Part shown: in pieces, positions 1 through 64,000 of the stretch
Position numbering within the stretch: position 1 is the stretch's first letter
Layout of the letters: every line of letters starts with the position of its first letter
Origin: Salinibacter grassmerensis
GTDB taxonomy: Bacteria > Bacteroidota > Rhodothermia > Rhodothermales > Salinibacteraceae
Length of the DNA stretch: 64,000 nt
Assembly (NCBI RefSeq): GCF_947077765.1
Contig: NZ_CAMTTF010000002.1
Span: forward strand, 124,001 to 188,000
Reading direction: 5' to 3'
Translations under genes and position numbers: made by a program
The notes under the pieces: generated by a model
The model's input: only the letters and a program-made list of their open reading frames with translations
Databases searched by the model: none
What the model was told of the DNA's origin: nothing

Positions 1-232
1 CCGCGTGAGCCCGCCGAAGCCGACGTGCTGAGGGAGGGAGGAGTGGTGCCCGAATCACGCGCACCGCGCTTTCGGGGAAGGGAGGTGTGGCGCGGTGACG
101 CGCGAAAATCGACCGGGAGGAACACTGAATTTCTCCCGATGGTTCAATTTCCACTCACTTACGTCTCAAAAATAACAAGACGCGGCGCTCTGGACGGCCG
201 TTTGTCCAGGAGCGTGCGCGAGCCCCTAGCGT

Positions 233-1663
233 ATGGAACGCACGGACCTGACGCGGATCGACGAGTTCACATGGGAAATTCCCCAGTCGTTCCAGGACGC
301 AATGCGGGTGCCCGTGCGCATCCTCGCGAGTGAGAATCTCATCGACGAGATTCTCGAGCGAAAGGCCATTGATCAGGCCATTCGCACCTCGATGCTATCC
401 GGGCTGGTGGGACACCTCGTGGTGATGCCCGATGTCTACAGTGGGCAGGGGGCACCGGTGGGCATCGTGGCCGTGTCGAAGTGGCCGGTGGGCACCATTG
501 CGCCCGGTGCCATCGGGCACGACATCAACGCGGGCGTCCGGCTGCTGGGGTCGGACATCAAGGCGGAGGAGGCGGAGGGCAACTTCGACGCCCTCGCTGA
601 CGCCCTGAAGGATCACATCCCGAGCGGGACGGACGCAGAAGGGTCCATCTCACTCAACAAGAGCGAGGTCGACCACGTTGCCCAGTCTGGTGCCCAGTGG
701 GCCCTGCGCAAAGACATGGCGCAGCAGGATGACCTCGTCCGCGCCGAGGAGGGGGGGCGCCTCAACGAGGCGGACCCGAAGAAGGTGAGTGAGGCGGCCC
801 GGTCGATCGGAGCGCAGCAGCTTGGGACGCTCGGGGGCGGGGAGCACTTCATCGAGATTCACTCCGTGGAGGAGGTCTTCAACCGCGCGGCGGCCGTCAC
901 AATGGGACTCAAGGAGGGCACCCTTGTCGCCCAAATTCACTGCGGCTCCCGTGGGTACGGACGTCAGGTCTGTGCCGACTACATCGAGCGGTTCCAGGAG
1001 GTGGCGCCGTCGTACGACGTCGATCCGCCGGACCCGAATTTGGCGTCGGTGCCGCTCGACTCAGGGGAGGCCGAAGACTACATGGGGGCGATGCGGGCCG
1101 CGGCCAACTACGCCTACGCCAACCGCCAGGTGCTGGCCCACCGCGTCCGTGAGGTGTTCGACGACCTGCTTGACGGATCCGGTCAGCGGCTCAAGACGGT
1201 CTACGACGTGGCCCACAACCTAGGGCAGGTGGAGATGCATCAGGTCGACGGCAAGCACATGCGCTGCTACGTCCACCGCAAGGGGGCGGCGCGCGCCTTC
1301 GGCCCCGGCACGCCAGGCATCTCGCTTCCGTACCGCGCCCTGGGACAGCCGGTGCTGGTCCCTGGAAGCATGGGCGAGACCTCGTGGGTCATGCTGGCCA
1401 CCCGCGACGCCATGCAGAAGAGCTTCGGGTCGGCCTGCCACGGCGCCGGACGGACCATGAGCCGCCACGAGGCAAACCACCAGGCCGAGCCGGTGCCGCT
1501 CGAGGGGGACGGAGATGGCGTCGCCGTCCGGTCCGGCGACGGATCAGCGTCCGCCGGCGTCCAGCTCAAGGAAAACATCGGCGGAGTCGTGGAGACGGTA
1601 GCCGGGTCGCGACTCGCCGGCAAGGTGGCGCGACTGGAGCCCCTCGCCGTCATGCACGGATAA
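233..1663 (+). CDS. rtcB: RtcB-family RNA ligase paralogue with altered active site
   Basis: 476 aa, the usual RtcB length. RtcB joins RNA 2',3'-cyclic phosphate or 3'-phosphate ends to 5'-OH ends using Mn2+ and GTP. Family motifs run in order: MPDVYSG (65-71), GHDINAGVR (95-103), GGGEHFIE (201-208), HCGSRG (236-241), the YDVAHN block with His328, and CHGAGR (402-407), whose His403 corresponds to the guanylylated histidine. Several positions deviate. The Cys of the usual D-I-x-C-G motif is Ala100, the His of the usual MPDVH motif is Tyr69, and the Asn of the usual GNHF motif is Glu204. The C-terminus ends in MHG rather than the usual KG. The nucleotidyl-accepting His is kept but a metal ligand is lost, so the chemistry may differ from classical ligation. 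No archease or RtcA neighbour is visible. The ATG at 233 gives a complete N-terminus; an overlapping frame starting at 25 is not supported. Confidence 0.9.
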   Translation: MERTDLTRIDEFTWEIPQSFQDAMRVPVRILASENLIDEILERKAIDQAIRTSMLSGLVGHLVVMPDVYSGQGAPVGIVAVSKWPVGTIAPGAIGHDINAGVRLLGSDIKAEEAEGNFDALADALKDHIPSGTDAEGSISLNKSEVDHVAQSGAQWALRKDMAQQDDLVRAEEGGRLNEADPKKVSEAARSIGAQQLGTLGGGEHFIEIHSVEEVFNRAAAVTMGLKEGTLVAQIHCGSRGYGRQVCADYIERFQEVAPSYDVDPPDPNLASVPLDSGEAEDYMGAMRAAANYAYANRQVLAHRVREVFDDLLDGSGQRLKTVYDVAHNLGQVEMHQVDGKHMRCYVHRKGAARAFGPGTPGISLPYRALGQPVLVPGSMGETSWVMLATRDAMQKSFGSACHGAGRTMSRHEANHQAEPVPLEGDGDGVAVRSGDGSASAGVQLKENIGGVVETVAGSRLAGKVARLEPLAVMHG

Positions 1664-1903
1664 ATCCCTGGGCGTCTCCAGGCCACCGCTCCTTCTCTGT
1701 CTCGGCCGCGGGTCCCATGTGGGCTCGCCGTGGCAGGCAGGGCGTGCGAGTGGCCGAAGAGATGTGAACCTGTTGAACCAGTCCCTCTTTTTCCGAGAGG
1801 GTAATAGGACAGGGCCTCACATCGGAAGCGTACCGTGCTTGGTGTCGTATAGGCAACTCAGGTTTATTCCAGTTCTCCTCCCCACTTAACTCTTCCTGTT
1901 CCC

Positions 1904-2644
1904 ATGTCTGACTCCGACCCTGAAGGCCCATCCCTCCTCGTCGTCGAGGATGACAGCGAGCTTAGCACGAGTCTTCTGCTCTACCTAGAATCCGAGGGCT
2001 ACGAGGTGACGCTTGCCGAGACGGGGGAAACGGCCCTGGATGAGGCCACGCGGTTGCCGGGGTACGACCTCATCGTTCTCGATGCAAAACTGCCCGACCT
2101 CAGTGGCTTCGAGGTGCTCCGACAGTCCCGCGACGATGGCGTCCGCACGCCGGTGCTCATGCTCACGGGCCTCGGGGACCACGAGCACAAGATGCGGGGC
2201 TTTCAGGTGGGGGCCGACGACTACTTGACGAAGCCGTTCGAGACGGAGGAGCTGGTGGCACGGATCGACGTGCTGCTTCGTCGGGAGGCGGAGGCGACCG
2301 ACGAAACCGGAACGTTTCAGGTCGGGGGGCTCCGCGTGGATCTCGAAGAAGACGATGTCTCGCGGGGCGGAGAACCCGTCGACCTCACAGATCTGGAGTA
2401 CAAACTGCTCGCCTACCTGCTGCGTCGGCGCGGCCGCACGGCCACCCGGGAGCAAATTCTTCGCGACGTGTGGGACCTGCCCACTGAGGTGGAGACGCGC
2501 ACCATCGACCGGCACGTCAACGCCCTCCGCGACGTCATGGACGGCGAGGAGGAGGACGAGTGGCCCATCCAGAGCGTATACGGGATCGGGTACAAGTTGG
2601 AGGGCGCCGAGCGGACGACGGAGTCCGAGCAGGAGACGGTGTAG
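1904..2644 (+). CDS. OmpR/PhoB-type response regulator
   Basis: 246 aa two-domain DNA-binding response regulator. The receiver domain (about 10-125) has the acidic pocket E15-D16-D17, the phosphoacceptor Asp60 in a VLDAKLPD context, and the conserved Lys of the LTKPF loop. A winged-helix effector domain (about 140-235) follows, with the typical RTIDRHVNALR recognition-helix region and the YGIGYK end. The 240 bases upstream hold no other gene. It converges with a second OmpR-type regulator on the other strand (30 bases between stops), and no histidine kinase is adjacent, so the partner is unknown. The acidic linker and tail fit a halophile. Confidence 0.93.
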   Translation: MSDSDPEGPSLLVVEDDSELSTSLLLYLESEGYEVTLAETGETALDEATRLPGYDLIVLDAKLPDLSGFEVLRQSRDDGVRTPVLMLTGLGDHEHKMRGFQVGADDYLTKPFETEELVARIDVLLRREAEATDETGTFQVGGLRVDLEEDDVSRGGEPVDLTDLEYKLLAYLLRRRGRTATREQILRDVWDLPTEVETRTIDRHVNALRDVMDGEEEDEWPIQSVYGIGYKLEGAERTTESEQETV

Positions 2645-2674
2645 GCAACCGTCCCGCTGGGCCGATCAGGTGGA

Positions 2675-3385
2675 CTACTCGTCGTCGAACCGATAGCCAA
2701 TGCCGTAGACCGTCTCGATGTAGGTAGGGTCGGACGGGTCCGGCTCAATCTTCTTGCGGACCGAGGCCATGTGGCGGTCAATCGTCCGTGTGATGATGTT
2801 TTCGTCGATGCCCCAGACGTCCCGCAGCAACTGCTTGCGCGTGACGGTACGGCCCTTGTGCTGGATGAGGTAGCGCAGAATGTCGAACTCCAGGGCCGTG
2901 AAGTTGAGCTCGTCGTCGTCTCGGTAGGCCTCGTGGGTCGAGAAATTCACCTCTACGTCCCCAATCTCGTAGACGTCCATCGGGGCCTCGGCGGGCGGCA
3001 TGGTGCGCTGGAGGATGGCCTTCACCCGGGCCGCCAGCTCTTCTACATTGAACGGCTTGGTGACGTAGTCGTCCGCCCCGAGGCCGAACCCCTTCAACTT
3101 TGATTCCTGCTCGCCACGGCCCGTAATCATGAGAACGGGGGCGCTGAAGCCCATCTCCTGCGACTCCTTGAGCACCTCAAAGCCGTCCTTTCCGGGCAGC
3201 ATTACGTCGAGCAGGACAACATCACACTTGTCCATGTCCTTCATTTTCTGAAGGGCCGCTTCCCCGTCCTCGGCTGTGTCTACCTCGTAGTCTTCGAGTT
3301 CGAAATACTCTTCGAGCCCCATGAGGATGTCGGTATCGTCCTCCACAATCAACATGTGGTAGGTGCGGTCCGTCGTCGTCGGCAT
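2675..3385 (-). CDS. OmpR/PhoB-type response regulator
   Basis: 236 aa. The receiver domain (about 11-125) carries E15-D16-D17, phosphoacceptor Asp60 (VLLDVMLPGKDG) and the Lys of YVTKPF. The C-terminal winged helix (about 140-232) includes the RTIDRHMASVRKK helix and the YGIGYRF end. It is monocistronic and convergent with the regulator that ends at 2644. No kinase lies beside it. The upstream 245 bases (3386-3630), shared with the divergent M42 peptidase gene, hold a small GGTCCC/GGGACC inverted repeat at 3471-3485 of unknown meaning. An internal Met at codon 11 could also be the start, but the 236-aa form is the usual family length. Confidence 0.92.
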   Translation of the reverse strand: MPTTTDRTYHMLIVEDDTDILMGLEEYFELEDYEVDTAEDGEAALQKMKDMDKCDVVLLDVMLPGKDGFEVLKESQEMGFSAPVLMITGRGEQESKLKGFGLGADDYVTKPFNVEELAARVKAILQRTMPPAEAPMDVYEIGDVEVNFSTHEAYRDDDELNFTALEFDILRYLIQHKGRTVTRKQLLRDVWGIDENIITRTIDRHMASVRKKIEPDPSDPTYIETVYGIGYRFDDE

Positions 3386-3630
3386 GACTGGAAGGGTGGG
3401 TCGGGGAAGAGAGAAATCGCGAAGTGGGCGTCCGAGAAGTGATCATAACATAGCTCTGTCTTTTCGTTTTGGTCCCGCGGGGACCGGTGAGGCTGTGACG
3501 GTCGGGTTGGAAACCGTCGGGCCCGCCAAAATTTGGCGTGTGCTTTGGACACCGCGTGGGGACGCCCCGTATGAGAGAATGCTACTTGACCTAATCTCTG
3601 CGATCCCACTCACCCATCCTCTTTGCCTGC

Positions 3631-4701
3631 ATGACCGACGACGCGCAATCGTTCTTCTTCGATCTTCTCGACACCCCGAGCCCCACCGGGTTCGAGGCCC
3701 CCGGTCAGCGCGTGTGGACCGAGTATGTGCGCGACCACGCCGACGCGGTGGAGACCGACGCATACGGGACGGCCTGGGCCCGACTGGAGGGCACGGCCGA
3801 CGACGCCCCGAGCGTCATGCTCGACGCGCACGCCGACGAGATCGGGTTCATGGTGCGCCACATCACCGACGACGGCTTTATCTACATCAACCGCATCGGC
3901 GGGTCCGACCGCGCCATTGCGCGGGGACTGCGTGTGCGCATCCTGGGGGACGACGGACCGGTCACCGGCGTGGTGGGCAACACGGCCATCCACATCCGTG
4001 ACACCAAGAACGAGAAGGTGCCCAAGGTGCACGAGCTGTTCGTGGACATCGGGGCCGAGGACGAGGAGGCGGTGCATGACCGCGGCATTCGGGTAGGGCA
4101 CCCGATGGTGTTCGACGTGGGCCCGACCGAGTTGACCGACACCCGCATCACCGCTCGCGCCATCGACAACCGGCTCGGCGGCTTTATCCTCGCGCAGGCC
4201 GTGGCGCGACTTGCCGAGGATCGGCCGGCGTGGCAGGTGCAGGCCGCCAACTCGGTGCAGGAAGAGATCGGCGGACACGGGGCGAAGATGATCACGCACC
4301 GTCTCAATCCCGACGCCGCCGTTGCGTTCGACGTGACCCACGCCACGGACTCGCCGGGCATCAGCAGCACCAAGCACGGCGATGTTGAGCTCGGGGAGGG
4401 GCCGACCGTGACGCACGGCACGTCCAACCACCCGCAGCTCGTGGAGCGCGTCATCGAGGTGGCCGACGCCGAGGACATTCCGCTCCAGCACGAGCCCAGC
4501 AGCCGCCGCACCGGCACCGACACCGACTCCATCTTTAAGACCCGCAGCGGCGTGCCCAGCGTGCTTCTGTCTGTGCCGCTCCGCTACATGCACTCGACCG
4601 TCGAGGTGGTCGACACCGACGACATCGAGCACTGCGTGCAGCTCTACGCGGCGCTCGTGCGTTCCTTCGGGGCGGACGAAGAGTTTGGCGTCTCGCTGTA
4701 G
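3631..4701 (+). CDS. M42 family glutamyl aminopeptidase / cellulase M-type metallopeptidase
   Basis: 356 aa, typical of the M42 family: large oligomeric cytosolic aminopeptidases that trim peptides using two metal ions. Visible ligands and catalytic residues are His67 and Asp69 (DAHADEIGF), the bridging Asp179 (AIDNRLGG), the Glu211-Glu212 pair (QEEIGGHG) that supplies the general base, Asp234 (FDVTH) and a C-terminal His in the RYMHSTVE segment. There is no signal peptide. The gene ends 16 bases before the stop of the convergent DAHP synthase gene. Substrate preference (Glu/Asp, Leu or broad) cannot be read from the sequence. Confidence 0.93.
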   Translation: MTDDAQSFFFDLLDTPSPTGFEAPGQRVWTEYVRDHADAVETDAYGTAWARLEGTADDAPSVMLDAHADEIGFMVRHITDDGFIYINRIGGSDRAIARGLRVRILGDDGPVTGVVGNTAIHIRDTKNEKVPKVHELFVDIGAEDEEAVHDRGIRVGHPMVFDVGPTELTDTRITARAIDNRLGGFILAQAVARLAEDRPAWQVQAANSVQEEIGGHGAKMITHRLNPDAAVAFDVTHATDSPGISSTKHGDVELGEGPTVTHGTSNHPQLVERVIEVADAEDIPLQHEPSSRRTGTDTDSIFKTRSGVPSVLLSVPLRYMHSTVEVVDTDDIEHCVQLYAALVRSFGADEEFGVSL

Positions 4702-4717
4702 GCGTCCGGCGGCGGGC

Positions 4718-6076
4718 CTACCCGTGCAGCTGGCGGTACTTGCGGACGATGCTGAAGGCCATTTCGAGAGACTGCTCGTAGTTGAGCCGCGGGTCGACGT
4801 GCGACTCGTAGGCCCGCCCGAGGTCGGCCTCGCTCAGCCCACGAGCCCCGCCGATGCACTCGGTCACGTCCCTGCCGGTGAGCTCGAAGTGCACGCCGCC
4901 CAGGTGCGACCCCTCGGCCGCGTGGACGTCGAGGGCCTGTTCCAGCTCGCCCAGGATGTTGTCGAAGTGGCGCGTCTTGGTGCCGTCGTCGGTCGTCTCG
5001 GTGTTGCCGTGCATCGGGTCCGCGATCCACAGGACCGACTGGCCGGTGGACTGGACGGCTTCAATAAGTCCCGGCAGCTTGTCGCCGATGGCATCGGCCC
5101 CCAGACGAGAGATGAGCGTGAGCTTGCCTGGCTCGTCCTCGGGGTCGAGCGTGCGGACCAGGGTTTTGAGCTTGGAGGGCGTCATGGCCGGCCCCACCTT
5201 GAGGCCCACAGGATTTTCGATGCCACGGGCGTACTCCACGTGGGCATTCTCGATCTGATTGGTGCGCTTGCCCACCCACGGCAGGTGCGTGCCGAGGTTG
5301 TAGATGCCGTCCTTGTGTGGAACGGAGCGGGAGAGGGCCTCCTCGTAGGCCAGCAGCAGCGCCTCGTGGCTCGTGTAGAACGTGACGCTTTCGAGGGAGT
5401 CGAGCTCCTGTTCGGTCACGGCCTCGACGAAGTCAATCGTATCCCCGATCGCGTCGACGAGGGCGTGGTACTCCTCCGCGAGCGGCGAGTGGTCCATGAA
5501 GTCGAGGTCCCAGTACTCCGGGTGCCGGAGGTCCGCGAAGCCCCCCTCGGCGAGGGCCCGCACGAGGTTGAGGGTGAGGGACGAGCTGGAGTAGGCCTCC
5601 ACCATCCGTTGCGGGTCCGGATGGCGCGCCTCCGCCGAAAATTCGGGGCCATTGACGATGTCGCCCCGGTAGCTGGGCAGCGTCGTGCCGTCGCGCGTCT
5701 CGGTGTCCGAGGAGCGCGGCTTGGCGTACTGCCCCGCAAAGCGCCCGACCCGCACGATGCTCGTGTTGAGCCCGTAGGTGAGCACGAGGCTCATCTGCAT
5801 CAGAATCTTGAGCCGGCCCGTGATAACGTCGGCCCGGCAGTTGCCGAACGACTCGGCACACTCGCCGCCCTGCAGCAGGAACCGGTTGCCCTGCGCGGCC
5901 CGGGCAATCTCCGCCTTGAGGTTCTCAACCTCCCACGATGTGACGAGTGGCGGGAGGGCCGAGACGTGGTCAAGCTTCTCCTCCAGCGCCGCCTCGTCGG
6001 GATAGGTGGGCTGCTGGAGGGCGTCTTTTTCGCGCCAGGAGTGAAGCGACCAGTCCTGAATGGCAGGCTCAGACAT
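4718..6076 (-). CDS. Class II 3-deoxy-7-phosphoheptulonate (DAHP) synthase
   Basis: 452 aa with the ATG at 6076. The frame stays open far upstream, but similarity begins at MSEPAIQDW. The enzyme condenses phosphoenolpyruvate and erythrose 4-phosphate, the first step of the shikimate pathway. Class II marks are the WSLHSW start, GNRFLLQGGECAESF with the metal-ligand Cys73, KPRSSDTE, a GDIVNG-type loop, WVGKRTN, GLKVGPAM, LISRLGAD, WIADPMHGNT with a metal His, and HLGGVHFELTG. Length is close to plant and actinobacterial class II enzymes. It stands alone with no other aro gene adjacent. Which amino acid inhibits it is not evident. Confidence 0.95.
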   Translation of the reverse strand: MSEPAIQDWSLHSWREKDALQQPTYPDEAALEEKLDHVSALPPLVTSWEVENLKAEIARAAQGNRFLLQGGECAESFGNCRADVITGRLKILMQMSLVLTYGLNTSIVRVGRFAGQYAKPRSSDTETRDGTTLPSYRGDIVNGPEFSAEARHPDPQRMVEAYSSSSLTLNLVRALAEGGFADLRHPEYWDLDFMDHSPLAEEYHALVDAIGDTIDFVEAVTEQELDSLESVTFYTSHEALLLAYEEALSRSVPHKDGIYNLGTHLPWVGKRTNQIENAHVEYARGIENPVGLKVGPAMTPSKLKTLVRTLDPEDEPGKLTLISRLGADAIGDKLPGLIEAVQSTGQSVLWIADPMHGNTETTDDGTKTRHFDNILGELEQALDVHAAEGSHLGGVHFELTGRDVTECIGGARGLSEADLGRAYESHVDPRLNYEQSLEMAFSIVRKYRQLHG

Positions 6077-6274
6077 AGGCAAGAGGATGTTCGTACGACA
6101 GTGATTACATGCACAACGAACCCCGCCGCGCACACGTTTCTGAAAATGCGGGTGGCGACACAGGCCGGAGATGAGGGGAATAACCATTCGCGCCGCGTCC
6201 CTGTAACGATACGTACTACTTGACCGACGAACCTGAAGAAGAACCTGTTTCGCAAACCACCAACCAGTCTGCTC

Positions 6275-7012
6275 GTGACGACCACTGCTGAGAAACGCAT
6301 TCTGCTCGTCGAAGACGACGACGACATCGCGGATCTGCTGGAGCTGCACCTCACCGACGAGGGGCACGCGGTCGAGGTGGTTGGGGACGGCGACGACGGG
6401 CTGGAGCGCGCGTTGAACGAGGCGTACGACCTGATTGTCCTCGACATCATGCTGCCCGGCACCGATGGCTTCGACATCTGCCGCCGGCTGCGGCAAGAGA
6501 AGTGCCCGACGCCCGTCCTCATGGTGACGGCCAAGACCGAAGAGGTGGACAAGGTGCTGGGACTGGAGCTCGGGGCCGACGATTACATCACCAAGCCGTT
6601 CAGCATCCGCGAGGTGCTGGCCCGAGTGAAGGCCATCTTTCGACGGGTAGAAGTCGATCAGGAAGTGCAGGCGGAGGACGAGGGGACTCCCATCGAGCTT
6701 GGGGAGGTCGTGGTTGAGCCAGAGAAGCGCAAGGTGACGGTCGGCGACGAGCCCGTTGACCTCACGAGCAAGGAGTTTGAGCTGCTGCTTCTTTTTGCTC
6801 AGCACCCGGGGCGTGCCTTCAGCCGCGACGAGCTGCTGGACGAGGTGTGGGGCTACCAGTATAGCGGCTACAGCCACACCGTGAACACCCACATCAACCG
6901 CCTCCGCAACAAGATTGAGCCGGACCCCTCCGAGCCCCGCTACGTGAAGACGGTGTGGGGCGTGGGCTACCGGTTTGCCGAGCCGGAAGAATTGACGGCG
7001 AGTGATGCGTAA
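6275..7012 (+). CDS. OmpR-type response regulator paired with the downstream kinase
   Basis: 245 aa from a GTG start; no in-frame ATG precedes the receiver domain. The receiver domain (8-125) has E13-D14-D15, phosphoacceptor Asp57 (IVLDIMLPG) and the TKPF Lys. The winged helix (about 140-236) ends in VWGVGYRF. The acidic linker between them (around 130-145) contains several Glu. The sensor kinase gene begins 142 bases downstream on the same strand, so the two probably form a two-component pair; the signal is unknown. It is transcribed divergently from DAHP synthase across a 198-base gap. Confidence 0.93.
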   Translation: MTTTAEKRILLVEDDDDIADLLELHLTDEGHAVEVVGDGDDGLERALNEAYDLIVLDIMLPGTDGFDICRRLRQEKCPTPVLMVTAKTEEVDKVLGLELGADDYITKPFSIREVLARVKAIFRRVEVDQEVQAEDEGTPIELGEVVVEPEKRKVTVGDEPVDLTSKEFELLLLFAQHPGRAFSRDELLDEVWGYQYSGYSHTVNTHINRLRNKIEPDPSEPRYVKTVWGVGYRFAEPEELTASDA

Positions 7013-7154
7013 GGAATGACGACCGGTACGTGAAAAGTGATGGGTGAGCGTCTCCGAACCCATGCTCTGATCCCCAGAACTACGCACGCTGTCGTCCTCG
7101 GCCCCCATTCGCTTCGGCACTCTCGTTTCACATCCCCACGCATCAGCCTTCCCC

Positions 7155-8627
7155 ATGCTCAACAGCTTCTACGCCAAGCTGAGCGCCCTCTTCCTCGTGC
7201 TGATCGTGGGGCTCGGGGTCATCCTTGCCACCTTTGGGGTGCGGGCCGCCGGGCAATACGCCAACGAGGTGGAGCAGAAGCTCAACCGCACCCTGGCGGA
7301 GGAGATGGTCCCCCGCTTCGAGCCGCACCTGAAAGACAGCATCGACACGGAGGCGATCGAGGCGACCATCCAGGACATGACCGGCATCAACCGGCGCATC
7401 GAGATCTACCTGCTGGAGCGCGACGGGACCCTGAAGGCGTCGTTCGCGGTGCCCGACGCCCGGATCGAGCAGCGCCGCATCGACCTTGCGCCCGTGCGCC
7501 AGTTCATGGAGGGCGGGGACCTTCCCGTACTCGGCGACGACCCGATGGCCGCGGGGACGGGGAAGCCGTTCTCGGCCGCCCGCATCGAGATTATGGGCAA
7601 TGCGGGCTGCTACCTCTACGTCATTCTGGGTAGTGAGCAGTACGCTTCGGTGGCCAGCATGGTGGGGGAGAGCTACATCCTGCAGACGGCCCTCTGGGGC
7701 CTCGGGCTCGTCATCCTCGTGACGGCCGGGGTGGGCCTGCTGCTGTTTCGGCGCCTGACGCAGCGCCTGCGGGCCATGCAGGACGCAGTGGCCGATTTTG
7801 AGGCGGGCGCGTACGGGCGCCGCGTGGACGTGGCCTCGAACGACGAGATCGGGCGGCTTGGCACGTGCTTCAACCGCATGGCCGACAACCTGGAAGAGAC
7901 CATGGAGGAGTTGCAGCAGGCCGACCGCATGCGGCGTGAACTGGTCGCGAACGTGTCGCATGACCTGCGCAGTCCCATCGCGTCCATTCAGGGATACCTG
8001 GAGACCGTTCACATGAAGGACGGCGATCTCGCCTCGCAGGAGCGCCAGCGATACGTGAAGACGGCTCTCCGGAATACGAAACGCCTCAACACGCTCGTGA
8101 ACGAGCTCTTTGAGCTGTCGAAGCTGGAGACGAAGCAGGTCGAGCCGACGATCGAGTCGTTCCCTATCGCCGAGCTCGTGCAGGACGTGGCGATGCAGTA
8201 CGAGCCCCGGGCCGAGGGGCAGGCGGTCGACCTGCGCCACGACCTGCCGGAGCGCCACGCCCGTGTGGAGGCCGATATCGGTCTCGTGGAGCGGGCCCTG
8301 TCCAACCTCATCGACAACGCCATCCACTACACCCCCGAGGGAGGTGAGGTCCGCGTTCGGCTCGACAATGGGCAGGGAGAGGTCTGTGTGGAGGTGGAGG
8401 ACACGGGGCCCGGCATTCCGCCGGACGACCTGCCGCACATCTTCGAGCGCTTCTACCGGGTCGACAAGAGCCGGGATCGGGACAAAGGGGGGGCGGGCCT
8501 CGGCCTCGCCATCGCGAAGACGATCCTGGAGCTCCACGAGCGCACCCTGGAAGTGGACAGTACAGTGGGAGAGGGGACTATTTTCCGGTTCCGTCTACCT
8601 GTAGAGGAAGATGTGCAACCGGCGTGA
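7155..8627 (+). CDS. Membrane sensor histidine kinase (HAMP-HisKA-HATPase)
   Basis: 490 aa. The first transmembrane segment is at about 7-27 and a periplasmic sensor region of about 150 residues follows. The second transmembrane helix is at about 177-198, then HAMP (about 199-250), a HisKA dimerisation domain with phosphoacceptor His269 (NVSHDLRSP), and a C-terminal HATPase domain with N-box (SNLIDNAIHY), DTGPGIPPDD and GAGLGLAIAK motifs. It autophosphorylates and most likely passes phosphate to the OmpR-type regulator encoded just upstream. The periplasmic domain has no motif that names its ligand. Confidence 0.94.
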   Translation: MLNSFYAKLSALFLVLIVGLGVILATFGVRAAGQYANEVEQKLNRTLAEEMVPRFEPHLKDSIDTEAIEATIQDMTGINRRIEIYLLERDGTLKASFAVPDARIEQRRIDLAPVRQFMEGGDLPVLGDDPMAAGTGKPFSAARIEIMGNAGCYLYVILGSEQYASVASMVGESYILQTALWGLGLVILVTAGVGLLLFRRLTQRLRAMQDAVADFEAGAYGRRVDVASNDEIGRLGTCFNRMADNLEETMEELQQADRMRRELVANVSHDLRSPIASIQGYLETVHMKDGDLASQERQRYVKTALRNTKRLNTLVNELFELSKLETKQVEPTIESFPIAELVQDVAMQYEPRAEGQAVDLRHDLPERHARVEADIGLVERALSNLIDNAIHYTPEGGEVRVRLDNGQGEVCVEVEDTGPGIPPDDLPHIFERFYRVDKSRDRDKGGAGLGLAIAKTILELHERTLEVDSTVGEGTIFRFRLPVEEDVQPA

Positions 8628-8834
8628 CGCCCGGCCGGGGAAAGACGCGATCGCGAGGGTGCTTTTATAGAACTGTTAGACTTTGTGATGCGGACGTGAG
8701 AAGATCTGCGTCTTCCGTGACGATTTTCGTCCGGACGACGGGGAAATTAGGCATGTACTTTTAGGAGGAGGCCCCCAAAGGAAGCCTCCGCTCATTTCGC
8801 ATGCTCTTCCTTCTTCCGATCCGCACTCAGCATC

Positions 8835-10682
8835 ATGACTTTGCATTCGTCTCCAGCACGTCTCGTTTTTGCGCTCTTGTTGATTGCCGGGGTCGGGGGA
8901 CTCCTCATTGGATGCGACTCGAATGGGGGCATGTCTGGCCCTGAGAATCAGTCGCCGTCCGCAGGCATCTCCCTTGACTCTCGCAGTGGACTGACCGCCG
9001 CCCTCAGCGGTGCGGGCAGCGTCGACGAGGACGGTGAAATCACATCCTATGAATGGACCTTTGGCGATGGGAGTAGCGGGTCCGGCGAAACGGTCGTCCA
9101 CGAGTACGACAGCGATGGCACGTATACGGCTGAACTGATTGTCAGCGACGGCGAAGGAGCGGCGGACACCACGCAGATGGACGTGATGGTGAGCCGCACG
9201 CCGACGACCTTCGACGTGACGATTGAGAACGTCGGGGGCGTGACGCCGATCACCAAGAGCGGTGTGTTTACGCCCGCGGATGAGGCCACCGGCAACAACA
9301 TGCCGCCGCTCACGCCGGGTGAGGCATTCGAGTTTTCCTTCGAGGTGGGGCAGAGCGAGCTTCCCCAGACCGGAATGGCTCTTTCCTTTGCGTCGATGTT
9401 CATCCAGTCAAACGACGCCTACTATGCCTTCGGCCCGGGCGGGTTGCCGCTCTTCAAGGAAGGTGACGACCCCAACACCGACCGCGACAACACCCCCATC
9501 GGCCTGAACGGCCCTGACAACGTGACTGATGAGGTGGGCCTGTACGACGCTGGGACGGAGGTCGATCAGCAGCCCGGTGCTGCGAGTAGCAACAACCAGG
9601 CACCGCGCCAGGACGCCTTCGACCAGGGCCCGAACGAGAACGGAACGGTCACGCTCATTGAGGACATCAACGAGGATGGTGATCTTGAGGATGACGCTAA
9701 CGGCAACGGGCAGTTGGACACAGACAACAACGAGTTCAAATATCCGGCCACTGACGATGTGCTCGACGTGACAGTGAGCAGCCAGATGGACGACGAGACC
9801 GGAAGCATCCAGTTTACCGTCCGGATCGAGAACACCGGGGGCCCGACGACTGTCAACGGGGCGCCCTTCGTGATCTCCCCGGGCACCTTTGCTGCCCACT
9901 TCGACCAGACGCCGGGCGGCGACGAGGTGGCCTTCCCAGGGCACAACGCTGGCCAAGGCGCGGCCGCGGGACCGGGCATCGAGGCCATTGCCGAGGATGG
10001 GCGGCCGACGGGGAAGCTCGACTCGGATACGAAGCCCGGTGAGCCCGCCGGTAACCACTTCGCGACGCTGAGCGGCCTCACCGGCGTCACGGTGCCTCTC
10101 TCCCCGGGAGCATATGCCGCTCATACCGACGCCGTTCAAGCGTTTGCGACGGGGGAAAGCGCCTCCCCCGGCATCGAGGGCGTCGCAGAAGACGGCACGC
10201 CAGGGACCCTTGGGAGCGAGCTTGAGGCATCAGGAAGCGACGATATCCGGGACGCGGGTGTCTTCAACACGCCCGATGCCGCAGGGGAAGCAGGCCCGCT
10301 CGCACCGGGCAACAGCTACTCCTTCGAGGTCGACGCGCAGCCCGGCGAGCGCCTCTCATTCGCGACGATGTACATCCAGTCGAATGACCTCTTCTACGGC
10401 GTTCAGCCGGAGGGGCTGCCGCTCTTCTCCAACGACGCTCCGCTGAATGGTGCTATGACGGAGGAGGTGATCCTCTACGACGCGGGGACTGAGGGCGATG
10501 AGGAGCCGGGGACCGGTCTCAACCAAGCCCCGCGCCAGTCTGGTGCGGACACGGGGCCGGAGGGTGAGGGAAGCATCGTCGAGGTGACCAATACCGACAG
10601 CGATCGCTTCCTCGAAAACGATGGGTTCGCGTACGAGGAGACCGAGAACGTGGTGAAGGTGACGATCACGCCGCAGAACTGA
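8835..10682 (+). CDS. Lipoprotein with a PKD domain and two spondin-N-like domains
   Basis: 615 aa. The N-terminal signal ends in a lipobox (LLIGC), so Cys27 is probably lipidated and the protein anchored outside the cytoplasmic membrane. Residues about 45-120 form a PKD-type beta domain (ITSYEWTFGDG core). Two spondin-N-like modules follow. The first (about 124-310) contains SFASMFIQSNDAYYAFGPGG and LPLF; the second (about 415-605) contains SFATMYIQSNDLFYGV and LPLF, and both end in YDAGTE-type and NQAPRQ segments. The intervening stretch repeats parts of the second half of the module (GIEAIAEDG and GIEGVAEDG). The protein is very acidic and Gly-rich. A surface adhesion or matrix role is inferred from the domains only. 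Confidence 0.85.
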   Translation: MTLHSSPARLVFALLLIAGVGGLLIGCDSNGGMSGPENQSPSAGISLDSRSGLTAALSGAGSVDEDGEITSYEWTFGDGSSGSGETVVHEYDSDGTYTAELIVSDGEGAADTTQMDVMVSRTPTTFDVTIENVGGVTPITKSGVFTPADEATGNNMPPLTPGEAFEFSFEVGQSELPQTGMALSFASMFIQSNDAYYAFGPGGLPLFKEGDDPNTDRDNTPIGLNGPDNVTDEVGLYDAGTEVDQQPGAASSNNQAPRQDAFDQGPNENGTVTLIEDINEDGDLEDDANGNGQLDTDNNEFKYPATDDVLDVTVSSQMDDETGSIQFTVRIENTGGPTTVNGAPFVISPGTFAAHFDQTPGGDEVAFPGHNAGQGAAAGPGIEAIAEDGRPTGKLDSDTKPGEPAGNHFATLSGLTGVTVPLSPGAYAAHTDAVQAFATGESASPGIEGVAEDGTPGTLGSELEASGSDDIRDAGVFNTPDAAGEAGPLAPGNSYSFEVDAQPGERLSFATMYIQSNDLFYGVQPEGLPLFSNDAPLNGAMTEEVILYDAGTEGDEEPGTGLNQAPRQSGADTGPEGEGSIVEVTNTDSDRFLENDGFAYEETENVVKVTITPQN

Positions 10683-10734
10683 GTGGAGGGGTCGGTCGAC
10701 CAAGCAGGCACGATGTCCACATAGGTCCCCCTCT

Positions 10735-10766
10735 CCCGCCCGGTGGCTGTTTGGCCGCCGGGCGGG
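10735..10766. terminator. Strong hairpin between convergent genes
   Basis: A 13-bp GC-rich stem (5' arm 10735-10747, 3' arm 10754-10766, one G-T pair) with a 6-base loop. It sits in the 103-base gap between the spondin lipoprotein and the convergent M32 carboxypeptidase. There is no long T-run on either side, but position and stability fit a bidirectional terminator. Confidence 0.6.
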
Positions 10767-10785
10767 CGTGTTTGGGGCGGTCAGT

Positions 10786-12291
10786 TTATGACAGGCCGTA
10801 CAGGCCCCCGAATTTCTCGTGGGCGTACTCCAGCCACGGATCGGCCGACAGGTTGTCTCCGGTGGCGCGCTCCAGGATGCCCGGCGCGGTGAGTTTGCGG
10901 CCGTGTCGGTGGACACGGGCGCGGAGCCAGTCGAGCAGCGGGGCAAAGTCGCCGTCGGCAATGTGCGCCGGCAGGCCCGGCAGGTCGTCCTCGATGGTGT
11001 CCATGAGTTGGGCCGCCGTGAGGGTCCCGAGCGTGTAGGTGGGGAAGTACCCGAAGGCGCCCTGCGACCAGTGCACGTCCTGCAGCACGCCGTTGGTGTC
11101 CGTGTCGGGCACCACGCCGAGGGAGGCGTCCATCGCCTCGTTCCACCGGCTGGGCAGGTCGTTGACGGAGAGGGCTCCGTCGATGAGGCCGCGTTCCAGC
11201 TCGAAGCGGAGCATGACGTGCAGGTGGTAGGTCACCTCGTCGGCCTCCACACGAATGAGGGACGGCTCCACCCGGTTGATGGCACGGTAGAACGGCTCCA
11301 GGGCCACGCCGCCGAGGGCGTCAGGGAAGTGGTCTTTCAGGGCTGGCAGGTAGTGGCGCCAGAACGGGCGGCTGCGGCCCACGTGGTTCTCCCAGAGGCG
11401 CGCCTGTGACTCGTGGATGCTGAGCGAGGTCCCGTCCCCCAGCGGCGTGCGGGCGAGCGACGGGTCGATGCCCTGTTCGTACAGGCCATGCCCGGCCTCG
11501 TGGATCGTGGAGAACAGGGCCGACCCCACGTTGTCCTCGTCGTAGCGTGTGGTAAGGCGCACGTCGTCCGGCGAGAAGGACATCGTGAACGGGTGGGCCG
11601 ACACGTCCTGCCGCCCCCGGTCGAGGTCGTACCCGAAGTCCGCGATCACCGACCGCCCGAAAGCCCGCTGCTCGGACTGCGGGTAGGTGCCGCGAAGAAT
11701 CTCATTATTGATCTGTGGCGCATTGTCGATGGTGTCGACGAGGGGGACGAGGGCGTCGCGCAAGGTATCGAATAGCGTCACGACCTCGGCGGTGGTGCGG
11801 CCCGGCTCGTACTCCGTCAGGAGGGCGTCGTACGGCTCATTCTCGTAGCCGATGGCTTCGGCCTTCTCCACGGACAAGTCCACGAGCGTTTCCAGGTGGG
11901 GAGCAAACCGCGAGAAGTCGTCGTTCTGCCGGGCTTGCTTCCACGCCTGTTGGGCCTGGGACTTGGCCTTCGACAGCTCCGCGACGAGCGACGACGGGAC
12001 GCGCACGGCCCGTTCGTAGTCGCGGCGGGTGACGCGGATGAGCGCCGCGTCGGGATCGAGCGGATCGGTGTCGTCGACGGCGTCGGCCGCTTGGTCGAGC
12101 AATACGCCGGTCTGGTCGTCCACGAACCGCTCGTGGGCGGTGGACTGGAGGGTGGAGAGTTGCTGGGCCCGGGCCTCCGCGCCGCCGTCCGGCATGTGGG
12201 TCTCCTGGTCCCAGGTGAGCACCGCGGCGGCAGACTTCAGGTCTTCGATGGGGGCGAGGTGAGTGCGGAGATCCTCGACGGGGGTGGACAT
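10786..12291 (-). CDS. M32 family carboxypeptidase (Taq type)
   Basis: 501 aa with the ATG at 12291 (MSTPVEDLR), the family's usual length; the frame continues upstream but without similarity. It is a cytosolic zinc carboxypeptidase that removes C-terminal residues from peptides. Motifs seen are the HPF segment (VSAHPFTMSF), DVRLTTRY, the zinc site HEAGH at 264-268 and the third ligand Glu in the SIHESQARLWEN segment. A GIDP loop follows the zinc helix. No signal peptide. It may be the second peptidase of this window involved in peptide recycling, with the M42 enzyme at 3.6 kb. No operon partner. Confidence 0.94.
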   Translation of the reverse strand: MSTPVEDLRTHLAPIEDLKSAAAVLTWDQETHMPDGGAEARAQQLSTLQSTAHERFVDDQTGVLLDQAADAVDDTDPLDPDAALIRVTRRDYERAVRVPSSLVAELSKAKSQAQQAWKQARQNDDFSRFAPHLETLVDLSVEKAEAIGYENEPYDALLTEYEPGRTTAEVVTLFDTLRDALVPLVDTIDNAPQINNEILRGTYPQSEQRAFGRSVIADFGYDLDRGRQDVSAHPFTMSFSPDDVRLTTRYDEDNVGSALFSTIHEAGHGLYEQGIDPSLARTPLGDGTSLSIHESQARLWENHVGRSRPFWRHYLPALKDHFPDALGGVALEPFYRAINRVEPSLIRVEADEVTYHLHVMLRFELERGLIDGALSVNDLPSRWNEAMDASLGVVPDTDTNGVLQDVHWSQGAFGYFPTYTLGTLTAAQLMDTIEDDLPGLPAHIADGDFAPLLDWLRARVHRHGRKLTAPGILERATGDNLSADPWLEYAHEKFGGLYGLS

Positions 12292-12510
12292 GGAGCGGCA
12301 GAATGGTTTACGGAACATGCTTGAAAACGAACGAAAGGGAACTGATCGGGTGCCGGTGCGGACCGGGGACACAGGTCGAATTGGATGGGCCTTCTCAAGA
12401 AGGGAGGGCTCTCAAAACGTCTTTTCCTATCGAAACATTCGGTGAAAGAGGAATTTCTCTTCTAGGACTTCGTCTCGTCCTCTCGCTAGAGCAAAGCGTG
12501 TCGGTCCCCG

Positions 12511-12807
12511 ATGGCAGATTCGATCCCGGAATGGCACGAGATTGATTTCTGGAGTTCGTATCCGATCAACTGGCCGGCCCTCTGGGCCATCGGTGCACTG
12601 ATGGCTGGCGTTGTCGGGATTTCTGTTTGGGGGGCCGACTACTGGGGCGCGGGAATGGTTTTGGGAATTGGGATTGGAAGCGGATGCTTCATGTGGGCCC
12701 AAATGCGGGAGCAATGGGGCGCCGAGGCCAGTGGGTGGCGCTACGCAGGGTTCGGGGCGTATGGACTCGTGACGCTGGTGCAAATCGTCCGGCTGATTCT
12801 GGTCTGA
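12511..12807 (+). CDS. Small membrane protein, unknown function
   Basis: 98 aa. Three hydrophobic segments are predicted by eye: about 20-40 (NWPALWAIGALMAGVVGI), 44-62 (a Gly-rich GAGMVLGIGIGSG stretch) and 76-97. A short acidic N-terminus precedes them. No family was recognised. The ATG is followed directly by coding-like composition. It lies alone between two gene-poor stretches and is not obviously part of an operon. Confidence 0.55.
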   Translation: MADSIPEWHEIDFWSSYPINWPALWAIGALMAGVVGISVWGADYWGAGMVLGIGIGSGCFMWAQMREQWGAEASGWRYAGFGAYGLVTLVQIVRLILV

Positions 12808-13391
12808 GGACGAGTCAGGGGCGGGTGCGTGCCGGAAGGAGTTCATGCTGATGCATCGTCACGCCAACGCGCAGGGTCGTTGCCCGAGACCCGGCCGTTC
12901 AAATTTGAACCGCTGTGCCTCGCTGGTCGGTGTTCCATCATTGCCTCCGGGTCTGCCGGGAAGCTAGTGCTGGCAGGCGTCTTCTTGAGCAGTGTCGTGC
13001 GGGAAGTGGCCCCGAAGCCGATCCATTCCTCCTAGTGGTAGAAGGCCTGCTCTCGTTCGGGCGGGCTCATGCCGCTGTATGGGTCGTGATGGGCCCCGCC
13101 CCGGACTCGGGATGGATCCGCGGCTCCGTCAGTCCCTGCGCTTTGGACGTACACGCTTCGGGAGGGGATGGCGGCAGTCACCGACGCCGCGTCGACGTTC
13201 CGGGGGCGGTCACGTGTCGTCTATTTCTGGGATGAGACCCGCTGCTCTGCTCGTCGCGGCGGTCGTGATCGAGGCGATCGACCCGAACGGCAGCCTCGTT
13301 CGAGAAAAGCCTCCCGGCGTTGAACCAGCATCAACGAGTTCTATATGTTTTGTCCCAGAAATTTTTCACACTCACTTCGCCGTGTTCCATC
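12808..13391. other. 584-base stretch without a supported gene
   Basis: Open frames here have no recognisable protein features. The stretch holds a perfect 14-bp palindrome, GTTCAAATTTGAAC, at 12897-12910. Just before the CPBP gene is an AT-rich patch with TATGTTTTG at 13344-13352, about 40 bases ahead of the ATG, which loosely resembles the Bacteroidota -7 element TAnnTTTG. Confidence 0.4.
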
Positions 13392-14324
13392 ATGACGTTT
13401 CTGTCCGAAGGGAAATCCCTAGAAGGAGATGCGAACGAGCCCCCAGATGCAGATTTCGATTCCTCCTCGACGGCCCTGGCCCGCATTCGCGTGCGTCACC
13501 TTGCCCTCTGGGCCGCGTTCTCGCTTTTCGGGGTGGTGGGGCTGCTGATCGCATTCGGGCTTGAGCCTGGGGGGGACGTGTCGGAACGCATGTTGGGGAT
13601 GGGTGTCATCGGGCTTATGACCGTCGGGTGGCTCAGTTATGCCCTTTGGAAACAGGAATTGGACTTGCGCGCGCTGTTTGGCCCGCTTCCGTCGTGGCCC
13701 TCGGCGTGGGGACTCGCTCTAGTCGGCGTTCTTGCGGTCGATCTTCTGAACAGCGCCGAGTTTCACCTGCTCGTTCCTTGGCTGGAGCAGGTCGCCCCCT
13801 GGCTGGCCGACCGGTACGTGATGAATGCCGTGGAGGCGCCCGCGGGAGCGAGTGCGTATCTTCGCCTGATTGCCTCGGTCGTGATTGCGGCCCCACTTCT
13901 GGAAGAGTTCCTCTTCCGAGGCGTGGTGTATCAGCGCTGGGCCTACGCCTGGGATCGCCCGGCCCTCGCGCTGGGGGCTGCCGCCGTGCCGTTCGCGTTG
14001 CTGCACGGCCACGTTCTCGGTGCATTTGTCTTCGCGGGGGTGACCACGCTTCTCTACCTTCACACTCGCAGCCTTTGGGTCCCCATTGGGATGCACGCCG
14101 TCGGGAACGCGAGTGCTCTACTCGGGGGGATTCCGACGGAAGCCGGATTCGAGTTCGTCACAGGTGGGGCGCGTACCGGGGCCTTCGGATGGGCCTGTCT
14201 GGCCGTGTCGGGACTCCTCCTGGCCTGGTTCCTCAGGCGGTGCGGCCCGGCGCTTTATGAGCCGCTTCCGTACGCCGCGCATGAGCGCGCTGCGAACCGG
14301 CCGCGCGCTGCCCAGAATCCGTAG
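13392..14324 (+). CDS. CPBP family intramembrane metalloprotease
   Basis: 310 aa from the ATG at 13392 (MTFLSEGKS). The N-terminal 40 residues are acidic and cytosolic. About eight hydrophobic segments follow. The CPBP/Abi (Rce1-like) motifs are present in order: EEFLFRG with the Glu-Glu-x3-Arg signature, FALLHGH for the second motif, and a C-terminal HAVGN motif. The family includes intramembrane proteases that process prenylated or other membrane proteins and bacteriocin self-immunity proteins; the substrate here is unknown. It starts the + strand membrane-protein block that leads into the DUF5687 cluster 141 bases later. Confidence 0.88.
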   Translation: MTFLSEGKSLEGDANEPPDADFDSSSTALARIRVRHLALWAAFSLFGVVGLLIAFGLEPGGDVSERMLGMGVIGLMTVGWLSYALWKQELDLRALFGPLPSWPSAWGLALVGVLAVDLLNSAEFHLLVPWLEQVAPWLADRYVMNAVEAPAGASAYLRLIASVVIAAPLLEEFLFRGVVYQRWAYAWDRPALALGAAAVPFALLHGHVLGAFVFAGVTTLLYLHTRSLWVPIGMHAVGNASALLGGIPTEAGFEFVTGGARTGAFGWACLAVSGLLLAWFLRRCGPALYEPLPYAAHERAANRPRAAQNP

Positions 14325-14464
14325 TGCAACAGCACTGCCGTGGGCGTCTCCTCACGTGGACATCGACCACGTTCGCCGTTGGGGCTGTCGTGGAGCCCGC
14401 GGCACCGGGGGCATCGACGGTGCGCAAGCCCGTCCAATCGCTTTTCCCAAACAGGGGGTGACCG

Positions 14465-16033
14465 GTGAGCTATTTTTCCTTGCTCCGCCACCAGTGGCAT
14501 GCCGTGGGTCCAAGAGCGTCTTCGGCACGAACGGCCCTGCAGATCGGAGGGGCGGTCTTCCTTTTGTTGCTTGTGGCGGGGGCGGGCGTGTGGGCCGAGG
14601 CGTGGATCCGAGCATTTCGGCCCGGCGCAAACCCAGTCCGGTGGGTAAGCTCGCTGGGGCTTCCGCTCGGGGCGCTCTATGTCGTCGGGCGCAGCTACCA
14701 GTCCCCGCTGGGACTGCGGCCGTATTTGCCTCTCCCCGTCCGGTCGACCCGGCTGGTCCGCTTCGCGCTGACATATGCCCTGCTCCACCCGATCAATGTC
14801 GTGCTTCTCGCGCTCGGTGTGGGGTTCTGGGCGCAAACCGTGATGCCGGCTCACGCCTGGGGGGCGAGTCTAGCGTACGGAGGGGGCGCGTTGCTCGGAC
14901 TCGGAAGTGCCACTCATCTTGCTCGTCTGTTTGCGCGAGCCCTGGCGCGGCGTCCGCTCCGGGTCGCGCTGCTCGTGGCGGGCGGAGGACTGGTCGGGTG
15001 GGCGGGCGTGGCCACAGGAACGGTGCCTGTGCTTGCCTACTCCGAGTGGCTGTTTGTCGGGGGGCTGGAGTTTCGCCCAGTGCCGATAATGCTCCTCGCC
15101 GGGACGTACGGCGGCGCCCTGATGCTGCATCGGCGCCACGTGCGGCGGCGTCTCTCCCTGGACGATACACGAGGCGAGCGGAAGGCAGGCACGGACCCGG
15201 CTGGGGAAGAGGGCGACCCGCAGCCGACGGCGCCGGAGGTCGGAATGTTGAGTCGGGCCATAGACCGTCTACTGCCGCTCGGGAGTCAACGTGGCGTGGA
15301 CAGAGGATTCAGAGATGCGAATTCCAAAATCTGGGCGCTCCTAGCGGTGGAGTGGCGCCTCGTAAGCCGCAACCGGCAGCCGCGACGCCTGGGTATATTA
15401 CTGGCCTTCCCCCCGCTCGTCGCCCTCATTGGAGGCCTCGGGGCCGCCACCTCGGGAACGATGGCCTACGAAGGATCCACACTCTTCATCTGGGGCGTCA
15501 CCGTTGGGGGCTGGGTGGTTGACTACGGAGGGCGGCTATTCGGGTGGGAAGGAGCGCGTCTGCAGGGAATTCTGACGCGGGAGGTCCAGGTTCGAGAGCT
15601 GCTAAGGGCGAAGGTGGCTGCGCTCGTGCTCGGCACGCTGGTGCTCTGGGTCATCCCGCTTCCGGTCTTCGCTCTGGTGAGCCCTGCGGCTCTGGGGCTC
15701 CACGCCGCATTTTTGGTCTACATCCTCGGCTGGGGCGTGCCTGTGATGGTCGTGACGGCCCCGTTGGCCCGGACTCCCATCGACCTCAATAGTCGCGGGG
15801 TCTTCAGCGGGACAGGCCTTGGGGGACGATACGTCAGCACGATCGCCCTCCTGTGCCTTCCGGCGGTCGGGCTCTTCGTGTGGGCCGACACCACGTTCCG
15901 TTTTGCTTTGGGCCTGGCGATTCTTGGCGGCATCTCGGGCCTCCTCACGCCCCTGTGGATGCGTGTGCTCCGGGTTGCATGGCGACGATACCGACACGAC
16001 ATGCTGGCTGCCTTTCGTGAGGCGGACAGGTAG
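14465..16033 (+). CDS. DUF5687-like ABC permease, paralogue 1
   Basis: 522 aa from a GTG start (VSYFSLLRHQW). About a dozen hydrophobic helices. The N-terminal LLRHQW start, the LPLPVRSTRLVRF segment (about 90-105) and the mid-protein FGWEGARLQGIL segment match those of the four paralogues that follow, and the last resembles the SW-x-FDGLL motif of Bacteroidota DUF5687 proteins. These are thought to be membrane subunits of ABC-2-type exporters. This copy is the most divergent: the VAEVxPGxxPL block of the others is replaced by an AFRPGANPVRW segment. A central charged loop (about 225-260) separates the two halves. It probably uses the ATPase encoded at 18.6 kb. Confidence 0.8.
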   Translation: MSYFSLLRHQWHAVGPRASSARTALQIGGAVFLLLLVAGAGVWAEAWIRAFRPGANPVRWVSSLGLPLGALYVVGRSYQSPLGLRPYLPLPVRSTRLVRFALTYALLHPINVVLLALGVGFWAQTVMPAHAWGASLAYGGGALLGLGSATHLARLFARALARRPLRVALLVAGGGLVGWAGVATGTVPVLAYSEWLFVGGLEFRPVPIMLLAGTYGGALMLHRRHVRRRLSLDDTRGERKAGTDPAGEEGDPQPTAPEVGMLSRAIDRLLPLGSQRGVDRGFRDANSKIWALLAVEWRLVSRNRQPRRLGILLAFPPLVALIGGLGAATSGTMAYEGSTLFIWGVTVGGWVVDYGGRLFGWEGARLQGILTREVQVRELLRAKVAALVLGTLVLWVIPLPVFALVSPAALGLHAAFLVYILGWGVPVMVVTAPLARTPIDLNSRGVFSGTGLGGRYVSTIALLCLPAVGLFVWADTTFRFALGLAILGGISGLLTPLWMRVLRVAWRRYRHDMLAAFREADR

Positions 16034-16262
16034 GCTGTGTTCTACATCGTTATGGGGGCAGAGGACATCGGACACAGGGGCGAAGACTCTGTCTGCCGCT
16101 CTGCCCGAGGAAATGGGTCGAGATGATCCGGGGGCGGAGTGGAAAGTCCGTCTGTCTTGACCGAAACATTCAAGAGTCGAGAAAGATGAAGTTCTGGCGT
16201 TCAATTTGGAGATCCTGTGTAGGTGCAGACCCGCGCACTCCTGTCCCAGCAGCTTGTCCGTC

Positions 16263-16793
16263 ATGAGTTCTCGCGCGAACGACCAGGGGGGCGAGGTGCC
16301 CAAACGTCCCCGTACCGAGGACGCAGAAGTATACCGCTACGGGAGGCCCTACCGGTGGCTGGCGTACAGCGCAGTAGGCGTCACTGCACTTTCCCTCTGT
16401 GCTGTTATCTGGGCGCTTTTCACGACTGGAGGGGCCGATGTGAACTGGGGAGCGTACGCGGGTCTCGCCGGTGGGCTAGGGGGGGCGGCCGCAACGGCCC
16501 CCGTACTTCTCTCGGAGCTGTACCTGACGGAGGATCGGCTTCGCAAAGAGTGGTCGCTCCGGCCGAACCGGGAGGTGTGCCTTCACGACGTGCGTCGCGT
16601 CTTTATCGGGGGAGTGAGTGTTGAGCTCTACGTCGACTCCGACCACGATCCAGACCTCACCTTCAACCGAAACGTGCAGGACGGCGACGATCTGATTGAG
16701 AAATTGGTCGGCCGTCTGCCGGCGAGTGCGCGGGTCGATCATCCTTCCGGTGAACTGAGCGAGCGGCTAGGGGAGCGGTGGACCGCGGCGTAG
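16263..16793 (+). CDS. Two-helix membrane protein with PH-like C-terminal domain
   Basis: 176 aa from the ATG at 16263 (MSSRANDQG); a longer reading from 16206 is possible. A charged N-terminus of about 35 residues precedes two membrane helices (about 35-57 and 60-85, the second Gly/Ala-rich). A cytosolic beta-rich domain follows (TEDRLRKEW, VRRVFIGG, VELYVDSDHDPDLTF) that looks like a small PH-like fold. No named family was recognised. Its place between the first two DUF5687 permease genes suggests an accessory role in that system, but nothing in the sequence proves it. Confidence 0.65.
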   Translation: MSSRANDQGGEVPKRPRTEDAEVYRYGRPYRWLAYSAVGVTALSLCAVIWALFTTGGADVNWGAYAGLAGGLGGAAATAPVLLSELYLTEDRLRKEWSLRPNREVCLHDVRRVFIGGVSVELYVDSDHDPDLTFNRNVQDGDDLIEKLVGRLPASARVDHPSGELSERLGERWTAA

Positions 16794-16881
16794 AGGCGCC
16801 ACTCCATTCCCGCCGTGCCACCGGGGCGCTTCGTCGACTTCTGGGGACAGTCACGCATACCAGCCGCCTCCCATCACCCGT

Positions 16882-18402
16882 ATGCCGCTCTGGAGAGTCC
16901 TTCGTCACCGCCTCTGCGCGTTCCGCCGCGTGCCATTTTTTGAGCGACGGGCCCTTTCGGTCATCCTGGGCGGGTTTATGGCCCTGTATCTGGGCGGGGG
17001 GCTGGTGCTTTTTGGGCTGTTTTTCGACGATCTGGTGCAGAGCGTAGCGCCAGGCCGCGATCCGCTGCTCGTGGCGAGCCGCGGGTTGCTGCCGCTGGGC
17101 CTCCTCTACGCCGCGGTGCGGGTGTTCATCGAGTCGGGGCTCGGGGTCGACGTGCGGCCGTACCTGGCGCTGCCGCTCCGACGGTCCGTTCTCGCGGGCG
17201 TCGGGACCGTGGTGGCCCTGTTCAGCCTGTGGAATGCGGTGCCGCTGGCCTTCATCGTGACGGTCGGCGTGGAGGCGGCAGTGGAAGGGGCCCTGGGGCC
17301 CGCATTGCGGTTTGGTCTCGTCAGTGTGGGCGTCCTGGCGGTGGTGACGTACGCGGTGCCGATGTTGCGACGGCTGGTTTCACGACATCCCTTATTTGCC
17401 GTCACGGGCGTGCTGCTCGTCGTGGGAAGCGTCGGCCTCGAAGCGGTTGACGCTGTAGCGGGAGCCGCCTCACTGCTCGATCTGTCGGGATGGATGCTGG
17501 GAGGAACCGTGGACGGACGCTTGGGGCCCACCGTCGCTACGATCCTCGTGCTGGGCGGGATTGGGGGCGGGTACGTTCGGTGGCTACGGACGGAAATGGA
17601 CCTCGATCGGGGGACGCGAACGACATCGTCTCCCGGTCAGGCCAGTGATCGGCTCGGCCCTCTCACCGCGTACGGTCCGGCGGCGCGGGAGGCCGTGTTG
17701 GAATTGCGGCTCGTTCTGCGGAACTCGAAGCCCCGGCTCTCACTCTTTTCGACCCTACTCATTGCGGGAGCGGTTGCGTTTCTGGGCTACGTTGTCGGCA
17801 GCTGGGCGGGGCTGCGTGAGTTGCTCTCCGGCACCCAACTGCTGAACACGGCACTCTGGCAGGGGCTCTTTGGGACGGGCGCGTTCGTCCTCTTCCACGG
17901 AGTCAACGGGTTCAGTTGGGAGGGCGGACACTTCGAGGCAACAATGGCCCGTCCGGTATCGGTGCAGAACCGGATCGATGGGAAACTGCTCCTCCTCGGC
18001 GCGAGCGTCGTCTTGTGTTTCCTGGTTCCACTGCCGGTGTTCGTCGCCACGGGCAGCCCCGTCTGGGCGCTCCATGCCGCCTTCGGCCTCTACAACCTCG
18101 GCGTCCTGGTGCCCGCGGCGGTGGCCGGGGCTACGTTCAACCGAAAAGCCCTGGTGCTGGATAACAGCATGCTGATTGAGGCGAATGTCTCGGCGGGCCG
18201 TATTGCCATTGCGTTGCCCGTGATGGTTCTGCCCATTGGTCTTCTTGGGCTGCTTCCCGACGTCGGGGAGGCACTGATGCTCATCGGGGGGCTCGGGGGC
18301 GTCTCGCTGGTGGCCCTTCCGCTCTGGCGCCGCGGCCTCACAGCCCTCTACCGACGAAACCGGCACGCGATGGCGCGCGGCTTTCGGGCGTCGCGGGAGT
18401 AA
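16882..18402 (+). CDS. DUF5687-like ABC permease, paralogue 2
   Basis: 506 aa. It begins MPLWRVLRHRL and shows the family blocks FFDDLVQSVAPGRDPLL (about 48-65), DVRPYLALPLRRS (about 90-103) and FSWEGGHFEATMARP (about 345-360), with about twelve membrane helices. A basic/acidic loop of about 30 residues (240-270) joins the two halves. It lies 88 bases after the PH-like gene and 203 bases before the ATPase gene. Like its paralogues it ends in a basic RNRHAMARGFR tail, a feature shared by all five copies in varied form (RHDML, RHAML, KHGML, RHAMA). Confidence 0.85.
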   Translation: MPLWRVLRHRLCAFRRVPFFERRALSVILGGFMALYLGGGLVLFGLFFDDLVQSVAPGRDPLLVASRGLLPLGLLYAAVRVFIESGLGVDVRPYLALPLRRSVLAGVGTVVALFSLWNAVPLAFIVTVGVEAAVEGALGPALRFGLVSVGVLAVVTYAVPMLRRLVSRHPLFAVTGVLLVVGSVGLEAVDAVAGAASLLDLSGWMLGGTVDGRLGPTVATILVLGGIGGGYVRWLRTEMDLDRGTRTTSSPGQASDRLGPLTAYGPAAREAVLELRLVLRNSKPRLSLFSTLLIAGAVAFLGYVVGSWAGLRELLSGTQLLNTALWQGLFGTGAFVLFHGVNGFSWEGGHFEATMARPVSVQNRIDGKLLLLGASVVLCFLVPLPVFVATGSPVWALHAAFGLYNLGVLVPAAVAGATFNRKALVLDNSMLIEANVSAGRIAIALPVMVLPIGLLGLLPDVGEALMLIGGLGGVSLVALPLWRRGLTALYRRNRHAMARGFRASRE

Positions 18403-18605
18403 CGGGTGACTCGTAATCGTGATGCTTGAAGAAGGCGATATTCGTTTTTGAGAGATTGGATGATTCGCGAACGAAGGCTATCATGGCTTTGCGATTTGAA
18501 AAGAAAATAAACAGGAAAGAAAAGGCGTTTCCGGGCTCCCTCGCATCCGTGCACGGGACGTAGAGCACAACCGATGGCATTGTACTCAAAGATTCCGTAT
18601 CGGAA

Positions 18606-19328
18606 ATGGATCTAAAAACCGATTCCCTCACCAAGCGCTACGACGACTTCGAGCTGTCCATCCCCGATCTCACGATCGAGCCGGGGACGACGCTGGGACT
18701 GGTCGGCAACAACGGCGCGGGCAAAACGACCTTCCTCCGCCTCGTCCTCGACCTGATCCGCGCCGACGATGGGCAGGTCCGCCTCGGCGGCGACGTAGTG
18801 GCCGATACGTTCGACTGGAAGACGTGCACGGGCTCCTACCTCGGCCCCTCGTTCCTCATCGACTTCCTGACGCCGGACGAGTACTGGCACTTCGTGGGGC
18901 AGACCTACGACCTCGACGAGGCGACAATCGATGAACGGCTGTCCCGCTTCGAGGACTTCTACGTCGACGAGCCGGTCGGGGAGACGACGAAGTACATCCG
19001 CGACCTCTCCACGGGCAACAAAAACAAGGCGGGCCTCGTCGCGGCCCTCCTGCCGGAGCCGGACCTGTTGATCTTCGACGAGCCGTTCGCGAGCCTCGAT
19101 CCCCGCTCGCAGATCCAGCTCAAGGAGCTTCTGCAAGAGCGACAGGACGACGCGACGATGCTTATTTCCAGCCACGACCTCGGCCACGTGACCGACGTGA
19201 GCGACCGGATCGCCCTCCTGGAGGCGGGCCAGATCGTGCGCGACGAGCCGACCGATCCGGACACGCTGGAGGACCTGACGACCTACTTTGCGGAGGCGAT
19301 TCGCCCGAAGGAGCAAGAACCGGCGTAG
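18606..19328 (+). CDS. ABC transporter ATP-binding protein of the DUF5687 cluster
   Basis: 240 aa nucleotide-binding subunit. Walker A is GNNGAGKT (34-41), Walker B LLIFDEP (154-160), and the switch His lies in ISSHDLGH. The signature motif is LSTGNKNK (134-141) in place of LSGGQ, a variant seen in some gliding/antibiotic-type exporter ATPases. It is the only ATPase in the cluster and starts 17 bases upstream of permease 3, so translation is probably coupled. The 203-base AT-richer gap before it likely contains its own promoter. It would energise the DUF5687 permeases; the exported substrate is unknown. Confidence 0.92.
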   Translation: MDLKTDSLTKRYDDFELSIPDLTIEPGTTLGLVGNNGAGKTTFLRLVLDLIRADDGQVRLGGDVVADTFDWKTCTGSYLGPSFLIDFLTPDEYWHFVGQTYDLDEATIDERLSRFEDFYVDEPVGETTKYIRDLSTGNKNKAGLVAALLPEPDLLIFDEPFASLDPRSQIQLKELLQERQDDATMLISSHDLGHVTDVSDRIALLEAGQIVRDEPTDPDTLEDLTTYFAEAIRPKEQEPA

Positions 19329-19345
19329 CATAAGACGCACGTGCC

Positions 19346-20833
19346 ATGACGCTTCTCGATGTGCTGCGCCACCGGTGGACGCGGTGGCGGCGCTCAACGA
19401 CCCTGGGCCGCAGTCTCCTGACGACGGTCCTCGTTGTGCTGGCCGGGGTACACGTCGGGGGCTGGGCTGTGGCTCTCGGGTGGTTCTATCCGGACATCGT
19501 GGCGGAGGTATTTCCAGGCCGAGACCCGCTCCGTCTCCTAAACGAACACCTGTTGAGTGGGATGGCCGGTCTCGTTGGCGCTCGGTTCGTCCTACAACGG
19601 TTCGACGCGGGGGCGTGGCGTTCTCTGCTCTGCCTGCCGGTGCGTCGGGCAACGCTGGCACGTGCCATCCAGGTCACGTCGGCGATCAGCCTTCTTACCC
19701 TGGTTCCCCTCCTCGGCCTCGCGGCGCTCGCCGCGCGCACTGTCGCCTCGGGCACCTCTCCCCTCGGGGTGGCCCTCTGGACCGCCGCCGCGCTGCTAGC
19801 GGTGGGGATGACGCACTTTGCATGCGTGTGGCTCCGCGTGGCGTGGATCCGTCGGAGGTGGTCCGGGTTTCTCGGTGCGAGTGCCGTGGTCCTCGGACTG
19901 GTTGGGGGCGATTTTCTTGGGGCAACGGTGATCCAGGAGGCGTCGGCGTGGCTTTTTGGCGGGCCGTTGCGTGGAAGCATAGGGGCGCTCCTGGTGCTCG
20001 CCGTCGGGACGGTTACCTTGGCCGTCGTCTCCACGGCGGCCCTGCGCCGGTACACGTACGAGAGCGTAGGCGGGCCGGACCGTACCGACCGGCGCCGTCG
20101 CTTTTCGGTCGACATTGAAGGTCGAGAAGGGCTTTCGTCGCTCGTGTTCTTGGAAGGCGCTCTCATCTTCCGGAATCGCGGACCCCGCGAGCAACTTCTC
20201 ATTGGGAGCGGCACACTTGCGTTCTTTGTCTACCTGATCGTGCGGGACGCTCTTTCCGTATTCTCGGTTGGGATGGCTCCGTTCCTGATCGGCCTGCTAT
20301 TGTCGGTCGCGTACGGCCAGTTTGCGTTCGCCTGGCACGGAAAGCACTTCGATGGCCTGCTGGTGCGCGTGTCGCCGGGACGGCTCGTTCGGGGGACGCT
20401 CGTCGTGCTCACGGGACTCGCCGCGGGGCCGCTCATTCTCGCGATGCCGGTGGTGGCGTGGGCGGATCCGTTTCTCGCAGCACCGATGGCCGCCTTTGCG
20501 CTCTATCACGCGGGGATCACCGTCCCTACGATAGTGGGGACCGGCATTCTCTGGAATCGGAACTGGGTGAACCCGGAGCAAAGCCGATTTACGTTTTCGG
20601 GCGGTCCCATACGAGGAATGGTGCTCATGGCGCTGCTCAGCGTGCCGCCGGTCTTGCTGGGCCTTGGAGGCATTCCAGTCCTGCTTTCAGGCGTGGCCGT
20701 CCTCGGGGGGCTGGGCCTCGGCACCGTCTCGCTGTGGCGGCCCCGGCTGGAAGCGATGCTCCGGCGTCGCCGCCATGCGATGCTGCGGGGCTTTCGGGGC
20801 GGATGGCTCTCTCCGCACGAGTGGCACTGGTAG
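19346..20833 (+). CDS. DUF5687-like ABC permease, paralogue 3
   Basis: 495 aa. The start MTLLDVLRHRWTRWRR, then GWFYPDIVAEVFPGRDPLRLLNE (about 48-70 in part) and the GQFAFAWHGKHFDGLL motif (about 315-330) match the DUF5687 consensus best of the five, together with paralogue 5. About twelve membrane helices with a charged central loop (around 240-262). It lies immediately after the ATPase gene (17-base gap), so this is the most likely primary partner of that ATPase. The C-terminus has the RRRRHAMLRGFRGG tail. Confidence 0.88.
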   Translation: MTLLDVLRHRWTRWRRSTTLGRSLLTTVLVVLAGVHVGGWAVALGWFYPDIVAEVFPGRDPLRLLNEHLLSGMAGLVGARFVLQRFDAGAWRSLLCLPVRRATLARAIQVTSAISLLTLVPLLGLAALAARTVASGTSPLGVALWTAAALLAVGMTHFACVWLRVAWIRRRWSGFLGASAVVLGLVGGDFLGATVIQEASAWLFGGPLRGSIGALLVLAVGTVTLAVVSTAALRRYTYESVGGPDRTDRRRRFSVDIEGREGLSSLVFLEGALIFRNRGPREQLLIGSGTLAFFVYLIVRDALSVFSVGMAPFLIGLLLSVAYGQFAFAWHGKHFDGLLVRVSPGRLVRGTLVVLTGLAAGPLILAMPVVAWADPFLAAPMAAFALYHAGITVPTIVGTGILWNRNWVNPEQSRFTFSGGPIRGMVLMALLSVPPVLLGLGGIPVLLSGVAVLGGLGLGTVSLWRPRLEAMLRRRRHAMLRGFRGGWLSPHEWHW

Positions 20834-20893
20834 AGGGGAGGGAGGAGGAAGAAAACCAATCTTCGGTCGATTCCGCCGATCGTTTCGACTCCA

Positions 20894-22402
20894 ATGCGCG
20901 CACTTCAGATTCTACTCCGCCACCGCGTCACGAGCTGGCGCCGAAACCCATCGTGGGGCACCGGCACGGTGGCGGGGCAACTTGTGCTGCTGGGCCTGCT
21001 CCTCGTGTTGCTGTTCCCGCTTGGACTTCTGAGCTACGTGTTGGGTGACGTGCTCCGCGAGGTGGTTCCTACGGCCGATCCCCTCGCGCTCATCAATGAG
21101 GGAATGCTGTATCTGGTGCCGGTGCTCCTGGTGAGCCGCTTCCTCCTGCAATCGCCGCCGTCGGAGCGCGTGGCGCTGTACGTCACGCTCCCCATCCCGA
21201 CGACCGGACTCCTCAACGGGCAGACGCTGCTGTCGCTGCTGTCCCTCCATTCGTTGTTTGCCATGGTGCTGGTCGTACCAGTGTGGGCAGCGGAGATTGT
21301 GACGGCGTGGACGCCGCTCGGGGCCGCCGCGTGGCTTCTCATCGCGCTCTTATCAACCGTCGTACTGGCGAGCCACGGCGCGAACCTCCTGCACCTGCTG
21401 CTGGGGCGGCGGCCATGGGGGGTTGCCGGCGCACTGGCCGGGGTCACGCTGGCGTTCGTGGCCGATGCGGTTCTGGGGCCTGACCTCTTCCGCGGTCTCT
21501 CCCGTGTCGTGTTTGGCCGACCGGGCATTGGGCTGGTCGCAGCGGTCGGCGTCGTGGGCGCCACGCACGCCGCGCTGCTGCGGGTGATGCGGGAGCGGTT
21601 AGAGGTGGACCGGCGGACGGTGTCCCGGATCGGCGAGCCGTCTCGGTGGGGGACGCCGGTCTACCGATGGATCGAGCAGGCGCTGCCGGCGGGGCCCCTC
21701 GTGGCGCTGGAGCTGCGGCAGGTTGTGCGGACGCGGCGGCTGCGAGGTGCCACTGCGACGATACTCGGGCTGATGGTCTTCTTCTACGGATGGGCCGGCG
21801 TGCAACTCGTCATGGAAGGGACGGTCGAGTCAAATGTGCTTATGAACGTTGTGCTCTGGGGGATTGGTGGTCCTTTCTTTGCAACTGGGTATGCCATCTA
21901 CGGAATCTCAGCCGGACACATCGATGGGTTGTTTGCACGTCCGACCTCCCTCTCGCACATCGCGACCTCGAAGCTCGCGCTGCTTTGGGCCGGTCTCGTT
22001 CCCGCCACACTGCTTCTCCCGACGTTATTTCCCTGGGTCCCGCTCCGGTACGCGATGCTCCTGGGAGGCTGCGCGTTTTACTGGTGGGGGGTAATGGTTC
22101 CCAGTACCGTCTACTTAGGCCCGCGCTTCCGGACCCCTGTCGACATGTCGGCTTCGCACTTCTCGATGAATCCGTCGGGATCTATGAGGGGATTGGTGCT
22201 TGTCCCTCCTCTTCTCGTCCTCCTTGCTGCACCGATTCTTGCAGCGACAACGAGCGCCTGGTGGATCGTCGGAGGGAGCCTGTGTGCGATCGGGCTCGTC
22301 GGGCTTGGGCTGGTCGCCTGGTGGCGGGGGCCATTCGCCCGGCAGCTCGATCGTCACAAGCATGGAATGCTGGAGGGATTTCGGGAGAATGAGCCAATCT
22401 GA
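20894..22402 (+). CDS. DUF5687-like ABC permease, paralogue 4
   Basis: 502 aa, starting MRALQILLRHRVTSWRR. The family block appears as LREVVPTADPLALINEGML (about 50-70); the YVTLPIPTTGLLNGQ segment replaces the YLHLPLRR segment of its relatives, and the central motif is GISAGHIDGLFARP, without the Trp of the other copies. About twelve hydrophobic helices. It follows paralogue 3 by 60 bases and precedes paralogue 5 by 59 bases in the same direction, consistent with one transcript. It ends RHKHGMLEGFRE. Confidence 0.85.
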   Translation: MRALQILLRHRVTSWRRNPSWGTGTVAGQLVLLGLLLVLLFPLGLLSYVLGDVLREVVPTADPLALINEGMLYLVPVLLVSRFLLQSPPSERVALYVTLPIPTTGLLNGQTLLSLLSLHSLFAMVLVVPVWAAEIVTAWTPLGAAAWLLIALLSTVVLASHGANLLHLLLGRRPWGVAGALAGVTLAFVADAVLGPDLFRGLSRVVFGRPGIGLVAAVGVVGATHAALLRVMRERLEVDRRTVSRIGEPSRWGTPVYRWIEQALPAGPLVALELRQVVRTRRLRGATATILGLMVFFYGWAGVQLVMEGTVESNVLMNVVLWGIGGPFFATGYAIYGISAGHIDGLFARPTSLSHIATSKLALLWAGLVPATLLLPTLFPWVPLRYAMLLGGCAFYWWGVMVPSTVYLGPRFRTPVDMSASHFSMNPSGSMRGLVLVPPLLVLLAAPILAATTSAWWIVGGSLCAIGLVGLGLVAWWRGPFARQLDRHKHGMLEGFRENEPI

Positions 22403-22461
22403 CACGGGAACGGAAACGAAGAGATGTGTATCGACGCTTCACGCTACAGAGCTGAATCACC

Positions 22462-23961
22462 ATGACGCTGTTTGATATCCTCCGCCATCAGTGGCGCCGC
22501 TGGGTTCGCGCGCCGACCTTTGGGCGCAGCCTGATTGGGAGCCTGCTCCTTGTGCTTGCGGCGGCGTACTTCGGACTTCTCTTCGGGGCACTGGGCTGGT
22601 TCTATCCGCAAATGGTGGCGGAGGTGGCGCCGGGGCAGGAGCCGCTCCGGCTGCTCAACGAATTTCTGCTGTACGGCGCGGTGGGGCTCCTCCCGATGCG
22701 CTTCTTCCTCCAGCGCTCGGCGGGAAGCGACGTGCGGCCGTACTTGCATCTGCCCCTCCGACGCTCCCAGGTCGTTCGTGTCCTGCAGGTGGTGTCGTCC
22801 CTCAGCCTGCTCAACCTGCTGCCGGTCGTCGTCCTCGCGGCACTGTGGGGGAGCACGGTGCTGCCGGGGGCGTCCCCGCTGGGCGCAGCGCTCTGGGCCG
22901 CCGGGGCGCTCCTGGTGGTGGCGCTCACCCAGTTTGCAAACAGTCTCCTTCGCGTGGCCTGGGACCGGAACGCCGGGCTCGTGCTTGGCGCCGCGGGGGT
23001 TCTTGCGGTCGGCGTAGCGGGCGGTTTTTGGACCGGGGGCGGCCTGCTCCGACCCGCGTCCATGTGGCTCTTTGGTGGACTGGCAGCGGGTCATATCCTG
23101 CCCCTTCTGATGCTGATTGGGGGTGCAACCGGAATGGCCGTGGCGGCCCATCGGGCGCTCCGCGGTCGCCTCTACAGCGTGCTGGGGGAGACGGGACGGA
23201 CACGCACGCACGTCGGGGCGATCCTTCAGGGGGAAGGCCGAGGATGGGGGCGCGTGGGGTCCCTGGCGCTGCTGGACCTGAAGCTCATTCTCCGCAATAA
23301 GCGTCCCCGGCAAATGATGCTTCTGGCGCTCCTGCTCCTCAGCATCTTTGTGTTCAACCTAGTGCTCATTGAAGAGACAGGAGGAGCGCTTGAAGGAATG
23401 AATCGTGCCATCTTTGGGTGCGTGCTGACCAGCATGATGGGGGTACAGTATGGCCAATTTGGACACGCCTGGCACGGTCGTCACTACGACCACCTTTTGC
23501 TCCGCACCCGCTCTCCTCGTGTGCTCGTCCGCACTCAGACGATCATCCTCACCGGGCTCTGCGCGGCCTCGTTTCTCGTCGTGTTGCCGGTTATTGCGCT
23601 CGTGAGACCATCGCTGGTCATTCCCCTGTGCGCGTTTCTGATCTACAACGTGGGCGTCACCGTCCCCGTCATGATCGGAGTAGGGGCATGGCGACGCAAG
23701 GCCATGACGCTCCAAGAGGGCGCCATGCTCAACTATCAGGGAACGTCCTCCGGAACGTTTGCTTCCGGGGTCGGCGTGGGGGCTTTGCTGATAGGCATCC
23801 CAGTTGGGCTTGTACTTGTCACCAGCCTCCAGACGACCCTCATTGTCGTTGCCGGCCTCGGTCTGCTCGGCGCCGGGGCGGCCCCTCTCTGGACACGGGG
23901 ACTCGGCGCTTTCCTGTGGCAACAGCGCCACGCCATGGCGGCTGGCTTCCGGGAGGAGTAG
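22462..23961 (+). CDS. DUF5687-like ABC permease, paralogue 5
   Basis: 499 aa, starting MTLFDILRHQWRRWVR. It is clearly close to paralogue 3: GWFYPQMVAEVAPGQEPLRL, DVRPYLHLPLRRSQVVR and GQFGHAWHGRHYDHLL occupy the same positions. This suggests that the two arose from a recent duplication with paralogue 4 lying between them. About twelve membrane helices. The C-terminal QQRHAMAAGFREE tail is the cluster's common ending. Last permease of the run; a CHY zinc-finger gene follows after 48 bases. Confidence 0.88.
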   Translation: MTLFDILRHQWRRWVRAPTFGRSLIGSLLLVLAAAYFGLLFGALGWFYPQMVAEVAPGQEPLRLLNEFLLYGAVGLLPMRFFLQRSAGSDVRPYLHLPLRRSQVVRVLQVVSSLSLLNLLPVVVLAALWGSTVLPGASPLGAALWAAGALLVVALTQFANSLLRVAWDRNAGLVLGAAGVLAVGVAGGFWTGGGLLRPASMWLFGGLAAGHILPLLMLIGGATGMAVAAHRALRGRLYSVLGETGRTRTHVGAILQGEGRGWGRVGSLALLDLKLILRNKRPRQMMLLALLLLSIFVFNLVLIEETGGALEGMNRAIFGCVLTSMMGVQYGQFGHAWHGRHYDHLLLRTRSPRVLVRTQTIILTGLCAASFLVVLPVIALVRPSLVIPLCAFLIYNVGVTVPVMIGVGAWRRKAMTLQEGAMLNYQGTSSGTFASGVGVGALLIGIPVGLVLVTSLQTTLIVVAGLGLLGAGAAPLWTRGLGAFLWQQRHAMAAGFREE

Positions 23962-24009
23962 GCAAAACGCGATTCGGCAGGCTTCTGCACCGTCTTTCCC
24001 CGCACGCGC

Positions 24010-24438
24010 ATGAACAGTGACGAGTCACAACCCGGGCGAAAAACATCCCGCAATAAATCGGGTGCGCGGCCGGGCTCGCATTCGACCGTTCGTGCGCCGG
24101 CCACGGACGACCGGTTTGAGGTGCCCGTCCGCGGGGTGGACGTGGGGGTGGAGACGCGCTGTGCCCACTACCATGGCCCCCAAGACGTCATCGCTATCCG
24201 CTTCGTGTGTTGTGGCGTCTTCTACCCGTGCCATGCCTGCCACGAGGAGACGGCGGGCCACCCTCCCGAGCGGTGGCCCCGCGATCAGTTCGACGCGTCG
24301 GCCGTCCTGTGCGGGCAATGCAAGACGACGCTGACGATCGAGCAGTACCTGAAGGCGGAGCACACGTGCCCGGCGTGCGGCGCGGCGTTCAATCCGGGCT
24401 GCGAGCGCCACCACGACCGCTACTTTTGTGTCGACTGA
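24010..24438 (+). CDS. CHY zinc-finger protein
   Basis: 142 aa. After a basic N-terminus of about 35 residues comes the CHY zinc-finger region: CAHYHGPQDVIAIRFVCC, then FYPCHACHEE with a downstream GHPP, then CGQCKTTLT and CPACGAAFNPGC with a final HHDRYFC. The many Cys/His pairs bind several zinc ions. In eukaryotes CHY domains occur in RING ligases and the Hot13 protein; in bacteria the function is not known to me. Its 48-base distance from the last permease gene allows co-transcription. It converges with the osmoprotectant transporter operon, with only 11 bases between stops. Confidence 0.88.
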   Translation: MNSDESQPGRKTSRNKSGARPGSHSTVRAPATDDRFEVPVRGVDVGVETRCAHYHGPQDVIAIRFVCCGVFYPCHACHEETAGHPPERWPRDQFDASAVLCGQCKTTLTIEQYLKAEHTCPACGAAFNPGCERHHDRYFCVD

Positions 24439-24449
24439 GCCGCGAGGCG

Positions 24450-25985
24450 TCACGACTGCATCGACCGCGGCAGCAGGCCGCGCTCCAGCCCCTCCAGTAG
24501 CGCCAGCGCGAGGATCGTAAGCACCGCCGCCGGGACGGTGCCCTCCAGAATGAGGCCCAGGTTGGCCCGCCGGATGCCGGTGAGGATGGGCTGGCCGTAG
24601 CCGCCCGCCCCGATGAGCGCCCCGAGCGTGGCCGCCCCGATGTTGATGATGACGGCGATCTTGATGCCGGCCAGGATGGACCGGCCCGCCAGCGGCAGCT
24701 CCACCCGCCACAGCTTCGCCGCGCTCGACAGCCCCAGCGCGTCGGCCGACTCCCGCAGCGGCCCCGAAATGTCCTTCAGGCCCGTGTACGTGGTCCACAC
24801 GATCGGGAGGAGGCTGTAGAGGGTGAGGGCCGTCACGGCGGGCACGCGTCCCAGGCCGAGTGGCGGCACCATCATGGCCAGCAGGGCGAGCGCCGGGATC
24901 GTGTAGATGACGCCCACGACGATCAGGACGCCCGGGCCGAGGATCCGGCGCTTCGCGGCCACGACGCCCAGCGGGACGCCGAACAGGATCGCGAGGCCGA
25001 GCGAGAGACCGACGAGCACGAGGTGGTCGGCCGTGTACCGGCCCAGGCGCTCGGTCCGCGTGTCGGTCTCGGCCGTGGCGTTGAGGTCGAGCGACTGATT
25101 GAGGAAGTCGGCCGCCACGGTTGCCTCGTTCGTCTGGTCGATGTTGGAGCGGGCGTTGAGCCGCTGCATCGTGTCGGCCGGGATTTGATCGGTGAGGCGC
25201 TTGAGGGCCGCAATGGCGGCGGGCGCCCGCGTCGCAAGGTCGCGCCGGTAGAGGAAAATGGCCTCGTAGGCGGGGAAGTGGTCCTTGTTGTCCTCCAAAA
25301 CGCGGAGGTCGTACTGCTCGATCTTCGCGTCGGTCGAGTAGAGGTCGATCACGTCGATCTCCCCGTTGGCAAGGCCGCGGTAGGCGATGTCGTGGTCCAG
25401 CCCCCGCGCCGACTGCGGCAGATCGTAGGCCCGTCGCAGGGACGGCCAGCCGTCGGACCGGTCCATAAACTCGTTCGTGAAGCCAAGCCGAAGGTCGGGG
25501 TGGTCCTGCAAGTCGGCGATTGTCTCGATGCCGAGCGCCTCGGCCCGGTCGGCCCGCATGCCGAGGGCGTAGGTGTTGTTGAAGCCGAGCGGAGCGGTCA
25601 TGGCGATGCCGTAGCGGGCCAGTGTGTCGGCCAGGGCGCCCGGGGCAACGTCCACGTCGGCCAGCAACTCCTGGCGGAGCGTCCCGGTATACTCAGGATA
25701 CGCGTCGATGTCGCCACGCCGGAGGGCCTCCCACAGAAAGCGCGAACCGCCCAGTTCCTCGCGGTGCGTGGCGGTCAGCCCCTCGGCCCGAATCAGGTGC
25801 GTGCCCATCCACCCCAGGATGACGTTCTCGGTGAACTTCTTGGAGCCGAGGGCGAGGGTAGAGTCGGTCGCCTGTCCCTGGGCCGGAGCCACGACGAGAG
25901 ACAGAACGACAAGGACAGAGAGGACGGCGGTGAGGGGAGAGGGTCGGGCGATGGGACTCGCGGTTCGGGGCATGGGGGCGTGCAT
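24450..25985 (-). CDS. Osmoprotectant-type ABC transporter, substrate-binding/permease fusion
   Basis: 511 aa. A signal peptide (about 1-38, ending in APAQGQA) precedes an OpuAC/ProX-type substrate-binding domain (about 40-310) with GSKKFTENVILGWM, YPEYTGT, FNNTYALGMR, GLDHDIAYRGLANGE and VIDLYSTD. A permease domain (about 318-511) follows, with five or six helices and an EAA loop (ADALGLSSAAKLWRVELPLA). It would import glycine betaine, choline, carnitine or a related quaternary amine (ergothioneine is another family substrate). The order, binding domain first and permease second, is the reverse of the fusions I know (OpuABC, OpuFB, EgtU). It starts 3 bases after the stop of its ATPase gene. 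Confidence 0.9.
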   Translation of the reverse strand: MHAPMPRTASPIARPSPLTAVLSVLVVLSLVVAPAQGQATDSTLALGSKKFTENVILGWMGTHLIRAEGLTATHREELGGSRFLWEALRRGDIDAYPEYTGTLRQELLADVDVAPGALADTLARYGIAMTAPLGFNNTYALGMRADRAEALGIETIADLQDHPDLRLGFTNEFMDRSDGWPSLRRAYDLPQSARGLDHDIAYRGLANGEIDVIDLYSTDAKIEQYDLRVLEDNKDHFPAYEAIFLYRRDLATRAPAAIAALKRLTDQIPADTMQRLNARSNIDQTNEATVAADFLNQSLDLNATAETDTRTERLGRYTADHLVLVGLSLGLAILFGVPLGVVAAKRRILGPGVLIVVGVIYTIPALALLAMMVPPLGLGRVPAVTALTLYSLLPIVWTTYTGLKDISGPLRESADALGLSSAAKLWRVELPLAGRSILAGIKIAVIINIGAATLGALIGAGGYGQPILTGIRRANLGLILEGTVPAAVLTILALALLEGLERGLLPRSMQS

Positions 25986-25988
25986 TGC

Positions 25989-26744
25989 TTATTCGCGACC
26001 CTCGGTCCGCAAATGCTCCAACGGGGCGCGCTGGGCCTGGATGAAGTCCGTGACGAAGGGGGAGGCCGGGTCGTCGAGGAGTGTGGCCATGGCGCCGCTC
26101 TGTTCGATCTGACCCTGGCGGAGGAGTGCGATCTGGTCGCCGAAGAACGCCGCCTCGCCGATGTCGTGGGTGACGAAGACGACCGTCTTGCCGAGGCGCC
26201 GAAAGATGTCGCGCAGGTCGTCCTGCAGATCGGCCCGGATCATGGGGTCGAGGGCGCCGAGCGGCTCGTCGAGCAGGAGCACATCGGGGTCGAGCATGAG
26301 GGCGCGCATCAGGCTCACGCGCTGGCGCTGGCCGCCGGAGAGCTCCGTCGGGTACTGCGCGAGGCGGTCCGGGTCGAGCTGAACGAGCCGGGTCAATTCC
26401 TCGATGCGGGCGTCGATGCGATCCCGGGACCAGCCGAGGTGGTGGGCCATGAGAGCAGCGTTGGCCCGGCCCGTGAGGTGGGGGAAGAGGCCGCCCTCCT
26501 GAATCACGTAGCCCATGCGGCGGCGGAGGGACTTGGCGTTGGCCGGGGTGAGCCGGTCGCCCTCTACGGTGACCGTGCCTGTGTCCGGCGAGGTCAGACC
26601 CATCACGAGTCGGAGCAGGGTCGACTTGCCGCTGCCGGAAGGGCCGATGAGCAGGGTCGTCGCTTCGGACGCGGCGGTCAGGGTAATGTCCTGCACCGCG
26701 TAGGCATCGCCGTAGCGCTTCGTAACGCCGTCGAGTTGAATCAT
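25989..26744 (-). CDS. Osmoprotectant-type ABC transporter ATP-binding protein
   Basis: 251 aa, ProV/OpuA-like ATPase lacking the C-terminal CBS regulatory domains of ProV. Walker A is GPSGSGKST, the Q-loop lies in GYVIQEGGLFPHL, the signature is LSGGQRQR, Walker B is LLLDEPLGALD and the switch His is in VTHDIGEA. First gene of a two-gene operon with the fusion protein downstream (3-base gap). Together they form a complete importer, useful for osmotic adjustment by organic solutes even though Salinibacter relies largely on potassium, which is inferred from general knowledge of the genus. Confidence 0.93.
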   Translation of the reverse strand: MIQLDGVTKRYGDAYAVQDITLTAASEATTLLIGPSGSGKSTLLRLVMGLTSPDTGTVTVEGDRLTPANAKSLRRRMGYVIQEGGLFPHLTGRANAALMAHHLGWSRDRIDARIEELTRLVQLDPDRLAQYPTELSGGQRQRVSLMRALMLDPDVLLLDEPLGALDPMIRADLQDDLRDIFRRLGKTVVFVTHDIGEAAFFGDQIALLRQGQIEQSGAMATLLDDPASPFVTDFIQAQRAPLEHLRTEGRE

Positions 26745-26877
26745 CGAGCGTAGGACCCAGTGTCGGGAAGCAGGCTGTTCCCCGGACCGTTAATCGACCG
26801 TGAAAGTGAGGGACGGCCGGGATCTTCGACTACGGGCCGTTCGTGACTATCCGTCGAGAAAACAATGCCAGCACGAC

Positions 26878-26950
26878 GCCAACGTAGCTCAGCTGGTAGA
26901 GCAGTCCCCTCGTAAGGGACAGGTCACCGGTTCGAGTCCGGTCGTTGGCT
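26878..26950 (+). tRNA. tRNA-Thr (anticodon CGT)
   Basis: A complete cloverleaf can be drawn. The acceptor stem GCCAACG pairs with CGTTGGC, the D arm is GCTCAGCTGGTAGAGC, and the anticodon stem GTCCC/GGGAC carries loop CTCGTAA with anticodon CGT (reads ACG, Thr). The T arm is ACCGG-TTCGAGT-CCGGT. The discriminator base is T and CCA is not encoded. A terminator follows 28 bases later. Confidence 0.95.
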
Positions 26951-26978
26951 CCTCTCATTCTCCTCGAGCCTCCGCCGA

Positions 26979-27007
26979 AGCCCCGTTCTGTGTAACGGGG
27001 CTTTTTC
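26979..27007 (+). terminator. Rho-independent terminator of the tRNA gene
   Basis: Perfect 9-bp stem AGCCCCGTT/AACGGGGCT with a 6-base loop (CTGTGT), followed directly by a run of T. Classical intrinsic terminator just downstream of tRNA-Thr. Confidence 0.9.
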
Positions 27008-27033
27008 TATATTGGAGGCTCTCGGGAGGCAAC

Positions 27034-27255
27034 CTACGAATGGGTGCGAACCCACTGATCGCCCGCGTTTGTGCAGCGTACGTGGCGCCCCGACGCGTGT
27101 ACGAAATCGTGTCGGGCGAGGCGCCGCACGGCATCCTGCACCGCCCGTGGACCCACGCCCACCGCCCGGGCGAGGTCGTAAAGGTCGGCGGTGTCCTCGG
27201 ACTGAACGGCCTGGAGCACGTCGGCCTCGGTGTCAGAGAGGTCAGGGGACGACAT
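27034..27255 (-). CDS. Small winged-helix-like protein
   Basis: 73 aa. The sequence TEADVLQAVQ...DLYDLARAVGVGPRAVQDAVRRLARHDFV has the helix-turn-helix and second-helix pattern of a MarR/DtxR-like winged helix, ending in a short beta wing (HASGRHVRCT). It is far too short for a ligand-binding domain. It lies 30 bases downstream of the STAS-like gene in the same direction and is probably co-transcribed with it. Function unknown; DNA binding is an inference from the pattern. Confidence 0.65.
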   Translation of the reverse strand: MSSPDLSDTEADVLQAVQSEDTADLYDLARAVGVGPRAVQDAVRRLARHDFVHASGRHVRCTNAGDQWVRTHS

Positions 27256-27285
27256 CGGGGGCAGGTGAGGTCAGTCCAAAGGCCG

Positions 27286-27714
27286 TTACTCGTCCTCGTC
27301 GGCGAAGGAGGCCTCCGGGTCGGACGAGCTGCCGGGGCCGACGCCGGGCACGTCCATGTCGCCCCGAATCCAGTCGAGTGCCTCCTCCTGGTCCGCCGCG
27401 TCGTAGGTTTGGATCGTCGACATCGGAAAGAGGACCTCGGTCTTCTCCAGCCAGCGTTCCCAGGGGTCGTCGCTCACGATGGCCACCTTGTCCACGTCGC
27501 TCAGGTGACGGACGTCGAACGCCAAGTCTTCCCAGCGCTCCTCCGGGGCCCAGTCGTCCACGTCCTCCATTACGAGCAGCACGCGGGTTGTGATGTGGGC
27601 CGCGAACTGGTCTTCGAGCGCCGAGGTGAATGCTTCATGGTCGTCCTCCGTCAGCGTGTCGCTCAGCGTGATGCCGACGAGGTTGGGGTCGGGAAGGTCA
27701 TGAAAGTCGTGCAT
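27286..27714 (-). CDS. STAS/SpoIIAA-like domain protein
   Basis: 142 aa from the ATG at 27714 (MHDFHDLPD); the longer open frame has no coding signs. The pattern LVGITLSDTLTEDDHEAF...RVLLVMEDVDDWAPEE...DVDKVAIVSDDPWERW...IQTYDAADQEEALDWI is that of the SpoIIAA-like (STAS/SEC14-type) domain of small stress-associated proteins. The C-terminal 20 residues are an acidic, Ser/Gly-rich tail. It is upstream of the small winged-helix gene. Ligand and partner are unknown. Confidence 0.75.
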   Translation of the reverse strand: MHDFHDLPDPNLVGITLSDTLTEDDHEAFTSALEDQFAAHITTRVLLVMEDVDDWAPEERWEDLAFDVRHLSDVDKVAIVSDDPWERWLEKTEVLFPMSTIQTYDAADQEEALDWIRGDMDVPGVGPGSSSDPEASFADEDE

Positions 27715-27934
27715 GGGCGGTCGGAGGCGTAAGTGATCAGTCGACGAGGAGGGTCGGGCCACACGGCACCGACGTAGCACATCGGGGTACGTCAGGCACG
27801 ACGGACTGTTCAAGGACACTTGCAAAATCTCGGATTCTTTCGGGGCGTGCGTACCGAGAATGTCGTGGGCTTGAAATGGACCACGGAGGTGCATGTTAGC
27901 CGTACGCTCATCTCACGCCTAGTCAGTTCCGTTT

Positions 27935-28337
27935 ATGTCTGTCCCCCAGTCCCCTGCAGCCGCCAACCTCCAGACCCTGTTCCAGTACACACGCTGGATC
28001 AACGCCCGGATGCTTGACGCGATGCAGGCGGCCGAGGCCGTGCCGGCGCGGGCCGTGAAGCTCCCCAGTCACCTTCTCCGCGTCCAGGACGTGTGGGCGT
28101 GTGGAAAGCATGGCCCGCTGGCAGTCGATGCTAGACGAGCGGTCCGACAATACGCTTGATCAACCCACGGTGTACACCAACTCCGAGGGCACTCGCTTCG
28201 AGACGCCCTTGCGGGACCTTTGTCGTCACGCCGTGAGCCACAGCACGCACCACCGCGTCCAAATCGCGCTCGTGTTTCGCGAGGCCGATATTGCTCCGCC
28301 GCCCACGGGCCACATCTTCTTCGCCCGGGACGCGTAA
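27935..28337 (+). pseudogene. DinB/DfsB-family gene, broken by frameshift and internal deletion
   Basis: The first frame (27935-28159) encodes the start of a DinB-like four-helix protein: LFQYTRWINARMLDAM, then a helix with HLLRVQDVW. The homologous continuation (RWQSML, TLDQPTVYTNSEG, HAVSHSTHHRVQIAL, PPPTGHIFFARD) lies in another frame up to 28337. The frames overlap near 28095-28110, just after the VW. About 20-30 residues expected between helix 2 and the RW segment are absent, so a deletion with frame change is likelier than a single-base error. Residues that would bind metal (His of HLL and the HxxxH pair) survive but on separate frames. The gene is probably non-functional. Confidence 0.7.
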
Positions 28338-28383
28338 TGAGCACGTAGACCGTCGCCTCGTTTCAGAGATTTCCTGCCGTTTC

Positions 28384-29646
28384 GTGACTCCACACACCCC
28401 CTTACTACCTCGACCGCTCCAACTTGGGGGGCTTCTGCTCGTTGGGATGCTGGTCGCGCTGGGCTGTCAGTCCACCCCCGACTCCTCCACTGCGACGTCG
28501 GCGTCCCCCGGTGCCGGCACGCGACTGGACAGCCCGGCCCCCGCCGGGAGCGGGCAGCCTCATCTTCACGCCGGGGAGGGAGGAACCATGTGGATGAGCT
28601 GGGTTGAGTCGATCGGAGAAGACCGGCACGCCCTCCGCTACGCCACGCTCGACGACACGAGCTGGGCGGAGCCGCGCACCGTGGCACGCGGGGGCGACTG
28701 GTTCGTGAACTGGGCCGACGTGCCGTCCCTCCGTCCACTGCCGAGCGGCCGCCTCGCCGCGCATTACCTCCAGAGCGCCGGCCCCGATCCCCTTGCCTAC
28801 GCGGTGCAGATTGCGCAGACCGACGAGGCGGGCACGTGGCAGTCGGCGGTCAGGCCGCACGACGACGGGACGGCGACGGAGCACGGCTTCGTCTCGCTGC
28901 TGCCGTGGCCGGACGATCGCGTGCTGGCCGTCTGGCTGGACGGGCGCACCATGGAGGGGCGCGACGGACACGGGGGAGAGATGACCCTTCGCGGGGGCGT
29001 GCTCGGCGCGACCGGAGCGGTGGAGCAGCGGGCGCTGCTGGACGACCGCACCTGCGAGTGCTGCCCCACCGCGGCGGTGCGGACGGGCAAGGAGGCCCTC
29101 GTGGCGTACCGCGACCGGTCCGAAGACGAGACTCGCAACATCCGGCTCGTGCGGTTCGATGGCCAGTCGTGGTCCGACCCTGCCCTTCTGCATGATGACG
29201 GATGGCGAATCGAGGGCTGCCCGGTCAACGGCCCAGCGCTGGCGGCAGCGGGCGACCGGGTGGCCGCGGCGTGGTACACGGCGCCGGAGGGCACACCGCG
29301 CGTCAACGTGGCATTCTCGACGGACGGCGGGCGGCAGTTTGGCGCCCCGGTCGTCGTGGCCGAGCGCACGCCGACGGGCCGTGTGGACGTGGTGTGGTTG
29401 GAAGATGGACGTGCAGCCGTAAGTTGGCTTGGCAAGTCCGACGACGGCGCGCCGGCCCTTCGAGTGCGTGCCGTGGCGGCGGACGGGGCGTCTCAATCTG
29501 CTGTCCCGATGGCCACGCTTTCGTGCGCCTCACGGGGCGCAGGCATGCCGCGCCTCGTGCGGAGCGGAGCGGATCTCTACGCCGCGTGGACCCATCCGGA
29601 AGACGGGGTGCAGGTGGGCCGTCTGCCCGTCGAGGCCCTCCGATAG
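28384..29646 (+). CDS. Sialidase-fold (BNR-like) lipoprotein
   Basis: 420 aa from a GTG at 28384, chosen because the following 25 residues form a lipoprotein signal with the lipobox LVALGC (Cys near 28). The mature protein repeats beta-propeller blades with sialidase-like features: DDTSWAEPRTVA, WLDGRTMEGRDG, CECCPTAA, VAYRDRSEDETRNI, AWYTAPEGTPRVNVAFSTDGG and AAVSWLGKSDDG. The ASP-box-like FSTDGGRQFG is clear. Similar Bacteroidota proteins are annotated as exo-alpha-sialidase-like; catalytic Arg/Tyr residues cannot be assigned by eye, so glycosidase activity is unproven. It is convergent with the outer-membrane protein gene at 29684 (37-base gap). Confidence 0.8.
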   Translation: MTPHTPLLPRPLQLGGLLLVGMLVALGCQSTPDSSTATSASPGAGTRLDSPAPAGSGQPHLHAGEGGTMWMSWVESIGEDRHALRYATLDDTSWAEPRTVARGGDWFVNWADVPSLRPLPSGRLAAHYLQSAGPDPLAYAVQIAQTDEAGTWQSAVRPHDDGTATEHGFVSLLPWPDDRVLAVWLDGRTMEGRDGHGGEMTLRGGVLGATGAVEQRALLDDRTCECCPTAAVRTGKEALVAYRDRSEDETRNIRLVRFDGQSWSDPALLHDDGWRIEGCPVNGPALAAAGDRVAAAWYTAPEGTPRVNVAFSTDGGRQFGAPVVVAERTPTGRVDVVWLEDGRAAVSWLGKSDDGAPALRVRAVAADGASQSAVPMATLSCASRGAGMPRLVRSGADLYAAWTHPEDGVQVGRLPVEALR

Positions 29647-29683
29647 GTCGTGAGGGGCGGTTTCGGAGGCAGCCTCGAGAGCG

Positions 29684-30457
29684 CTAGTCGTCATCGTCCG
29701 GGCTGTCGATCCCGCCGATGGTGAGGCGGAGAAATGGCCCCTGCATCGAGGCGTCCGGCCCGCCGGCCAGGGAACTGTTCCCGAGCTGCCAGTCGGAGCT
29801 GAGGGCGGAGATCATATATCCGGCCCGCACGCCGAGCCGCGCGGTCCGCCCTTCGCCGGGGGTGCCGAACTGATACTCGAGCCCGCCCCCGAGGCTCACG
29901 AGAACGCTCGCCTGTCCCACCGAGGCACTGCGACTGGGGTCGTTCAGCACGTCGTCGAAGGTGTCCGCGGTCCCTTCATTCTTGATGTCCAGCTGGAGGC
30001 CGCCCGCGCCGAGCCCGAGCAGCGGATATACCCGCAGGCCGGACGCCGGCCGAAACAGGTAGCCCAGATTAAACAGGCCGTAGCCCCCGCCCACGGACAC
30101 GTTGCGCCCCCGGAAGGAGCCGTCCGCGGTGAGGAGGCCGTGCCCCTCGCCCCCCAGCATGAGGCGGTTGGCCACGACGCCGTAGCCCCCGCCGCCGAGG
30201 GACACCATCTCCGACGCGAAGGTCGGGTACCCGGCGCCGCTGAGGCGATCGTTGAGGGGGGCGAGGTCGGTGAACTGCGTACCGACGGCGAAGAAGCCGG
30301 CGCCCGGTTCCTCCGCGACGGGTTCGTCGCTGGGGGCGTCCTCGTCGATGTCCTGGGCGCAGACGGTCGTGAGAGCCCCCAGGCCTAAGAACAGTAGACT
30401 CGCGAGAAAAAGCCGAAGAAGGGGAGCAGATCGTGGGGTCCGCATGGCTGTGTGCAT
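29684..30457 (-). CDS. Probable outer-membrane or exported beta-rich protein
   Basis: 257 aa if the ATG at 30457 is used; an ATG at 30445 is equally possible. The signal peptide is LLRLFLASLLFLGLGALTTVCAQ. After an acidic linker the chain alternates short Gly-rich beta strands (VSLGGGGYGVVANRLMLGGEG, YGLFNLGYLFRP, VYPLLGLGAGGLQLDI, ASVLVSLGGGLEY, LGVRAGYMI, FLRLTIGG), the pattern of a small outer-membrane barrel. The tail is DSPDDDD. No named family was recognised. Not in an obvious operon. Confidence 0.7.
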   Translation of the reverse strand: MHTAMRTPRSAPLLRLFLASLLFLGLGALTTVCAQDIDEDAPSDEPVAEEPGAGFFAVGTQFTDLAPLNDRLSGAGYPTFASEMVSLGGGGYGVVANRLMLGGEGHGLLTADGSFRGRNVSVGGGYGLFNLGYLFRPASGLRVYPLLGLGAGGLQLDIKNEGTADTFDDVLNDPSRSASVGQASVLVSLGGGLEYQFGTPGEGRTARLGVRAGYMISALSSDWQLGNSSLAGGPDASMQGPFLRLTIGGIDSPDDDD

Positions 30458-30643
30458 TGGTTCGTACTGCGCGTTGACGCCGAGAGAAATGACAACGGCG
30501 CACCATCCTCGTCCGGATGAGCACTCGCGGAATGGTACGCGCACACAGCGAGTCGATCCGGGGCATTCGATGAGCCGCACCACGGGTCGACGAGTCGCCA
30601 CCCGGTAGGCCGTGGCCCCACAGACCCGGGATGGAGAGCGGCA

Positions 30644-30823
30644 CTACCGGCGGGCGATAATCCAGACGGCGTGGACGAGGCCGGGCAGGTACCCCATCAG
30701 GGTGAGAAGGAGGTTGATCCAGAACTGGGTGCCGATGCCCTCCTGAAGAAAGACGCCGAGGGGCGGCAACAGAACGGACACCAGAACGCGGAGTAGGTCG
30801 GCCGAACTGCCGGAGGAACTCAT
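30644..30823 (-). CDS. Pmp3/YqaE-family membrane proteolipid
   Basis: 59 aa from the ATG at 30823; the open frame is much longer upstream but the recognisable protein is only this part. The pattern VSVLLPPLGVFLQEGIG then FWINLLLTLMGYLPGLVHAVWII is the two-helix Pmp3/UPF0057 fold with the conserved PPLGVF and GYLPGxxHA elements. In yeast and plants Pmp3 affects membrane potential and salt tolerance; bacterial homologues are stress-induced. A fit to a saline habitat is plausible. Encoded 89 bases downstream of the next membrane-protein gene. Confidence 0.9.
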   Translation of the reverse strand: MSSSGSSADLLRVLVSVLLPPLGVFLQEGIGTQFWINLLLTLMGYLPGLVHAVWIIARR

Positions 30824-30912
30824 GGAGGCGGGCGGGTTGGTGAACGAGTTGTGGAGACCCGGCGCACGGGTCGTCGTGCCTCCGGTACGGGGCCGGGTCA
30901 GAGACGTTGCAC

Positions 30913-31485
30913 CTACACAAGCCCGACCATGAGAAGTGCGAGCAGGGCGCCCGGCACGAGCAGTCCCGTGACGACGGTGGCCCCCACGACGAGGAGCAGA
31001 AAGCCCGGATTTACGAACCGGATCAGCGCGCCGTAGCGGACCAGCAGGGCCCGGTTCTCCAAAAGAACGCCGCGGAGGGCCCAGATCTGCTTCACGGTTC
31101 CCCACAGGCGGCCGAACAGGCCCGACGCCGAGGACCCCGAGGCCACTGCCGCGGTGGCCTCGGCGGACTGCTCGACGGTGCGGGCCGTCCGGTCGGCCAG
31201 CCGGTCCGGGAGGGCCTGAAGGTCGCGGAGGCCCAGGTAAAAAAGAGCGAGGATGGCAGACGGGCCCAACACCAGCACGAACGTGACCGCAGCCCCCGCC
31301 ATGGACACCAGGCGGCTGCTCACGGGCCACCAGAGGAGGCCCCACAGCAGAAGCCCGGCCCCGGCCGAGGCGCCCGCCAGGATGCCGGCGCCCGTGGCGA
31401 GCCGAGCGGCCAAGGACGCAGCGGCACGAGCCGCCTGCATGAGCCGCCCCTCGCTGCCAGTCTCGGAGGAAGAAGAGGCAGGCAT
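30913..31485 (-). CDS. Membrane protein, unknown function
   Basis: 190 aa from the ATG at 31485 (MPASSSSET). Hydrophobic segments are at about 35-55 (GILAGASAGAGLLLWGLLWW), 60-87 (a Val/Leu-rich pair) and two near the C-terminus (FLLLVVGATVVTGLLVPGALLALLMVGLV). A central amphipathic stretch (about 90-150; LPDRLADRTARTVEQSAEATAAVA) looks helical and coiled-coil-like. No family was recognised. Same strand as the Pmp3 gene 89 bases downstream, so co-expression is possible. Confidence 0.65.
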   Translation of the reverse strand: MPASSSSETGSEGRLMQAARAAASLAARLATGAGILAGASAGAGLLLWGLLWWPVSSRLVSMAGAAVTFVLVLGPSAILALFYLGLRDLQALPDRLADRTARTVEQSAEATAAVASGSSASGLFGRLWGTVKQIWALRGVLLENRALLVRYGALIRFVNPGFLLLVVGATVVTGLLVPGALLALLMVGLV

Positions 31486-31722
31486 ACGGATGCTGGGGGA
31501 ATCTCTGATGGCGTAAACGCGAGTGGACCGGTGCTGCCACTCCAACGACTGTCCCTCCAGGCGCCAGTCCCGGCCCGCTCGGCCGCGTGCAGAATGTGTT
31601 TTACAGAAGCTGAAGAGAGCGTCGAGGGCACGCCCCCGAGACCATGGTGAGTCGGGGGTGGGGCGACGAGAAGACCCCGGAAGCCGGGGGGCTCCAAGGA
31701 GCCCCCGAGTGCGCGACCGGAG

Positions 31723-32421
31723 TCACTGGTACAGCGGCGCCGACATAAAGGTGAATCCGAGGGTGGCCCACGTGCTCCGCCCGTCCACCGACCCGCCACG
31801 TGTGACCGATACGTCCATTTCGATCCGGTCTGGCAGGAGCACGGTGCGCAGCACGGCCTGCAGCGAAGGATTTGAGCGCCCCTCCCCGTACACCTCTCCA
31901 ATGAGGGTCACCCGATCGAGGGGAGACCAGTCGAGGCGGCCCCCCCACGTAAACTCGTGAGGACCGTTTTCCTCGTTCACCCACCCGACATTCTGGTAGG
32001 CCGTGAGGCCGGGCCCGAGGTCCTGGCTGACGATGCCGTACCCGTAGACACTGGCCGGCCGATCCCGGGGCACGCCGAGCTGGCGAATGCCCGCCCCGCC
32101 GACGGCCGCGACCCCAATCCGGTGCGTCGACCCTGGGCGGAGCAACAGCTTGCCCTCGGCGCTGTACTCGACGGTCCGCTGGTCCTCGACCCCGGTTGCG
32201 AGAAACGCGGCGCCCGTGGCCAGCTCCAGGTTCGGATGCACCCGCAGGGCCGGCGCCATCCAGGACTCTTCCACGCCGTGCCACGCCTCTAACTGCGCCG
32301 CGCCACGAGGAACGCTCGTCGGGTCGTCGACGAGCACCTGCTGGGCATGGAGAGGGGCCGGCGAGAGCACTAGGCCGAGTCCCCCGAGAAGAAGCAGAAA
32401 ACGGAAGAAGCGCAGACCCAT
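31723..32421 (-). CDS. Exported, probable outer-membrane beta-barrel protein
   Basis: 232 aa with the signal peptide FRFLLLLGGLGLVLSPAPLHAQ. The mature part has alternating strands (QLEAWHGVEE, LELATGAAFL, TVEYSAEGKLLLRPG, IGVAAVGGAGIR, YGYGIVSQDLGPGLTAYQNVGWV, FTWGGRLDWSP, VTLIGEVYGEG, RIEMDVSVTRGG, WATLGFTFMS), consistent with a small outer-membrane barrel of ten or more strands ending in a hydrophobic strand. Proteins of this type in Bacteroidota have no assigned role. A 9-bp GGGGGCTCC/GGAGCCCCC hairpin with a very tight loop lies just downstream at 31687-31706 and may help end transcription. Confidence 0.72.
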   Translation of the reverse strand: MGLRFFRFLLLLGGLGLVLSPAPLHAQQVLVDDPTSVPRGAAQLEAWHGVEESWMAPALRVHPNLELATGAAFLATGVEDQRTVEYSAEGKLLLRPGSTHRIGVAAVGGAGIRQLGVPRDRPASVYGYGIVSQDLGPGLTAYQNVGWVNEENGPHEFTWGGRLDWSPLDRVTLIGEVYGEGRSNPSLQAVLRTVLLPDRIEMDVSVTRGGSVDGRSTWATLGFTFMSAPLYQ

Positions 32422-32704
32422 GGCCGATCGAAAAGGTGAGAAGTTTGCGAACTAGTGTATCGGTGAACACGCGTTTCCATTGCTCAATCGGGACAAAAAA
32501 CGTCGCGAATCGTTCAGTTCCCTGTCCTGTTGCCGTTGGCATCACCGGCGCGGAAGGATGAGAACCACCCGCCATCTTTCTTCCTGAGGAAAAACAGGCA
32601 GCCTTCAGAGAGGTCCGCGACGCGCTGTCCGACTGGATCGACGCCGCGTTCGAGTGGGACTCGCTGAGGTGTTTCGCACCGTGACAACCGTTTGGTCAGC
32701 ACTC

Positions 32705-33157
32705 ATGGTCATCCGTCCGGCACAGCCCGATGATCTCGACGCGGTCCAGACGCTTCTGAACGCGTGTGGACTCCCAACTGCGGACCTGACGCCTGCCCAT
32801 CTGGACCACTTTCTCGTGGCGTGGGACGGAGACGCCCTAAATGGCGTCGTCGGGCTAGAGCCGCGCGGTGACGTCGCCCTGCTGCGGTCGCTGGCCGTAG
32901 CGCCCGGCGCCCGACAGGAAGGAGTCGGGACCCGCCTGGTGCGCGCTGTTGAGCAGCGGGCCACGGACGACGAGGTCCGTGCGCTGTACCTGCTCACGAC
33001 AACGGCGGCTGACTACTTCCGAGGCCACGGGTACGCGCAAATCGACCGTGGGACCCTGCCCGATCCGCTTCAACGGACCGAGGAGGCCGCCCGTCTTTGT
33101 CCGTCCACGGCCGTCTGTATGCGGAAAACACTGCGGGCGACGGCGCCCGGCGCCTGA
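32705..33157 (+). CDS. ArsN2-like GNAT acetyltransferase
   Basis: 150 aa from the ATG at 32705 (MVIRPAQPDD). GNAT fold: an acceptor-side helix (AVQTLLNACGLPTADL), the beta4 strand (LLRSLAVAP), and the acetyl-CoA loop (ARQEGVGTRLV). The second half (LYLLTTTAADYFRGHGY and LCPSTAVCMRKTL) matches ArsN2, a family found in arsenic-resistance clusters and linked to organoarsenical acetylation. There is no arsR, arsB or arsC next to it here, so a role in arsenic resistance is only inferred. A 283-base gap of low-information sequence lies upstream. Confidence 0.82.
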   Translation: MVIRPAQPDDLDAVQTLLNACGLPTADLTPAHLDHFLVAWDGDALNGVVGLEPRGDVALLRSLAVAPGARQEGVGTRLVRAVEQRATDDEVRALYLLTTTAADYFRGHGYAQIDRGTLPDPLQRTEEAARLCPSTAVCMRKTLRATAPGA

Positions 33158-33383
33158 GTGTTGCGCCCACGTCCCGGCCGGCGTCGACGCGACGGTCATG
33201 CTTCGTTCTCGACGACGAGAGCCGCACTGGAACCTGCTAGGTAAGAGGGGCTTGACTGGATTGTCAACCGACGATCGGCACCATCAACCACTCTTGTGCA
33301 GCGTTGCGGATTCCCGGGCGAGTGCGCGAGGGAAGGACGACGTCTGTCGGCTCTGTTCCAACCTGAGGTTCTTTTTGTCTCGT

Positions 33384-33785
33384 ATGCTCAGGCTTCTCTG
33401 GGTCGCCCTTGGCGGAAGCCTCGGCGCGCTGTGTCGGTACGGCCTCTCTGCTCTCGCGCAATGGGGCCTGCCGCCGGAGTTTCCGTGGGGCACGCTCGCG
33501 GCCAACCTCGTGGGCTTTTTCCTCATCGGGGGGCTGTGGGTGCTTGCGGCCGAGTACTCGTTCTCGCAGGACGCCCGGCTGTTCGTCTTTACCGGCGGGA
33601 TTGGGGCGCTGACGACGTTTTCCACCTACAGCCTCGAGAGCCTCATGCTACTTCGGGAGGGACGGGTGTGGGCCGGACTGGCCAACGTGCTGGTGAGCAA
33701 TGTGCTCGGCCTCGTCCTGGTTGCGCTCGGCGCCGGATGTGCCCTTCTTCTGTTGGGTGAACCCGTTGCTGCGTTCGGCGCATAG
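33384..33785 (+). CDS. crcB: Fluoride ion channel FluC/CrcB
   Basis: 133 aa with four membrane helices. Signatures are GGSLGALCRYGLS at the N-terminus, GTLAANLVGFFLIG in helix 2, and GGIGALTTFSTYSLES, which contains the Phe-box and central sodium-site region. FluC forms dual-topology dimers that let fluoride leave the cytosol. No fluoride riboswitch motif could be seen in the 226 bases upstream. A single gene is present, so a homodimer is expected. Confidence 0.95.
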   Translation: MLRLLWVALGGSLGALCRYGLSALAQWGLPPEFPWGTLAANLVGFFLIGGLWVLAAEYSFSQDARLFVFTGGIGALTTFSTYSLESLMLLREGRVWAGLANVLVSNVLGLVLVALGAGCALLLLGEPVAAFGA

Positions 33786-33870
33786 TCTCATTGGGGCCGG
33801 TATCCAAGGCGAAAAGACTGACTGAGTGCTCGGCCCCTCCACCGCATCCACTCCTTGTCTGATCCACGCC

Positions 33871-34332
33871 ATGGCACCCCCCCAATCCCGTTCGCCGTCC
33901 AGGGCCGCATGGTGGACGCTCCCCCTCGTTCGCCTCATGGTCGGGGCCGTCTTTCTGTCGGAGGGGATCCAGAAGTTTTTGTATCCGACCCTGCGCGGCC
34001 CCGGCCGGTTTGCCGACATGGGCTGGCCGGCGCCGGAGCTTGTCGCGAGCCTCGTGGGCGGGACGGAGGTCGTCTGCGGCGCGCTCATTCTGGTCGGCCT
34101 CTACACGCGGCTCGCCGCGGCGGGGACGGCCACGATCATGACGACGGCGATCGTCACGACGAAAATTCCGATCTGGCTGGGCGCGGGCTTCGGGCCGTTC
34201 GAGGTACGGACGCTGGGCGAGTACGGCTTCTGGAGCATGGCGCACGCGATGCGCACCGACTGGGCGATGCTGCTCGGCTCACTCGTGCTGGTGATCGCCG
34301 GTGCCGGGCCGTGGGCGGCCGATTCGGGATAA
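33871..34332 (+). CDS. DoxX family membrane protein
   Basis: 153 aa from the ATG at 33871. Four helices and the DoxX pattern: LPLVRLMVGAVFLSEGIQKFLYP, FADMGWPAPE, LVGGTEVVCGALILVGLYTRLAA and the C-terminal DWAMLLGSLVLVIAG. Such proteins occur in thiosulfate:quinone oxidoreductase (DoxD/A), in oxidoreductase complexes and in redox/stress systems; which applies here cannot be told. It ends 63 bases before the metal-exporter ATPase gene in the same direction. Confidence 0.88.
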   Translation: MAPPQSRSPSRAAWWTLPLVRLMVGAVFLSEGIQKFLYPTLRGPGRFADMGWPAPELVASLVGGTEVVCGALILVGLYTRLAAAGTATIMTTAIVTTKIPIWLGAGFGPFEVRTLGEYGFWSMAHAMRTDWAMLLGSLVLVIAGAGPWAADSG

Positions 34333-34395
34333 GGGGCGCCCCATGCCGGCCCCGACGCCGTCGTCTGGTTTTCCCAATCCTGATCTCGATTCCCA

Positions 34396-35076
34396 ATGCC
34401 CGGTCCCTTGCCCCTTACCACGGAGCATCTGACCCGCGTCGTCGACGGCGAGTCGCTGGTCGCGGACGTCTCGGTGGAGGTGCGTGCGGAAGAGGTGTTC
34501 GTCGTCTTCGGGCCGTCCGGCTCGGGCAAGAGCTCGTTCCTGCGCCTCCTCAACCGCCTCGATGAGCCGACCGACGGCACCGTGTACCTCGACGGCACCG
34601 ACTACCGCATGATCGATCCGCGCACGCTGCGGCGGCGGGTCGGGTGGGTGCCGCAGCGGCCCACGCTGATTGACGGCACGGTGGCGGAGAACGTGGCGTG
34701 GGGGCCGACGCTGCGGGACGAGGCGGTGGACGCGGACCGACTCGATGGGCTCCTCGACCGGCTCGGGCTCGCGGGCTTCGCGGACCGGGACGCCGACCGC
34801 CTGTCGGGGGGAGAGGCGCAGCGCGTGGCCATCGCCCGCACCCTCTTCAATGATCCCGACGTCGTGCTGCTCGACGAACCGGCCTCCAGCCTCGACGCCG
34901 AGGCGGCCGATCGCGTCGAGTCGCTCCTGGCGGACGTGATGGCGGCGTATGCCCTGACCGCCGTGCTTGTGACGCACGATGTGGACCGGGCGCGCCGACT
35001 GGGGCACCGCGGGGTGCGGCTGGAGGAAGGACGCGTCCAGGCCACAGGGGCACTCGATGCTGTGCTTCACACCTAA
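34396..35076 (+). CDS. fetA: FetA/YbbL-type ABC transporter ATP-binding protein
   Basis: 226 aa ATPase: Walker A GPSGSGKS, Q-loop in GWVPQRPTL, signature LSGGEAQR, Walker B VVLLDEPASSLD, switch His in VTHDVDRA. The identification rests on the downstream permease gene (UPF0014/FetB family, 24-base gap). E. coli FetAB promotes iron export and resistance to peroxide stress. Its ATG at 34396 follows the DoxX gene on the same strand. Confidence 0.88.
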   Translation: MPGPLPLTTEHLTRVVDGESLVADVSVEVRAEEVFVVFGPSGSGKSSFLRLLNRLDEPTDGTVYLDGTDYRMIDPRTLRRRVGWVPQRPTLIDGTVAENVAWGPTLRDEAVDADRLDGLLDRLGLAGFADRDADRLSGGEAQRVAIARTLFNDPDVVLLDEPASSLDAEAADRVESLLADVMAAYALTAVLVTHDVDRARRLGHRGVRLEEGRVQATGALDAVLHT

Positions 35077-35100
35077 TCCCCAACGCAACGCTTGGGCTCG

Positions 35101-35907
35101 ATGCTTGAGGATGTCCTCACCCACATCCAGGATCCGGTCGTCCGACAGGGCGTGGCCCAGGTGGGGGCCGCGACCGTGCTGGCGGCGCTCGTCGTGCTTC
35201 TTTCCCGCCGGCGCGGCCTGGGGCTGGAGTCGGAGCTGAGCACCGCGTTTGCCCGCGGCTTTGTGCAGATCGTGGCCGTCGGGCTCGTCATTGGGGTGCT
35301 GCTGACGGTGCCTGTCGCTTGGAGCGCGCTCATCCTGCTGGGGATGGTGGGCGGGGCCACCTGGATCTCGCGGCAGCGGGGGAGGGGCCTGCCGGGCGTC
35401 ACGCAGGTCTCGTTTCTGGCCATCACGGTGGGGGCGGGCCTCGTGATCGCGACGATGACGGGGGCCGGGGCCATCGAGCCCACGGTGCGCAGCCTCGTGC
35501 CGGTGGGCAGCCTTGTCATCGCCAACGCCATGAAAATCAACGGCCTTGCCCTGAATCGCCTCAAAGACGAGCTCCGCGACAAGCGAGACGAGATTGAGGT
35601 GGGTCTCGCGCTGGGAGCGCCGCCCGCGGCCGTGCTGGCCCGGCACCTGCGGACCGGCGTGCGGGCGTCGCTCATCCCCGTGGTCGACTCGCTGAAAAGC
35701 CTGGGGTGGGTGTGGATCCCTGGCGTCATGGCCGGAATGATTCTGGGGGGCGAAAATCCCGTCTACGCCGCGCTCTACCAGTTCGTCATCATGGCCATGA
35801 TCTTCGCCGCGGGCGGCCTCACGAGCCTGCTCACGAGTCTCCTGATGGGCCGCCGCGTGATGACGGAGGCCGAGCAGTTGCGACGGGTCGGGGGCGATGG
35901 AGACTAG
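35101..35907 (+). CDS. fetB: FetB/YbbM-family (UPF0014) permease
   Basis: 268 aa from the ATG at 35101; a TTG three codons earlier is less likely. About seven helices. UPF0014 features are LSTAFARGFVQIVAVGLVIG, LILLGMVGGATWISRQRGRGL, IANAMKINGLALNRLKDEL and DSLKSLGWVWIPGVMAGMILGG. It forms the membrane part of a FetAB-type exporter with the ATPase encoded immediately upstream. The metal (iron is the E. coli example) is inferred by family. A GC-rich hairpin follows 20 bases after the stop. Confidence 0.92.
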   Translation: MLEDVLTHIQDPVVRQGVAQVGAATVLAALVVLLSRRRGLGLESELSTAFARGFVQIVAVGLVIGVLLTVPVAWSALILLGMVGGATWISRQRGRGLPGVTQVSFLAITVGAGLVIATMTGAGAIEPTVRSLVPVGSLVIANAMKINGLALNRLKDELRDKRDEIEVGLALGAPPAAVLARHLRTGVRASLIPVVDSLKSLGWVWIPGVMAGMILGGENPVYAALYQFVIMAMIFAAGGLTSLLTSLLMGRRVMTEAEQLRRVGGDGD

Positions 35908-35926
35908 AGAAATCATCCTTTGGTAA

Positions 35927-35947
35927 TGCGCCGCGATCAGCGGCGCA
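35927..35947 (+). terminator. Hairpin after fetB
   Basis: Perfect 8-bp stem TGCGCCGC/GCGGCGCA with a 5-base loop, followed by GGGATCTTT. Weak as an intrinsic terminator because the T-run is short, but placed between fetB and the alkaline phosphatase gene. Confidence 0.45.
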
Positions 35948-36021
35948 GGGATCTTTGCGGCCTCCATCGGTTTTCGTGTTGTGCCTGTTTGTCCTGTCAA
36001 CCAACCCCCGCCGTTTCCGTT

Positions 36022-37503
36022 GTGAGTGACTCCTATCATGATCGCCTTGCCTCGTCGTCCGGCGAGGCGCCCTCCCGCCGCGACTTTCTGAAGACCGGGG
36101 CCCTCGGGGCGCTCGCCCTCGGCACCGGCGGCATGGCCGGTACGGCCCACGGGCAGCCCCGCACCGATGTCTCGAACGTTGAGGCCCCGGGCGACGCCAA
36201 GAACGTCATCTTTCTGGTGAGCGACGGCATGAGTGCCGGCACGCTCACGATGGCGGATCTGCACCTCCGGCGGCACGAAGGGCGGCGGTCGCACTGGCTC
36301 CGTCTCTACGAGGAAGGCCGCGTGCAGCACGGCCTCATGGACATGGCCGCCGCCAACTCGGTGGTCACCGGGTCCGCGGCGGGGGCCTCGTCGTGGGGCT
36401 CGGGCCACCGCGTGTTCAACGAGACGCTCAACATGAGTCAGGACGGGGAGAAGTACCGGACAATCCTCGAGATCTTCCGCGACGCCGGCCGGGGCACGGG
36501 CCTCGTCACCACCACCCGCATCACCCACGCCACCCCGGCGGGCTTCGGCATCAACATGCCCGAACGGTGGAGCGAAGACAAGATTGCGGAGCAGTACCTG
36601 GAGCGCGAGTACGACGTGCTTATGGGAGGCGGGGCCCGCCACTTCGATCCCGACCACCGCGGCGATGGGACGGACGTCCACCAGGGCTTCGAGGACAAGG
36701 GCTACACGGTGGCCCAGTCGAAGCAGGCCCTGAGCGACTGGGGCCACGAGGGGGCTTTCCTGGGCACGTTCTACGACACCCACCTCCCCTACGTCCTCGA
36801 TCACCAGAACATCCCGTCGCACCAGCAGCAGGTGCCGCGCCTGCCCGAGATGACCGACGCGGCCCTCCAGCGCCTCGACCAGAACGACGACGGGTTCCTC
36901 CTCCAGATTGAGGGGGGACGCGTCGACCACGCGGCGCACGAGGACGACACCGGTGGTCTCATCTACGACCAGATCGAGTTTGACCACGCCATTGGGCGTG
37001 TGCTCGAGTTTGCCGAGGGGCGCGACGACACCCTCGTCATCATTACTACCGATCACGGGAACGCGAACCCGGGCGTCAACGCCGCTGGCGACCGCTATGG
37101 CCAGTCGAACCCGATGTTTGACCGGGTCGCGGACTTCCAGTACACCAACAGCTGGATCCTCTCGGAGCTCGATGCGAACAGCACCTACCGGCAGATTCAA
37201 GACCGGGTGGAGGAGGCGTGGCAGTTCCCCATTCGGCGCGACGAGGCGGAGCTCCTTCAGGACGCGCTGCGGGGCGAGTACCAGGCCGCCTACCGCGAAA
37301 AGAGCGATCCCGACCTGCTACTCGGGGCCATCCAGGCCAACTACACGTCTGTCAGCTGGCTGGGGGGCGATCATACGTCCGACTACGTGGAGCTGGCCGC
37401 CCTGGGCCCGGGCAGCGAAGTGATTGGCTCTTTCACCCGCAACACGGACCTGTTCGACCTAATGGTGGAGTCCGCCGGGGTGCGAGAGTACGCGAGCGGG
37501 TGA
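36022..37503 (+). CDS. Tat-exported alkaline phosphatase (PhoA family)
   Basis: 493 aa from a GTG at 36022. A longer frame lacks a leader, whereas here a twin-arginine signal (SRRDFLKTG, Arg19-Arg20, followed by GALGALALGTGG) sits near the N-terminus. The enzyme hydrolyses phosphate monoesters outside the cytoplasmic membrane. Metal-site segments include VIFLVSDGMS, a nucleophile loop with Ser118 (VVTGSAAGAS), THATPAGFG, LQIEGGRVDHAAH, FDHAIG, ITTDHGNANPG and WLGGDHTSD near the C-terminus. The Asp that precedes the nucleophile Ser in E. coli PhoA is replaced by Gly117. It probably supports phosphate scavenging; no Pho-box was searched with confidence. Confidence 0.9.
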   Translation: MSDSYHDRLASSSGEAPSRRDFLKTGALGALALGTGGMAGTAHGQPRTDVSNVEAPGDAKNVIFLVSDGMSAGTLTMADLHLRRHEGRRSHWLRLYEEGRVQHGLMDMAAANSVVTGSAAGASSWGSGHRVFNETLNMSQDGEKYRTILEIFRDAGRGTGLVTTTRITHATPAGFGINMPERWSEDKIAEQYLEREYDVLMGGGARHFDPDHRGDGTDVHQGFEDKGYTVAQSKQALSDWGHEGAFLGTFYDTHLPYVLDHQNIPSHQQQVPRLPEMTDAALQRLDQNDDGFLLQIEGGRVDHAAHEDDTGGLIYDQIEFDHAIGRVLEFAEGRDDTLVIITTDHGNANPGVNAAGDRYGQSNPMFDRVADFQYTNSWILSELDANSTYRQIQDRVEEAWQFPIRRDEAELLQDALRGEYQAAYREKSDPDLLLGAIQANYTSVSWLGGDHTSDYVELAALGPGSEVIGSFTRNTDLFDLMVESAGVREYASG

Positions 37504-37706
37504 GCACGGAAGCGGCGGAAAAAGGCGACTCCGTGAATATGGCGCGCGGGCGCTCCTTAAAGGGAACTGCAGGTCGGCTAGCAGGTGTAGGTCTCACATT
37601 CAATACGCGTCACCACATAGTGTGGCTCTGCCGAGACGGAATTCCCCTCGCTGCCGGGTCGTCACCCAGAGGTGAGGCATTCCAAATACACATTAGGTAT
37701 ACCTAC

Positions 37707-37934
37707 ATGGAAAAGGGCAAGCTCAAGTTTTTCGATACCTCCCGCGGATTCGGCTTCATCGAGCCCCTCGACGGGAGCGAGGACGTTTTCCTCCACGCAA
37801 ATAACATCTCGGGCATGACCTCCGGAGAAGACCTCCGAGAGGGACAGACCATTGAGTACGAGACGGAGCAGACGGAGAAGGGCCTCAGCGCCCTTAACGC
37901 TGCCCCGGCCGACGAGACCAGTGGTGCGCTTTAA
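37707..37934 (+). CDS. Cold-shock domain protein (CspA family)
   Basis: 75 aa from the ATG at 37707. A single cold-shock domain with RNP1 (RGFGFIEP) and RNP2 (DVFLHANNI) motifs binds single-stranded RNA/DNA as an RNA chaperone. More acidic than mesophile homologues. It is preceded by a 203-base untranslated stretch that is AT-richer than its surroundings (37504-37706) and could be a long cold-responsive leader. A hairpin terminator lies downstream at 37993-38020. Confidence 0.95.
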   Translation: MEKGKLKFFDTSRGFGFIEPLDGSEDVFLHANNISGMTSGEDLREGQTIEYETEQTEKGLSALNAAPADETSGAL

Positions 37935-37992
37935 CGGCGCCCGAGGCGTCTCGACGATTTGAGACGTACTGCCATTTGGTAGCAGAAGTAGA

Positions 37993-38020
37993 GGCTCGCT
38001 CCGACCTGGAGCGGGCCTTT
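37993..38020 (+). terminator. Terminator downstream of the cold-shock gene
   Basis: 10-bp stem GGCTCGCTCC/GGAGCGGGCC (one G-T pair), 5-base loop GACCT, followed by TTTGCTGTTT. Lies 59 bases after the csp stop codon. Confidence 0.7.
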
Positions 38021-38124
38021 GCTGTTTGGGGGCACGCCGTCGCGTCCAGTCGGGGGAACGTTGATGCCGACGAGGTCCGTTCCGTAGCGTGCACGTCCCA
38101 TTCTGCCCGTTGGTCTCTGCCCCT

Positions 38125-39546
38125 ATGCCTCCAGTCCGCTTCCGCCCAGTTGTCACCGTTCTCTGTATTCTCTTGGCGGGCGGCGTCGGGTTGGACACCG
38201 CCCGATCCCAGCCCACGACCGTCCTCCGTGGCGGGCAGCTGTTCGACGCCACGGACACGACCCTCACGGACAATCCGGGAATCATCGTGCGGGCCGGCAA
38301 AATCGTGGACCGGGGCGCGACGTCCCTCGACACGACCGGGGCCCGGGTCGTACGGCTCGATCCCGGCCACGTCATCCTGCCGGGACTCGTCGACCTGCAC
38401 GCGCACTACGCGGTTGACTTCTTCGGTGTGGGGCGCGTGGAGGAGACGGAGGGCTACCCGCTGCTATACCTTGCCAACGGGGCCACCACCACGTTTACCG
38501 CGGGGGAGATGCAACCCGAAAAGATGCGCCGCGTCCGCCAGGCCATCGGTCGGGGCGACCGCATCGGGCCGCGCATGCTCACGTCCGGCCCCTACTTCGG
38601 CAAGGCGCGCCCCGGATGGGACACGACCCGCACGCCCGCCAGCATCCGCCGGGAGGTGGACCGGTGGGCGGCCCGTGGGGTGGGGCACTTCAAGGCAAAG
38701 CGGCTACAGGGAGAGCTTCTCCGCGCCCTCATCGATCAGGCGCACCGGCACGGCGCCACCGTCACCGGCCACCTCGGGTCCGGCTACGGCCCGAGCGTAA
38801 ACCCCCGGACCGCCATCGACATGGGCATCGACCGCATCGAGCACTTTCTGGGCGGTGCCCAGCTGCCCGACACCGTGGGGGCGTACGACTCCCTGCCCAC
38901 CGCCACGCCCGACGAGCCGGCCTTCGCCCGAATCGCGCAGCACTTTCAAGAGCACAACGTCCACTTCGACGCCACCATTTCGGCGTACGGCTACTACGGC
39001 ACGCGCGAGTCCGACGTCTATGGCGACTGGCCGGACGCCCAGCAGTACTTCACGCCGTATCTCCGGTCCGTCCTCGACGAGCAGGACTACCAGGAGCCTG
39101 TCCCGCGCTTCCAGCGGATTTTTGAGCTGAAGCTCGACCGAATCAAGGCGTTTTACGAGGCGGGGGGCGGAGACCTCATCACGCTGGGCACCGACCACCC
39201 GAGCTGGGGGGAGTACCTGGCGCCCTTTGGCGTGCACCGGGAGCTGCAGGCCCTTGTGCGGGCGGGCATCCCGGAGGCAGTGGCGCTCCGCATCGCCACC
39301 ATCAACGGCGCCCGCGCCATGGGGCAGGGCGACCGGCTCGGCACAATTGAGGTCGGCAAGTGGGCGGACCTGTTCGTCGTGCGGGGCAACCCGCTGGAGG
39401 ACATCCGGAATGCCCGAAATGTCGAGTGGGTGATGGCGCGTGGCGACTTGCACCGGGCGTCGGCCCTCCGCGAGACGGCCCGCGGTACAGTGGGGCCGGA
39501 TGATGCGGCGGAGGCGGAGGCCTTCCGGCCGAATCGGGGACAGTAA
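38125..39546 (+). CDS. Exported amidohydrolase family protein
   Basis: 473 aa from the ATG at 38125, which gives the signal peptide PVVTVLCILLAGGVGLDTARSQ; the upstream open frame lacks one. Amidohydrolase superfamily, imidazolonepropionase/prolidase-like branch: VILPGLVDLHAHYAV contains the HxH metal pair, a Lys in the VGHFKAKRL segment may be carboxylated, further ligands are in TVTGHLGS and RIEHFLGG, and the final Asp is in TLGTDHPSWG. The C-terminal DLFVVRGNPLEDI closes the small beta domain. Related exported enzymes act on dipeptides or cyclic amides; the substrate is unknown. It converges with the DUF3108-like gene. Confidence 0.88.
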   Translation: MPPVRFRPVVTVLCILLAGGVGLDTARSQPTTVLRGGQLFDATDTTLTDNPGIIVRAGKIVDRGATSLDTTGARVVRLDPGHVILPGLVDLHAHYAVDFFGVGRVEETEGYPLLYLANGATTTFTAGEMQPEKMRRVRQAIGRGDRIGPRMLTSGPYFGKARPGWDTTRTPASIRREVDRWAARGVGHFKAKRLQGELLRALIDQAHRHGATVTGHLGSGYGPSVNPRTAIDMGIDRIEHFLGGAQLPDTVGAYDSLPTATPDEPAFARIAQHFQEHNVHFDATISAYGYYGTRESDVYGDWPDAQQYFTPYLRSVLDEQDYQEPVPRFQRIFELKLDRIKAFYEAGGGDLITLGTDHPSWGEYLAPFGVHRELQALVRAGIPEAVALRIATINGARAMGQGDRLGTIEVGKWADLFVVRGNPLEDIRNARNVEWVMARGDLHRASALRETARGTVGPDDAAEAEAFRPNRGQ

Positions 39547-39587
39547 GTCAGCAGGATCACGCTGCCGGGCTTGCCCCAGAGACCACG

Positions 39588-40409
39588 CTATTGTGCATCC
39601 GTCGACGCTTTTAACTCCATCGACGACAGGGTTTGACTGATCGTGCGGGTGCCCCGTCCCGCGGACACCTCCGTCTGCCACTTCACGTAGTAGCGAGGTG
39701 CCTCCTTGCGCAGGTGAACGGTGCCGGTGATCTGGCCCTCGCCGACGTTCAGGTCGACCACGTAGGTTTCAAACGACCCGGCGGGCGTTTCGACTGTCTC
39801 TGTGCCGGTCACTTCAAACTCGGCTCGTTTTACCGACTGGTCTTGAGGGGAAAAGACCCGAAGGGCCGCCCGGAAGTCCGGCCCCAGCGGCATCGCGCCG
39901 AAGGCAACGACGTCGTGAACGCCTCCCGCAAGGGTTGAGCCGTTCAGGCTCTTGCTAACCGGCCTCGACTGGCCCCGTCTCTTCATGGTGCCGGATACCT
40001 CCATCCCGCCGGCTGCGGACGGGCCGGTGTAGGTGAGGTCCATTTCAACTCGCCCGCGGAGGTGCCGCGAGATGGGAAGCAGCGACGAGCGATCCACGAT
40101 CAGGGAGTCGGTACGGATCCCCCCAGGCGTCTCAATTTTGTTCACGAGTGTCCAGGTGTTGGCCCCGCCGGTGGAGGTCCGGGCATAGGTCTGCGTCGAG
40201 GAGAGGTCCCGGGACCGGCCGCCCATTTTCATCGTGGCGTCGTAGGAGAGCGTTGCGGGCGCCAGTCTCGTGCCGTCAATTTCCTCAAATCCGCTCGTGT
40301 CGCTCGACGGCCCGTCCGGCTCTTGGGCCGCCGTTGGGGCGGCCGTCGCCGCGGAAAAGAGAACCACGGAGAAGAGTGTGAGAATACATCGGGGAAGCAG
40401 TTGGCTCAT
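39588..40409 (-). CDS. Exported DUF3108-like protein
   Basis: 273 aa. Signal peptide CILTLFSVVLFSAATAAPTAAQ. The mature chain has the pattern of DUF3108-like periplasmic beta proteins: ATLSYDATMKMGG, NTWTLVNKIETPGG, TDSLIVDRSSLLPISRHLRG, MDLTYTG, VVAFGAMPLGPDFRAALRVF, EFEVTGTETVETPAGSFETYVVDL and LRKEAPRYYVKWQTEV. Function unknown. Its 154-base upstream gap separates it from the thioredoxin-like gene on the same strand. Confidence 0.72.
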   Translation of the reverse strand: MSQLLPRCILTLFSVVLFSAATAAPTAAQEPDGPSSDTSGFEEIDGTRLAPATLSYDATMKMGGRSRDLSSTQTYARTSTGGANTWTLVNKIETPGGIRTDSLIVDRSSLLPISRHLRGRVEMDLTYTGPSAAGGMEVSGTMKRRGQSRPVSKSLNGSTLAGGVHDVVAFGAMPLGPDFRAALRVFSPQDQSVKRAEFEVTGTETVETPAGSFETYVVDLNVGEGQITGTVHLRKEAPRYYVKWQTEVSAGRGTRTISQTLSSMELKASTDAQ

Positions 40410-40563
40410 GGCGAGTTGGGGATAAGGGTGAAACGAGTGACGGGCGTTTGGCGAGGCTACCGACGCAGAAACGGGTGAGAGAGACCTCCGAGGACACTAC
40501 GAGCATATGTTATCGTCACATCTTTCTCGGGAACGCCTTTAGGGTCTTCCGAAAGAGTGGCCT

Positions 40564-41616
40564 TTACAGGGATGGGCTAGACCCCTGTGCATGGGGGGCT
40601 CCTGAACCGGTGTCTTCCAGAGGGGCTTCTTCCGGGTTGGGTTCTTGGGGGAGCACCTCCGAGACTGCCTGGGCCATTTCCTTCCCGCTTCCGACCCCCC
40701 GATGAACGCGCAGAATCTGCCCGTCGGGACCGACCAAGATGGTTGCCGGGAGCCCCCTGATGTCAAACCGGCCCCGTATCTTCTCCTGCAGGTTGCTTCC
40801 CTTTGGCACAAAGGCGTGGCTCCAGGGCATGTCCCACTTGTGGGCCCGGAATCGCTTTACGGCCTCCCGGGTGTCCCGCATCGCGACGCTGAGGATGGTG
40901 AAGTCCTCCCCGCCGTACTCGCGGTAGACCTCGTGGAGGTGCGGCATTGCTCGGATGCAGGGCCCGCACCATGTGCCCCAGACGTCAATCAGGAAGACTT
41001 GGCCCTCGAAGTCGCTCTTCGTATAGGTGTCCGTCGAGTCTGAGAGCTTCGGAATCTCAAATCCTGGAAGCGGCTTGCCGGCCTGGACTTGACTGCCGGG
41101 GGCAAAAAGGCGCCGGGCCTGTTTGGCGTAACGGGACCCCCCGTGTTCGCTGGTGAGACGCTCGTAGAATTGCTCCTGGCCCCGATCCCGCTCGGCGGAG
41201 GAGGCGACCTGAAGCCCCCCGAAGAGAAACTCCGCCCGCACCGCCGGGTCCGGGTGCCGGGTCCCTGCCTCTCGGAGAAACGTCAGCACCGAGTCGGACC
41301 AGGCGCGGGGGTAGGCCACGCGGGCAATCTGAAAGACGGTCTTGGCCGCCACGAAGCGTTGGGTGGAGTCCTGGAGCCGCGTCCAGCGGTGAGAGGTCGG
41401 TCCGAGATCCGCCCGAAGAAGCTGCCGTGCCGCCGCCGAATCGCTAGGGGCGAGTACAGTTTCGGCCACCCGAACCGTATCCTGGGGCTGAGCGAAAGCC
41501 GCGTGCGGACCTGCCGCCAGAAGCGCCAGGCCGACGGCCAGAAGCAGGGAGAGACGTATCGTGGAGACGAGGGCACCTGCGTGAAGAGCATCTGTGCCCG
41601 ACCCGAAAAAACGCAT
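40564..41616 (-). CDS. Exported TlpA/ResA-like thioredoxin family protein
   Basis: 350 aa from the ATG at 41616 (MRFFGSGTD). A membrane or signal segment (LSLLLAVGLALLAAGPHAAFAQ) is followed by a helical region of about 160 residues with no recognised domain. A TlpA/ResA-type thioredoxin fold starts near 190: QAGKPLPGFEIPKL, VFLIDVWGTWCGPCIRAMP with the redox CGPC, ILSVAMRDTREAVKRFR, and RFDIRGLPATILVGPDG with the cis-Pro. Probably a periplasmic disulfide reductase for cytochrome c maturation or thiol repair. The N-terminal helical part resembles extra domains of Bacteroidota TlpA proteins. Confidence 0.88.
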   Translation of the reverse strand: MRFFGSGTDALHAGALVSTIRLSLLLAVGLALLAAGPHAAFAQPQDTVRVAETVLAPSDSAAARQLLRADLGPTSHRWTRLQDSTQRFVAAKTVFQIARVAYPRAWSDSVLTFLREAGTRHPDPAVRAEFLFGGLQVASSAERDRGQEQFYERLTSEHGGSRYAKQARRLFAPGSQVQAGKPLPGFEIPKLSDSTDTYTKSDFEGQVFLIDVWGTWCGPCIRAMPHLHEVYREYGGEDFTILSVAMRDTREAVKRFRAHKWDMPWSHAFVPKGSNLQEKIRGRFDIRGLPATILVGPDGQILRVHRGVGSGKEMAQAVSEVLPQEPNPEEAPLEDTGSGAPHAQGSSPSL

Positions 41617-41995
41617 GACAGGACCGGTCCATAAGTTCAAGAGAAGCTGCAGCTCAAGAGCGCCCACTGATCAGGTGCTCTTCGGAAGAATCCCCGTTGG
41701 AGCATTGGCTCAGATCGGCTGGTCGGCCTACGGATTCGGGTCCTGATACCAACTGGGCCCCCAGCGCGATGGGGCGCCAATGTCACGCGTTGAGTTGACA
41801 CACAGGGGTTTTTTCTTCGCGGTGAAGCCGTGCTGCTTCTCGTCGAGAATCTCGACCCTGGTGGCGTCGGACGTTTTGCCTACCAGGTCGAGTCGCACTT
41901 CGCACACGTGCAGGCCAACCCCGGTGACGGCGCGCCTGTCTCATCGAAGGCGGGATGGGGCGCAGGATGGGTACATCGACGAGCCCAATAGCAGA
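41617..41995. other. 379-base stretch without a supported gene
   Basis: A 74-codon frame on + (41780-42004) shows no domain or membrane feature and is likely chance. The stretch would contain the promoter of the minus-strand thioredoxin-like gene. No repeat or RNA structure was recognised. Confidence 0.4.
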
Positions 41996-42214
41996 CTAGA
42001 GTGAGTCGGACCACTGTGAGATCGTCTCACTGGCGGGCGGGCCCCCGTCGTCTTCGCTGGAGTCGGCTTCGGCGGCCCGGTCTCTTCGCTCTCGACCGTG
42101 TTGCGTCGTGCGTCTGCGTCCGACGGAATTGAGGGACGAGCTGCCCCGCAGGACAATGAAGACGACACCGATGGCCACGAGCAGGCCCGCAGCAATACCA
42201 AGTTCGGTCAACAT
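41996..42214 (-). CDS. Small single-pass membrane protein
   Basis: 72 aa from the ATG at 42214 (MLTELG). One N-terminal hydrophobic helix (GIAAGLLVAIGVVFIVL, about 5-22), a positively charged stretch (GRRRTTQHGRERRDR) expected on the cytoplasmic side, then an acidic Ser/Asp/Glu-rich tail. No family was recognised. The charge pattern and the signal-anchor design make a real protein plausible, but there is no independent support. Confidence 0.4.
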   Translation of the reverse strand: MLTELGIAAGLLVAIGVVFIVLRGSSSLNSVGRRRTTQHGRERRDRAAEADSSEDDGGPPASETISQWSDSL

Positions 42215-42679
42215 GGCCCCGGACAAAGTCGATTCTGGAGGCTCAGGGGTAACGGTACGCGCATTCTACAAAAGCAGGAACGCTCGCCGGGCGCTGAATG
42301 TGCCTTGGCGTGACTGTGCAGCCGCAGCGGTCCCCAGCACAGAGGGGGCCCGGGGTCACCCAGTGCACGACTCGGATCCGCAGCATTGGCACCACGAAGA
42401 AGGAACCACTGGCCCTGCACGCTCAAGACCGCGACCGTCGGCACGCGATTCCAAATCATGATGAGAGGGGCAGGCGTGTCCTTGTTGGGTTGGGAGGGAG
42501 GCCGCTACGCAGTTGAAAGCTGTTCAGACTCAATCTGCGCTGCCACGAACCGGCGGACACGCTGGCCCGGGGGGAGAACTGTTGGGGGAGAACTGTTGGT
42601 GTCCCGGAACCAACGCCGTTCGTGGCAAATGCTTTTTTCCACCCCCCAGACCCTCTATCGCTTCACCTATCGGTCCGTG
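42215..42679. other. 465-base stretch without a supported gene
   Basis: No recognisable coding sequence. It contains a 14-bp tandem duplication (42570-42597). A frame running from 42386 into the next gene is probably not translated from there, as the first 95 codons look random. Confidence 0.4.
42570..42597. repeat. Two tandem copies of a 14-bp unit
   Basis: GGGGGAGAACTGTT occurs twice head to tail, about 80 bases before the start of the small PH-like gene. Likely a slippage duplication. Confidence 0.7.
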
Positions 42680-42982
42680 ATGTCTGAGGCCACGCTTTCC
42701 TCCCCCCTCAGTCTGAGAGGACGCACCTCATGGTTTGGCGAAATTGAGCTCTACGACGAGAAAATCGTGATCTCGGGTTGGGCGTGGGGCGGCCCCTTCC
42801 GCGAAGAGATTCCAATTCGAAGCATCACTGCATTCGAGACGTGGTCCCATCGGAAGGGGACCAACTTCCGATTGCGAATCGAGGATCAGGCGTCGGTGCG
42901 GGGGAAGATAAAGAAGGGACTGGGCCTGTGGCAGACCAAGCTAGAAACCGACGAGCGAATACACTTCAAGCGGCGACGCTGA
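42680..42982 (+). CDS. Small PH-like (GRAM-type) protein
   Basis: 100 aa from the ATG at 42680 (MSEATLSSP); an ATG at 42629 would add 17 residues. A beta-rich pattern with LRGRTSWFGEIELYDEKIVISGW, REEIPIRSITAFETW, NFRLRIEDQ and GLWQTKLETDERIHF resembles the small PH-like domains of bacterial proteins. No membrane helix. Unknown function. Free-standing between two gene-poor segments. Confidence 0.6.
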   Translation: MSEATLSSPLSLRGRTSWFGEIELYDEKIVISGWAWGGPFREEIPIRSITAFETWSHRKGTNFRLRIEDQASVRGKIKKGLGLWQTKLETDERIHFKRRR

Positions 42983-43243
42983 CGACGCAGTCCCGCTCAT
43001 AAATTTCCTAAACGGGCGTCCGGTCGCCTGCGCTCCTCTACAGGATGGGGGCTTTCTACGGAAAGAGAAATGCGTCTCAGGCGAAAGCAACTGCACAGGC
43101 CCTGCCGAGGTTTTCGGTGTCGGCCCGCTGGGCACTTCTGCCCTCAGGATTCGTCAGTATGCAGTGGAGAGAGCTCACTCTCTTCGGCGTGCTTTCCACC
43201 ATACGCCCCTGTTGAGATTTGCGCCCAGGCGCGTCCCTTGCCA

Positions 43244-44041
43244 ATGCGGCTTCGCATCCTCAGTGACGTTCACATCCGGGATCACGGCCCGCCCGACCTG
43301 TGTCGCCGTGCCGCCCCACCCGCCGACGCCATTCTCATTGCGGGCGACACCCACCGGGGACCGGACGCCATTCGATGGATGCGGTCTGCATTTCCAGAGC
43401 GCCCGGTCGTGTGTGTGGCCGGAAACCACGAGCACTACGACGGCTGTCTCGACTCTACGCTTCACACGCTTCGACAGGCCACGGACGCCCCGTCCGCCGC
43501 GGCCGGTAGAGGAGCAGATCCGAACGGGGTGTATTTCCTCGAGCGGAACGAGATCGTCCTCGGGGACCTCCGGATCTTGGGGTGTACCTTCTGGACCGAC
43601 TTTGCCCTGTTTGAGGGCCAGCGGGCCCGTGCGATGCGTGCCTGCCGGGCCAATGTGGACGACTACCGGCGCATCCACCTGCTCCGTGCACGCCGTGCAC
43701 TCCGGCCTCGGGATACGGCGCGCACTCATCAGACGTCGGTCCGGTGGCTGCGAGACCGCTTCGGGGAAGCGCCTTCCGGCGTGTGCAAGACAGTCGTGCT
43801 CACCCACCACCCCCCGTCGCCCCGATCCGTGGATCCGCGGTACGCCGACAGCCTCACCAGTGCCGCTTTTGTGGCCCGTGAGGGGCCGCTCGTCGAAGCC
43901 TCCGGCGCAGCGCTCTGGGTCCACGGACACGTCCATGCCTCCTTTGACTATCGGCTCGGCGACACGCGGGTGCTGTCCAATCCGCAGGGGCACGGCGACG
44001 AGAATCCCGGCTTCCAGTCCGACTTGGTCGTCGAGGTGTAG
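43244..44041 (+). CDS. Calcineurin-like metallophosphoesterase
   Basis: 265 aa from the ATG at 43244 (MRLRILSDVH). The five metallophosphoesterase motifs appear in order: SDVHIRDHG (DxH), IAGDTHRG (GD-type), VAGNHEHYDG (GNHE), LTHHPPSP and HGHVHASFDY. A two-metal phosphoesterase of the calcineurin family; substrate class (nucleotide, phosphoprotein or phospholipid) cannot be inferred. No signal peptide. A 205-base gap separates it from the flavoprotein gene. Confidence 0.92.
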   Translation: MRLRILSDVHIRDHGPPDLCRRAAPPADAILIAGDTHRGPDAIRWMRSAFPERPVVCVAGNHEHYDGCLDSTLHTLRQATDAPSAAAGRGADPNGVYFLERNEIVLGDLRILGCTFWTDFALFEGQRARAMRACRANVDDYRRIHLLRARRALRPRDTARTHQTSVRWLRDRFGEAPSGVCKTVVLTHHPPSPRSVDPRYADSLTSAAFVAREGPLVEASGAALWVHGHVHASFDYRLGDTRVLSNPQGHGDENPGFQSDLVVEV

Positions 44042-44151
44042 GTCCCCGCGGGAATCTCCGGGGGGGAGGCGGAGACGGGAGTAGAACTGGGCAGCGCTCT
44101 GCCGTGCCACCGTTCCGGCAAATGATGTCACCACGGCTGTTACGTTCTTTC

Positions 44152-44183
44152 TATTCTTCATTTGTAGCAGAAAATGAAGAATA
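44152..44183. promoter_or_regulatory. 12-bp perfect inverted repeat, candidate operator
   Basis: Arms TATTCTTCATTT (44152-44163) and AAATGAAGAATA (44172-44183) around the 8-base spacer GTAGCAGA. AT-rich in a GC-rich genome, 63 bases ahead of the flavoprotein start. It could bind a dimeric repressor; as RNA it would also fold as a hairpin but has no T-run. Confidence 0.6.
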
Positions 44184-44246
44184 TCGGCACCCCCCTCGTC
44201 CGTTGTGGCAGTGTTAGTAAGCAAATGCACGACCAGAGCACGCCCT

Positions 44247-45992
44247 ATGAGTACCCCTTCCAATCCTGAAACCGTATCCACGAGTGTTCTCATTATCGGG
44301 GCCGGCGGGGCCGGGCTCCGCACCAGCATCGAATTAGCGAAGCAGGGAGTCGACTGCCTCGTGCTGGGCAAGCGCGCCCACGGAGACGCCCACACCATTT
44401 GGGCCGCAGGGGGCATCAACGCCTCCCTCGGCAGCCTCGACCCCGAAGACCGGTGGGAGATTCACGCCGCCGACACCCTCGATGAGGGACACTTCGTAAA
44501 CGACCCCACGGCCGTCGAAACGCTCTGCAAGCGGGCGCCGGACCGCATCCGAGAGCTCGCCGAGTGGGGCATGGACTTCGACCGGACCGACGAGGGCAAG
44601 ATCAACCAGCGCTACTTCGGCGCCCAGTCGTTCCGCCGCACCTGCTTCGTGGGGGACCGCACCGGGCAGGCCCTCATGGATACACTCGTCCAGAAGGCGA
44701 TGGACCTGGAGATTCCGTACCGCGAGAACCTGTACATCACCGATTTGATGGTGGAGGACGGACAGGCTGCGGGGGCCGTCGGGTTCGACATGGATGGGGG
44801 ACAGCCTGTGGCCTTCGACGCGGACGCCGTCGTGATCGCGGCGGGCGGCCATACCTCGTTGTACCGCCGCAGCTCTTCGCGCACCGACGAGAACACGGGC
44901 GATGCGCAGGCCCTGGCGTTCAACGCCGGTGTGCCGCTGCGCGACATGGAGTTTGTTCAGTTCCACCCCACTGGCAAAGTGAAGCCGGAAGCGGAGGCCG
45001 GGCACCTTGTCACCGAGGCGGTCCGTGGAGAGGGCGGGCGGCTTTACAACACGGAGGGAGAGCGCTTCATGGAGCGCTACTCGCCGACGCAGATGGAGCT
45101 GGACGCCCGCGACGTCGTGGCCCGTGCCAACGAGCAGGAGATCCGTGAGGGCCGGGGGACGGAGGACGATGCTGTGCTGCTCGACATTTCCCACCGCGAC
45201 GACGACTACATTCACGACCGGCTTCCGCGCATGGTGGAGGAGTTTGCAGAGCACGGGATTGACATTACTGAGGAGCCGATGGAGGTGGCTCCGACGGCCC
45301 ACTACGCAATGGGCGGCATCGAGGTCGACTTCGAGACGGCCCAGACGCAGGTCGATGGCCTGTACGCCGTCGGCGAATGCACGGCCGGCGTGCACGGAGC
45401 CAACCGGCTGGGCGGCAACTCGCTCATCGAGACCGTCGTCTTTGGTCAGGTGGCCGGAAACCACATTGCCGAAACGTTGGGGACACGCACGAGCCCGTCG
45501 CTCTCCGACGCGGCAGTGCGGGACCATGTCGCCACCCAGGACACGCTCGCAGCGGCTGAGGGAGGTCACACGCCCGCCGAGATCATGGATCGGCTCCGCG
45601 ATCTGATGTGGCAGCACGCGGGCATCCTCCGTGACGAGGACGGTCTCCTGAACGGCCTCGGGAAGCTGCAGCGGCTCCGCGCCGACGCCGAGGACCTGCA
45701 GGTTCAGGCCGACCGTACGAGCTTCCGCTACGAGCGGGCACAAAACCTGCGCTTCATGTTCACCACGGCGGAGACGATCCTGCGGGGGGCACTGGAGCGC
45801 AAAGAGTCGCGGGGTGCCCACGCCCGCACCGACTACGAGGCGAAAGACCCCGACCTGCGGAAGAACATTCGGAGCCTTCCCACGGGCGATGGTGGAATGG
45901 AAATTGGCATGGAGGCGGCCGGACGGCCCTCTCGCCGCGTTCAGCAGGCCGTCGACGAAGACCATGAGCTCGACTATCACCACCTGGAGTAA
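44247..45992 (+). CDS. SdhA/FrdA/NadB-type flavoprotein without partner subunits
   Basis: 581 aa from the ATG at 44247. The N-terminal FAD motif is VLIIGAGGAGLRTSIEL. The segment DAHTIWAAGGIN keeps a His at the position where SdhA and FrdA bind FAD covalently, while L-aspartate oxidases usually lack it. Dicarboxylate-site elements seen are QFHPTG, HLVTEAVRGEGG, PTAHYAMGG and HGANRLGGNS with the active-site Arg. The C-terminus (RGAHARTDY) is SdhA/NadB-like. No iron-sulfur or cytochrome b subunit gene adjoins, so it may be a soluble fumarate reductase or an L-aspartate oxidase for NAD synthesis. A small exported protein gene follows after 8 bases. Confidence 0.85.
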   Translation: MSTPSNPETVSTSVLIIGAGGAGLRTSIELAKQGVDCLVLGKRAHGDAHTIWAAGGINASLGSLDPEDRWEIHAADTLDEGHFVNDPTAVETLCKRAPDRIRELAEWGMDFDRTDEGKINQRYFGAQSFRRTCFVGDRTGQALMDTLVQKAMDLEIPYRENLYITDLMVEDGQAAGAVGFDMDGGQPVAFDADAVVIAAGGHTSLYRRSSSRTDENTGDAQALAFNAGVPLRDMEFVQFHPTGKVKPEAEAGHLVTEAVRGEGGRLYNTEGERFMERYSPTQMELDARDVVARANEQEIREGRGTEDDAVLLDISHRDDDYIHDRLPRMVEEFAEHGIDITEEPMEVAPTAHYAMGGIEVDFETAQTQVDGLYAVGECTAGVHGANRLGGNSLIETVVFGQVAGNHIAETLGTRTSPSLSDAAVRDHVATQDTLAAAEGGHTPAEIMDRLRDLMWQHAGILRDEDGLLNGLGKLQRLRADAEDLQVQADRTSFRYERAQNLRFMFTTAETILRGALERKESRGAHARTDYEAKDPDLRKNIRSLPTGDGGMEIGMEAAGRPSRRVQQAVDEDHELDYHHLE

Positions 45993-46000
45993 CCCCCCTG

Positions 46001-46606
46001 ATGCCTCGCTTCCGGACGGGCCCACTCGCCGCCGCGTTGGGAATCCTGCTGCTAGGCAGTGCCGTGGCGCTGCCCCAGACCGCTGTCGCCCAGACGTCTG
46101 GCCCCGACCCGCTGGGGGCCGACGCACACTGGGCGGCATTCCGGAGTGACGTTCTGAGCCCCGGGTTTTTCTTTCGGAGCGTCGGGTCTGCCACCGGATC
46201 CCACCTTGACGATGATCCGGGCGCCTGGGGAGAAAACATCGGCGGGTATGCGGCCCGTGTCGGGTCCAGCACAGGCGAGTCGTTGCTCCAGACCGGCACG
46301 ATGCACGGGCTGGCCGCCGCCCTGGACCTTGACATTCGTCCGTGCCTACGCCGCCACAGCGGCCTGGGCGCTCGGCTTCGGCACGCGGTGCTATCTCCGT
46401 TTATCGCCCGGACCCCCACCGACGCTCGCGTGCCGAACGTCCCGAATATTGCCGCGACCTACGGCGGCGCCCTTGCCCAGGCGCGCTGGGAGCGGGGGAG
46501 GTGGACGCCCGGCCGTGCCCTCCGAAGTACAGGCGTCTCCCTTGGAATCGACGTTGTGATCAACCTCTTTCGGGAGTTCTTGGGAACGCCGCTCAGCCGC
46601 GACTAG
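46001..46606 (+). CDS. Exported hypothetical protein
   Basis: 201 aa. Signal peptide PLAAALGILLLGSAVALPQTAVAQ. The mature part has the pattern of small exported proteins from Bacteroidota and Acidobacteriota: FRSDVLSPGFFFRSVGSATG, GGYAARVGSSTGESLLQTG, RLRHAVLSPFIAR, then IAATYGGALAQARW and a C-terminal amphipathic helix (SLGIDVVINLFREFL). No function is known to me. It lies 8 bases after the flavoprotein stop and is probably co-transcribed. Confidence 0.7.
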   Translation: MPRFRTGPLAAALGILLLGSAVALPQTAVAQTSGPDPLGADAHWAAFRSDVLSPGFFFRSVGSATGSHLDDDPGAWGENIGGYAARVGSSTGESLLQTGTMHGLAAALDLDIRPCLRRHSGLGARLRHAVLSPFIARTPTDARVPNVPNIAATYGGALAQARWERGRWTPGRALRSTGVSLGIDVVINLFREFLGTPLSRD

Positions 46607-46645
46607 GCACCCGTCGCGACGCACTCTTCTGTAGTCTTTGTTTGT

Positions 46646-48745
46646 ATGGCTCCGATGGCCGAATCCACTCCTGACACTCGGCCGTCCGATGCTCCGGACG
46701 ACCCGGTCGAGGCCCTTACCGTCGACGCGCTCCACACGGCCCTGAACGATGCGGGGTACATCTGCTCCCGTGAGCGGGCGCGGAGCGTGCTGGCCGCCCT
46801 CATGACCGATCCCCTCGGGGGCTTCTTTGCGTTCGGACCGCCCGGCACCGGCAAGACATGGCTTCTGGAGGTGCTGGGAGACATCCTGAACATGGACACC
46901 TTCTTCAAGCAGGTGAGCCCCGGCAGTCGGGAGGAGGACCTGATCCTCGATCTGCTCCCCGACGAGGATGCGGAGAGTGGGATCAAGAAGCAGTGGGGCG
47001 AGCTGCCGAAGGCCGTCCGCGCCAGCCATGAAGGCAATACGCTCCTGATCCTCGACGAATGGGACAAGACGCGCCCCACCGCTGACGCCTTCCTCCTCGA
47101 CTTCCTGCAGAACGGGCGGGTCAACTACGGCGACATTCAGGTGCAGGCGAACATGGACAATCTCTACGTCTGCATCACGCTCAACGACGAGCGTGACCTG
47201 TCCGGGCCGGCCCACCGGCGGATGCCGTACCTGCACTTCGAGCCGCTACACCCCTCGCTCGTGCGCGAGGCGCTGCGCCGGTCGCACGGCGGTCACCCTT
47301 ATCTGGAGGCCGCTGTTAACCTCTACGTGCGGTGTGAGCTGTCGATGATGGAGAAAAGCTGCACGATCCAAGAGTTGCAGCAGCTGCTCGACGCGATCAG
47401 CATCCTCGGCCCCGACGACGCTGACTGGGACCAGCTCGTGCTCGACTACGTGACGAAGGACCGGGACAACCATCGGCTCCTGAAGAAGGCCGAGGACGTG
47501 GATACGTCCGACTGGGAGGACGCGGGATGGACGGAGGGGGCCGAGACAGACCCGCTGGACCCGTCCGCATACGCCCCGGTCGACCTTCCGGACCAGGCGC
47601 CGGCGCCCAACGGTGAGGGGGATGAAGAGGCCCGCCTGCCCCCCATGGCGGACGTGAAGGGATACACGCCCCCCCAAAACGACGAGGCCCCGGACCTCGC
47701 CACCGCGTTCGCCGCGCTGGAGGGAAGCGACTCCGTCTACGATGCCCTCACCCGTCAGGAGTCCCCGGCCGAGACGCCAGACCGCTTCGGGCGCGTGCAG
47801 GTGCAAGGGGACACCATCACCTTCGACGCCCCAGTGCCGCTTATGGAGCACGACGGGTACGCGGCCGAACTGTGGGGGCACCCGGGGGAGGTCGTGTTTG
47901 TGGAAGAGACTGCCACCCGTGCAGATCTGCGCCTGCTCCAGCAGGAGCGGGGACTGGAGTTCATCTCCTACGCCGACGATGAAATCATCGGGCGCTGCGA
48001 CGGGCTACACCTCCGCTGGACACCGGACATGGGTGCCGAAGTCATCGCGCCCACCGCCCGGCGGGACGCGTTCGACGACCTGTTTCGGGGCACCTGGCTG
48101 AACGAGGCCGAGATCGCGGGGCCTGCCGACCTGCCCACACCCGTACTCGCCCGCCTGGGGACGCAACAGGCGGGTGTCGTGGAGGCGCGGCATGCCGACG
48201 AGCCCGTGGCGGACCCGTATTTCGCCGGCGTCTTTGACTACTGGACCCAGAGTGAGCAGGACACCGTCGAGACCGCCGAGGTCTCGGGGTACGATTCCTT
48301 CATGGACTACGCAGAGTCGCACGCCGACCCGCTGATTCTGGAGGGCGACGCCGTTTACGCCCTCTTCGACGGGCTGCTGATCGGCCTCGTCGGGGAGGAG
48401 AACGACTACCTGGTCGTGTCGGTGACCGGGCCGTTCGACCCTGCGCTCGAGTCGTACCTCCAGTACTGGCTGCCCAACGCCAAGCTTTCCCTGCGTCGGA
48501 AGGCGGCTGTTCAGGTTCCCGCCAAGACGCTGGTGCAGGACCACGGATTCGGCGTGGTCCGCCCCTCCGACGACCGCCCGAGTCCGGGCAAGAAGCTCGT
48601 GCGCGTCCAGGATGGAATCAGGAGCATTTACCGCGACGGGCACCTCACCGTGGGCACTCAGATGTCGGGTCGGCAGATCACGGCCCACCGCGCAGAGCTC
48701 CTCATTGGCAACATCGACCAGACGCTCAACGAGTTTACCGGGTAG
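46646..48745 (+). CDS. MoxR-like AAA ATPase with long C-terminal extension
   Basis: 699 aa from the ATG at 46646; an internal Met at codon 4 is an alternative. The AAA core (about 35-270) has Walker A GPPGTGKT (64-71), Walker B LLILDEWDK (Asp137-Glu138), a sensor-1 TLND segment and an RRMPYL segment that may hold the arginine finger. A helical lid is suggested at 270-300. The following 400 residues are acidic with a Pro-rich linker (about 310-350) and then an unrecognised region with SMxx-like beta segments (GYAAELWGHPGE, LQYWLPNAKLSLRRK). MoxR ATPases usually work with VWA proteins, and one follows 33 bases downstream. Confidence 0.85.
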   Translation: MAPMAESTPDTRPSDAPDDPVEALTVDALHTALNDAGYICSRERARSVLAALMTDPLGGFFAFGPPGTGKTWLLEVLGDILNMDTFFKQVSPGSREEDLILDLLPDEDAESGIKKQWGELPKAVRASHEGNTLLILDEWDKTRPTADAFLLDFLQNGRVNYGDIQVQANMDNLYVCITLNDERDLSGPAHRRMPYLHFEPLHPSLVREALRRSHGGHPYLEAAVNLYVRCELSMMEKSCTIQELQQLLDAISILGPDDADWDQLVLDYVTKDRDNHRLLKKAEDVDTSDWEDAGWTEGAETDPLDPSAYAPVDLPDQAPAPNGEGDEEARLPPMADVKGYTPPQNDEAPDLATAFAALEGSDSVYDALTRQESPAETPDRFGRVQVQGDTITFDAPVPLMEHDGYAAELWGHPGEVVFVEETATRADLRLLQQERGLEFISYADDEIIGRCDGLHLRWTPDMGAEVIAPTARRDAFDDLFRGTWLNEAEIAGPADLPTPVLARLGTQQAGVVEARHADEPVADPYFAGVFDYWTQSEQDTVETAEVSGYDSFMDYAESHADPLILEGDAVYALFDGLLIGLVGEENDYLVVSVTGPFDPALESYLQYWLPNAKLSLRRKAAVQVPAKTLVQDHGFGVVRPSDDRPSPGKKLVRVQDGIRSIYRDGHLTVGTQMSGRQITAHRAELLIGNIDQTLNEFTG

Positions 48746-48778
48746 CGCACCGCTCCGCACTGCACCCCTTCCCCTGCC

Positions 48779-50155
48779 ATGCCTGACTCGGTCTCCGACA
48801 ATGAGCCTCCGAACCCCGAAGCTGCAGGGGACGAGGAGCCGTCCCCCGCGGTAGAGCGCCGCTGGCGACCCGTAGCCGACGCGCCGTTCCGCACGCCCAC
48901 CTCACCGGAGGGGGACGTACCGACCGATGCCCCTGAGTCGCCCCCCGATGCCCCCCCCGGCGACGAGGGGCCGGGGCAGGGCGATCAGGACGAGGGGGCC
49001 CCCGACCCGTCTGCGGACCGCCCCCCTGAGCCCGACCAGGGTCAGGGCGGATCGGCACCTCCGGGGCACACGGGAGCAGAGAGCCCCTCTCCGGCCGACG
49101 AGTCCGCGCCCCCGGCCGGGGGCAACGCCGTGCCGGATGAGCCGTCCCGGTCCGGAAGCGAGAGCGCTGGAGAGGCTATGCCCTCTGACATGGGCGCGCC
49201 CGACGCAAGTCCCCCCGACGTCAGCGATCTAGAGGGCAACCCATCCGATTCACCGCCCGCCCCTGCTGATTTAGATGGGCCAGAGGACACACTCCCGCCG
49301 CAGGCGCCCTCCGACGAAGAGAGAGAGGCCGCTCGCCAAGTCAACGACGAGGCCCTGACAGACGACTCCGACGACGGGTCGTGGATCGACCAGGCCCAAG
49401 ATCCCCCTGAGGTCCCTCCCCTCGGTGAAGAACAGGAGGACGAAGAGGAGTTCTTTACCGATGAAAACCGCCGCGCGCATGGAGCCGAGCAGGTGGAGGA
49501 GGAGCTTCAAGAGTTCGCCTACGAAATCAACAAGGGCACCGCCGACACCGAGTGGACGCCTTCGGACCGGGAGGACCACCGAATTGCGTCGATGTTTGCC
49601 CGCCTCGTGAGTAAGGTAGCCGAAGACATGAGCTACCAGCAGGTCCCCGGGGATGAGTTCTGGGACCCGCGCAAAATCATGCGGCGGCAAATCGACCGTC
49701 GGCCCCTTCAGCACTGCAAGATGGACTACACGAAGCGCCGGCTGGCTCTGCTGGTCGATACCTCGCCCTCCTGCCGCGACGAGGCGGTGTTTTACTCGAA
49801 GGTTGCCACCGGCGCCCTTCTCCGCGACGACATCGACATCTTCCTGTGTCCCAACGGGCGCATTGACGCCCACTTTGATCCGGGTCCGATGCGGTTCGTC
49901 AGCGACGACCGGGGCTCTTCGTGGGGCCTGGGGGGGCGTGTGGTCCTCTACTTTACCGACTGGGACGGAACCGACGAGATTGTAGAGCACTCTCGGGACT
50001 GCACCCTTTATTGGTTCGACAACTGCCCCCCGTCAAACTACTGGGAGAGCACGCGGGATCGCCATCAGCGGGTTCGTCTCCAGTACCGAGGGCGGCACTT
50101 CCACTGTCCCGATACTGAGACGTTTGGCCGGCTCGCGCGCAAGATTCGGCCGTGA
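48779..50155 (+). CDS. VWA-domain protein with long acidic, Pro-rich N-terminus
   Basis: 458 aa. Residues 1-225 are low-complexity, rich in Pro, Glu, Asp, Ser and Gly, and without a signal peptide. A conserved-looking part (about 230-320) precedes a VWA-like domain. MIDAS residues are DTSPS (Asp327, Ser329, Ser331), a Thr in KVATGALL and Asp in FTDWDGTDE. The surrounding MDYTKRRLALLVDTS and CTLYWFDNCPP fit the VWA partners of MoxR-type ATPases, which assemble or activate protein complexes such as enzymes with metal cofactors. The upstream ATPase gene is 33 bases away, so the pair is an operon. Confidence 0.82.
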   Translation: MPDSVSDNEPPNPEAAGDEEPSPAVERRWRPVADAPFRTPTSPEGDVPTDAPESPPDAPPGDEGPGQGDQDEGAPDPSADRPPEPDQGQGGSAPPGHTGAESPSPADESAPPAGGNAVPDEPSRSGSESAGEAMPSDMGAPDASPPDVSDLEGNPSDSPPAPADLDGPEDTLPPQAPSDEEREAARQVNDEALTDDSDDGSWIDQAQDPPEVPPLGEEQEDEEEFFTDENRRAHGAEQVEEELQEFAYEINKGTADTEWTPSDREDHRIASMFARLVSKVAEDMSYQQVPGDEFWDPRKIMRRQIDRRPLQHCKMDYTKRRLALLVDTSPSCRDEAVFYSKVATGALLRDDIDIFLCPNGRIDAHFDPGPMRFVSDDRGSSWGLGGRVVLYFTDWDGTDEIVEHSRDCTLYWFDNCPPSNYWESTRDRHQRVRLQYRGRHFHCPDTETFGRLARKIRP

Positions 50156-50225
50156 GGCCGCGACCGTTCACGCCCCTGCGGCCGCACGCGCTCCACCGAT
50201 GCTCTTCCGGTAGCCCAACACGTCC

Positions 50226-50555
50226 ATGCCCCATCAGACCCGCCTGTTCGCGTCGCCCGACGAGAAGCCTTCGGAACTCGTGCGGACGATGAAGCACCTC
50301 GCGGAAACCATACTTCCGGAAAAAGCCGCGTCGGGCGACTATCCGGTGCGGTTCGACCACTGCTTCAAGCGCATCGCGTACGACGTAGCGGTGGGCGCGA
50401 AGTGGGACACCGAGGTGACGCCGCCCTTCTACGCACACGCCACCCCAAAACAGATCCGTCGCGCCGTGGACGTGCTGCAAGAGATGGCGGAGGACCCGAA
50501 CCGGGCCGCCGAGTACAACCGCCATTCCCTACGCTACCGCGACGCCGGCGCGTAG
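50226..50555 (+). CDS. Small protein of the MoxR-VWA operon, unknown function
   Basis: 109 aa, soluble, with a well-formed pattern: SELVRTMKHLAETILPEKA, GDYPVRFDHCFKRIAYDVAVG, then FYAHATPKQIRRAVDVLQEMAEDP and a C-terminal NRHSLRYR. It resembles small uncharacterised proteins that I cannot name. It follows the VWA gene by 70 bases and precedes a short-chain dehydrogenase by 48 bases, all in one direction. The conserved-looking DHCF and NRxSLxYR segments suggest a true gene. Confidence 0.68.
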   Translation: MPHQTRLFASPDEKPSELVRTMKHLAETILPEKAASGDYPVRFDHCFKRIAYDVAVGAKWDTEVTPPFYAHATPKQIRRAVDVLQEMAEDPNRAAEYNRHSLRYRDAGA

Positions 50556-50603
50556 GGACCACTGCCCCGCTTTCTATTCTGATTCTCCATCCCCAGCCGT
50601 CCA

Positions 50604-51536
50604 ATGAGTACACGCCCTGAATCGCTCGCCACCGTTACGGATATCGACTGCACCGGACGTACGGCCCTCGTCACCGGCTCCACCAGCGGCATTGGCCGTG
50701 TGGCGGCGCATGCGCTCGGCCGCCTCGGGGCGGAGGTAATCGTACACGGCCGCGACCGCGAGGCGGGGGAGGCGGTCGTTGAGGGCATCCGTGAAGAGGG
50801 AGGCGAAGCGACCTTTGTCGCGGCGGACTTCACGGACGCCGCTGCGGTGCGGGGGCTGGCAGAGACGGTCCGGGCACGCACAGACGGGCTCGACCTCCTG
50901 CTCAACAACGCTGGTGGGCTGTTTCGGGAGGGACGACTCGTGGAGGGCATCGAGCGCACGTTCTACGTGAACCATCTCGCCCCGTACCTGCTGACCGCCG
51001 ACCTGCTTGACCATCTGCGCGAGGACGCTCGCGTCGTCACGACGGCCTCCGATGCTCACCGCGGGGCCCAGCTTGACCTAGACCGCGTGCGCACCGTCGA
51101 CGGGTACTCTGGAATGGGGGCCTACGCCCACTCGAAGCTCGCAAACGTGCTGTTCGCGTCGGAGCTGGCCCGACGCCTGGACGCCACGGGCCGTTCCGTC
51201 GTGTCGAACAGCCTCCATCCCGGGTTCGTCCCCGGAAGCCAGTTCGGGCGGTTCCTGCCCGGTCCGCTCTCGGGCCTGTTCCGGATGCTGGGCGTGGTGC
51301 CGGGCACCTCGTCGGTGGCCGACGGGGCCGCCGAGATCCTGCACGTAGCCGTATCCCCCAACACGGCCGATGCCTCGGGGCGGTACTTCTCGGGACAGTC
51401 TCCTGCTACGCCGGCGACCGCGGCCCAAGATCAGGCGGCCGCCGAGCGCTTGTGGCACCGGAGTGCGGAGATGCTGGGCATGGACGCGCCATTGACCAAC
51501 GTCGCGTCCGAGTCGACCACAACCGAAGCGTCGTAG
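50604..51536 (+). CDS. Short-chain dehydrogenase/reductase (retinol-dehydrogenase-like)
   Basis: 310 aa, ATG at 50604. Classical SDR motifs: cofactor site TGSTSGIG (residues about 25-32), HGRDREAGE with an Arg that favours NADP, NNAGG for the fold core, catalytic Ser in TTASDAH, and YAHSKLAN with the Tyr/Lys pair. LHPGFVPGS follows. The closest visible type is the human retinol-dehydrogenase-like SDR group, but the substrate is unknown. It may be the last gene of the operon that begins with the MoxR ATPase (48-base spacing). Confidence 0.9.
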   Translation: MSTRPESLATVTDIDCTGRTALVTGSTSGIGRVAAHALGRLGAEVIVHGRDREAGEAVVEGIREEGGEATFVAADFTDAAAVRGLAETVRARTDGLDLLLNNAGGLFREGRLVEGIERTFYVNHLAPYLLTADLLDHLREDARVVTTASDAHRGAQLDLDRVRTVDGYSGMGAYAHSKLANVLFASELARRLDATGRSVVSNSLHPGFVPGSQFGRFLPGPLSGLFRMLGVVPGTSSVADGAAEILHVAVSPNTADASGRYFSGQSPATPATAAQDQAAAERLWHRSAEMLGMDAPLTNVASESTTTEAS

Positions 51537-51609
51537 CCTCCGTGTCGGCCAGTGTGGTTTTCCCTGGAGGCGTCGTGCCGCGGCCCCACCAATCGAGTAC
51601 TGTCTCGAG

Positions 51610-52104
51610 CTATCCGTACTGGCGCACGACGTACTCTTCCTCCATGTGCTCGATCAACTGAAGGGCCTTGGACTTGGCCGCCTCCGAGAGCTGCCGCATG
51701 CAGTCGCGCATCGAAATGATGCCGCTGAGCTGCCCATCCGTGTCGACCACCGGGAGGTGGCGACACTGCAGGTCGCGCATCTGATCGAGGGCATCCTCTA
51801 GCGACTGGGCCGGCGTGACGGTTGCCACGTCCTCTGTCATGACGGTTCGTACCGCGGTGTCCTTGGGGGCGCGTCCCTTCAGCGACATCTTGCGCATGTG
51901 GTCGCGCTCCGTAAAGATGCCCGCGATGTCGCCGTCGGCCGTTACTACAATGGAGCCGACCCCAATCTCGGCCATCCGGTCGATGCAGTCGTAGACGCTG
52001 TCTTGAGGCGCGGCGGTGAGTACGCTGGTCGGGTCGTGAAGTGCGCCCTTCGCCTTGAGCACATCTTCGACGCTGGAGTTGGGAATCGTGGGTTCGTCTT
52101 TCAT
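51610..52104 (-). CDS. Two-CBS-domain protein
   Basis: 164 aa. Two CBS domains in tandem form one Bateman module. The first has DCIDRMAEIGVGSIVVTADGDIAGIFTERD and the second has LEDALDQMRDLQCRHLPVVDTDGQLSGIISMRD. The GIxTxRD-type ends usually contact adenosine ribose, so it probably binds AMP, ATP, NAD or S-adenosylmethionine. No enzyme domain is fused. It is convergent with the SDR gene (73-base gap). Confidence 0.92.
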   Translation of the reverse strand: MKDEPTIPNSSVEDVLKAKGALHDPTSVLTAAPQDSVYDCIDRMAEIGVGSIVVTADGDIAGIFTERDHMRKMSLKGRAPKDTAVRTVMTEDVATVTPAQSLEDALDQMRDLQCRHLPVVDTDGQLSGIISMRDCMRQLSEAAKSKALQLIEHMEEEYVVRQYG

Positions 52105-52691
52105 TGGAGGAGGGGGACGTGAGAAAGTCGGCTGGAGGGAGTGTCAGCCCGCGGGGTCAGCGAGGGCACGTAGGCGGGAGGGGCACACGGGTAGAAAAGA
52201 CGGGCCGGATGGATTCTGTCGGGTCGGAGGGCAAGTGAGTGTCCACGCAGTCTCCGCTTTTCCCATCCCCGCCGCACCCGCTACTGGCTCGAAAAATGCC
52301 CTACCGGGGGAGTGATACGCAAGCAAGCGGCCATTTGGTCGGCCGGTACGGTGCGACCAAGTCTAGTGGATAACGAGGTACCGCCGAAAAAGGCATGTGC
52401 TGTCTGAATGCAGCTTTTATCTGCTCCGCTTCAGGAAGGTGCCCCCAATACCGGCCCAAACGTGACGACTCTGGGATCTAACCTTACGGGTGTGTTATCT
52501 CGGGGGGCCAGATCGCACTCGGCGCACCGCTTCCTTGAAGTCCCGACTCTCCTGTGGTAGCAGTAGCGGGCATGAGGTTGTAAAAGACATGTCTCATATC
52601 GCCAATGTCCGGAAAACTACACCCTGTGAGGTTTTCCATCTCTCGTGAAGGATACGGACACTTCAAACCTTTATACGCACTTCTGCCCTCG
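52105..52691. other. 587-base stretch between divergent genes, no supported gene
   Basis: Holds the upstream regions of the CBS gene (minus) and the GlpA-like gene (plus). Open frames here are short and lack any feature. No repeat or structured RNA was recognised. Confidence 0.4.
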
Positions 52692-53915
52692 ATGAGCGAC
52701 TCTCCCGCGGTACTTGTGATTGGCGGTGGTGCTACGGGCACGGGCATTGCCCGGGACCTTGCATTGCGCGGCGTTGAGGTCCTTCTCGTGGAACGGGATG
52801 GGCTTTCCAGTGGGGCCTCCAGTCGTTCCCACGGACTGCTGCACAGTGGGGCCCGCTACGCTGAGGCCAACCGAGTAGGGGCGGAGGAGTGCATCGAAGA
52901 AAACCGCGTGCTCCGGTCCATCGCCGGGGCCTGCATCCGTGATACCGGTGGCCTGTTTGTCCAGTTGGCCGACGACGACCCGGAGTACTTTGAGGAGAAG
53001 CGGGCCGCCTGTGACGAGATTGGCATCGAGACGGACGTGCTTAGTGCGGCGGAGGCCCAGGCCCATGTCCCGGACCTTTCGGGCGAGGTGGAGCAGGCGA
53101 TGTGGGTTCCCGATGGGGTGGTATATCCATCGCGCCTCAGTGCCGCAAACGCCGCCGACGCGGAGGCCCATGGCGCGCTTGTTCAGCCCCACGCTCCCCT
53201 CGAAGACCTAGTGGTGGAGGAGGGACAAGTCGTGAGAGCAATGATCGGGGGGGCGGTCGACGCGGCGGTTGAGCCCACGTACGTCGTGAACGCGACGGGG
53301 GCTTGGGCGGGGACGGTGGCATCGATGGCGGACGTCAACCTGGGGATGGCCCCCTCGCGGGGCGTGATGATCTCGGTGGAGTATGAGGGCCTCGGCCCGG
53401 CGCTCAACCGCTGCCGCGACCCGGACGACGGGGACATTGTTGTGCCGCACGACGACGAGGTGGTACTGGGGACCACGAGCGTGCCGGTGACGGACCCGGA
53501 CGACTACGAGGAGGCTGAGTGGGAGGTCGAGACGTCCGTTCGGGAGTGTGCCGCCATGCTGCCCCCGGTGGCCGACGCCCCGACGGTCCGCACGTGGTGG
53601 GGCGTGCGGCCATTGTACGCCCCCGACGAGCAGGCGAGCAATCGGCGCGGCATCTCGCGGGGCTTTACCACCGTGGACCACGCCGCCGATGGGGTGGACA
53701 ACTTCGCCAGCATTGTCGGCGGCAAACTGACGACCTATCGGCAGATGGCCGAGGCCGTGTCCGATCACGTCTGCAGCGAGCTCGGCGTGGACGCCGCGTG
53801 CGAGACGGCGACCCGCCCGCTGCCCGGCGCCGACGATCCCGATCGGCTCGACGAGTTCGTGGCGGCCTACGACGGCCAGGGACCCACCGATGCAGATGTC
53901 TCCGGCCAGGAATAA
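52692..53915 (+). CDS. GlpA-like FAD-dependent glycerol-3-phosphate dehydrogenase, C-terminally short
   Basis: 407 aa from the ATG at 52692; an upstream in-frame ATG (52605) adds residues before the dinucleotide fold. The FAD motif is VLVIGGGATGTGIARDL, followed by ERDGLSSGASSRSHGLLHSGARYAE, the glycerol-3-phosphate dehydrogenase signature. Substrate-side segments are VVNATGAWAG, GVMISVEY, VLGTTSVPVTDPDDYE, RTWWGVRPLY and SIVGGKLTTYRQMAE. The chain stops soon after the FAD domain, and the C-terminal domain and BFD-like [2Fe-2S] region of GlpA (about 540-580 aa) are absent. Its acidity and length suggest transfer from or relatedness to haloarchaea. No GlpB or GlpC gene adjoins. Confidence 0.85.
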   Translation: MSDSPAVLVIGGGATGTGIARDLALRGVEVLLVERDGLSSGASSRSHGLLHSGARYAEANRVGAEECIEENRVLRSIAGACIRDTGGLFVQLADDDPEYFEEKRAACDEIGIETDVLSAAEAQAHVPDLSGEVEQAMWVPDGVVYPSRLSAANAADAEAHGALVQPHAPLEDLVVEEGQVVRAMIGGAVDAAVEPTYVVNATGAWAGTVASMADVNLGMAPSRGVMISVEYEGLGPALNRCRDPDDGDIVVPHDDEVVLGTTSVPVTDPDDYEEAEWEVETSVRECAAMLPPVADAPTVRTWWGVRPLYAPDEQASNRRGISRGFTTVDHAADGVDNFASIVGGKLTTYRQMAEAVSDHVCSELGVDAACETATRPLPGADDPDRLDEFVAAYDGQGPTDADVSGQE

Positions 53916-54044
53916 CACTTCTGTCCACGGGCTCGCCCGGCGACAGGAGTAGGGCGAGGGCACGGCCCGCCGGAAACAGGATGCTCCCCCCCGTGACCCC
54001 CCGCTGTTGCACAGGCCGATCGATCCGTGCGTCAACGGGTGCGT

Positions 54045-55733
54045 CTACGTCTCCCCTTCGGGGGAGGACCCGTCTGACAGTGCCTCCTCTTTTACGGTGT
54101 TGAGGCGTGCCAGTGCAGCCTCACGGTCGTCCGGCAGGTCTGGGTCCTCGAAGACGACCTCCTTGATCGCCCCCAGCGCCCGGTTCTCCGGCCCTTCGAG
54201 CCGGTCCTGCATCGCTTCGAAGAGGGCGCCGCGGCGGAGGGCCTCGTCCTTGACCGCCATGAGGTAGTCGTAGGCCGCGTCGTGCTCGTTGGGAATCTCG
54301 CCGTCGAGGATGGCCTCGCGAATCCAGGTTTTGGCGATGCCCACGGCCACCCCCTCCTCGATCCCCAGTGTCTCCATGATTTCGTACCCGTCCACCGGCG
54401 GCTCAAAGTTGCGGAGGCGGTCCTTCTCTTCTACAGCCCGCATCTTCTTCTCCACGCGGTCGAAGGCCCGCTGGTAGCGGCGGCGCCGGTCCGGGTTGTT
54501 CGAGGTTACGTCCGACCGCACCAGTGTCATGAGGTCGTCCACATCGTCCCCGGCCTCGTAGAGCAGGCGGCGCACAGCGGAGTCGGTTACCTTCTCGTCC
54601 GCCAGCGCGATGGGGCGGAGGTGCAGGCGCACGAGGGTCTGCACGTAGTCCTGCCGCTCGTCGGTCGGCAGGCGCCACTTGCGGAAGAGGTCCGGAATCA
54701 TGCGGGCGCCCACGTCCTCGTGGCCATGGAAGGTCCAGCCGTCCTCCGCGTCGAACCGCTTGGTCTTGGGCTTGGCGATGTCGTGAAGGAGGGCGGCCCA
54801 CCGGAGCCAGCGCGTCTCCGTTCCGGGCCGGTCCGACGTTCGCTCGGCGACATTGTCGAGCACCTCGAGCGTGTGGTAGAAATTGTCCTTGTGGTCGCGC
54901 CCGTTTACGACGTCGACGCCCTTGAGGCGCTGAATCTCGGGCATGAAGTGCGACAGCACGCCGGAGGCCTCCAGAATCTTGAAGCCGATGGACGGCGTCC
55001 CGGCCTCCAGCATCTTGTGGAGCTCCTCGGTGATGCGCTCCTGACTCAGGATCTCGACGCGGTGGGCCTGTGTCCCCATCGCGTCGAACACACGGTCGGA
55101 CACCCGAAATTCGAGCTGCGTGGCAAACCGGGCGGCCCGGATCATGCGGAGGGGGTCGTCCTCGAATGTATCCTCCGGGTCGAGGGGGGTCTCGATGGTC
55201 GTCCGTTCCAGGTCGCGCCGGCCGTCGAATGGATCGATGAGTTCGCCGAAGCGGTCCGGCGTGAGGTGGATGGCCATTGCGTTGACCGTAAAGTCGCGGC
55301 GGTACTGGTCGTCCTCCAGCGTGCCGGCCTCCACCTCCGGCTTCCGAGAGTCGGAGCGATAGCTCTCCTTCCGCGCGGCCACGAACTCCAGCACGAGCGC
55401 GTCGTCCGGGTGGTCGTCGGGGAGCGCGTCCTCGGCGGGGATGCGGATCGCGGCGGTGCCGAACTTGGGGTAGACGTGCGCGGTGTGGCCGCCCAGCTCG
55501 TCGCCTACCGCCTCGGCCAACGCGATGCCGGTCTCGGGCCCGACGGTCACGAAGTCGAGGTCCGTGGTGGAGCGGCCCAGGAGGACATCGCGCACCATCC
55601 CACCTACGGCGTATGCCTCAATGTCCTCTTGCTCGGCCACGCGCCCGATTGTGCGTAGGATCGACTCGTAGGGAACGTCCCGCAGCCGGTCGGACAGGGT
55701 GTGGATGTCAGCGTACGAGGAGGCCTCCGTCAT
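54045..55733 (-). CDS. cca: HD-domain tRNA nucleotidyltransferase (CCA-adding) / poly(A) polymerase family
   Basis: 562 aa from the ATG at 55733 (MTEASSYAD); the longer upstream frame is a shadow of the bactofilin region. The nucleotidyltransferase head has AYAVGGMVRDVLLGRSTTDLDFVT with the two catalytic Asp. RRDFTVNAMAI and IDPFDGRRDL follow, then the neck DDPLRMIRAARFATQLEF and RITEELHKML. An HD domain is present in ALLHDIAKPKTK (His/Asp) and FHGHEDVGARM, and the C-terminal KKMRAVEEKDRLRNFEPPVDG and MAVKDEALRRG form the tail. It adds or repairs tRNA 3'-CCA ends, or adds A tails. The HD part may act as a phosphatase or phosphodiesterase. Confidence 0.9.
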   Translation of the reverse strand: MTEASSYADIHTLSDRLRDVPYESILRTIGRVAEQEDIEAYAVGGMVRDVLLGRSTTDLDFVTVGPETGIALAEAVGDELGGHTAHVYPKFGTAAIRIPAEDALPDDHPDDALVLEFVAARKESYRSDSRKPEVEAGTLEDDQYRRDFTVNAMAIHLTPDRFGELIDPFDGRRDLERTTIETPLDPEDTFEDDPLRMIRAARFATQLEFRVSDRVFDAMGTQAHRVEILSQERITEELHKMLEAGTPSIGFKILEASGVLSHFMPEIQRLKGVDVVNGRDHKDNFYHTLEVLDNVAERTSDRPGTETRWLRWAALLHDIAKPKTKRFDAEDGWTFHGHEDVGARMIPDLFRKWRLPTDERQDYVQTLVRLHLRPIALADEKVTDSAVRRLLYEAGDDVDDLMTLVRSDVTSNNPDRRRRYQRAFDRVEKKMRAVEEKDRLRNFEPPVDGYEIMETLGIEEGVAVGIAKTWIREAILDGEIPNEHDAAYDYLMAVKDEALRRGALFEAMQDRLEGPENRALGAIKEVVFEDPDLPDDREAALARLNTVKEEALSDGSSPEGET

Positions 55734-55902
55734 GCCGTCGGGACGTGTTGAACACCAATTTCGCAGTGTGTATGGACGGCACAGGGCCCTGGTTCGTTCG
55801 GTGGACGGGTGGCTTTTCGCCGGCAATTTGGGAGATCGGGTGGTCAGGGCGGAAGCACGCAGGCCATTGTGCCCACCGACCGCCCACGGTACGACAGGAA
55901 AA

Positions 55903-56622
55903 TCACCACTCAATCGTGGAGAGGGTGTCCACGTCGTCGGTGTCCTCGGCGTCCTGGCCGTCAGGCTCGGGGGCGGACTGCTCCGCGTCCGGTGCGGCCG
56001 ACGACGAGGGCGACTCTGGAAGGCCGTCTCCTTCCTGAAGGGGGCGGACGGGTGCGGTGCCCTTCGTGGTGTTCCCGTCCGTGGTGTTCTCGGGGGAAGA
56101 CGACGGCTCAATATCGAGCGTGACGGACCGATCGGCGGCCTCGGAGGGTTGGCCCGACGAGTCGGCCGGGGGCTCGTCGGGGGAGGACGAAAGGGCAGGA
56201 ATTGCGTACGTCTCGGTCGAGAAGAAGGCCTCCTTCAAGGCCGGAATCCGATCCGCGGTATCGCACAGGCCCCCTTCGAAGTTGGCCTCGTCCTCAATCG
56301 TGAGCGCCTCGGCGCACAGGATGCCGTGCACCGATGCGGTTTCCATCACGACAAGGTCCGTCTGCGCATGCAGAACGCCCTCTGCGTCGCCGGCGATCCG
56401 AATGGAGCCGGCCTGAATTTCTCCGTGAATGGTGCCTTCCTTAGACACGTGTACGTGCCCCTCGGTGGTCACATCCCCGTCGAGCACCCCGTCGACCCGG
56501 AGGTCGTCCTCCTTCAGGTTAAACGTTCCTCGTGCGGTCGTGTCCTCTCCGAGAACCGAGAGGGCCGACGAGGGGCCGGAGGCGTCATCATCGTCGGTCG
56601 AGCGTTGAAAGAAGTCGAACAT
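55903..56622 (-). CDS. Bactofilin family cytoskeletal protein
   Basis: 239 aa. The bactofilin beta-helix core (about 20-115) has the repeat pattern ALSVLGEDTTARGTFNLKEDDLRVDGVLDGDVTT, HVSKEGTIHGEIQAGSIRIAGDAEGVL in part, and VMETASVHGILCAEALTIEDEANFEG. Bactofilins polymerise without nucleotide into filaments that guide cell shape or wall enzymes. The C-terminal 125 residues are an acidic, Ser/Pro-rich tail with no recognised domain. It lies 45 bases downstream of the actin-like gene on the same strand, so the two cytoskeletal proteins are probably made together. Confidence 0.9.
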   Translation of the reverse strand: MFDFFQRSTDDDDASGPSSALSVLGEDTTARGTFNLKEDDLRVDGVLDGDVTTEGHVHVSKEGTIHGEIQAGSIRIAGDAEGVLHAQTDLVVMETASVHGILCAEALTIEDEANFEGGLCDTADRIPALKEAFFSTETYAIPALSSSPDEPPADSSGQPSEAADRSVTLDIEPSSSPENTTDGNTTKGTAPVRPLQEGDGLPESPSSSAAPDAEQSAPEPDGQDAEDTDDVDTLSTIEW

Positions 56623-56667
56623 AGAAGCCGGAAATTGTTCGAACGGAACAGGCGATTGGCATCCGGG

Positions 56668-57696
56668 CTACGCGGGTTCTTGGTCGAACAGCGTGACGGA
56701 GGTATTGGCGTTGCCCAGATCGAGCCCGACGGCATGGTCCGGGCTCTTGCCGTTCACGCCGGCGGAGTGGAGCGCGAACCCTCGGCTCACATGCGTGGCC
56801 GGGTCCGGCACCACCTCCAGGGAAAGGACTTCCCCGAACTCATCCTCGAAGGCGTCCACGAGTTCTGTGTAGAGTGCGCCGCCCCCGGCGAGGTACATTT
56901 TGTGCGTCTGTCCGAAGTCGCTGTCGTCGAAGGCCTTCTTGAGGGACGGGGAAATGATGTCGTCGTAGTAGATGCGGAGCACCTTTTGCCGAAGCTCCGA
57001 CAGGTCGTACTGCTGGCGGCCGGCCACGACGGTGCCCCGGCGCATCGCCATGTCGATCTGGTGCTCCGTGGGCATGTTCAGGTAGTGCTTCTCCCGAAGC
57101 CGCTCGGCCATCATCGACGTGGCGTAGCGGAGCCCGTGTCCGCTCGTCGCCGTTCGCTGGACGGGGCCGGAGGGGAGGCTCAAGACAGACTCGAACGTTC
57201 CGTACCCCAACGAGACGGCAAAGAACGGGTCGTTCTCTTCGAGGTCCCCCTCGCGGGTCGCCGTCACGTGGCCCTCGATTTCCGGAAGAACCTCGACGTT
57301 CGTAATGTCCACGCCCACGACCGAGTGCTCGCCCTGTCCAAACGGGCGCCCGTCGAACTCAATTTCCTGCTCGCCCTCAATCAGGTTGCCCGCGCTCCGG
57401 CGGTGGACCCGGTACGACGAGTAGGGGAAGCCGGTCGTCAGCGTCAGGGGCGTATTGGCCCCGCCGGCCTGGGCGATCAAAAGCCCAGCTCGCAGCAACA
57501 GCCGGTAGTCGAGGTCGGAAGGACCGTTGTTGATGCCCTTGTGAGGGGCCGTCCCCTCACGGAGGGCAAGGTCCCCGACGACGTACTGCTCATCGTCGAC
57601 CTGGACCTTCAGGCCCTCGAGAAGGCCATCGGCCACGTCGACCAACTCGGTTGCGTTGGTTTCGAAGACACTCGGAAATGATTTCGTTTTCAGCAT
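56668..57696 (-). CDS. ParM/Alp-like actin-family ATPase with permuted motif order
   Basis: 342 aa from the ATG at 57696 (MLKTKSFPS); an ATG at 57738 is an alternative. Regions of the actin fold appear in the order of a ParM/Alp-type protein that has lost its first strands: KSFPSVF (strand 3), YVVGDLALRE, LTLTTGFPYS, VEVLPE, the phosphate-2 region VSLGYGTFE (161-168), the adenosine motif LAGGGALYTE (269-278), and a final helix region (DPATHVSRGFALHSAG). The phosphate-1 loop VGLDLGNANTSV (about 324-335), which normally starts such proteins, is the last element here (Asp326). No copy of that motif exists upstream of the start in any frame. The order therefore fits a circular permutation in the loop between strands 2 and 3. 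It probably polymerises with ATP. Bactofilin follows. Confidence 0.8.
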   Translation of the reverse strand: MLKTKSFPSVFETNATELVDVADGLLEGLKVQVDDEQYVVGDLALREGTAPHKGINNGPSDLDYRLLLRAGLLIAQAGGANTPLTLTTGFPYSSYRVHRRSAGNLIEGEQEIEFDGRPFGQGEHSVVGVDITNVEVLPEIEGHVTATREGDLEENDPFFAVSLGYGTFESVLSLPSGPVQRTATSGHGLRYATSMMAERLREKHYLNMPTEHQIDMAMRRGTVVAGRQQYDLSELRQKVLRIYYDDIISPSLKKAFDDSDFGQTHKMYLAGGGALYTELVDAFEDEFGEVLSLEVVPDPATHVSRGFALHSAGVNGKSPDHAVGLDLGNANTSVTLFDQEPA

Positions 57697-57910
57697 CGCG
57701 CTAAAAGTTTCAAGAGACCCGGACAGCGAAGTCGGCACGTTCTTAGACGGAGGAGCCGACTGGATCCTTTGTTATCGCCATGATTGTCGGCGTATTAAGC
57801 GCGAGCACGTTTGAAAAAGAAGAGACGACGAGTGCCTGGGCCCCGGTGGGACGAGAGAAAAGCACCCGGGCCCAGATGAGATGGCCCCGAAGAAGAAACG
57901 AGAAGCAGAA

Positions 57911-59077
57911 TTACCACCCTCGGGCGTTGACCGACCACGCATCGACGACGGAGGGGCCGTCAACGACGTGGAGGGTGTCCTGGCTGGCGACGGTGACGCA
58001 GGCGTGGTTCGGAACGATACGGAGCCGGTCGCCCACCGTGAGGTCGGCGTCGCCGGCCATGGTCAGCCACCCGTGCTCTTCGGAGAGGTGGTCGACATGC
58101 AGGCCCGGGTGCGGACGCATCGCCGCGGCGTCGGCCAGCGCGATCCCGTATCCGTCCGTGCCGTGGCCGGTGTCCGTCGTGAACACCTTCTTCCCCGCGT
58201 CCACGAACGCGCGGGCTGCGTCGCCGGGCTTTGTCTGGGTGCTGATGACGGTCGTGAGCACGGTGAGCGCGCAGTCGTCGAGTGAGGCTGCCCCGAGGGC
58301 GACCTGCATCGCGTCGTGCATCACGTAGTTGCCGGGCCGAATCTCGGTCACGCGAAACCCGTCGCGCTCGGTGTTCTCGAAGGCGGCCATCGAAGGCGTC
58401 GAGCCGACGCTCACCTCGAACGTGTTCGGCGTGACGCCCGAGACGCCCGCCTCGCTCAGGGCAGAGGCCACGGACAGCATCCGGTCCCGTTCGTGCCGCG
58501 CTGCGCGATGCAGGGCCTTCTCCTCTGTCTCGTCGTCGGACGGGCCGCTGTACGCCTGCCCGGCGTGCGTGAGGAGGCCCGTGAGCCGGAGGCCCGGCAG
58601 CGACGCGATCCGGTGCCCCAGCGTGACGGCGGCCTCCGGGGCCGACCAGTGTACGCCGCAGCGCCCGTGGCCCACGTCCACCTCCATCAGCACGTCGACA
58701 GGGTCATCCGCGGCCTCATACACGGCCGACGCCTGCTCGGCGCCCGCCACGGTGTCCACCGTAAACGAAACCGTCGCGTCGCCGCGGAGCGTTTGCAGCC
58801 GCTTATGCTTATCGCGTCCGGTGACGGGGTAGGCCACGCGCACGTCGTCGAAGCCCGCCTCCACGAACGTTTCGGCCTCCCGCACGGTGGCTACGGTGAG
58901 GCCTTCGGCGCCGTGCTGCTGTTGTTGCCGGGCGAGGGCTACGGACTTGTGCGTCTTCACGTGGGGACGGAGCGTGACGTCGTTCGTATCCGCGAGGCCC
59001 TGCATCGATGCCAGGTTGTCCTGCAGGCGCGACTGCTCGACGAGGAGGGACGGGGTGGAGAGGTCCGTTAGAGTCAT
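57911..59077 (-). CDS. PLP-dependent DSD1/alanine-racemase-fold enzyme (D-threonine aldolase or D-serine dehydratase type)
   Basis: 388 aa. Fold-type III PLP enzyme of the DSD1 group. TPSLLVEQSRLQDNLA starts the barrel, RPHVKTHKS holds the PLP Lys, and VDVGHGRCGV, LLTHAGQAY and SVGSTPSM follow. The C-terminal metal site is in PNHACVTV (His-x-Cys), matched by DTGHGTDGYG upstream. Enzymes of this family cleave D-threo-3-hydroxy amino acids or dehydrate D-serine with help from a divalent metal; which one cannot be decided. The start at 59077 gives a full N-terminus. The gene is on the minus strand, with the thioredoxin gene divergent. Confidence 0.88.
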   Translation of the reverse strand: MTLTDLSTPSLLVEQSRLQDNLASMQGLADTNDVTLRPHVKTHKSVALARQQQQHGAEGLTVATVREAETFVEAGFDDVRVAYPVTGRDKHKRLQTLRGDATVSFTVDTVAGAEQASAVYEAADDPVDVLMEVDVGHGRCGVHWSAPEAAVTLGHRIASLPGLRLTGLLTHAGQAYSGPSDDETEEKALHRAARHERDRMLSVASALSEAGVSGVTPNTFEVSVGSTPSMAAFENTERDGFRVTEIRPGNYVMHDAMQVALGAASLDDCALTVLTTVISTQTKPGDAARAFVDAGKKVFTTDTGHGTDGYGIALADAAAMRPHPGLHVDHLSEEHGWLTMAGDADLTVGDRLRIVPNHACVTVASQDTLHVVDGPSVVDAWSVNARGW

Positions 59078-59216
59078 GGAAGAACGCTGGGGGGAATGAA
59101 GGAGCGACCGTGGAAGGCAGCGATTGGTGGGGAGACACAGGCGTTAAGAGAGGAACCTTCCGTTCCTCAATCCCATCGGACAAGAGCCTTTCCATGCCCA
59201 CCGCCGCTTCGTCACA

Positions 59217-59726
59217 ATGCGTCTGCCTCCTACGGTCCGATCGTTCGTTTTCGCGGCGGTCCTTGTTCTCGCAATGGGTGGGGGACGCGCCCACGCCCAG
59301 ATGGAGATGCCGCCCCAATCGCTTGGCGCGGTGATCGAACAGGCCGAGGCGCAGGAGACGCCCATCTTGCTGGACATCTATGCGCCGTGGTGTCCTTACT
59401 GCCAGAAAATGCAGGAAACGGTCTACGCCGACTCGACGGTGCGCGCAACGCTGGAGCGCCAGTTCACCTACGCCCGCCTCAACCGCGACACCACGGCGGG
59501 GGCTCATCAGTTTGAGGGCCGCACGCTGTCGTCCAAACAATTGGGACTGGCCCTTGGGGCCCGGGGCGTGCCCACCACCGTCTTTATGACGCCGGACGGC
59601 ACCCCGATCGGGCGACAGCCGGGTTATATCAAACGCCCCATCTTCCTGCAGATGCTCCGGTACTTCGGGTCCGGGGCCTACGAAGAGCAGAGCTTCGAGG
59701 CGTTCCGGAGCCAGGCGTCGGAGTGA
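59217..59726 (+). CDS. Exported thioredoxin-family protein (CPYC)
   Basis: 169 aa with signal peptide SFVFAAVLVLAMGGGRAHAQ. A single thioredoxin fold: ILLDIYAPWCPYCQKMQETVY with the redox Cys-Pro-Tyr-Cys, YARLNRDTTAG, and ARGVPTTVFMTPDG with the cis-Pro. The pair of extra-cytoplasmic thioredoxin-like proteins in this window (the other at 40.6 kb) may handle disulfides in the periplasm. The DsbD-C/SoxW-like type is nearest by eye. It converges with the cyclophilin gene (43-base gap). Confidence 0.9.
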   Translation: MRLPPTVRSFVFAAVLVLAMGGGRAHAQMEMPPQSLGAVIEQAEAQETPILLDIYAPWCPYCQKMQETVYADSTVRATLERQFTYARLNRDTTAGAHQFEGRTLSSKQLGLALGARGVPTTVFMTPDGTPIGRQPGYIKRPIFLQMLRYFGSGAYEEQSFEAFRSQASE

Positions 59727-59769
59727 TGCTGGCGGAGCGCCGGGCGCACCGAGAGCGCATCGCTCAGCC

Positions 59770-61800
59770 CTATTCGTTTGTCGCCTCTACCTGGGCTGAT
59801 TCAATCCGGTCGTAGGCGCGGAGTTGATCCACCACGTCCATCCCGTCCGTCACACGTCCGAACGCCGTGTAGCCGCCGTCCAGGTGGGGCTGCATGCTGT
59901 GCGAGACGAAGAACTGGCTGCCCTCCGTGTCTTTGCCGGCACTGGCCATGCCGATCGTGCCGCGGCGGTGGCCGATGCGCGTGGCCTCGGTACGGAGGAA
60001 GAATCCGGGCCCGCCGAAGCCGTCGCGCCGTGCAAAGTCGCCCCCCTGCACCACGAAGTTGGGCACCACGCGGTGGAACGGCACGCCGTTGTAGCGGCCC
60101 TCTCGGGCAAACTGCGTGATGGCCTGCGTCGTCTGCGGCGCCTGTTCGGCGTCAAGCTCGACCGTGACCGTGCCCCGGTCGGTCTCCAATACGAGACGCG
60201 GGTGCGGGCCGAGCTCCTGAAGGAATTCCCAGTCGATTGGGGGCGTATCGGGCAGGGGCTTCGGGGCGGCCGTCACCGTCGTGTCCGTCGCTTCGGAAAG
60301 CCCCTGCGCGGCAGCCCGGCGGACGGCATGGTGTGGGTGGTCGAGGGCGTCGCGGAGGACCGATTCGGCCGTCGTGCCGCCGAGACTGCCAAGGGCCTCC
60401 AGCGTGGCCGCCATGCCTTCCAGGTCGTCGGGCGTGGCGAGGGTGCGGTAGGTGGCCGCGAGCGTGTCGGCCGCGCCCACGGAGGCAAAAGCGGAGTCGG
60501 CGAGGGCGGGGGCGCCGTGGTAGAGGAGGGCCGGGTCGCCCCGGCGCACGGCAGCGGCCAGGCGCTCGAAGGTGATGTCCGCGCCGTCCGGTCGGGTGCG
60601 CTCCCAGCGAGACACGACGGCCTGCACCCCCGCGGCGGCCACGCGCACGTCGTCGCTGCGGAGGGCGGCCCCGATCAGCGAGTCGGCCCGGGGCGCATCG
60701 AGCGGGGCGAGGGCGGGCAGGGCCGCGGCGTAGGCGACCGGCGACCGTTCCGTGCGCCAGCGAGTGACGGTGTCGAGGACGCGCTCCGGGCGCTCGTTGC
60801 GGGCGAGGCCGCGGAGGAGGGGCGCCACCACGCGCCATTCGTTCGGATGCGCATCGAGCCAGGCCCCAATTGCGGCATTCCGGTCGGGCGACCAGTCGAG
60901 CCCGGCCAGCGTTTCGGCGGCGGTGCGTGCCACGAGGGGATGGCCGTCGTTGAGGGCACCGACGAGGGCGCTTCGTGGTTCGTCGGTGGGGGAGCCCGAA
61001 GAGAGCCCCCGGGCAGCCTCCACCCGCGTGCGCCAGTCAGGGGCCGTCCGGAGCCAATCTGCCAGGCGAGGGGCATCGGAGGAGTCGCCCGTTGTGCCCA
61101 CTGCCCGAAGCAAGTGCATGGCGGCCGGGTCGTCGGGGGCCGTGTCGTTGAGCACGGCACGGATTGTATCGGCGCGGCCGGCGGCGAGGGCTTCCACCCG
61201 CCCCAGTGCGTACGCCGCGTTGCGGCGCGTCCACGGGTCGTCGGACCGTAGGTGGTCCAGAAGCCAGGTCGTGGCGGTCGAGTCGGTCACGCCGCGCATG
61301 CCGTAGCGAGCGATCGTCAGTGCCAGGTCGGAGTGGCGAGCCGGCGGGGGGCGAAGCTGGATGAGGCTGCGCAGAGACTGAGCGTCACCCGTCGTGCCGA
61401 GCGCCTCAATGAGCCGTCGCTGCACCGAGGGATCGCGCTCGACGCTCAGCGCCCGGAGCAGCGGGGCGTCTGGCACCCCCGACGGCATCTGGCCGAGGGC
61501 GAACGCGGCGTCGGTGCGGACGAGGGGGACGCTGTCGCGCAGCAGGTCGAGGAGCCCGGGAATGGCACTGGTGTCCTGGACGGAGGCGAGGGCGAGGGCG
61601 GACCGGCCCCGCACGTCGGCGTCGTCGGCCCCGATCTTTTTGCGCAGCAGGGTGCCGTTCCGATCGACCTGTGCCTCCACGACCGCCTGCAGCGCAGGGC
61701 GCGTCAGCAGGTCGTCGGACGGACGCTCAAGCATCGGCTGGGCGGCCACGCCCGTGAGGCTCCACAGGCAAACGAGAGGGAGTACAAGCCAAGTTCTCAT
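59770..61800 (-). CDS. Exported HEAT-repeat/cyclophilin fusion (peptidyl-prolyl isomerase)
   Basis: 676 aa from the ATG at 61800, which starts the signal peptide MRTWLVLPLVCLWSLTGVAAQ; the longer open frame upstream is not needed. Residues about 25-480 consist of HEAT/PBS-like alpha-helical repeats (examples GRSALALASVQDTSAIPGLL, LVRTDAAFALGQM, WTRRNAAYALGRV, LVARTAAETLAGL). A cyclophilin domain follows at about 520-670: VELDAEQAPQTTQAITQF, FHRVVPNFVVQGGDF, SQFFVSHS and YTAFGRVTDGMDVV contain the usual catalytic Arg, Phe, Gln and His environment. It probably folds or holds client proteins outside the cytoplasm, with the repeats as a binding scaffold. Confidence 0.9.
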   Translation of the reverse strand: MRTWLVLPLVCLWSLTGVAAQPMLERPSDDLLTRPALQAVVEAQVDRNGTLLRKKIGADDADVRGRSALALASVQDTSAIPGLLDLLRDSVPLVRTDAAFALGQMPSGVPDAPLLRALSVERDPSVQRRLIEALGTTGDAQSLRSLIQLRPPPARHSDLALTIARYGMRGVTDSTATTWLLDHLRSDDPWTRRNAAYALGRVEALAAGRADTIRAVLNDTAPDDPAAMHLLRAVGTTGDSSDAPRLADWLRTAPDWRTRVEAARGLSSGSPTDEPRSALVGALNDGHPLVARTAAETLAGLDWSPDRNAAIGAWLDAHPNEWRVVAPLLRGLARNERPERVLDTVTRWRTERSPVAYAAALPALAPLDAPRADSLIGAALRSDDVRVAAAGVQAVVSRWERTRPDGADITFERLAAAVRRGDPALLYHGAPALADSAFASVGAADTLAATYRTLATPDDLEGMAATLEALGSLGGTTAESVLRDALDHPHHAVRRAAAQGLSEATDTTVTAAPKPLPDTPPIDWEFLQELGPHPRLVLETDRGTVTVELDAEQAPQTTQAITQFAREGRYNGVPFHRVVPNFVVQGGDFARRDGFGGPGFFLRTEATRIGHRRGTIGMASAGKDTEGSQFFVSHSMQPHLDGGYTAFGRVTDGMDVVDQLRAYDRIESAQVEATNE

Positions 61801-62120
61801 GGGGGGGCGGGGCAGCCGAAAGGGATAGGAAGGAGCAAAAGCGAACGACACGGCGCGTGTTCGCACCCTTCCTGCTGAGTCCTCGCATGGCTTCATGCGC
61901 ACTGCCCGACGGTCGGGTCTCCGCGATCCATTGCTGGTGCCGCCGCGGGGGAGGTGCTTCCCAACGGAAGTGCTGGGAAGACCTCTCGGGAGGGCCCAAG
62001 AGTAGATCGACTGGGGGGCAACCCGGGCAAAGGACGCCGGAGAAGTGGGAACGGCGTCCCGATTACGTCACAAAGACACTCGGAGCAAGGGGCACAGAAG
62101 TTTCCGGCGCACGATGCGAT
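61801..62120. other. 320-base stretch without a supported gene
   Basis: Between the cyclophilin start and the atpC stop. No gene, repeat or clear terminator for the ATP synthase operon was seen, though the stretch should hold one. Confidence 0.4.
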
Positions 62121-62570
62121 CTACGACTGTCGCGTGCCGACCTTGCCCATGGCGACCCGCAGACGATTCCGGGCCCGGTCGCGGGCAGCCTCGTGGGTCT
62201 CACGCTCCTCTTCCTGTACACCTTCCTCCAGGCGCCGCTTGGCGCGCTCCTGTGCGCTCTCGGCCCGCTCCACGTCAATTTCCGAGGCCGGCTCCACCGT
62301 CTCGGCCAGCACGGTGACCTTGTTGTCGATGATCTCCAGAAAGCCACCGCTCGTGGCGAAGATAATGCGGTCGTTGTGCATGTCGGCGTACTCGTGGGCC
62401 GCCTGCGTCTTCACGATGAGGGGCCCGATGCCGAACGCGGAAATCATGGGGGCGTGGTCCTTGCGGACCTCGAACGAGCCTTCAATGCCGGGGGCGCGGA
62501 CGCCACTGGCCGGGCCCTGAAACGAGCGCTCGTCCGGCGTCACGATGTCAACGGTCAGTTCGTCGGCCAT
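62121..62570 (-). CDS. atpC: ATP synthase epsilon subunit
   Basis: 149 aa. The N-terminal beta sandwich (LTVDIVTPDERSFQGPASGVRAPGIEGSF in pieces, then GIGPLIVKT and IIFATSGGFLEIIDNKVTVLAETV) is typical of F1 epsilon. The C-terminal helical part (ERAKRRLEEGVQEEERE) is strongly charged. Epsilon couples F1 to the c-ring and inhibits ATP hydrolysis. It lies 92 bases downstream of atpD, the common Bacteroidota arrangement in which atpD and atpC sit together. Confidence 0.93.
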   Translation of the reverse strand: MADELTVDIVTPDERSFQGPASGVRAPGIEGSFEVRKDHAPMISAFGIGPLIVKTQAAHEYADMHNDRIIFATSGGFLEIIDNKVTVLAETVEPASEIDVERAESAQERAKRRLEEGVQEEERETHEAARDRARNRLRVAMGKVGTRQS

Positions 62571-62662
62571 GGGGCGTCAAAGTCGGATTTCGGGGTGCGA
62601 AGCTCGAATGCGCGACGAGGGCACGGTCGGTGGACCCCTGCCGTCCGCGATTCGAACGTGGG

Positions 62663-64000
<1,338 letters not shown>

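Follow-up and report, generated by a model that had tools for sequence, protein, structure and literature searches.

The window, the whole stretch of Salinibacter grassmerensis DNA analysed here (64,000 nucleotides), carries on its reverse strand a gene for an actin-like protein and, directly behind it, a bactofilin gene. Their main elements are listed below in the order in which the chains are read.

56668..57696 (-): actin-like protein of 342 aa, almost certainly circularly permuted; open reading frame with ATG at 57696 and stop TAG
57658..57696 (-): new N-terminus, residues 1-13, strand 3 (MLKTKSFPSVFET), which opens the permuted chain
57280..57282 (-): E139, the Glu of the PE motif (138-139), invariant in a 30-protein alignment and presumably where the catalytic Gln/Glu proposed for actin/ParM lies
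57190..57213 (-): phosphate-2-like loop SLGYGTFE (162-169), with Ser where Asp is usual, as seen by alignment to DVGFKTTD of pCBH ParM
56878..56886 (-): GGG 271-273, adenosine motif, invariant in the 30-protein alignment
56671..56736 (-): relocated phosphate-1 beta-hairpin (strands 1-2), codons 321-342, C-terminal, HAVGLDLGNANTSVTLFDQEPA
55903..56622 (-): bactofilin (PF04519) of 239 aa, 46 bp downstream of the actin gene and presumed to be in the same operon, ending in ...TLSTIEW
55906..55914 (-): C-terminal Ile-Glu-Trp of the bactofilin, the conserved aromatic end of linked bactofilins

The first-pass annotation of this DNA had read the motif order as strand 3, phosphate-2-like loop, GGG and DLGNANT last. 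It had taken this for a circular permutation, with the chain opened between strands 2 and 3, and had suggested a structural comparison with ParM, Alp7A and MreB, a search for homologues and a check for a frameshift. It had also raised the idea that filament contacts might differ in polarity. The translated open reading frame does follow this order: the FPSVFE strand (7-12), PE (138-139), SLGYGTFE (162-169), GGG (271-273) and AVGLDLGNANT (322-332), with the end at 342. The final element of the 342-residue chain is the phosphate-1 hairpin AVGLDLGNANTSVTLF, and AVGLDLGNANTSVTLFDQEPA forms the chain end, after GGG. To our knowledge, the phosphate-1 hairpin comes first in every actin-fold ATPase family. 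Residues G324, D326, G328, N329 and T332 of the C-terminal motif are invariant among 30 diverse relatives aligned. As judged from a dN/dS of 0.08-0.11 relative to two congeners, the gene is under purifying selection.

The named relative S. altiplanensis encodes a protein 93% identical to the permuted actin, and just two close relatives came out of a scan of genome contigs. The Salinibacter genome has a second copy, with 59% identity, at another locus, and separately a standard MreB on contig 9. The bactofilin gene is directly followed downstream by a gene for a Poly(A) polymerase/CCA-adding-type enzyme with an HD domain (54045-55730 (-)). A 710-residue protein in which HEAT repeats are fused to a cyclophilin-type prolyl isomerase is encoded at 59770-61902 (-).

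Evidence for a circular permutation

Profile searches respond to the order of the chain. The native protein matches ALP_N (PF17989) with 46.9 bits (cut-off 26.3), the match beginning at profile position 16-17. Once the last 22 residues are moved to the front, ALP_N covers positions 1-145 of 148, with 56.6 bits for the full protein and 59.0 bits for the N-terminal part with the hairpin in front, as compared with 50.1-51.0 bits and starts at 9-15 in the controls, namely three shuffled versions of the hairpin and two internal segments from elsewhere in the chain. Two relatives (L008 and L010) have no native ALP_N match; re-ordered, they reach 50.1 and 43.3 bits over profile positions 1-147 of 148. 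The same is seen with phrog_691, a full-length actin-like family of PHROG: matches start at profile position 26-43 in native order and at 4-5 in restored order, three relatives gain 7-13 bits, and a shuffled control begins at 15, with 6 bits less than the real hairpin. Both profiles are thus truncated on the native chain and reach full length when the order is restored, which shuffled hairpins fail to reproduce.

The hairpin has also been considered on its own. A profile built from 29 C-terminal hairpins and run against the PDB gave only two matches, to residues 6-18 of the large subunits of the glycerol and diol dehydratase reactivases (E 0.015 and 0.25). We take these residues to be the N-terminal phosphate-1 loop of actin/Hsp70-fold proteins. 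When single hairpins were searched against Pfam, most of the weak matches fell within the first 20 positions of the FtsA, HSP70 and type III pantothenate kinase profiles; one further match was due to chance. Haloperoxidase matches in a single-sequence PDB search were rejected as spurious.

Predicted structures give a three-dimensional view of the same arrangement. An AlphaFold model computed with 12 close relatives reached a pLDDT of 73.8 and a pTM of 0.79. A second one used 32 diverse rows and a protein in which the actin was fused to the downstream bactofilin by reading through the TAG, for modelling only; its alignment was restricted to rows fused in frame, since MAFFT put stand-alone bactofilins in the wrong place along the fusion. 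For most of the actin part the pLDDT is 85-97, and the C-terminal strands 322-327 and 331-337 have block values of 93 and 87. Structural alignment by VIA-align reveals a two-domain actin fold, with Z of 20-28 over 260-300 residues to ParM, Ta0583, MreB, DnaK and actin. The scores are 27.8 for Dh-cParM1 (rmsd 3.0, 304 aligned residues, from its residue 23), 26.8 for pCBH ParM, 25.2 for CorM, 24.4 for Ta0583, 22.2 for Alp7A and 22.1 for BeeR. For chains devoid of an N-terminal extension, model residues 1 to 314-319 match the target from about residue 18-29 to its end, the start being at 21 in pCBH ParM, 19 in Ta0583, 20 in Alp7A, 23 in DnaK, 21 in MreB and 24 in actin. Strand 3 of the permuted actin (residues 1-13) accordingly corresponds to residue 18-29 in actin-fold proteins of standard order, and the first model gives the same pattern. 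Two hairpins stay unaligned, the N-terminal one of the target and the C-terminal one of the model, also in the suggested comparison with ParM, Alp7A and MreB; this is the signature of a circular permutation. In the model, residues 2-8 form a strand; because such a strand pairs only with strand 2 in the actin fold, the C-terminal hairpin is presumably in place beside it.

The permuted order extends well beyond Salinibacter. Within the order, 12 of 114 genomes encode a member of the family; the figures are 31 of 245 for the class and 24 of 395 for a sample of the phylum, in which members also turned up in three families that do not belong to the class. The search for homologues returned the same order in all 36 loci with a complete 3' end, namely in the Salinibacter gene at 56668-57696 and in 35 of 35 other relatives, from several families and classes of the phylum (locus G027, a 5' fragment cut by a contig end, was left out). 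Each protein of these 36 loci has a single phosphate-1 motif, at a distance of 16-59 residues from its C-terminal end, and no second motif was found within 300 nt upstream of the start codon. The 13 ALP_N matches obtained in the 395 phylum genomes all start at profile position 15-21, so that a standard-order member is not seen in the phylum sample.

Four independent lines (order-restored profiles, hairpin-only PDB matches, structural alignments and phylum-wide order) thus bear out the circular permutation that had been proposed, and the opening of the chain lies between strands 2 and 3, as suggested. There is hardly any doubt left that the protein encoded at 56668-57696 belongs to the ParM/Alp-like actin superfamily as a natural circular permutant. 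A natural permuted actin was not found in the open-access literature searched, absence there being no proof. The hairpin might instead be donated to a neighbouring subunit, in which case the nucleotide site would form only in a dimer or filament. Such a swap is physically possible, with a terminal hairpin and a linker of about 6-8 residues. It looks very improbable, however, since AlphaFold sets both strands in a confident single-chain fold, the edge strand 2-8 needs strand 2, and the linker is short and confidently predicted (block 311-320, pLDDT 87). A frameshift, wrong start or misassembly that cut off an N-terminal phosphate-1 segment, as the frameshift check had envisaged, found nothing in its favour and is practically ruled out by the equal order at 36 loci in genomes assembled independently, by the single motif copy with none upstream, and by purifying selection on the gene. 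The natural permutation implies that new termini inside domain IA are compatible with the actin fold, and the protein offers a natural experiment on what new termini do in filaments.

Active site and bactofilin neighbour

Two features had gone unmentioned in the initial reading, namely the loss of the phosphate-2 Asp and the bactofilin operon. The phosphate-2 loop is kept without its Asp, which is replaced by Ser, Gly or Asn in 30 of 30 aligned proteins; in the Salinibacter protein, the Ser aligns to the Asp of pCBH ParM. This position presumably corresponds to Asp154 of actin and Asp170 of ParM. Because this Asp is lost in all sequences, ATP hydrolysis is probably slow or absent. The phosphate-1 residues, Glu139 and GGG are invariant in the same 30 proteins, and nucleotide binding is thus probably kept.

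The downstream gene encodes a true bactofilin by profile (PF04519, 77.1 bits, cut-off 27.9), and the linked bactofilins score 46-80 bits. In 23 of 36 loci, which represent 14 genera, a bactofilin lies directly 3' of the permuted actin, on the same strand and at a distance of 0-272 bp; one further locus has it at 1.0 kb. The linked copies differ from other bactofilins by their C-terminal residue, which is aromatic in 23 of 24 (Trp in 20) and in none of 29 others (26 from elsewhere in the same or related genomes and 3 behind a TPR gene). The bactofilins with the aromatic end are 55903-56622 (-) in the window and those of L035, L036, L037, L040-L042, L044, L065-L067, L070, L074-L081, L090, L092 and L095. 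The corresponding Fisher p of 4e-14 counts related sequences as independent; counted by genus or paralogue group, the aromatic end is found in 14 of 15. The sole closely linked bactofilin lacking the aromatic end is L045:3222-4085, from the fragmented assembly G027. Between congeners, the bactofilin (55906-56622 (-)) is far more variable than the actin (pN 0.25 vs 0.03), yet its final Trp is kept. Each Salinibacter actin paralogue comes with a bactofilin of its own, and the trees of the two proteins split alike, which suggests that the pair was probably duplicated as a cassette.

Exceptions to this linkage are the genera g12 and g60 (9 loci), where the permuted actin has no adjacent bactofilin and the bactofilins elsewhere in the genome are devoid of the aromatic end. 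In g12 (L038, L039 and L046), the permuted actin is followed by a secreted-looking protein of about 1170 residues that carries repeats resembling a beta-propeller and closes with a sorting-like C-terminus, and another very large gene lies upstream. In three genomes of family f27 (L091, L093 and L094), a TPR-repeat gene stands between the permuted actin and a bactofilin lacking the aromatic end.

A possible actin-bactofilin cytoskeleton

The conserved operon suggests an unrecognised two-part cytoskeleton, and a functional partnership of the permuted actin with the bactofilin is likely. The C-terminal hairpin would fold back into the phosphate-1 site, and Mg-ATP would still be bound. Its hydrolysis, slow or never occurring, would make the protein a nucleotide-gated switch or a stable filament rather than a dynamic spindle. 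The partner would be the bactofilin from the next gene, whose nucleotide-independent polymer may serve as a scaffold. The disordered bactofilin tail with its C-terminal aromatic residue could then dock the permuted actin, by a logic akin to that of FtsA and the C-terminal peptide of FtsZ. The role of this assembly would lie in the spatial organisation of the cell envelope or in cell shape, not in plasmid segregation. The overall model of an ATP-binding permuted actin acting with a dedicated bactofilin, when tail docking is not insisted upon, is favoured on balance. Docking of the tail itself is a tentative proposal; the fused actin-bactofilin model predicts no ordered tail docking, the tail having a pLDDT of about 30, which is uninformative rather than negative. 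The complete picture of a phylum-wide two-component cytoskeleton, in which a hydrolysis-impaired, ATP-gated permuted actin is docked by the aromatic tail of the bactofilin, is put forward with similar reserve. Such an operon would directly link, at the genetic level, actin and bactofilin, two cytoskeletons mostly studied separately, and the proposed contact is precise enough to be testable, through the C-terminal Trp.

The permuted actin might also be a catalytically dead adaptor of the PilM/FtsA type, which never polymerises and uses a peptide groove to bind bactofilin or other envelope proteins. The phosphate-2 Asp lost in all sequences and the conserved aromatic end of the partner bactofilin are consistent with this view, which overlaps with the best explanation. 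It appears rather unlikely as such, because the top structural matches are filament formers, and the invariant phosphate-1, Glu139 and GGG residues argue for a nucleotide site that is probably still in use for binding.

A permuted ParM-type segregation ATPase still moving DNA, either the chromosome or a lost plasmid, is distinctly improbable. Its nearest solved relatives are indeed ParMs, including the chromosomal Dh-cParM1, and phrog_691 is labelled as a partition protein. However, no homologue was matched in plasmids, phages or viral contigs, no iterons or centromere-like repeats were found at the locus, and no ParR-like conserved neighbour was found at the permuted-actin loci. A role in plasmid segregation is thus unlikely on these sequence grounds, and both a plasmid or phage origin and a ParMRC-like locus were rejected. 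The conserved neighbour is instead a bactofilin, and the phosphate-2 Asp is lost.

Comparison with known systems

The best matches to the permuted actin, in structure as well as in sequence profile, are Dh-cParM1 of Desulfitobacterium hafniense (PDB 8x1i; PMC12270681) and pCBH ParM (PDB 6ixw/6izr). Dh-cParM1 is likewise chromosomal; in both, the phosphate-1 hairpin comes first, unlike in the permuted actin, and pCBH ParM keeps the phosphate-2 Asp that the permuted actin is without. No bactofilin partner is known to us for either of them. The ALP_N family, which includes Alp7A and ParM-like proteins, matches the sequence of domain IA above the Pfam cut-off, its first 15-20 or so profile positions corresponding to the C-terminus of the permuted actin. 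The ParM/Alp feature that is absent is therefore the N-terminal phosphate-1 hairpin, C-terminal in 36 of 36 loci.

A ParM-related actin fold is also present in CorM of Anabaena (PDB 9rmi) and FcmB of filamentous cyanobacteria (PMC12645912), with a different partner and in another phylum. The match to CorM starts at its residue 59, so that its hairpin precedes. BeeR (PDB 8r2n) and the three-stranded Verrucomicrobiota actin family (PMC11929497) are also bacterial actins of recent description; model residue 1 aligns at residue 59 of BeeR, which places the hairpin before the match, and BeeR is unpermuted as far as the alignment shows. For chromosomal ParMs (PMC12270681), FcmB (PMC12645912) and the Verrucomicrobiota family (PMC11929497), no description of a permutation was found. 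Among profiles of other actin-fold families, the MreB_Mbl profile stays below its cut-off in the permuted-actin family (at most 12.7 bits vs 27), the PilM profile matches weakly (10.6 bits vs a cut-off of 133), and the FtsA profile gives no match to the whole permuted actin. FtsA with the FtsZ C-terminal peptide and PilM with the PilN peptide are nevertheless instructive, being actin-fold proteins that serve a partner via a terminal peptide. Natural permutation of a nucleotide-binding fold is likewise found in the cpRAS/YlqF circularly permuted GTPases (PMC2430557), in that case within the GTPase fold and not the actin fold.
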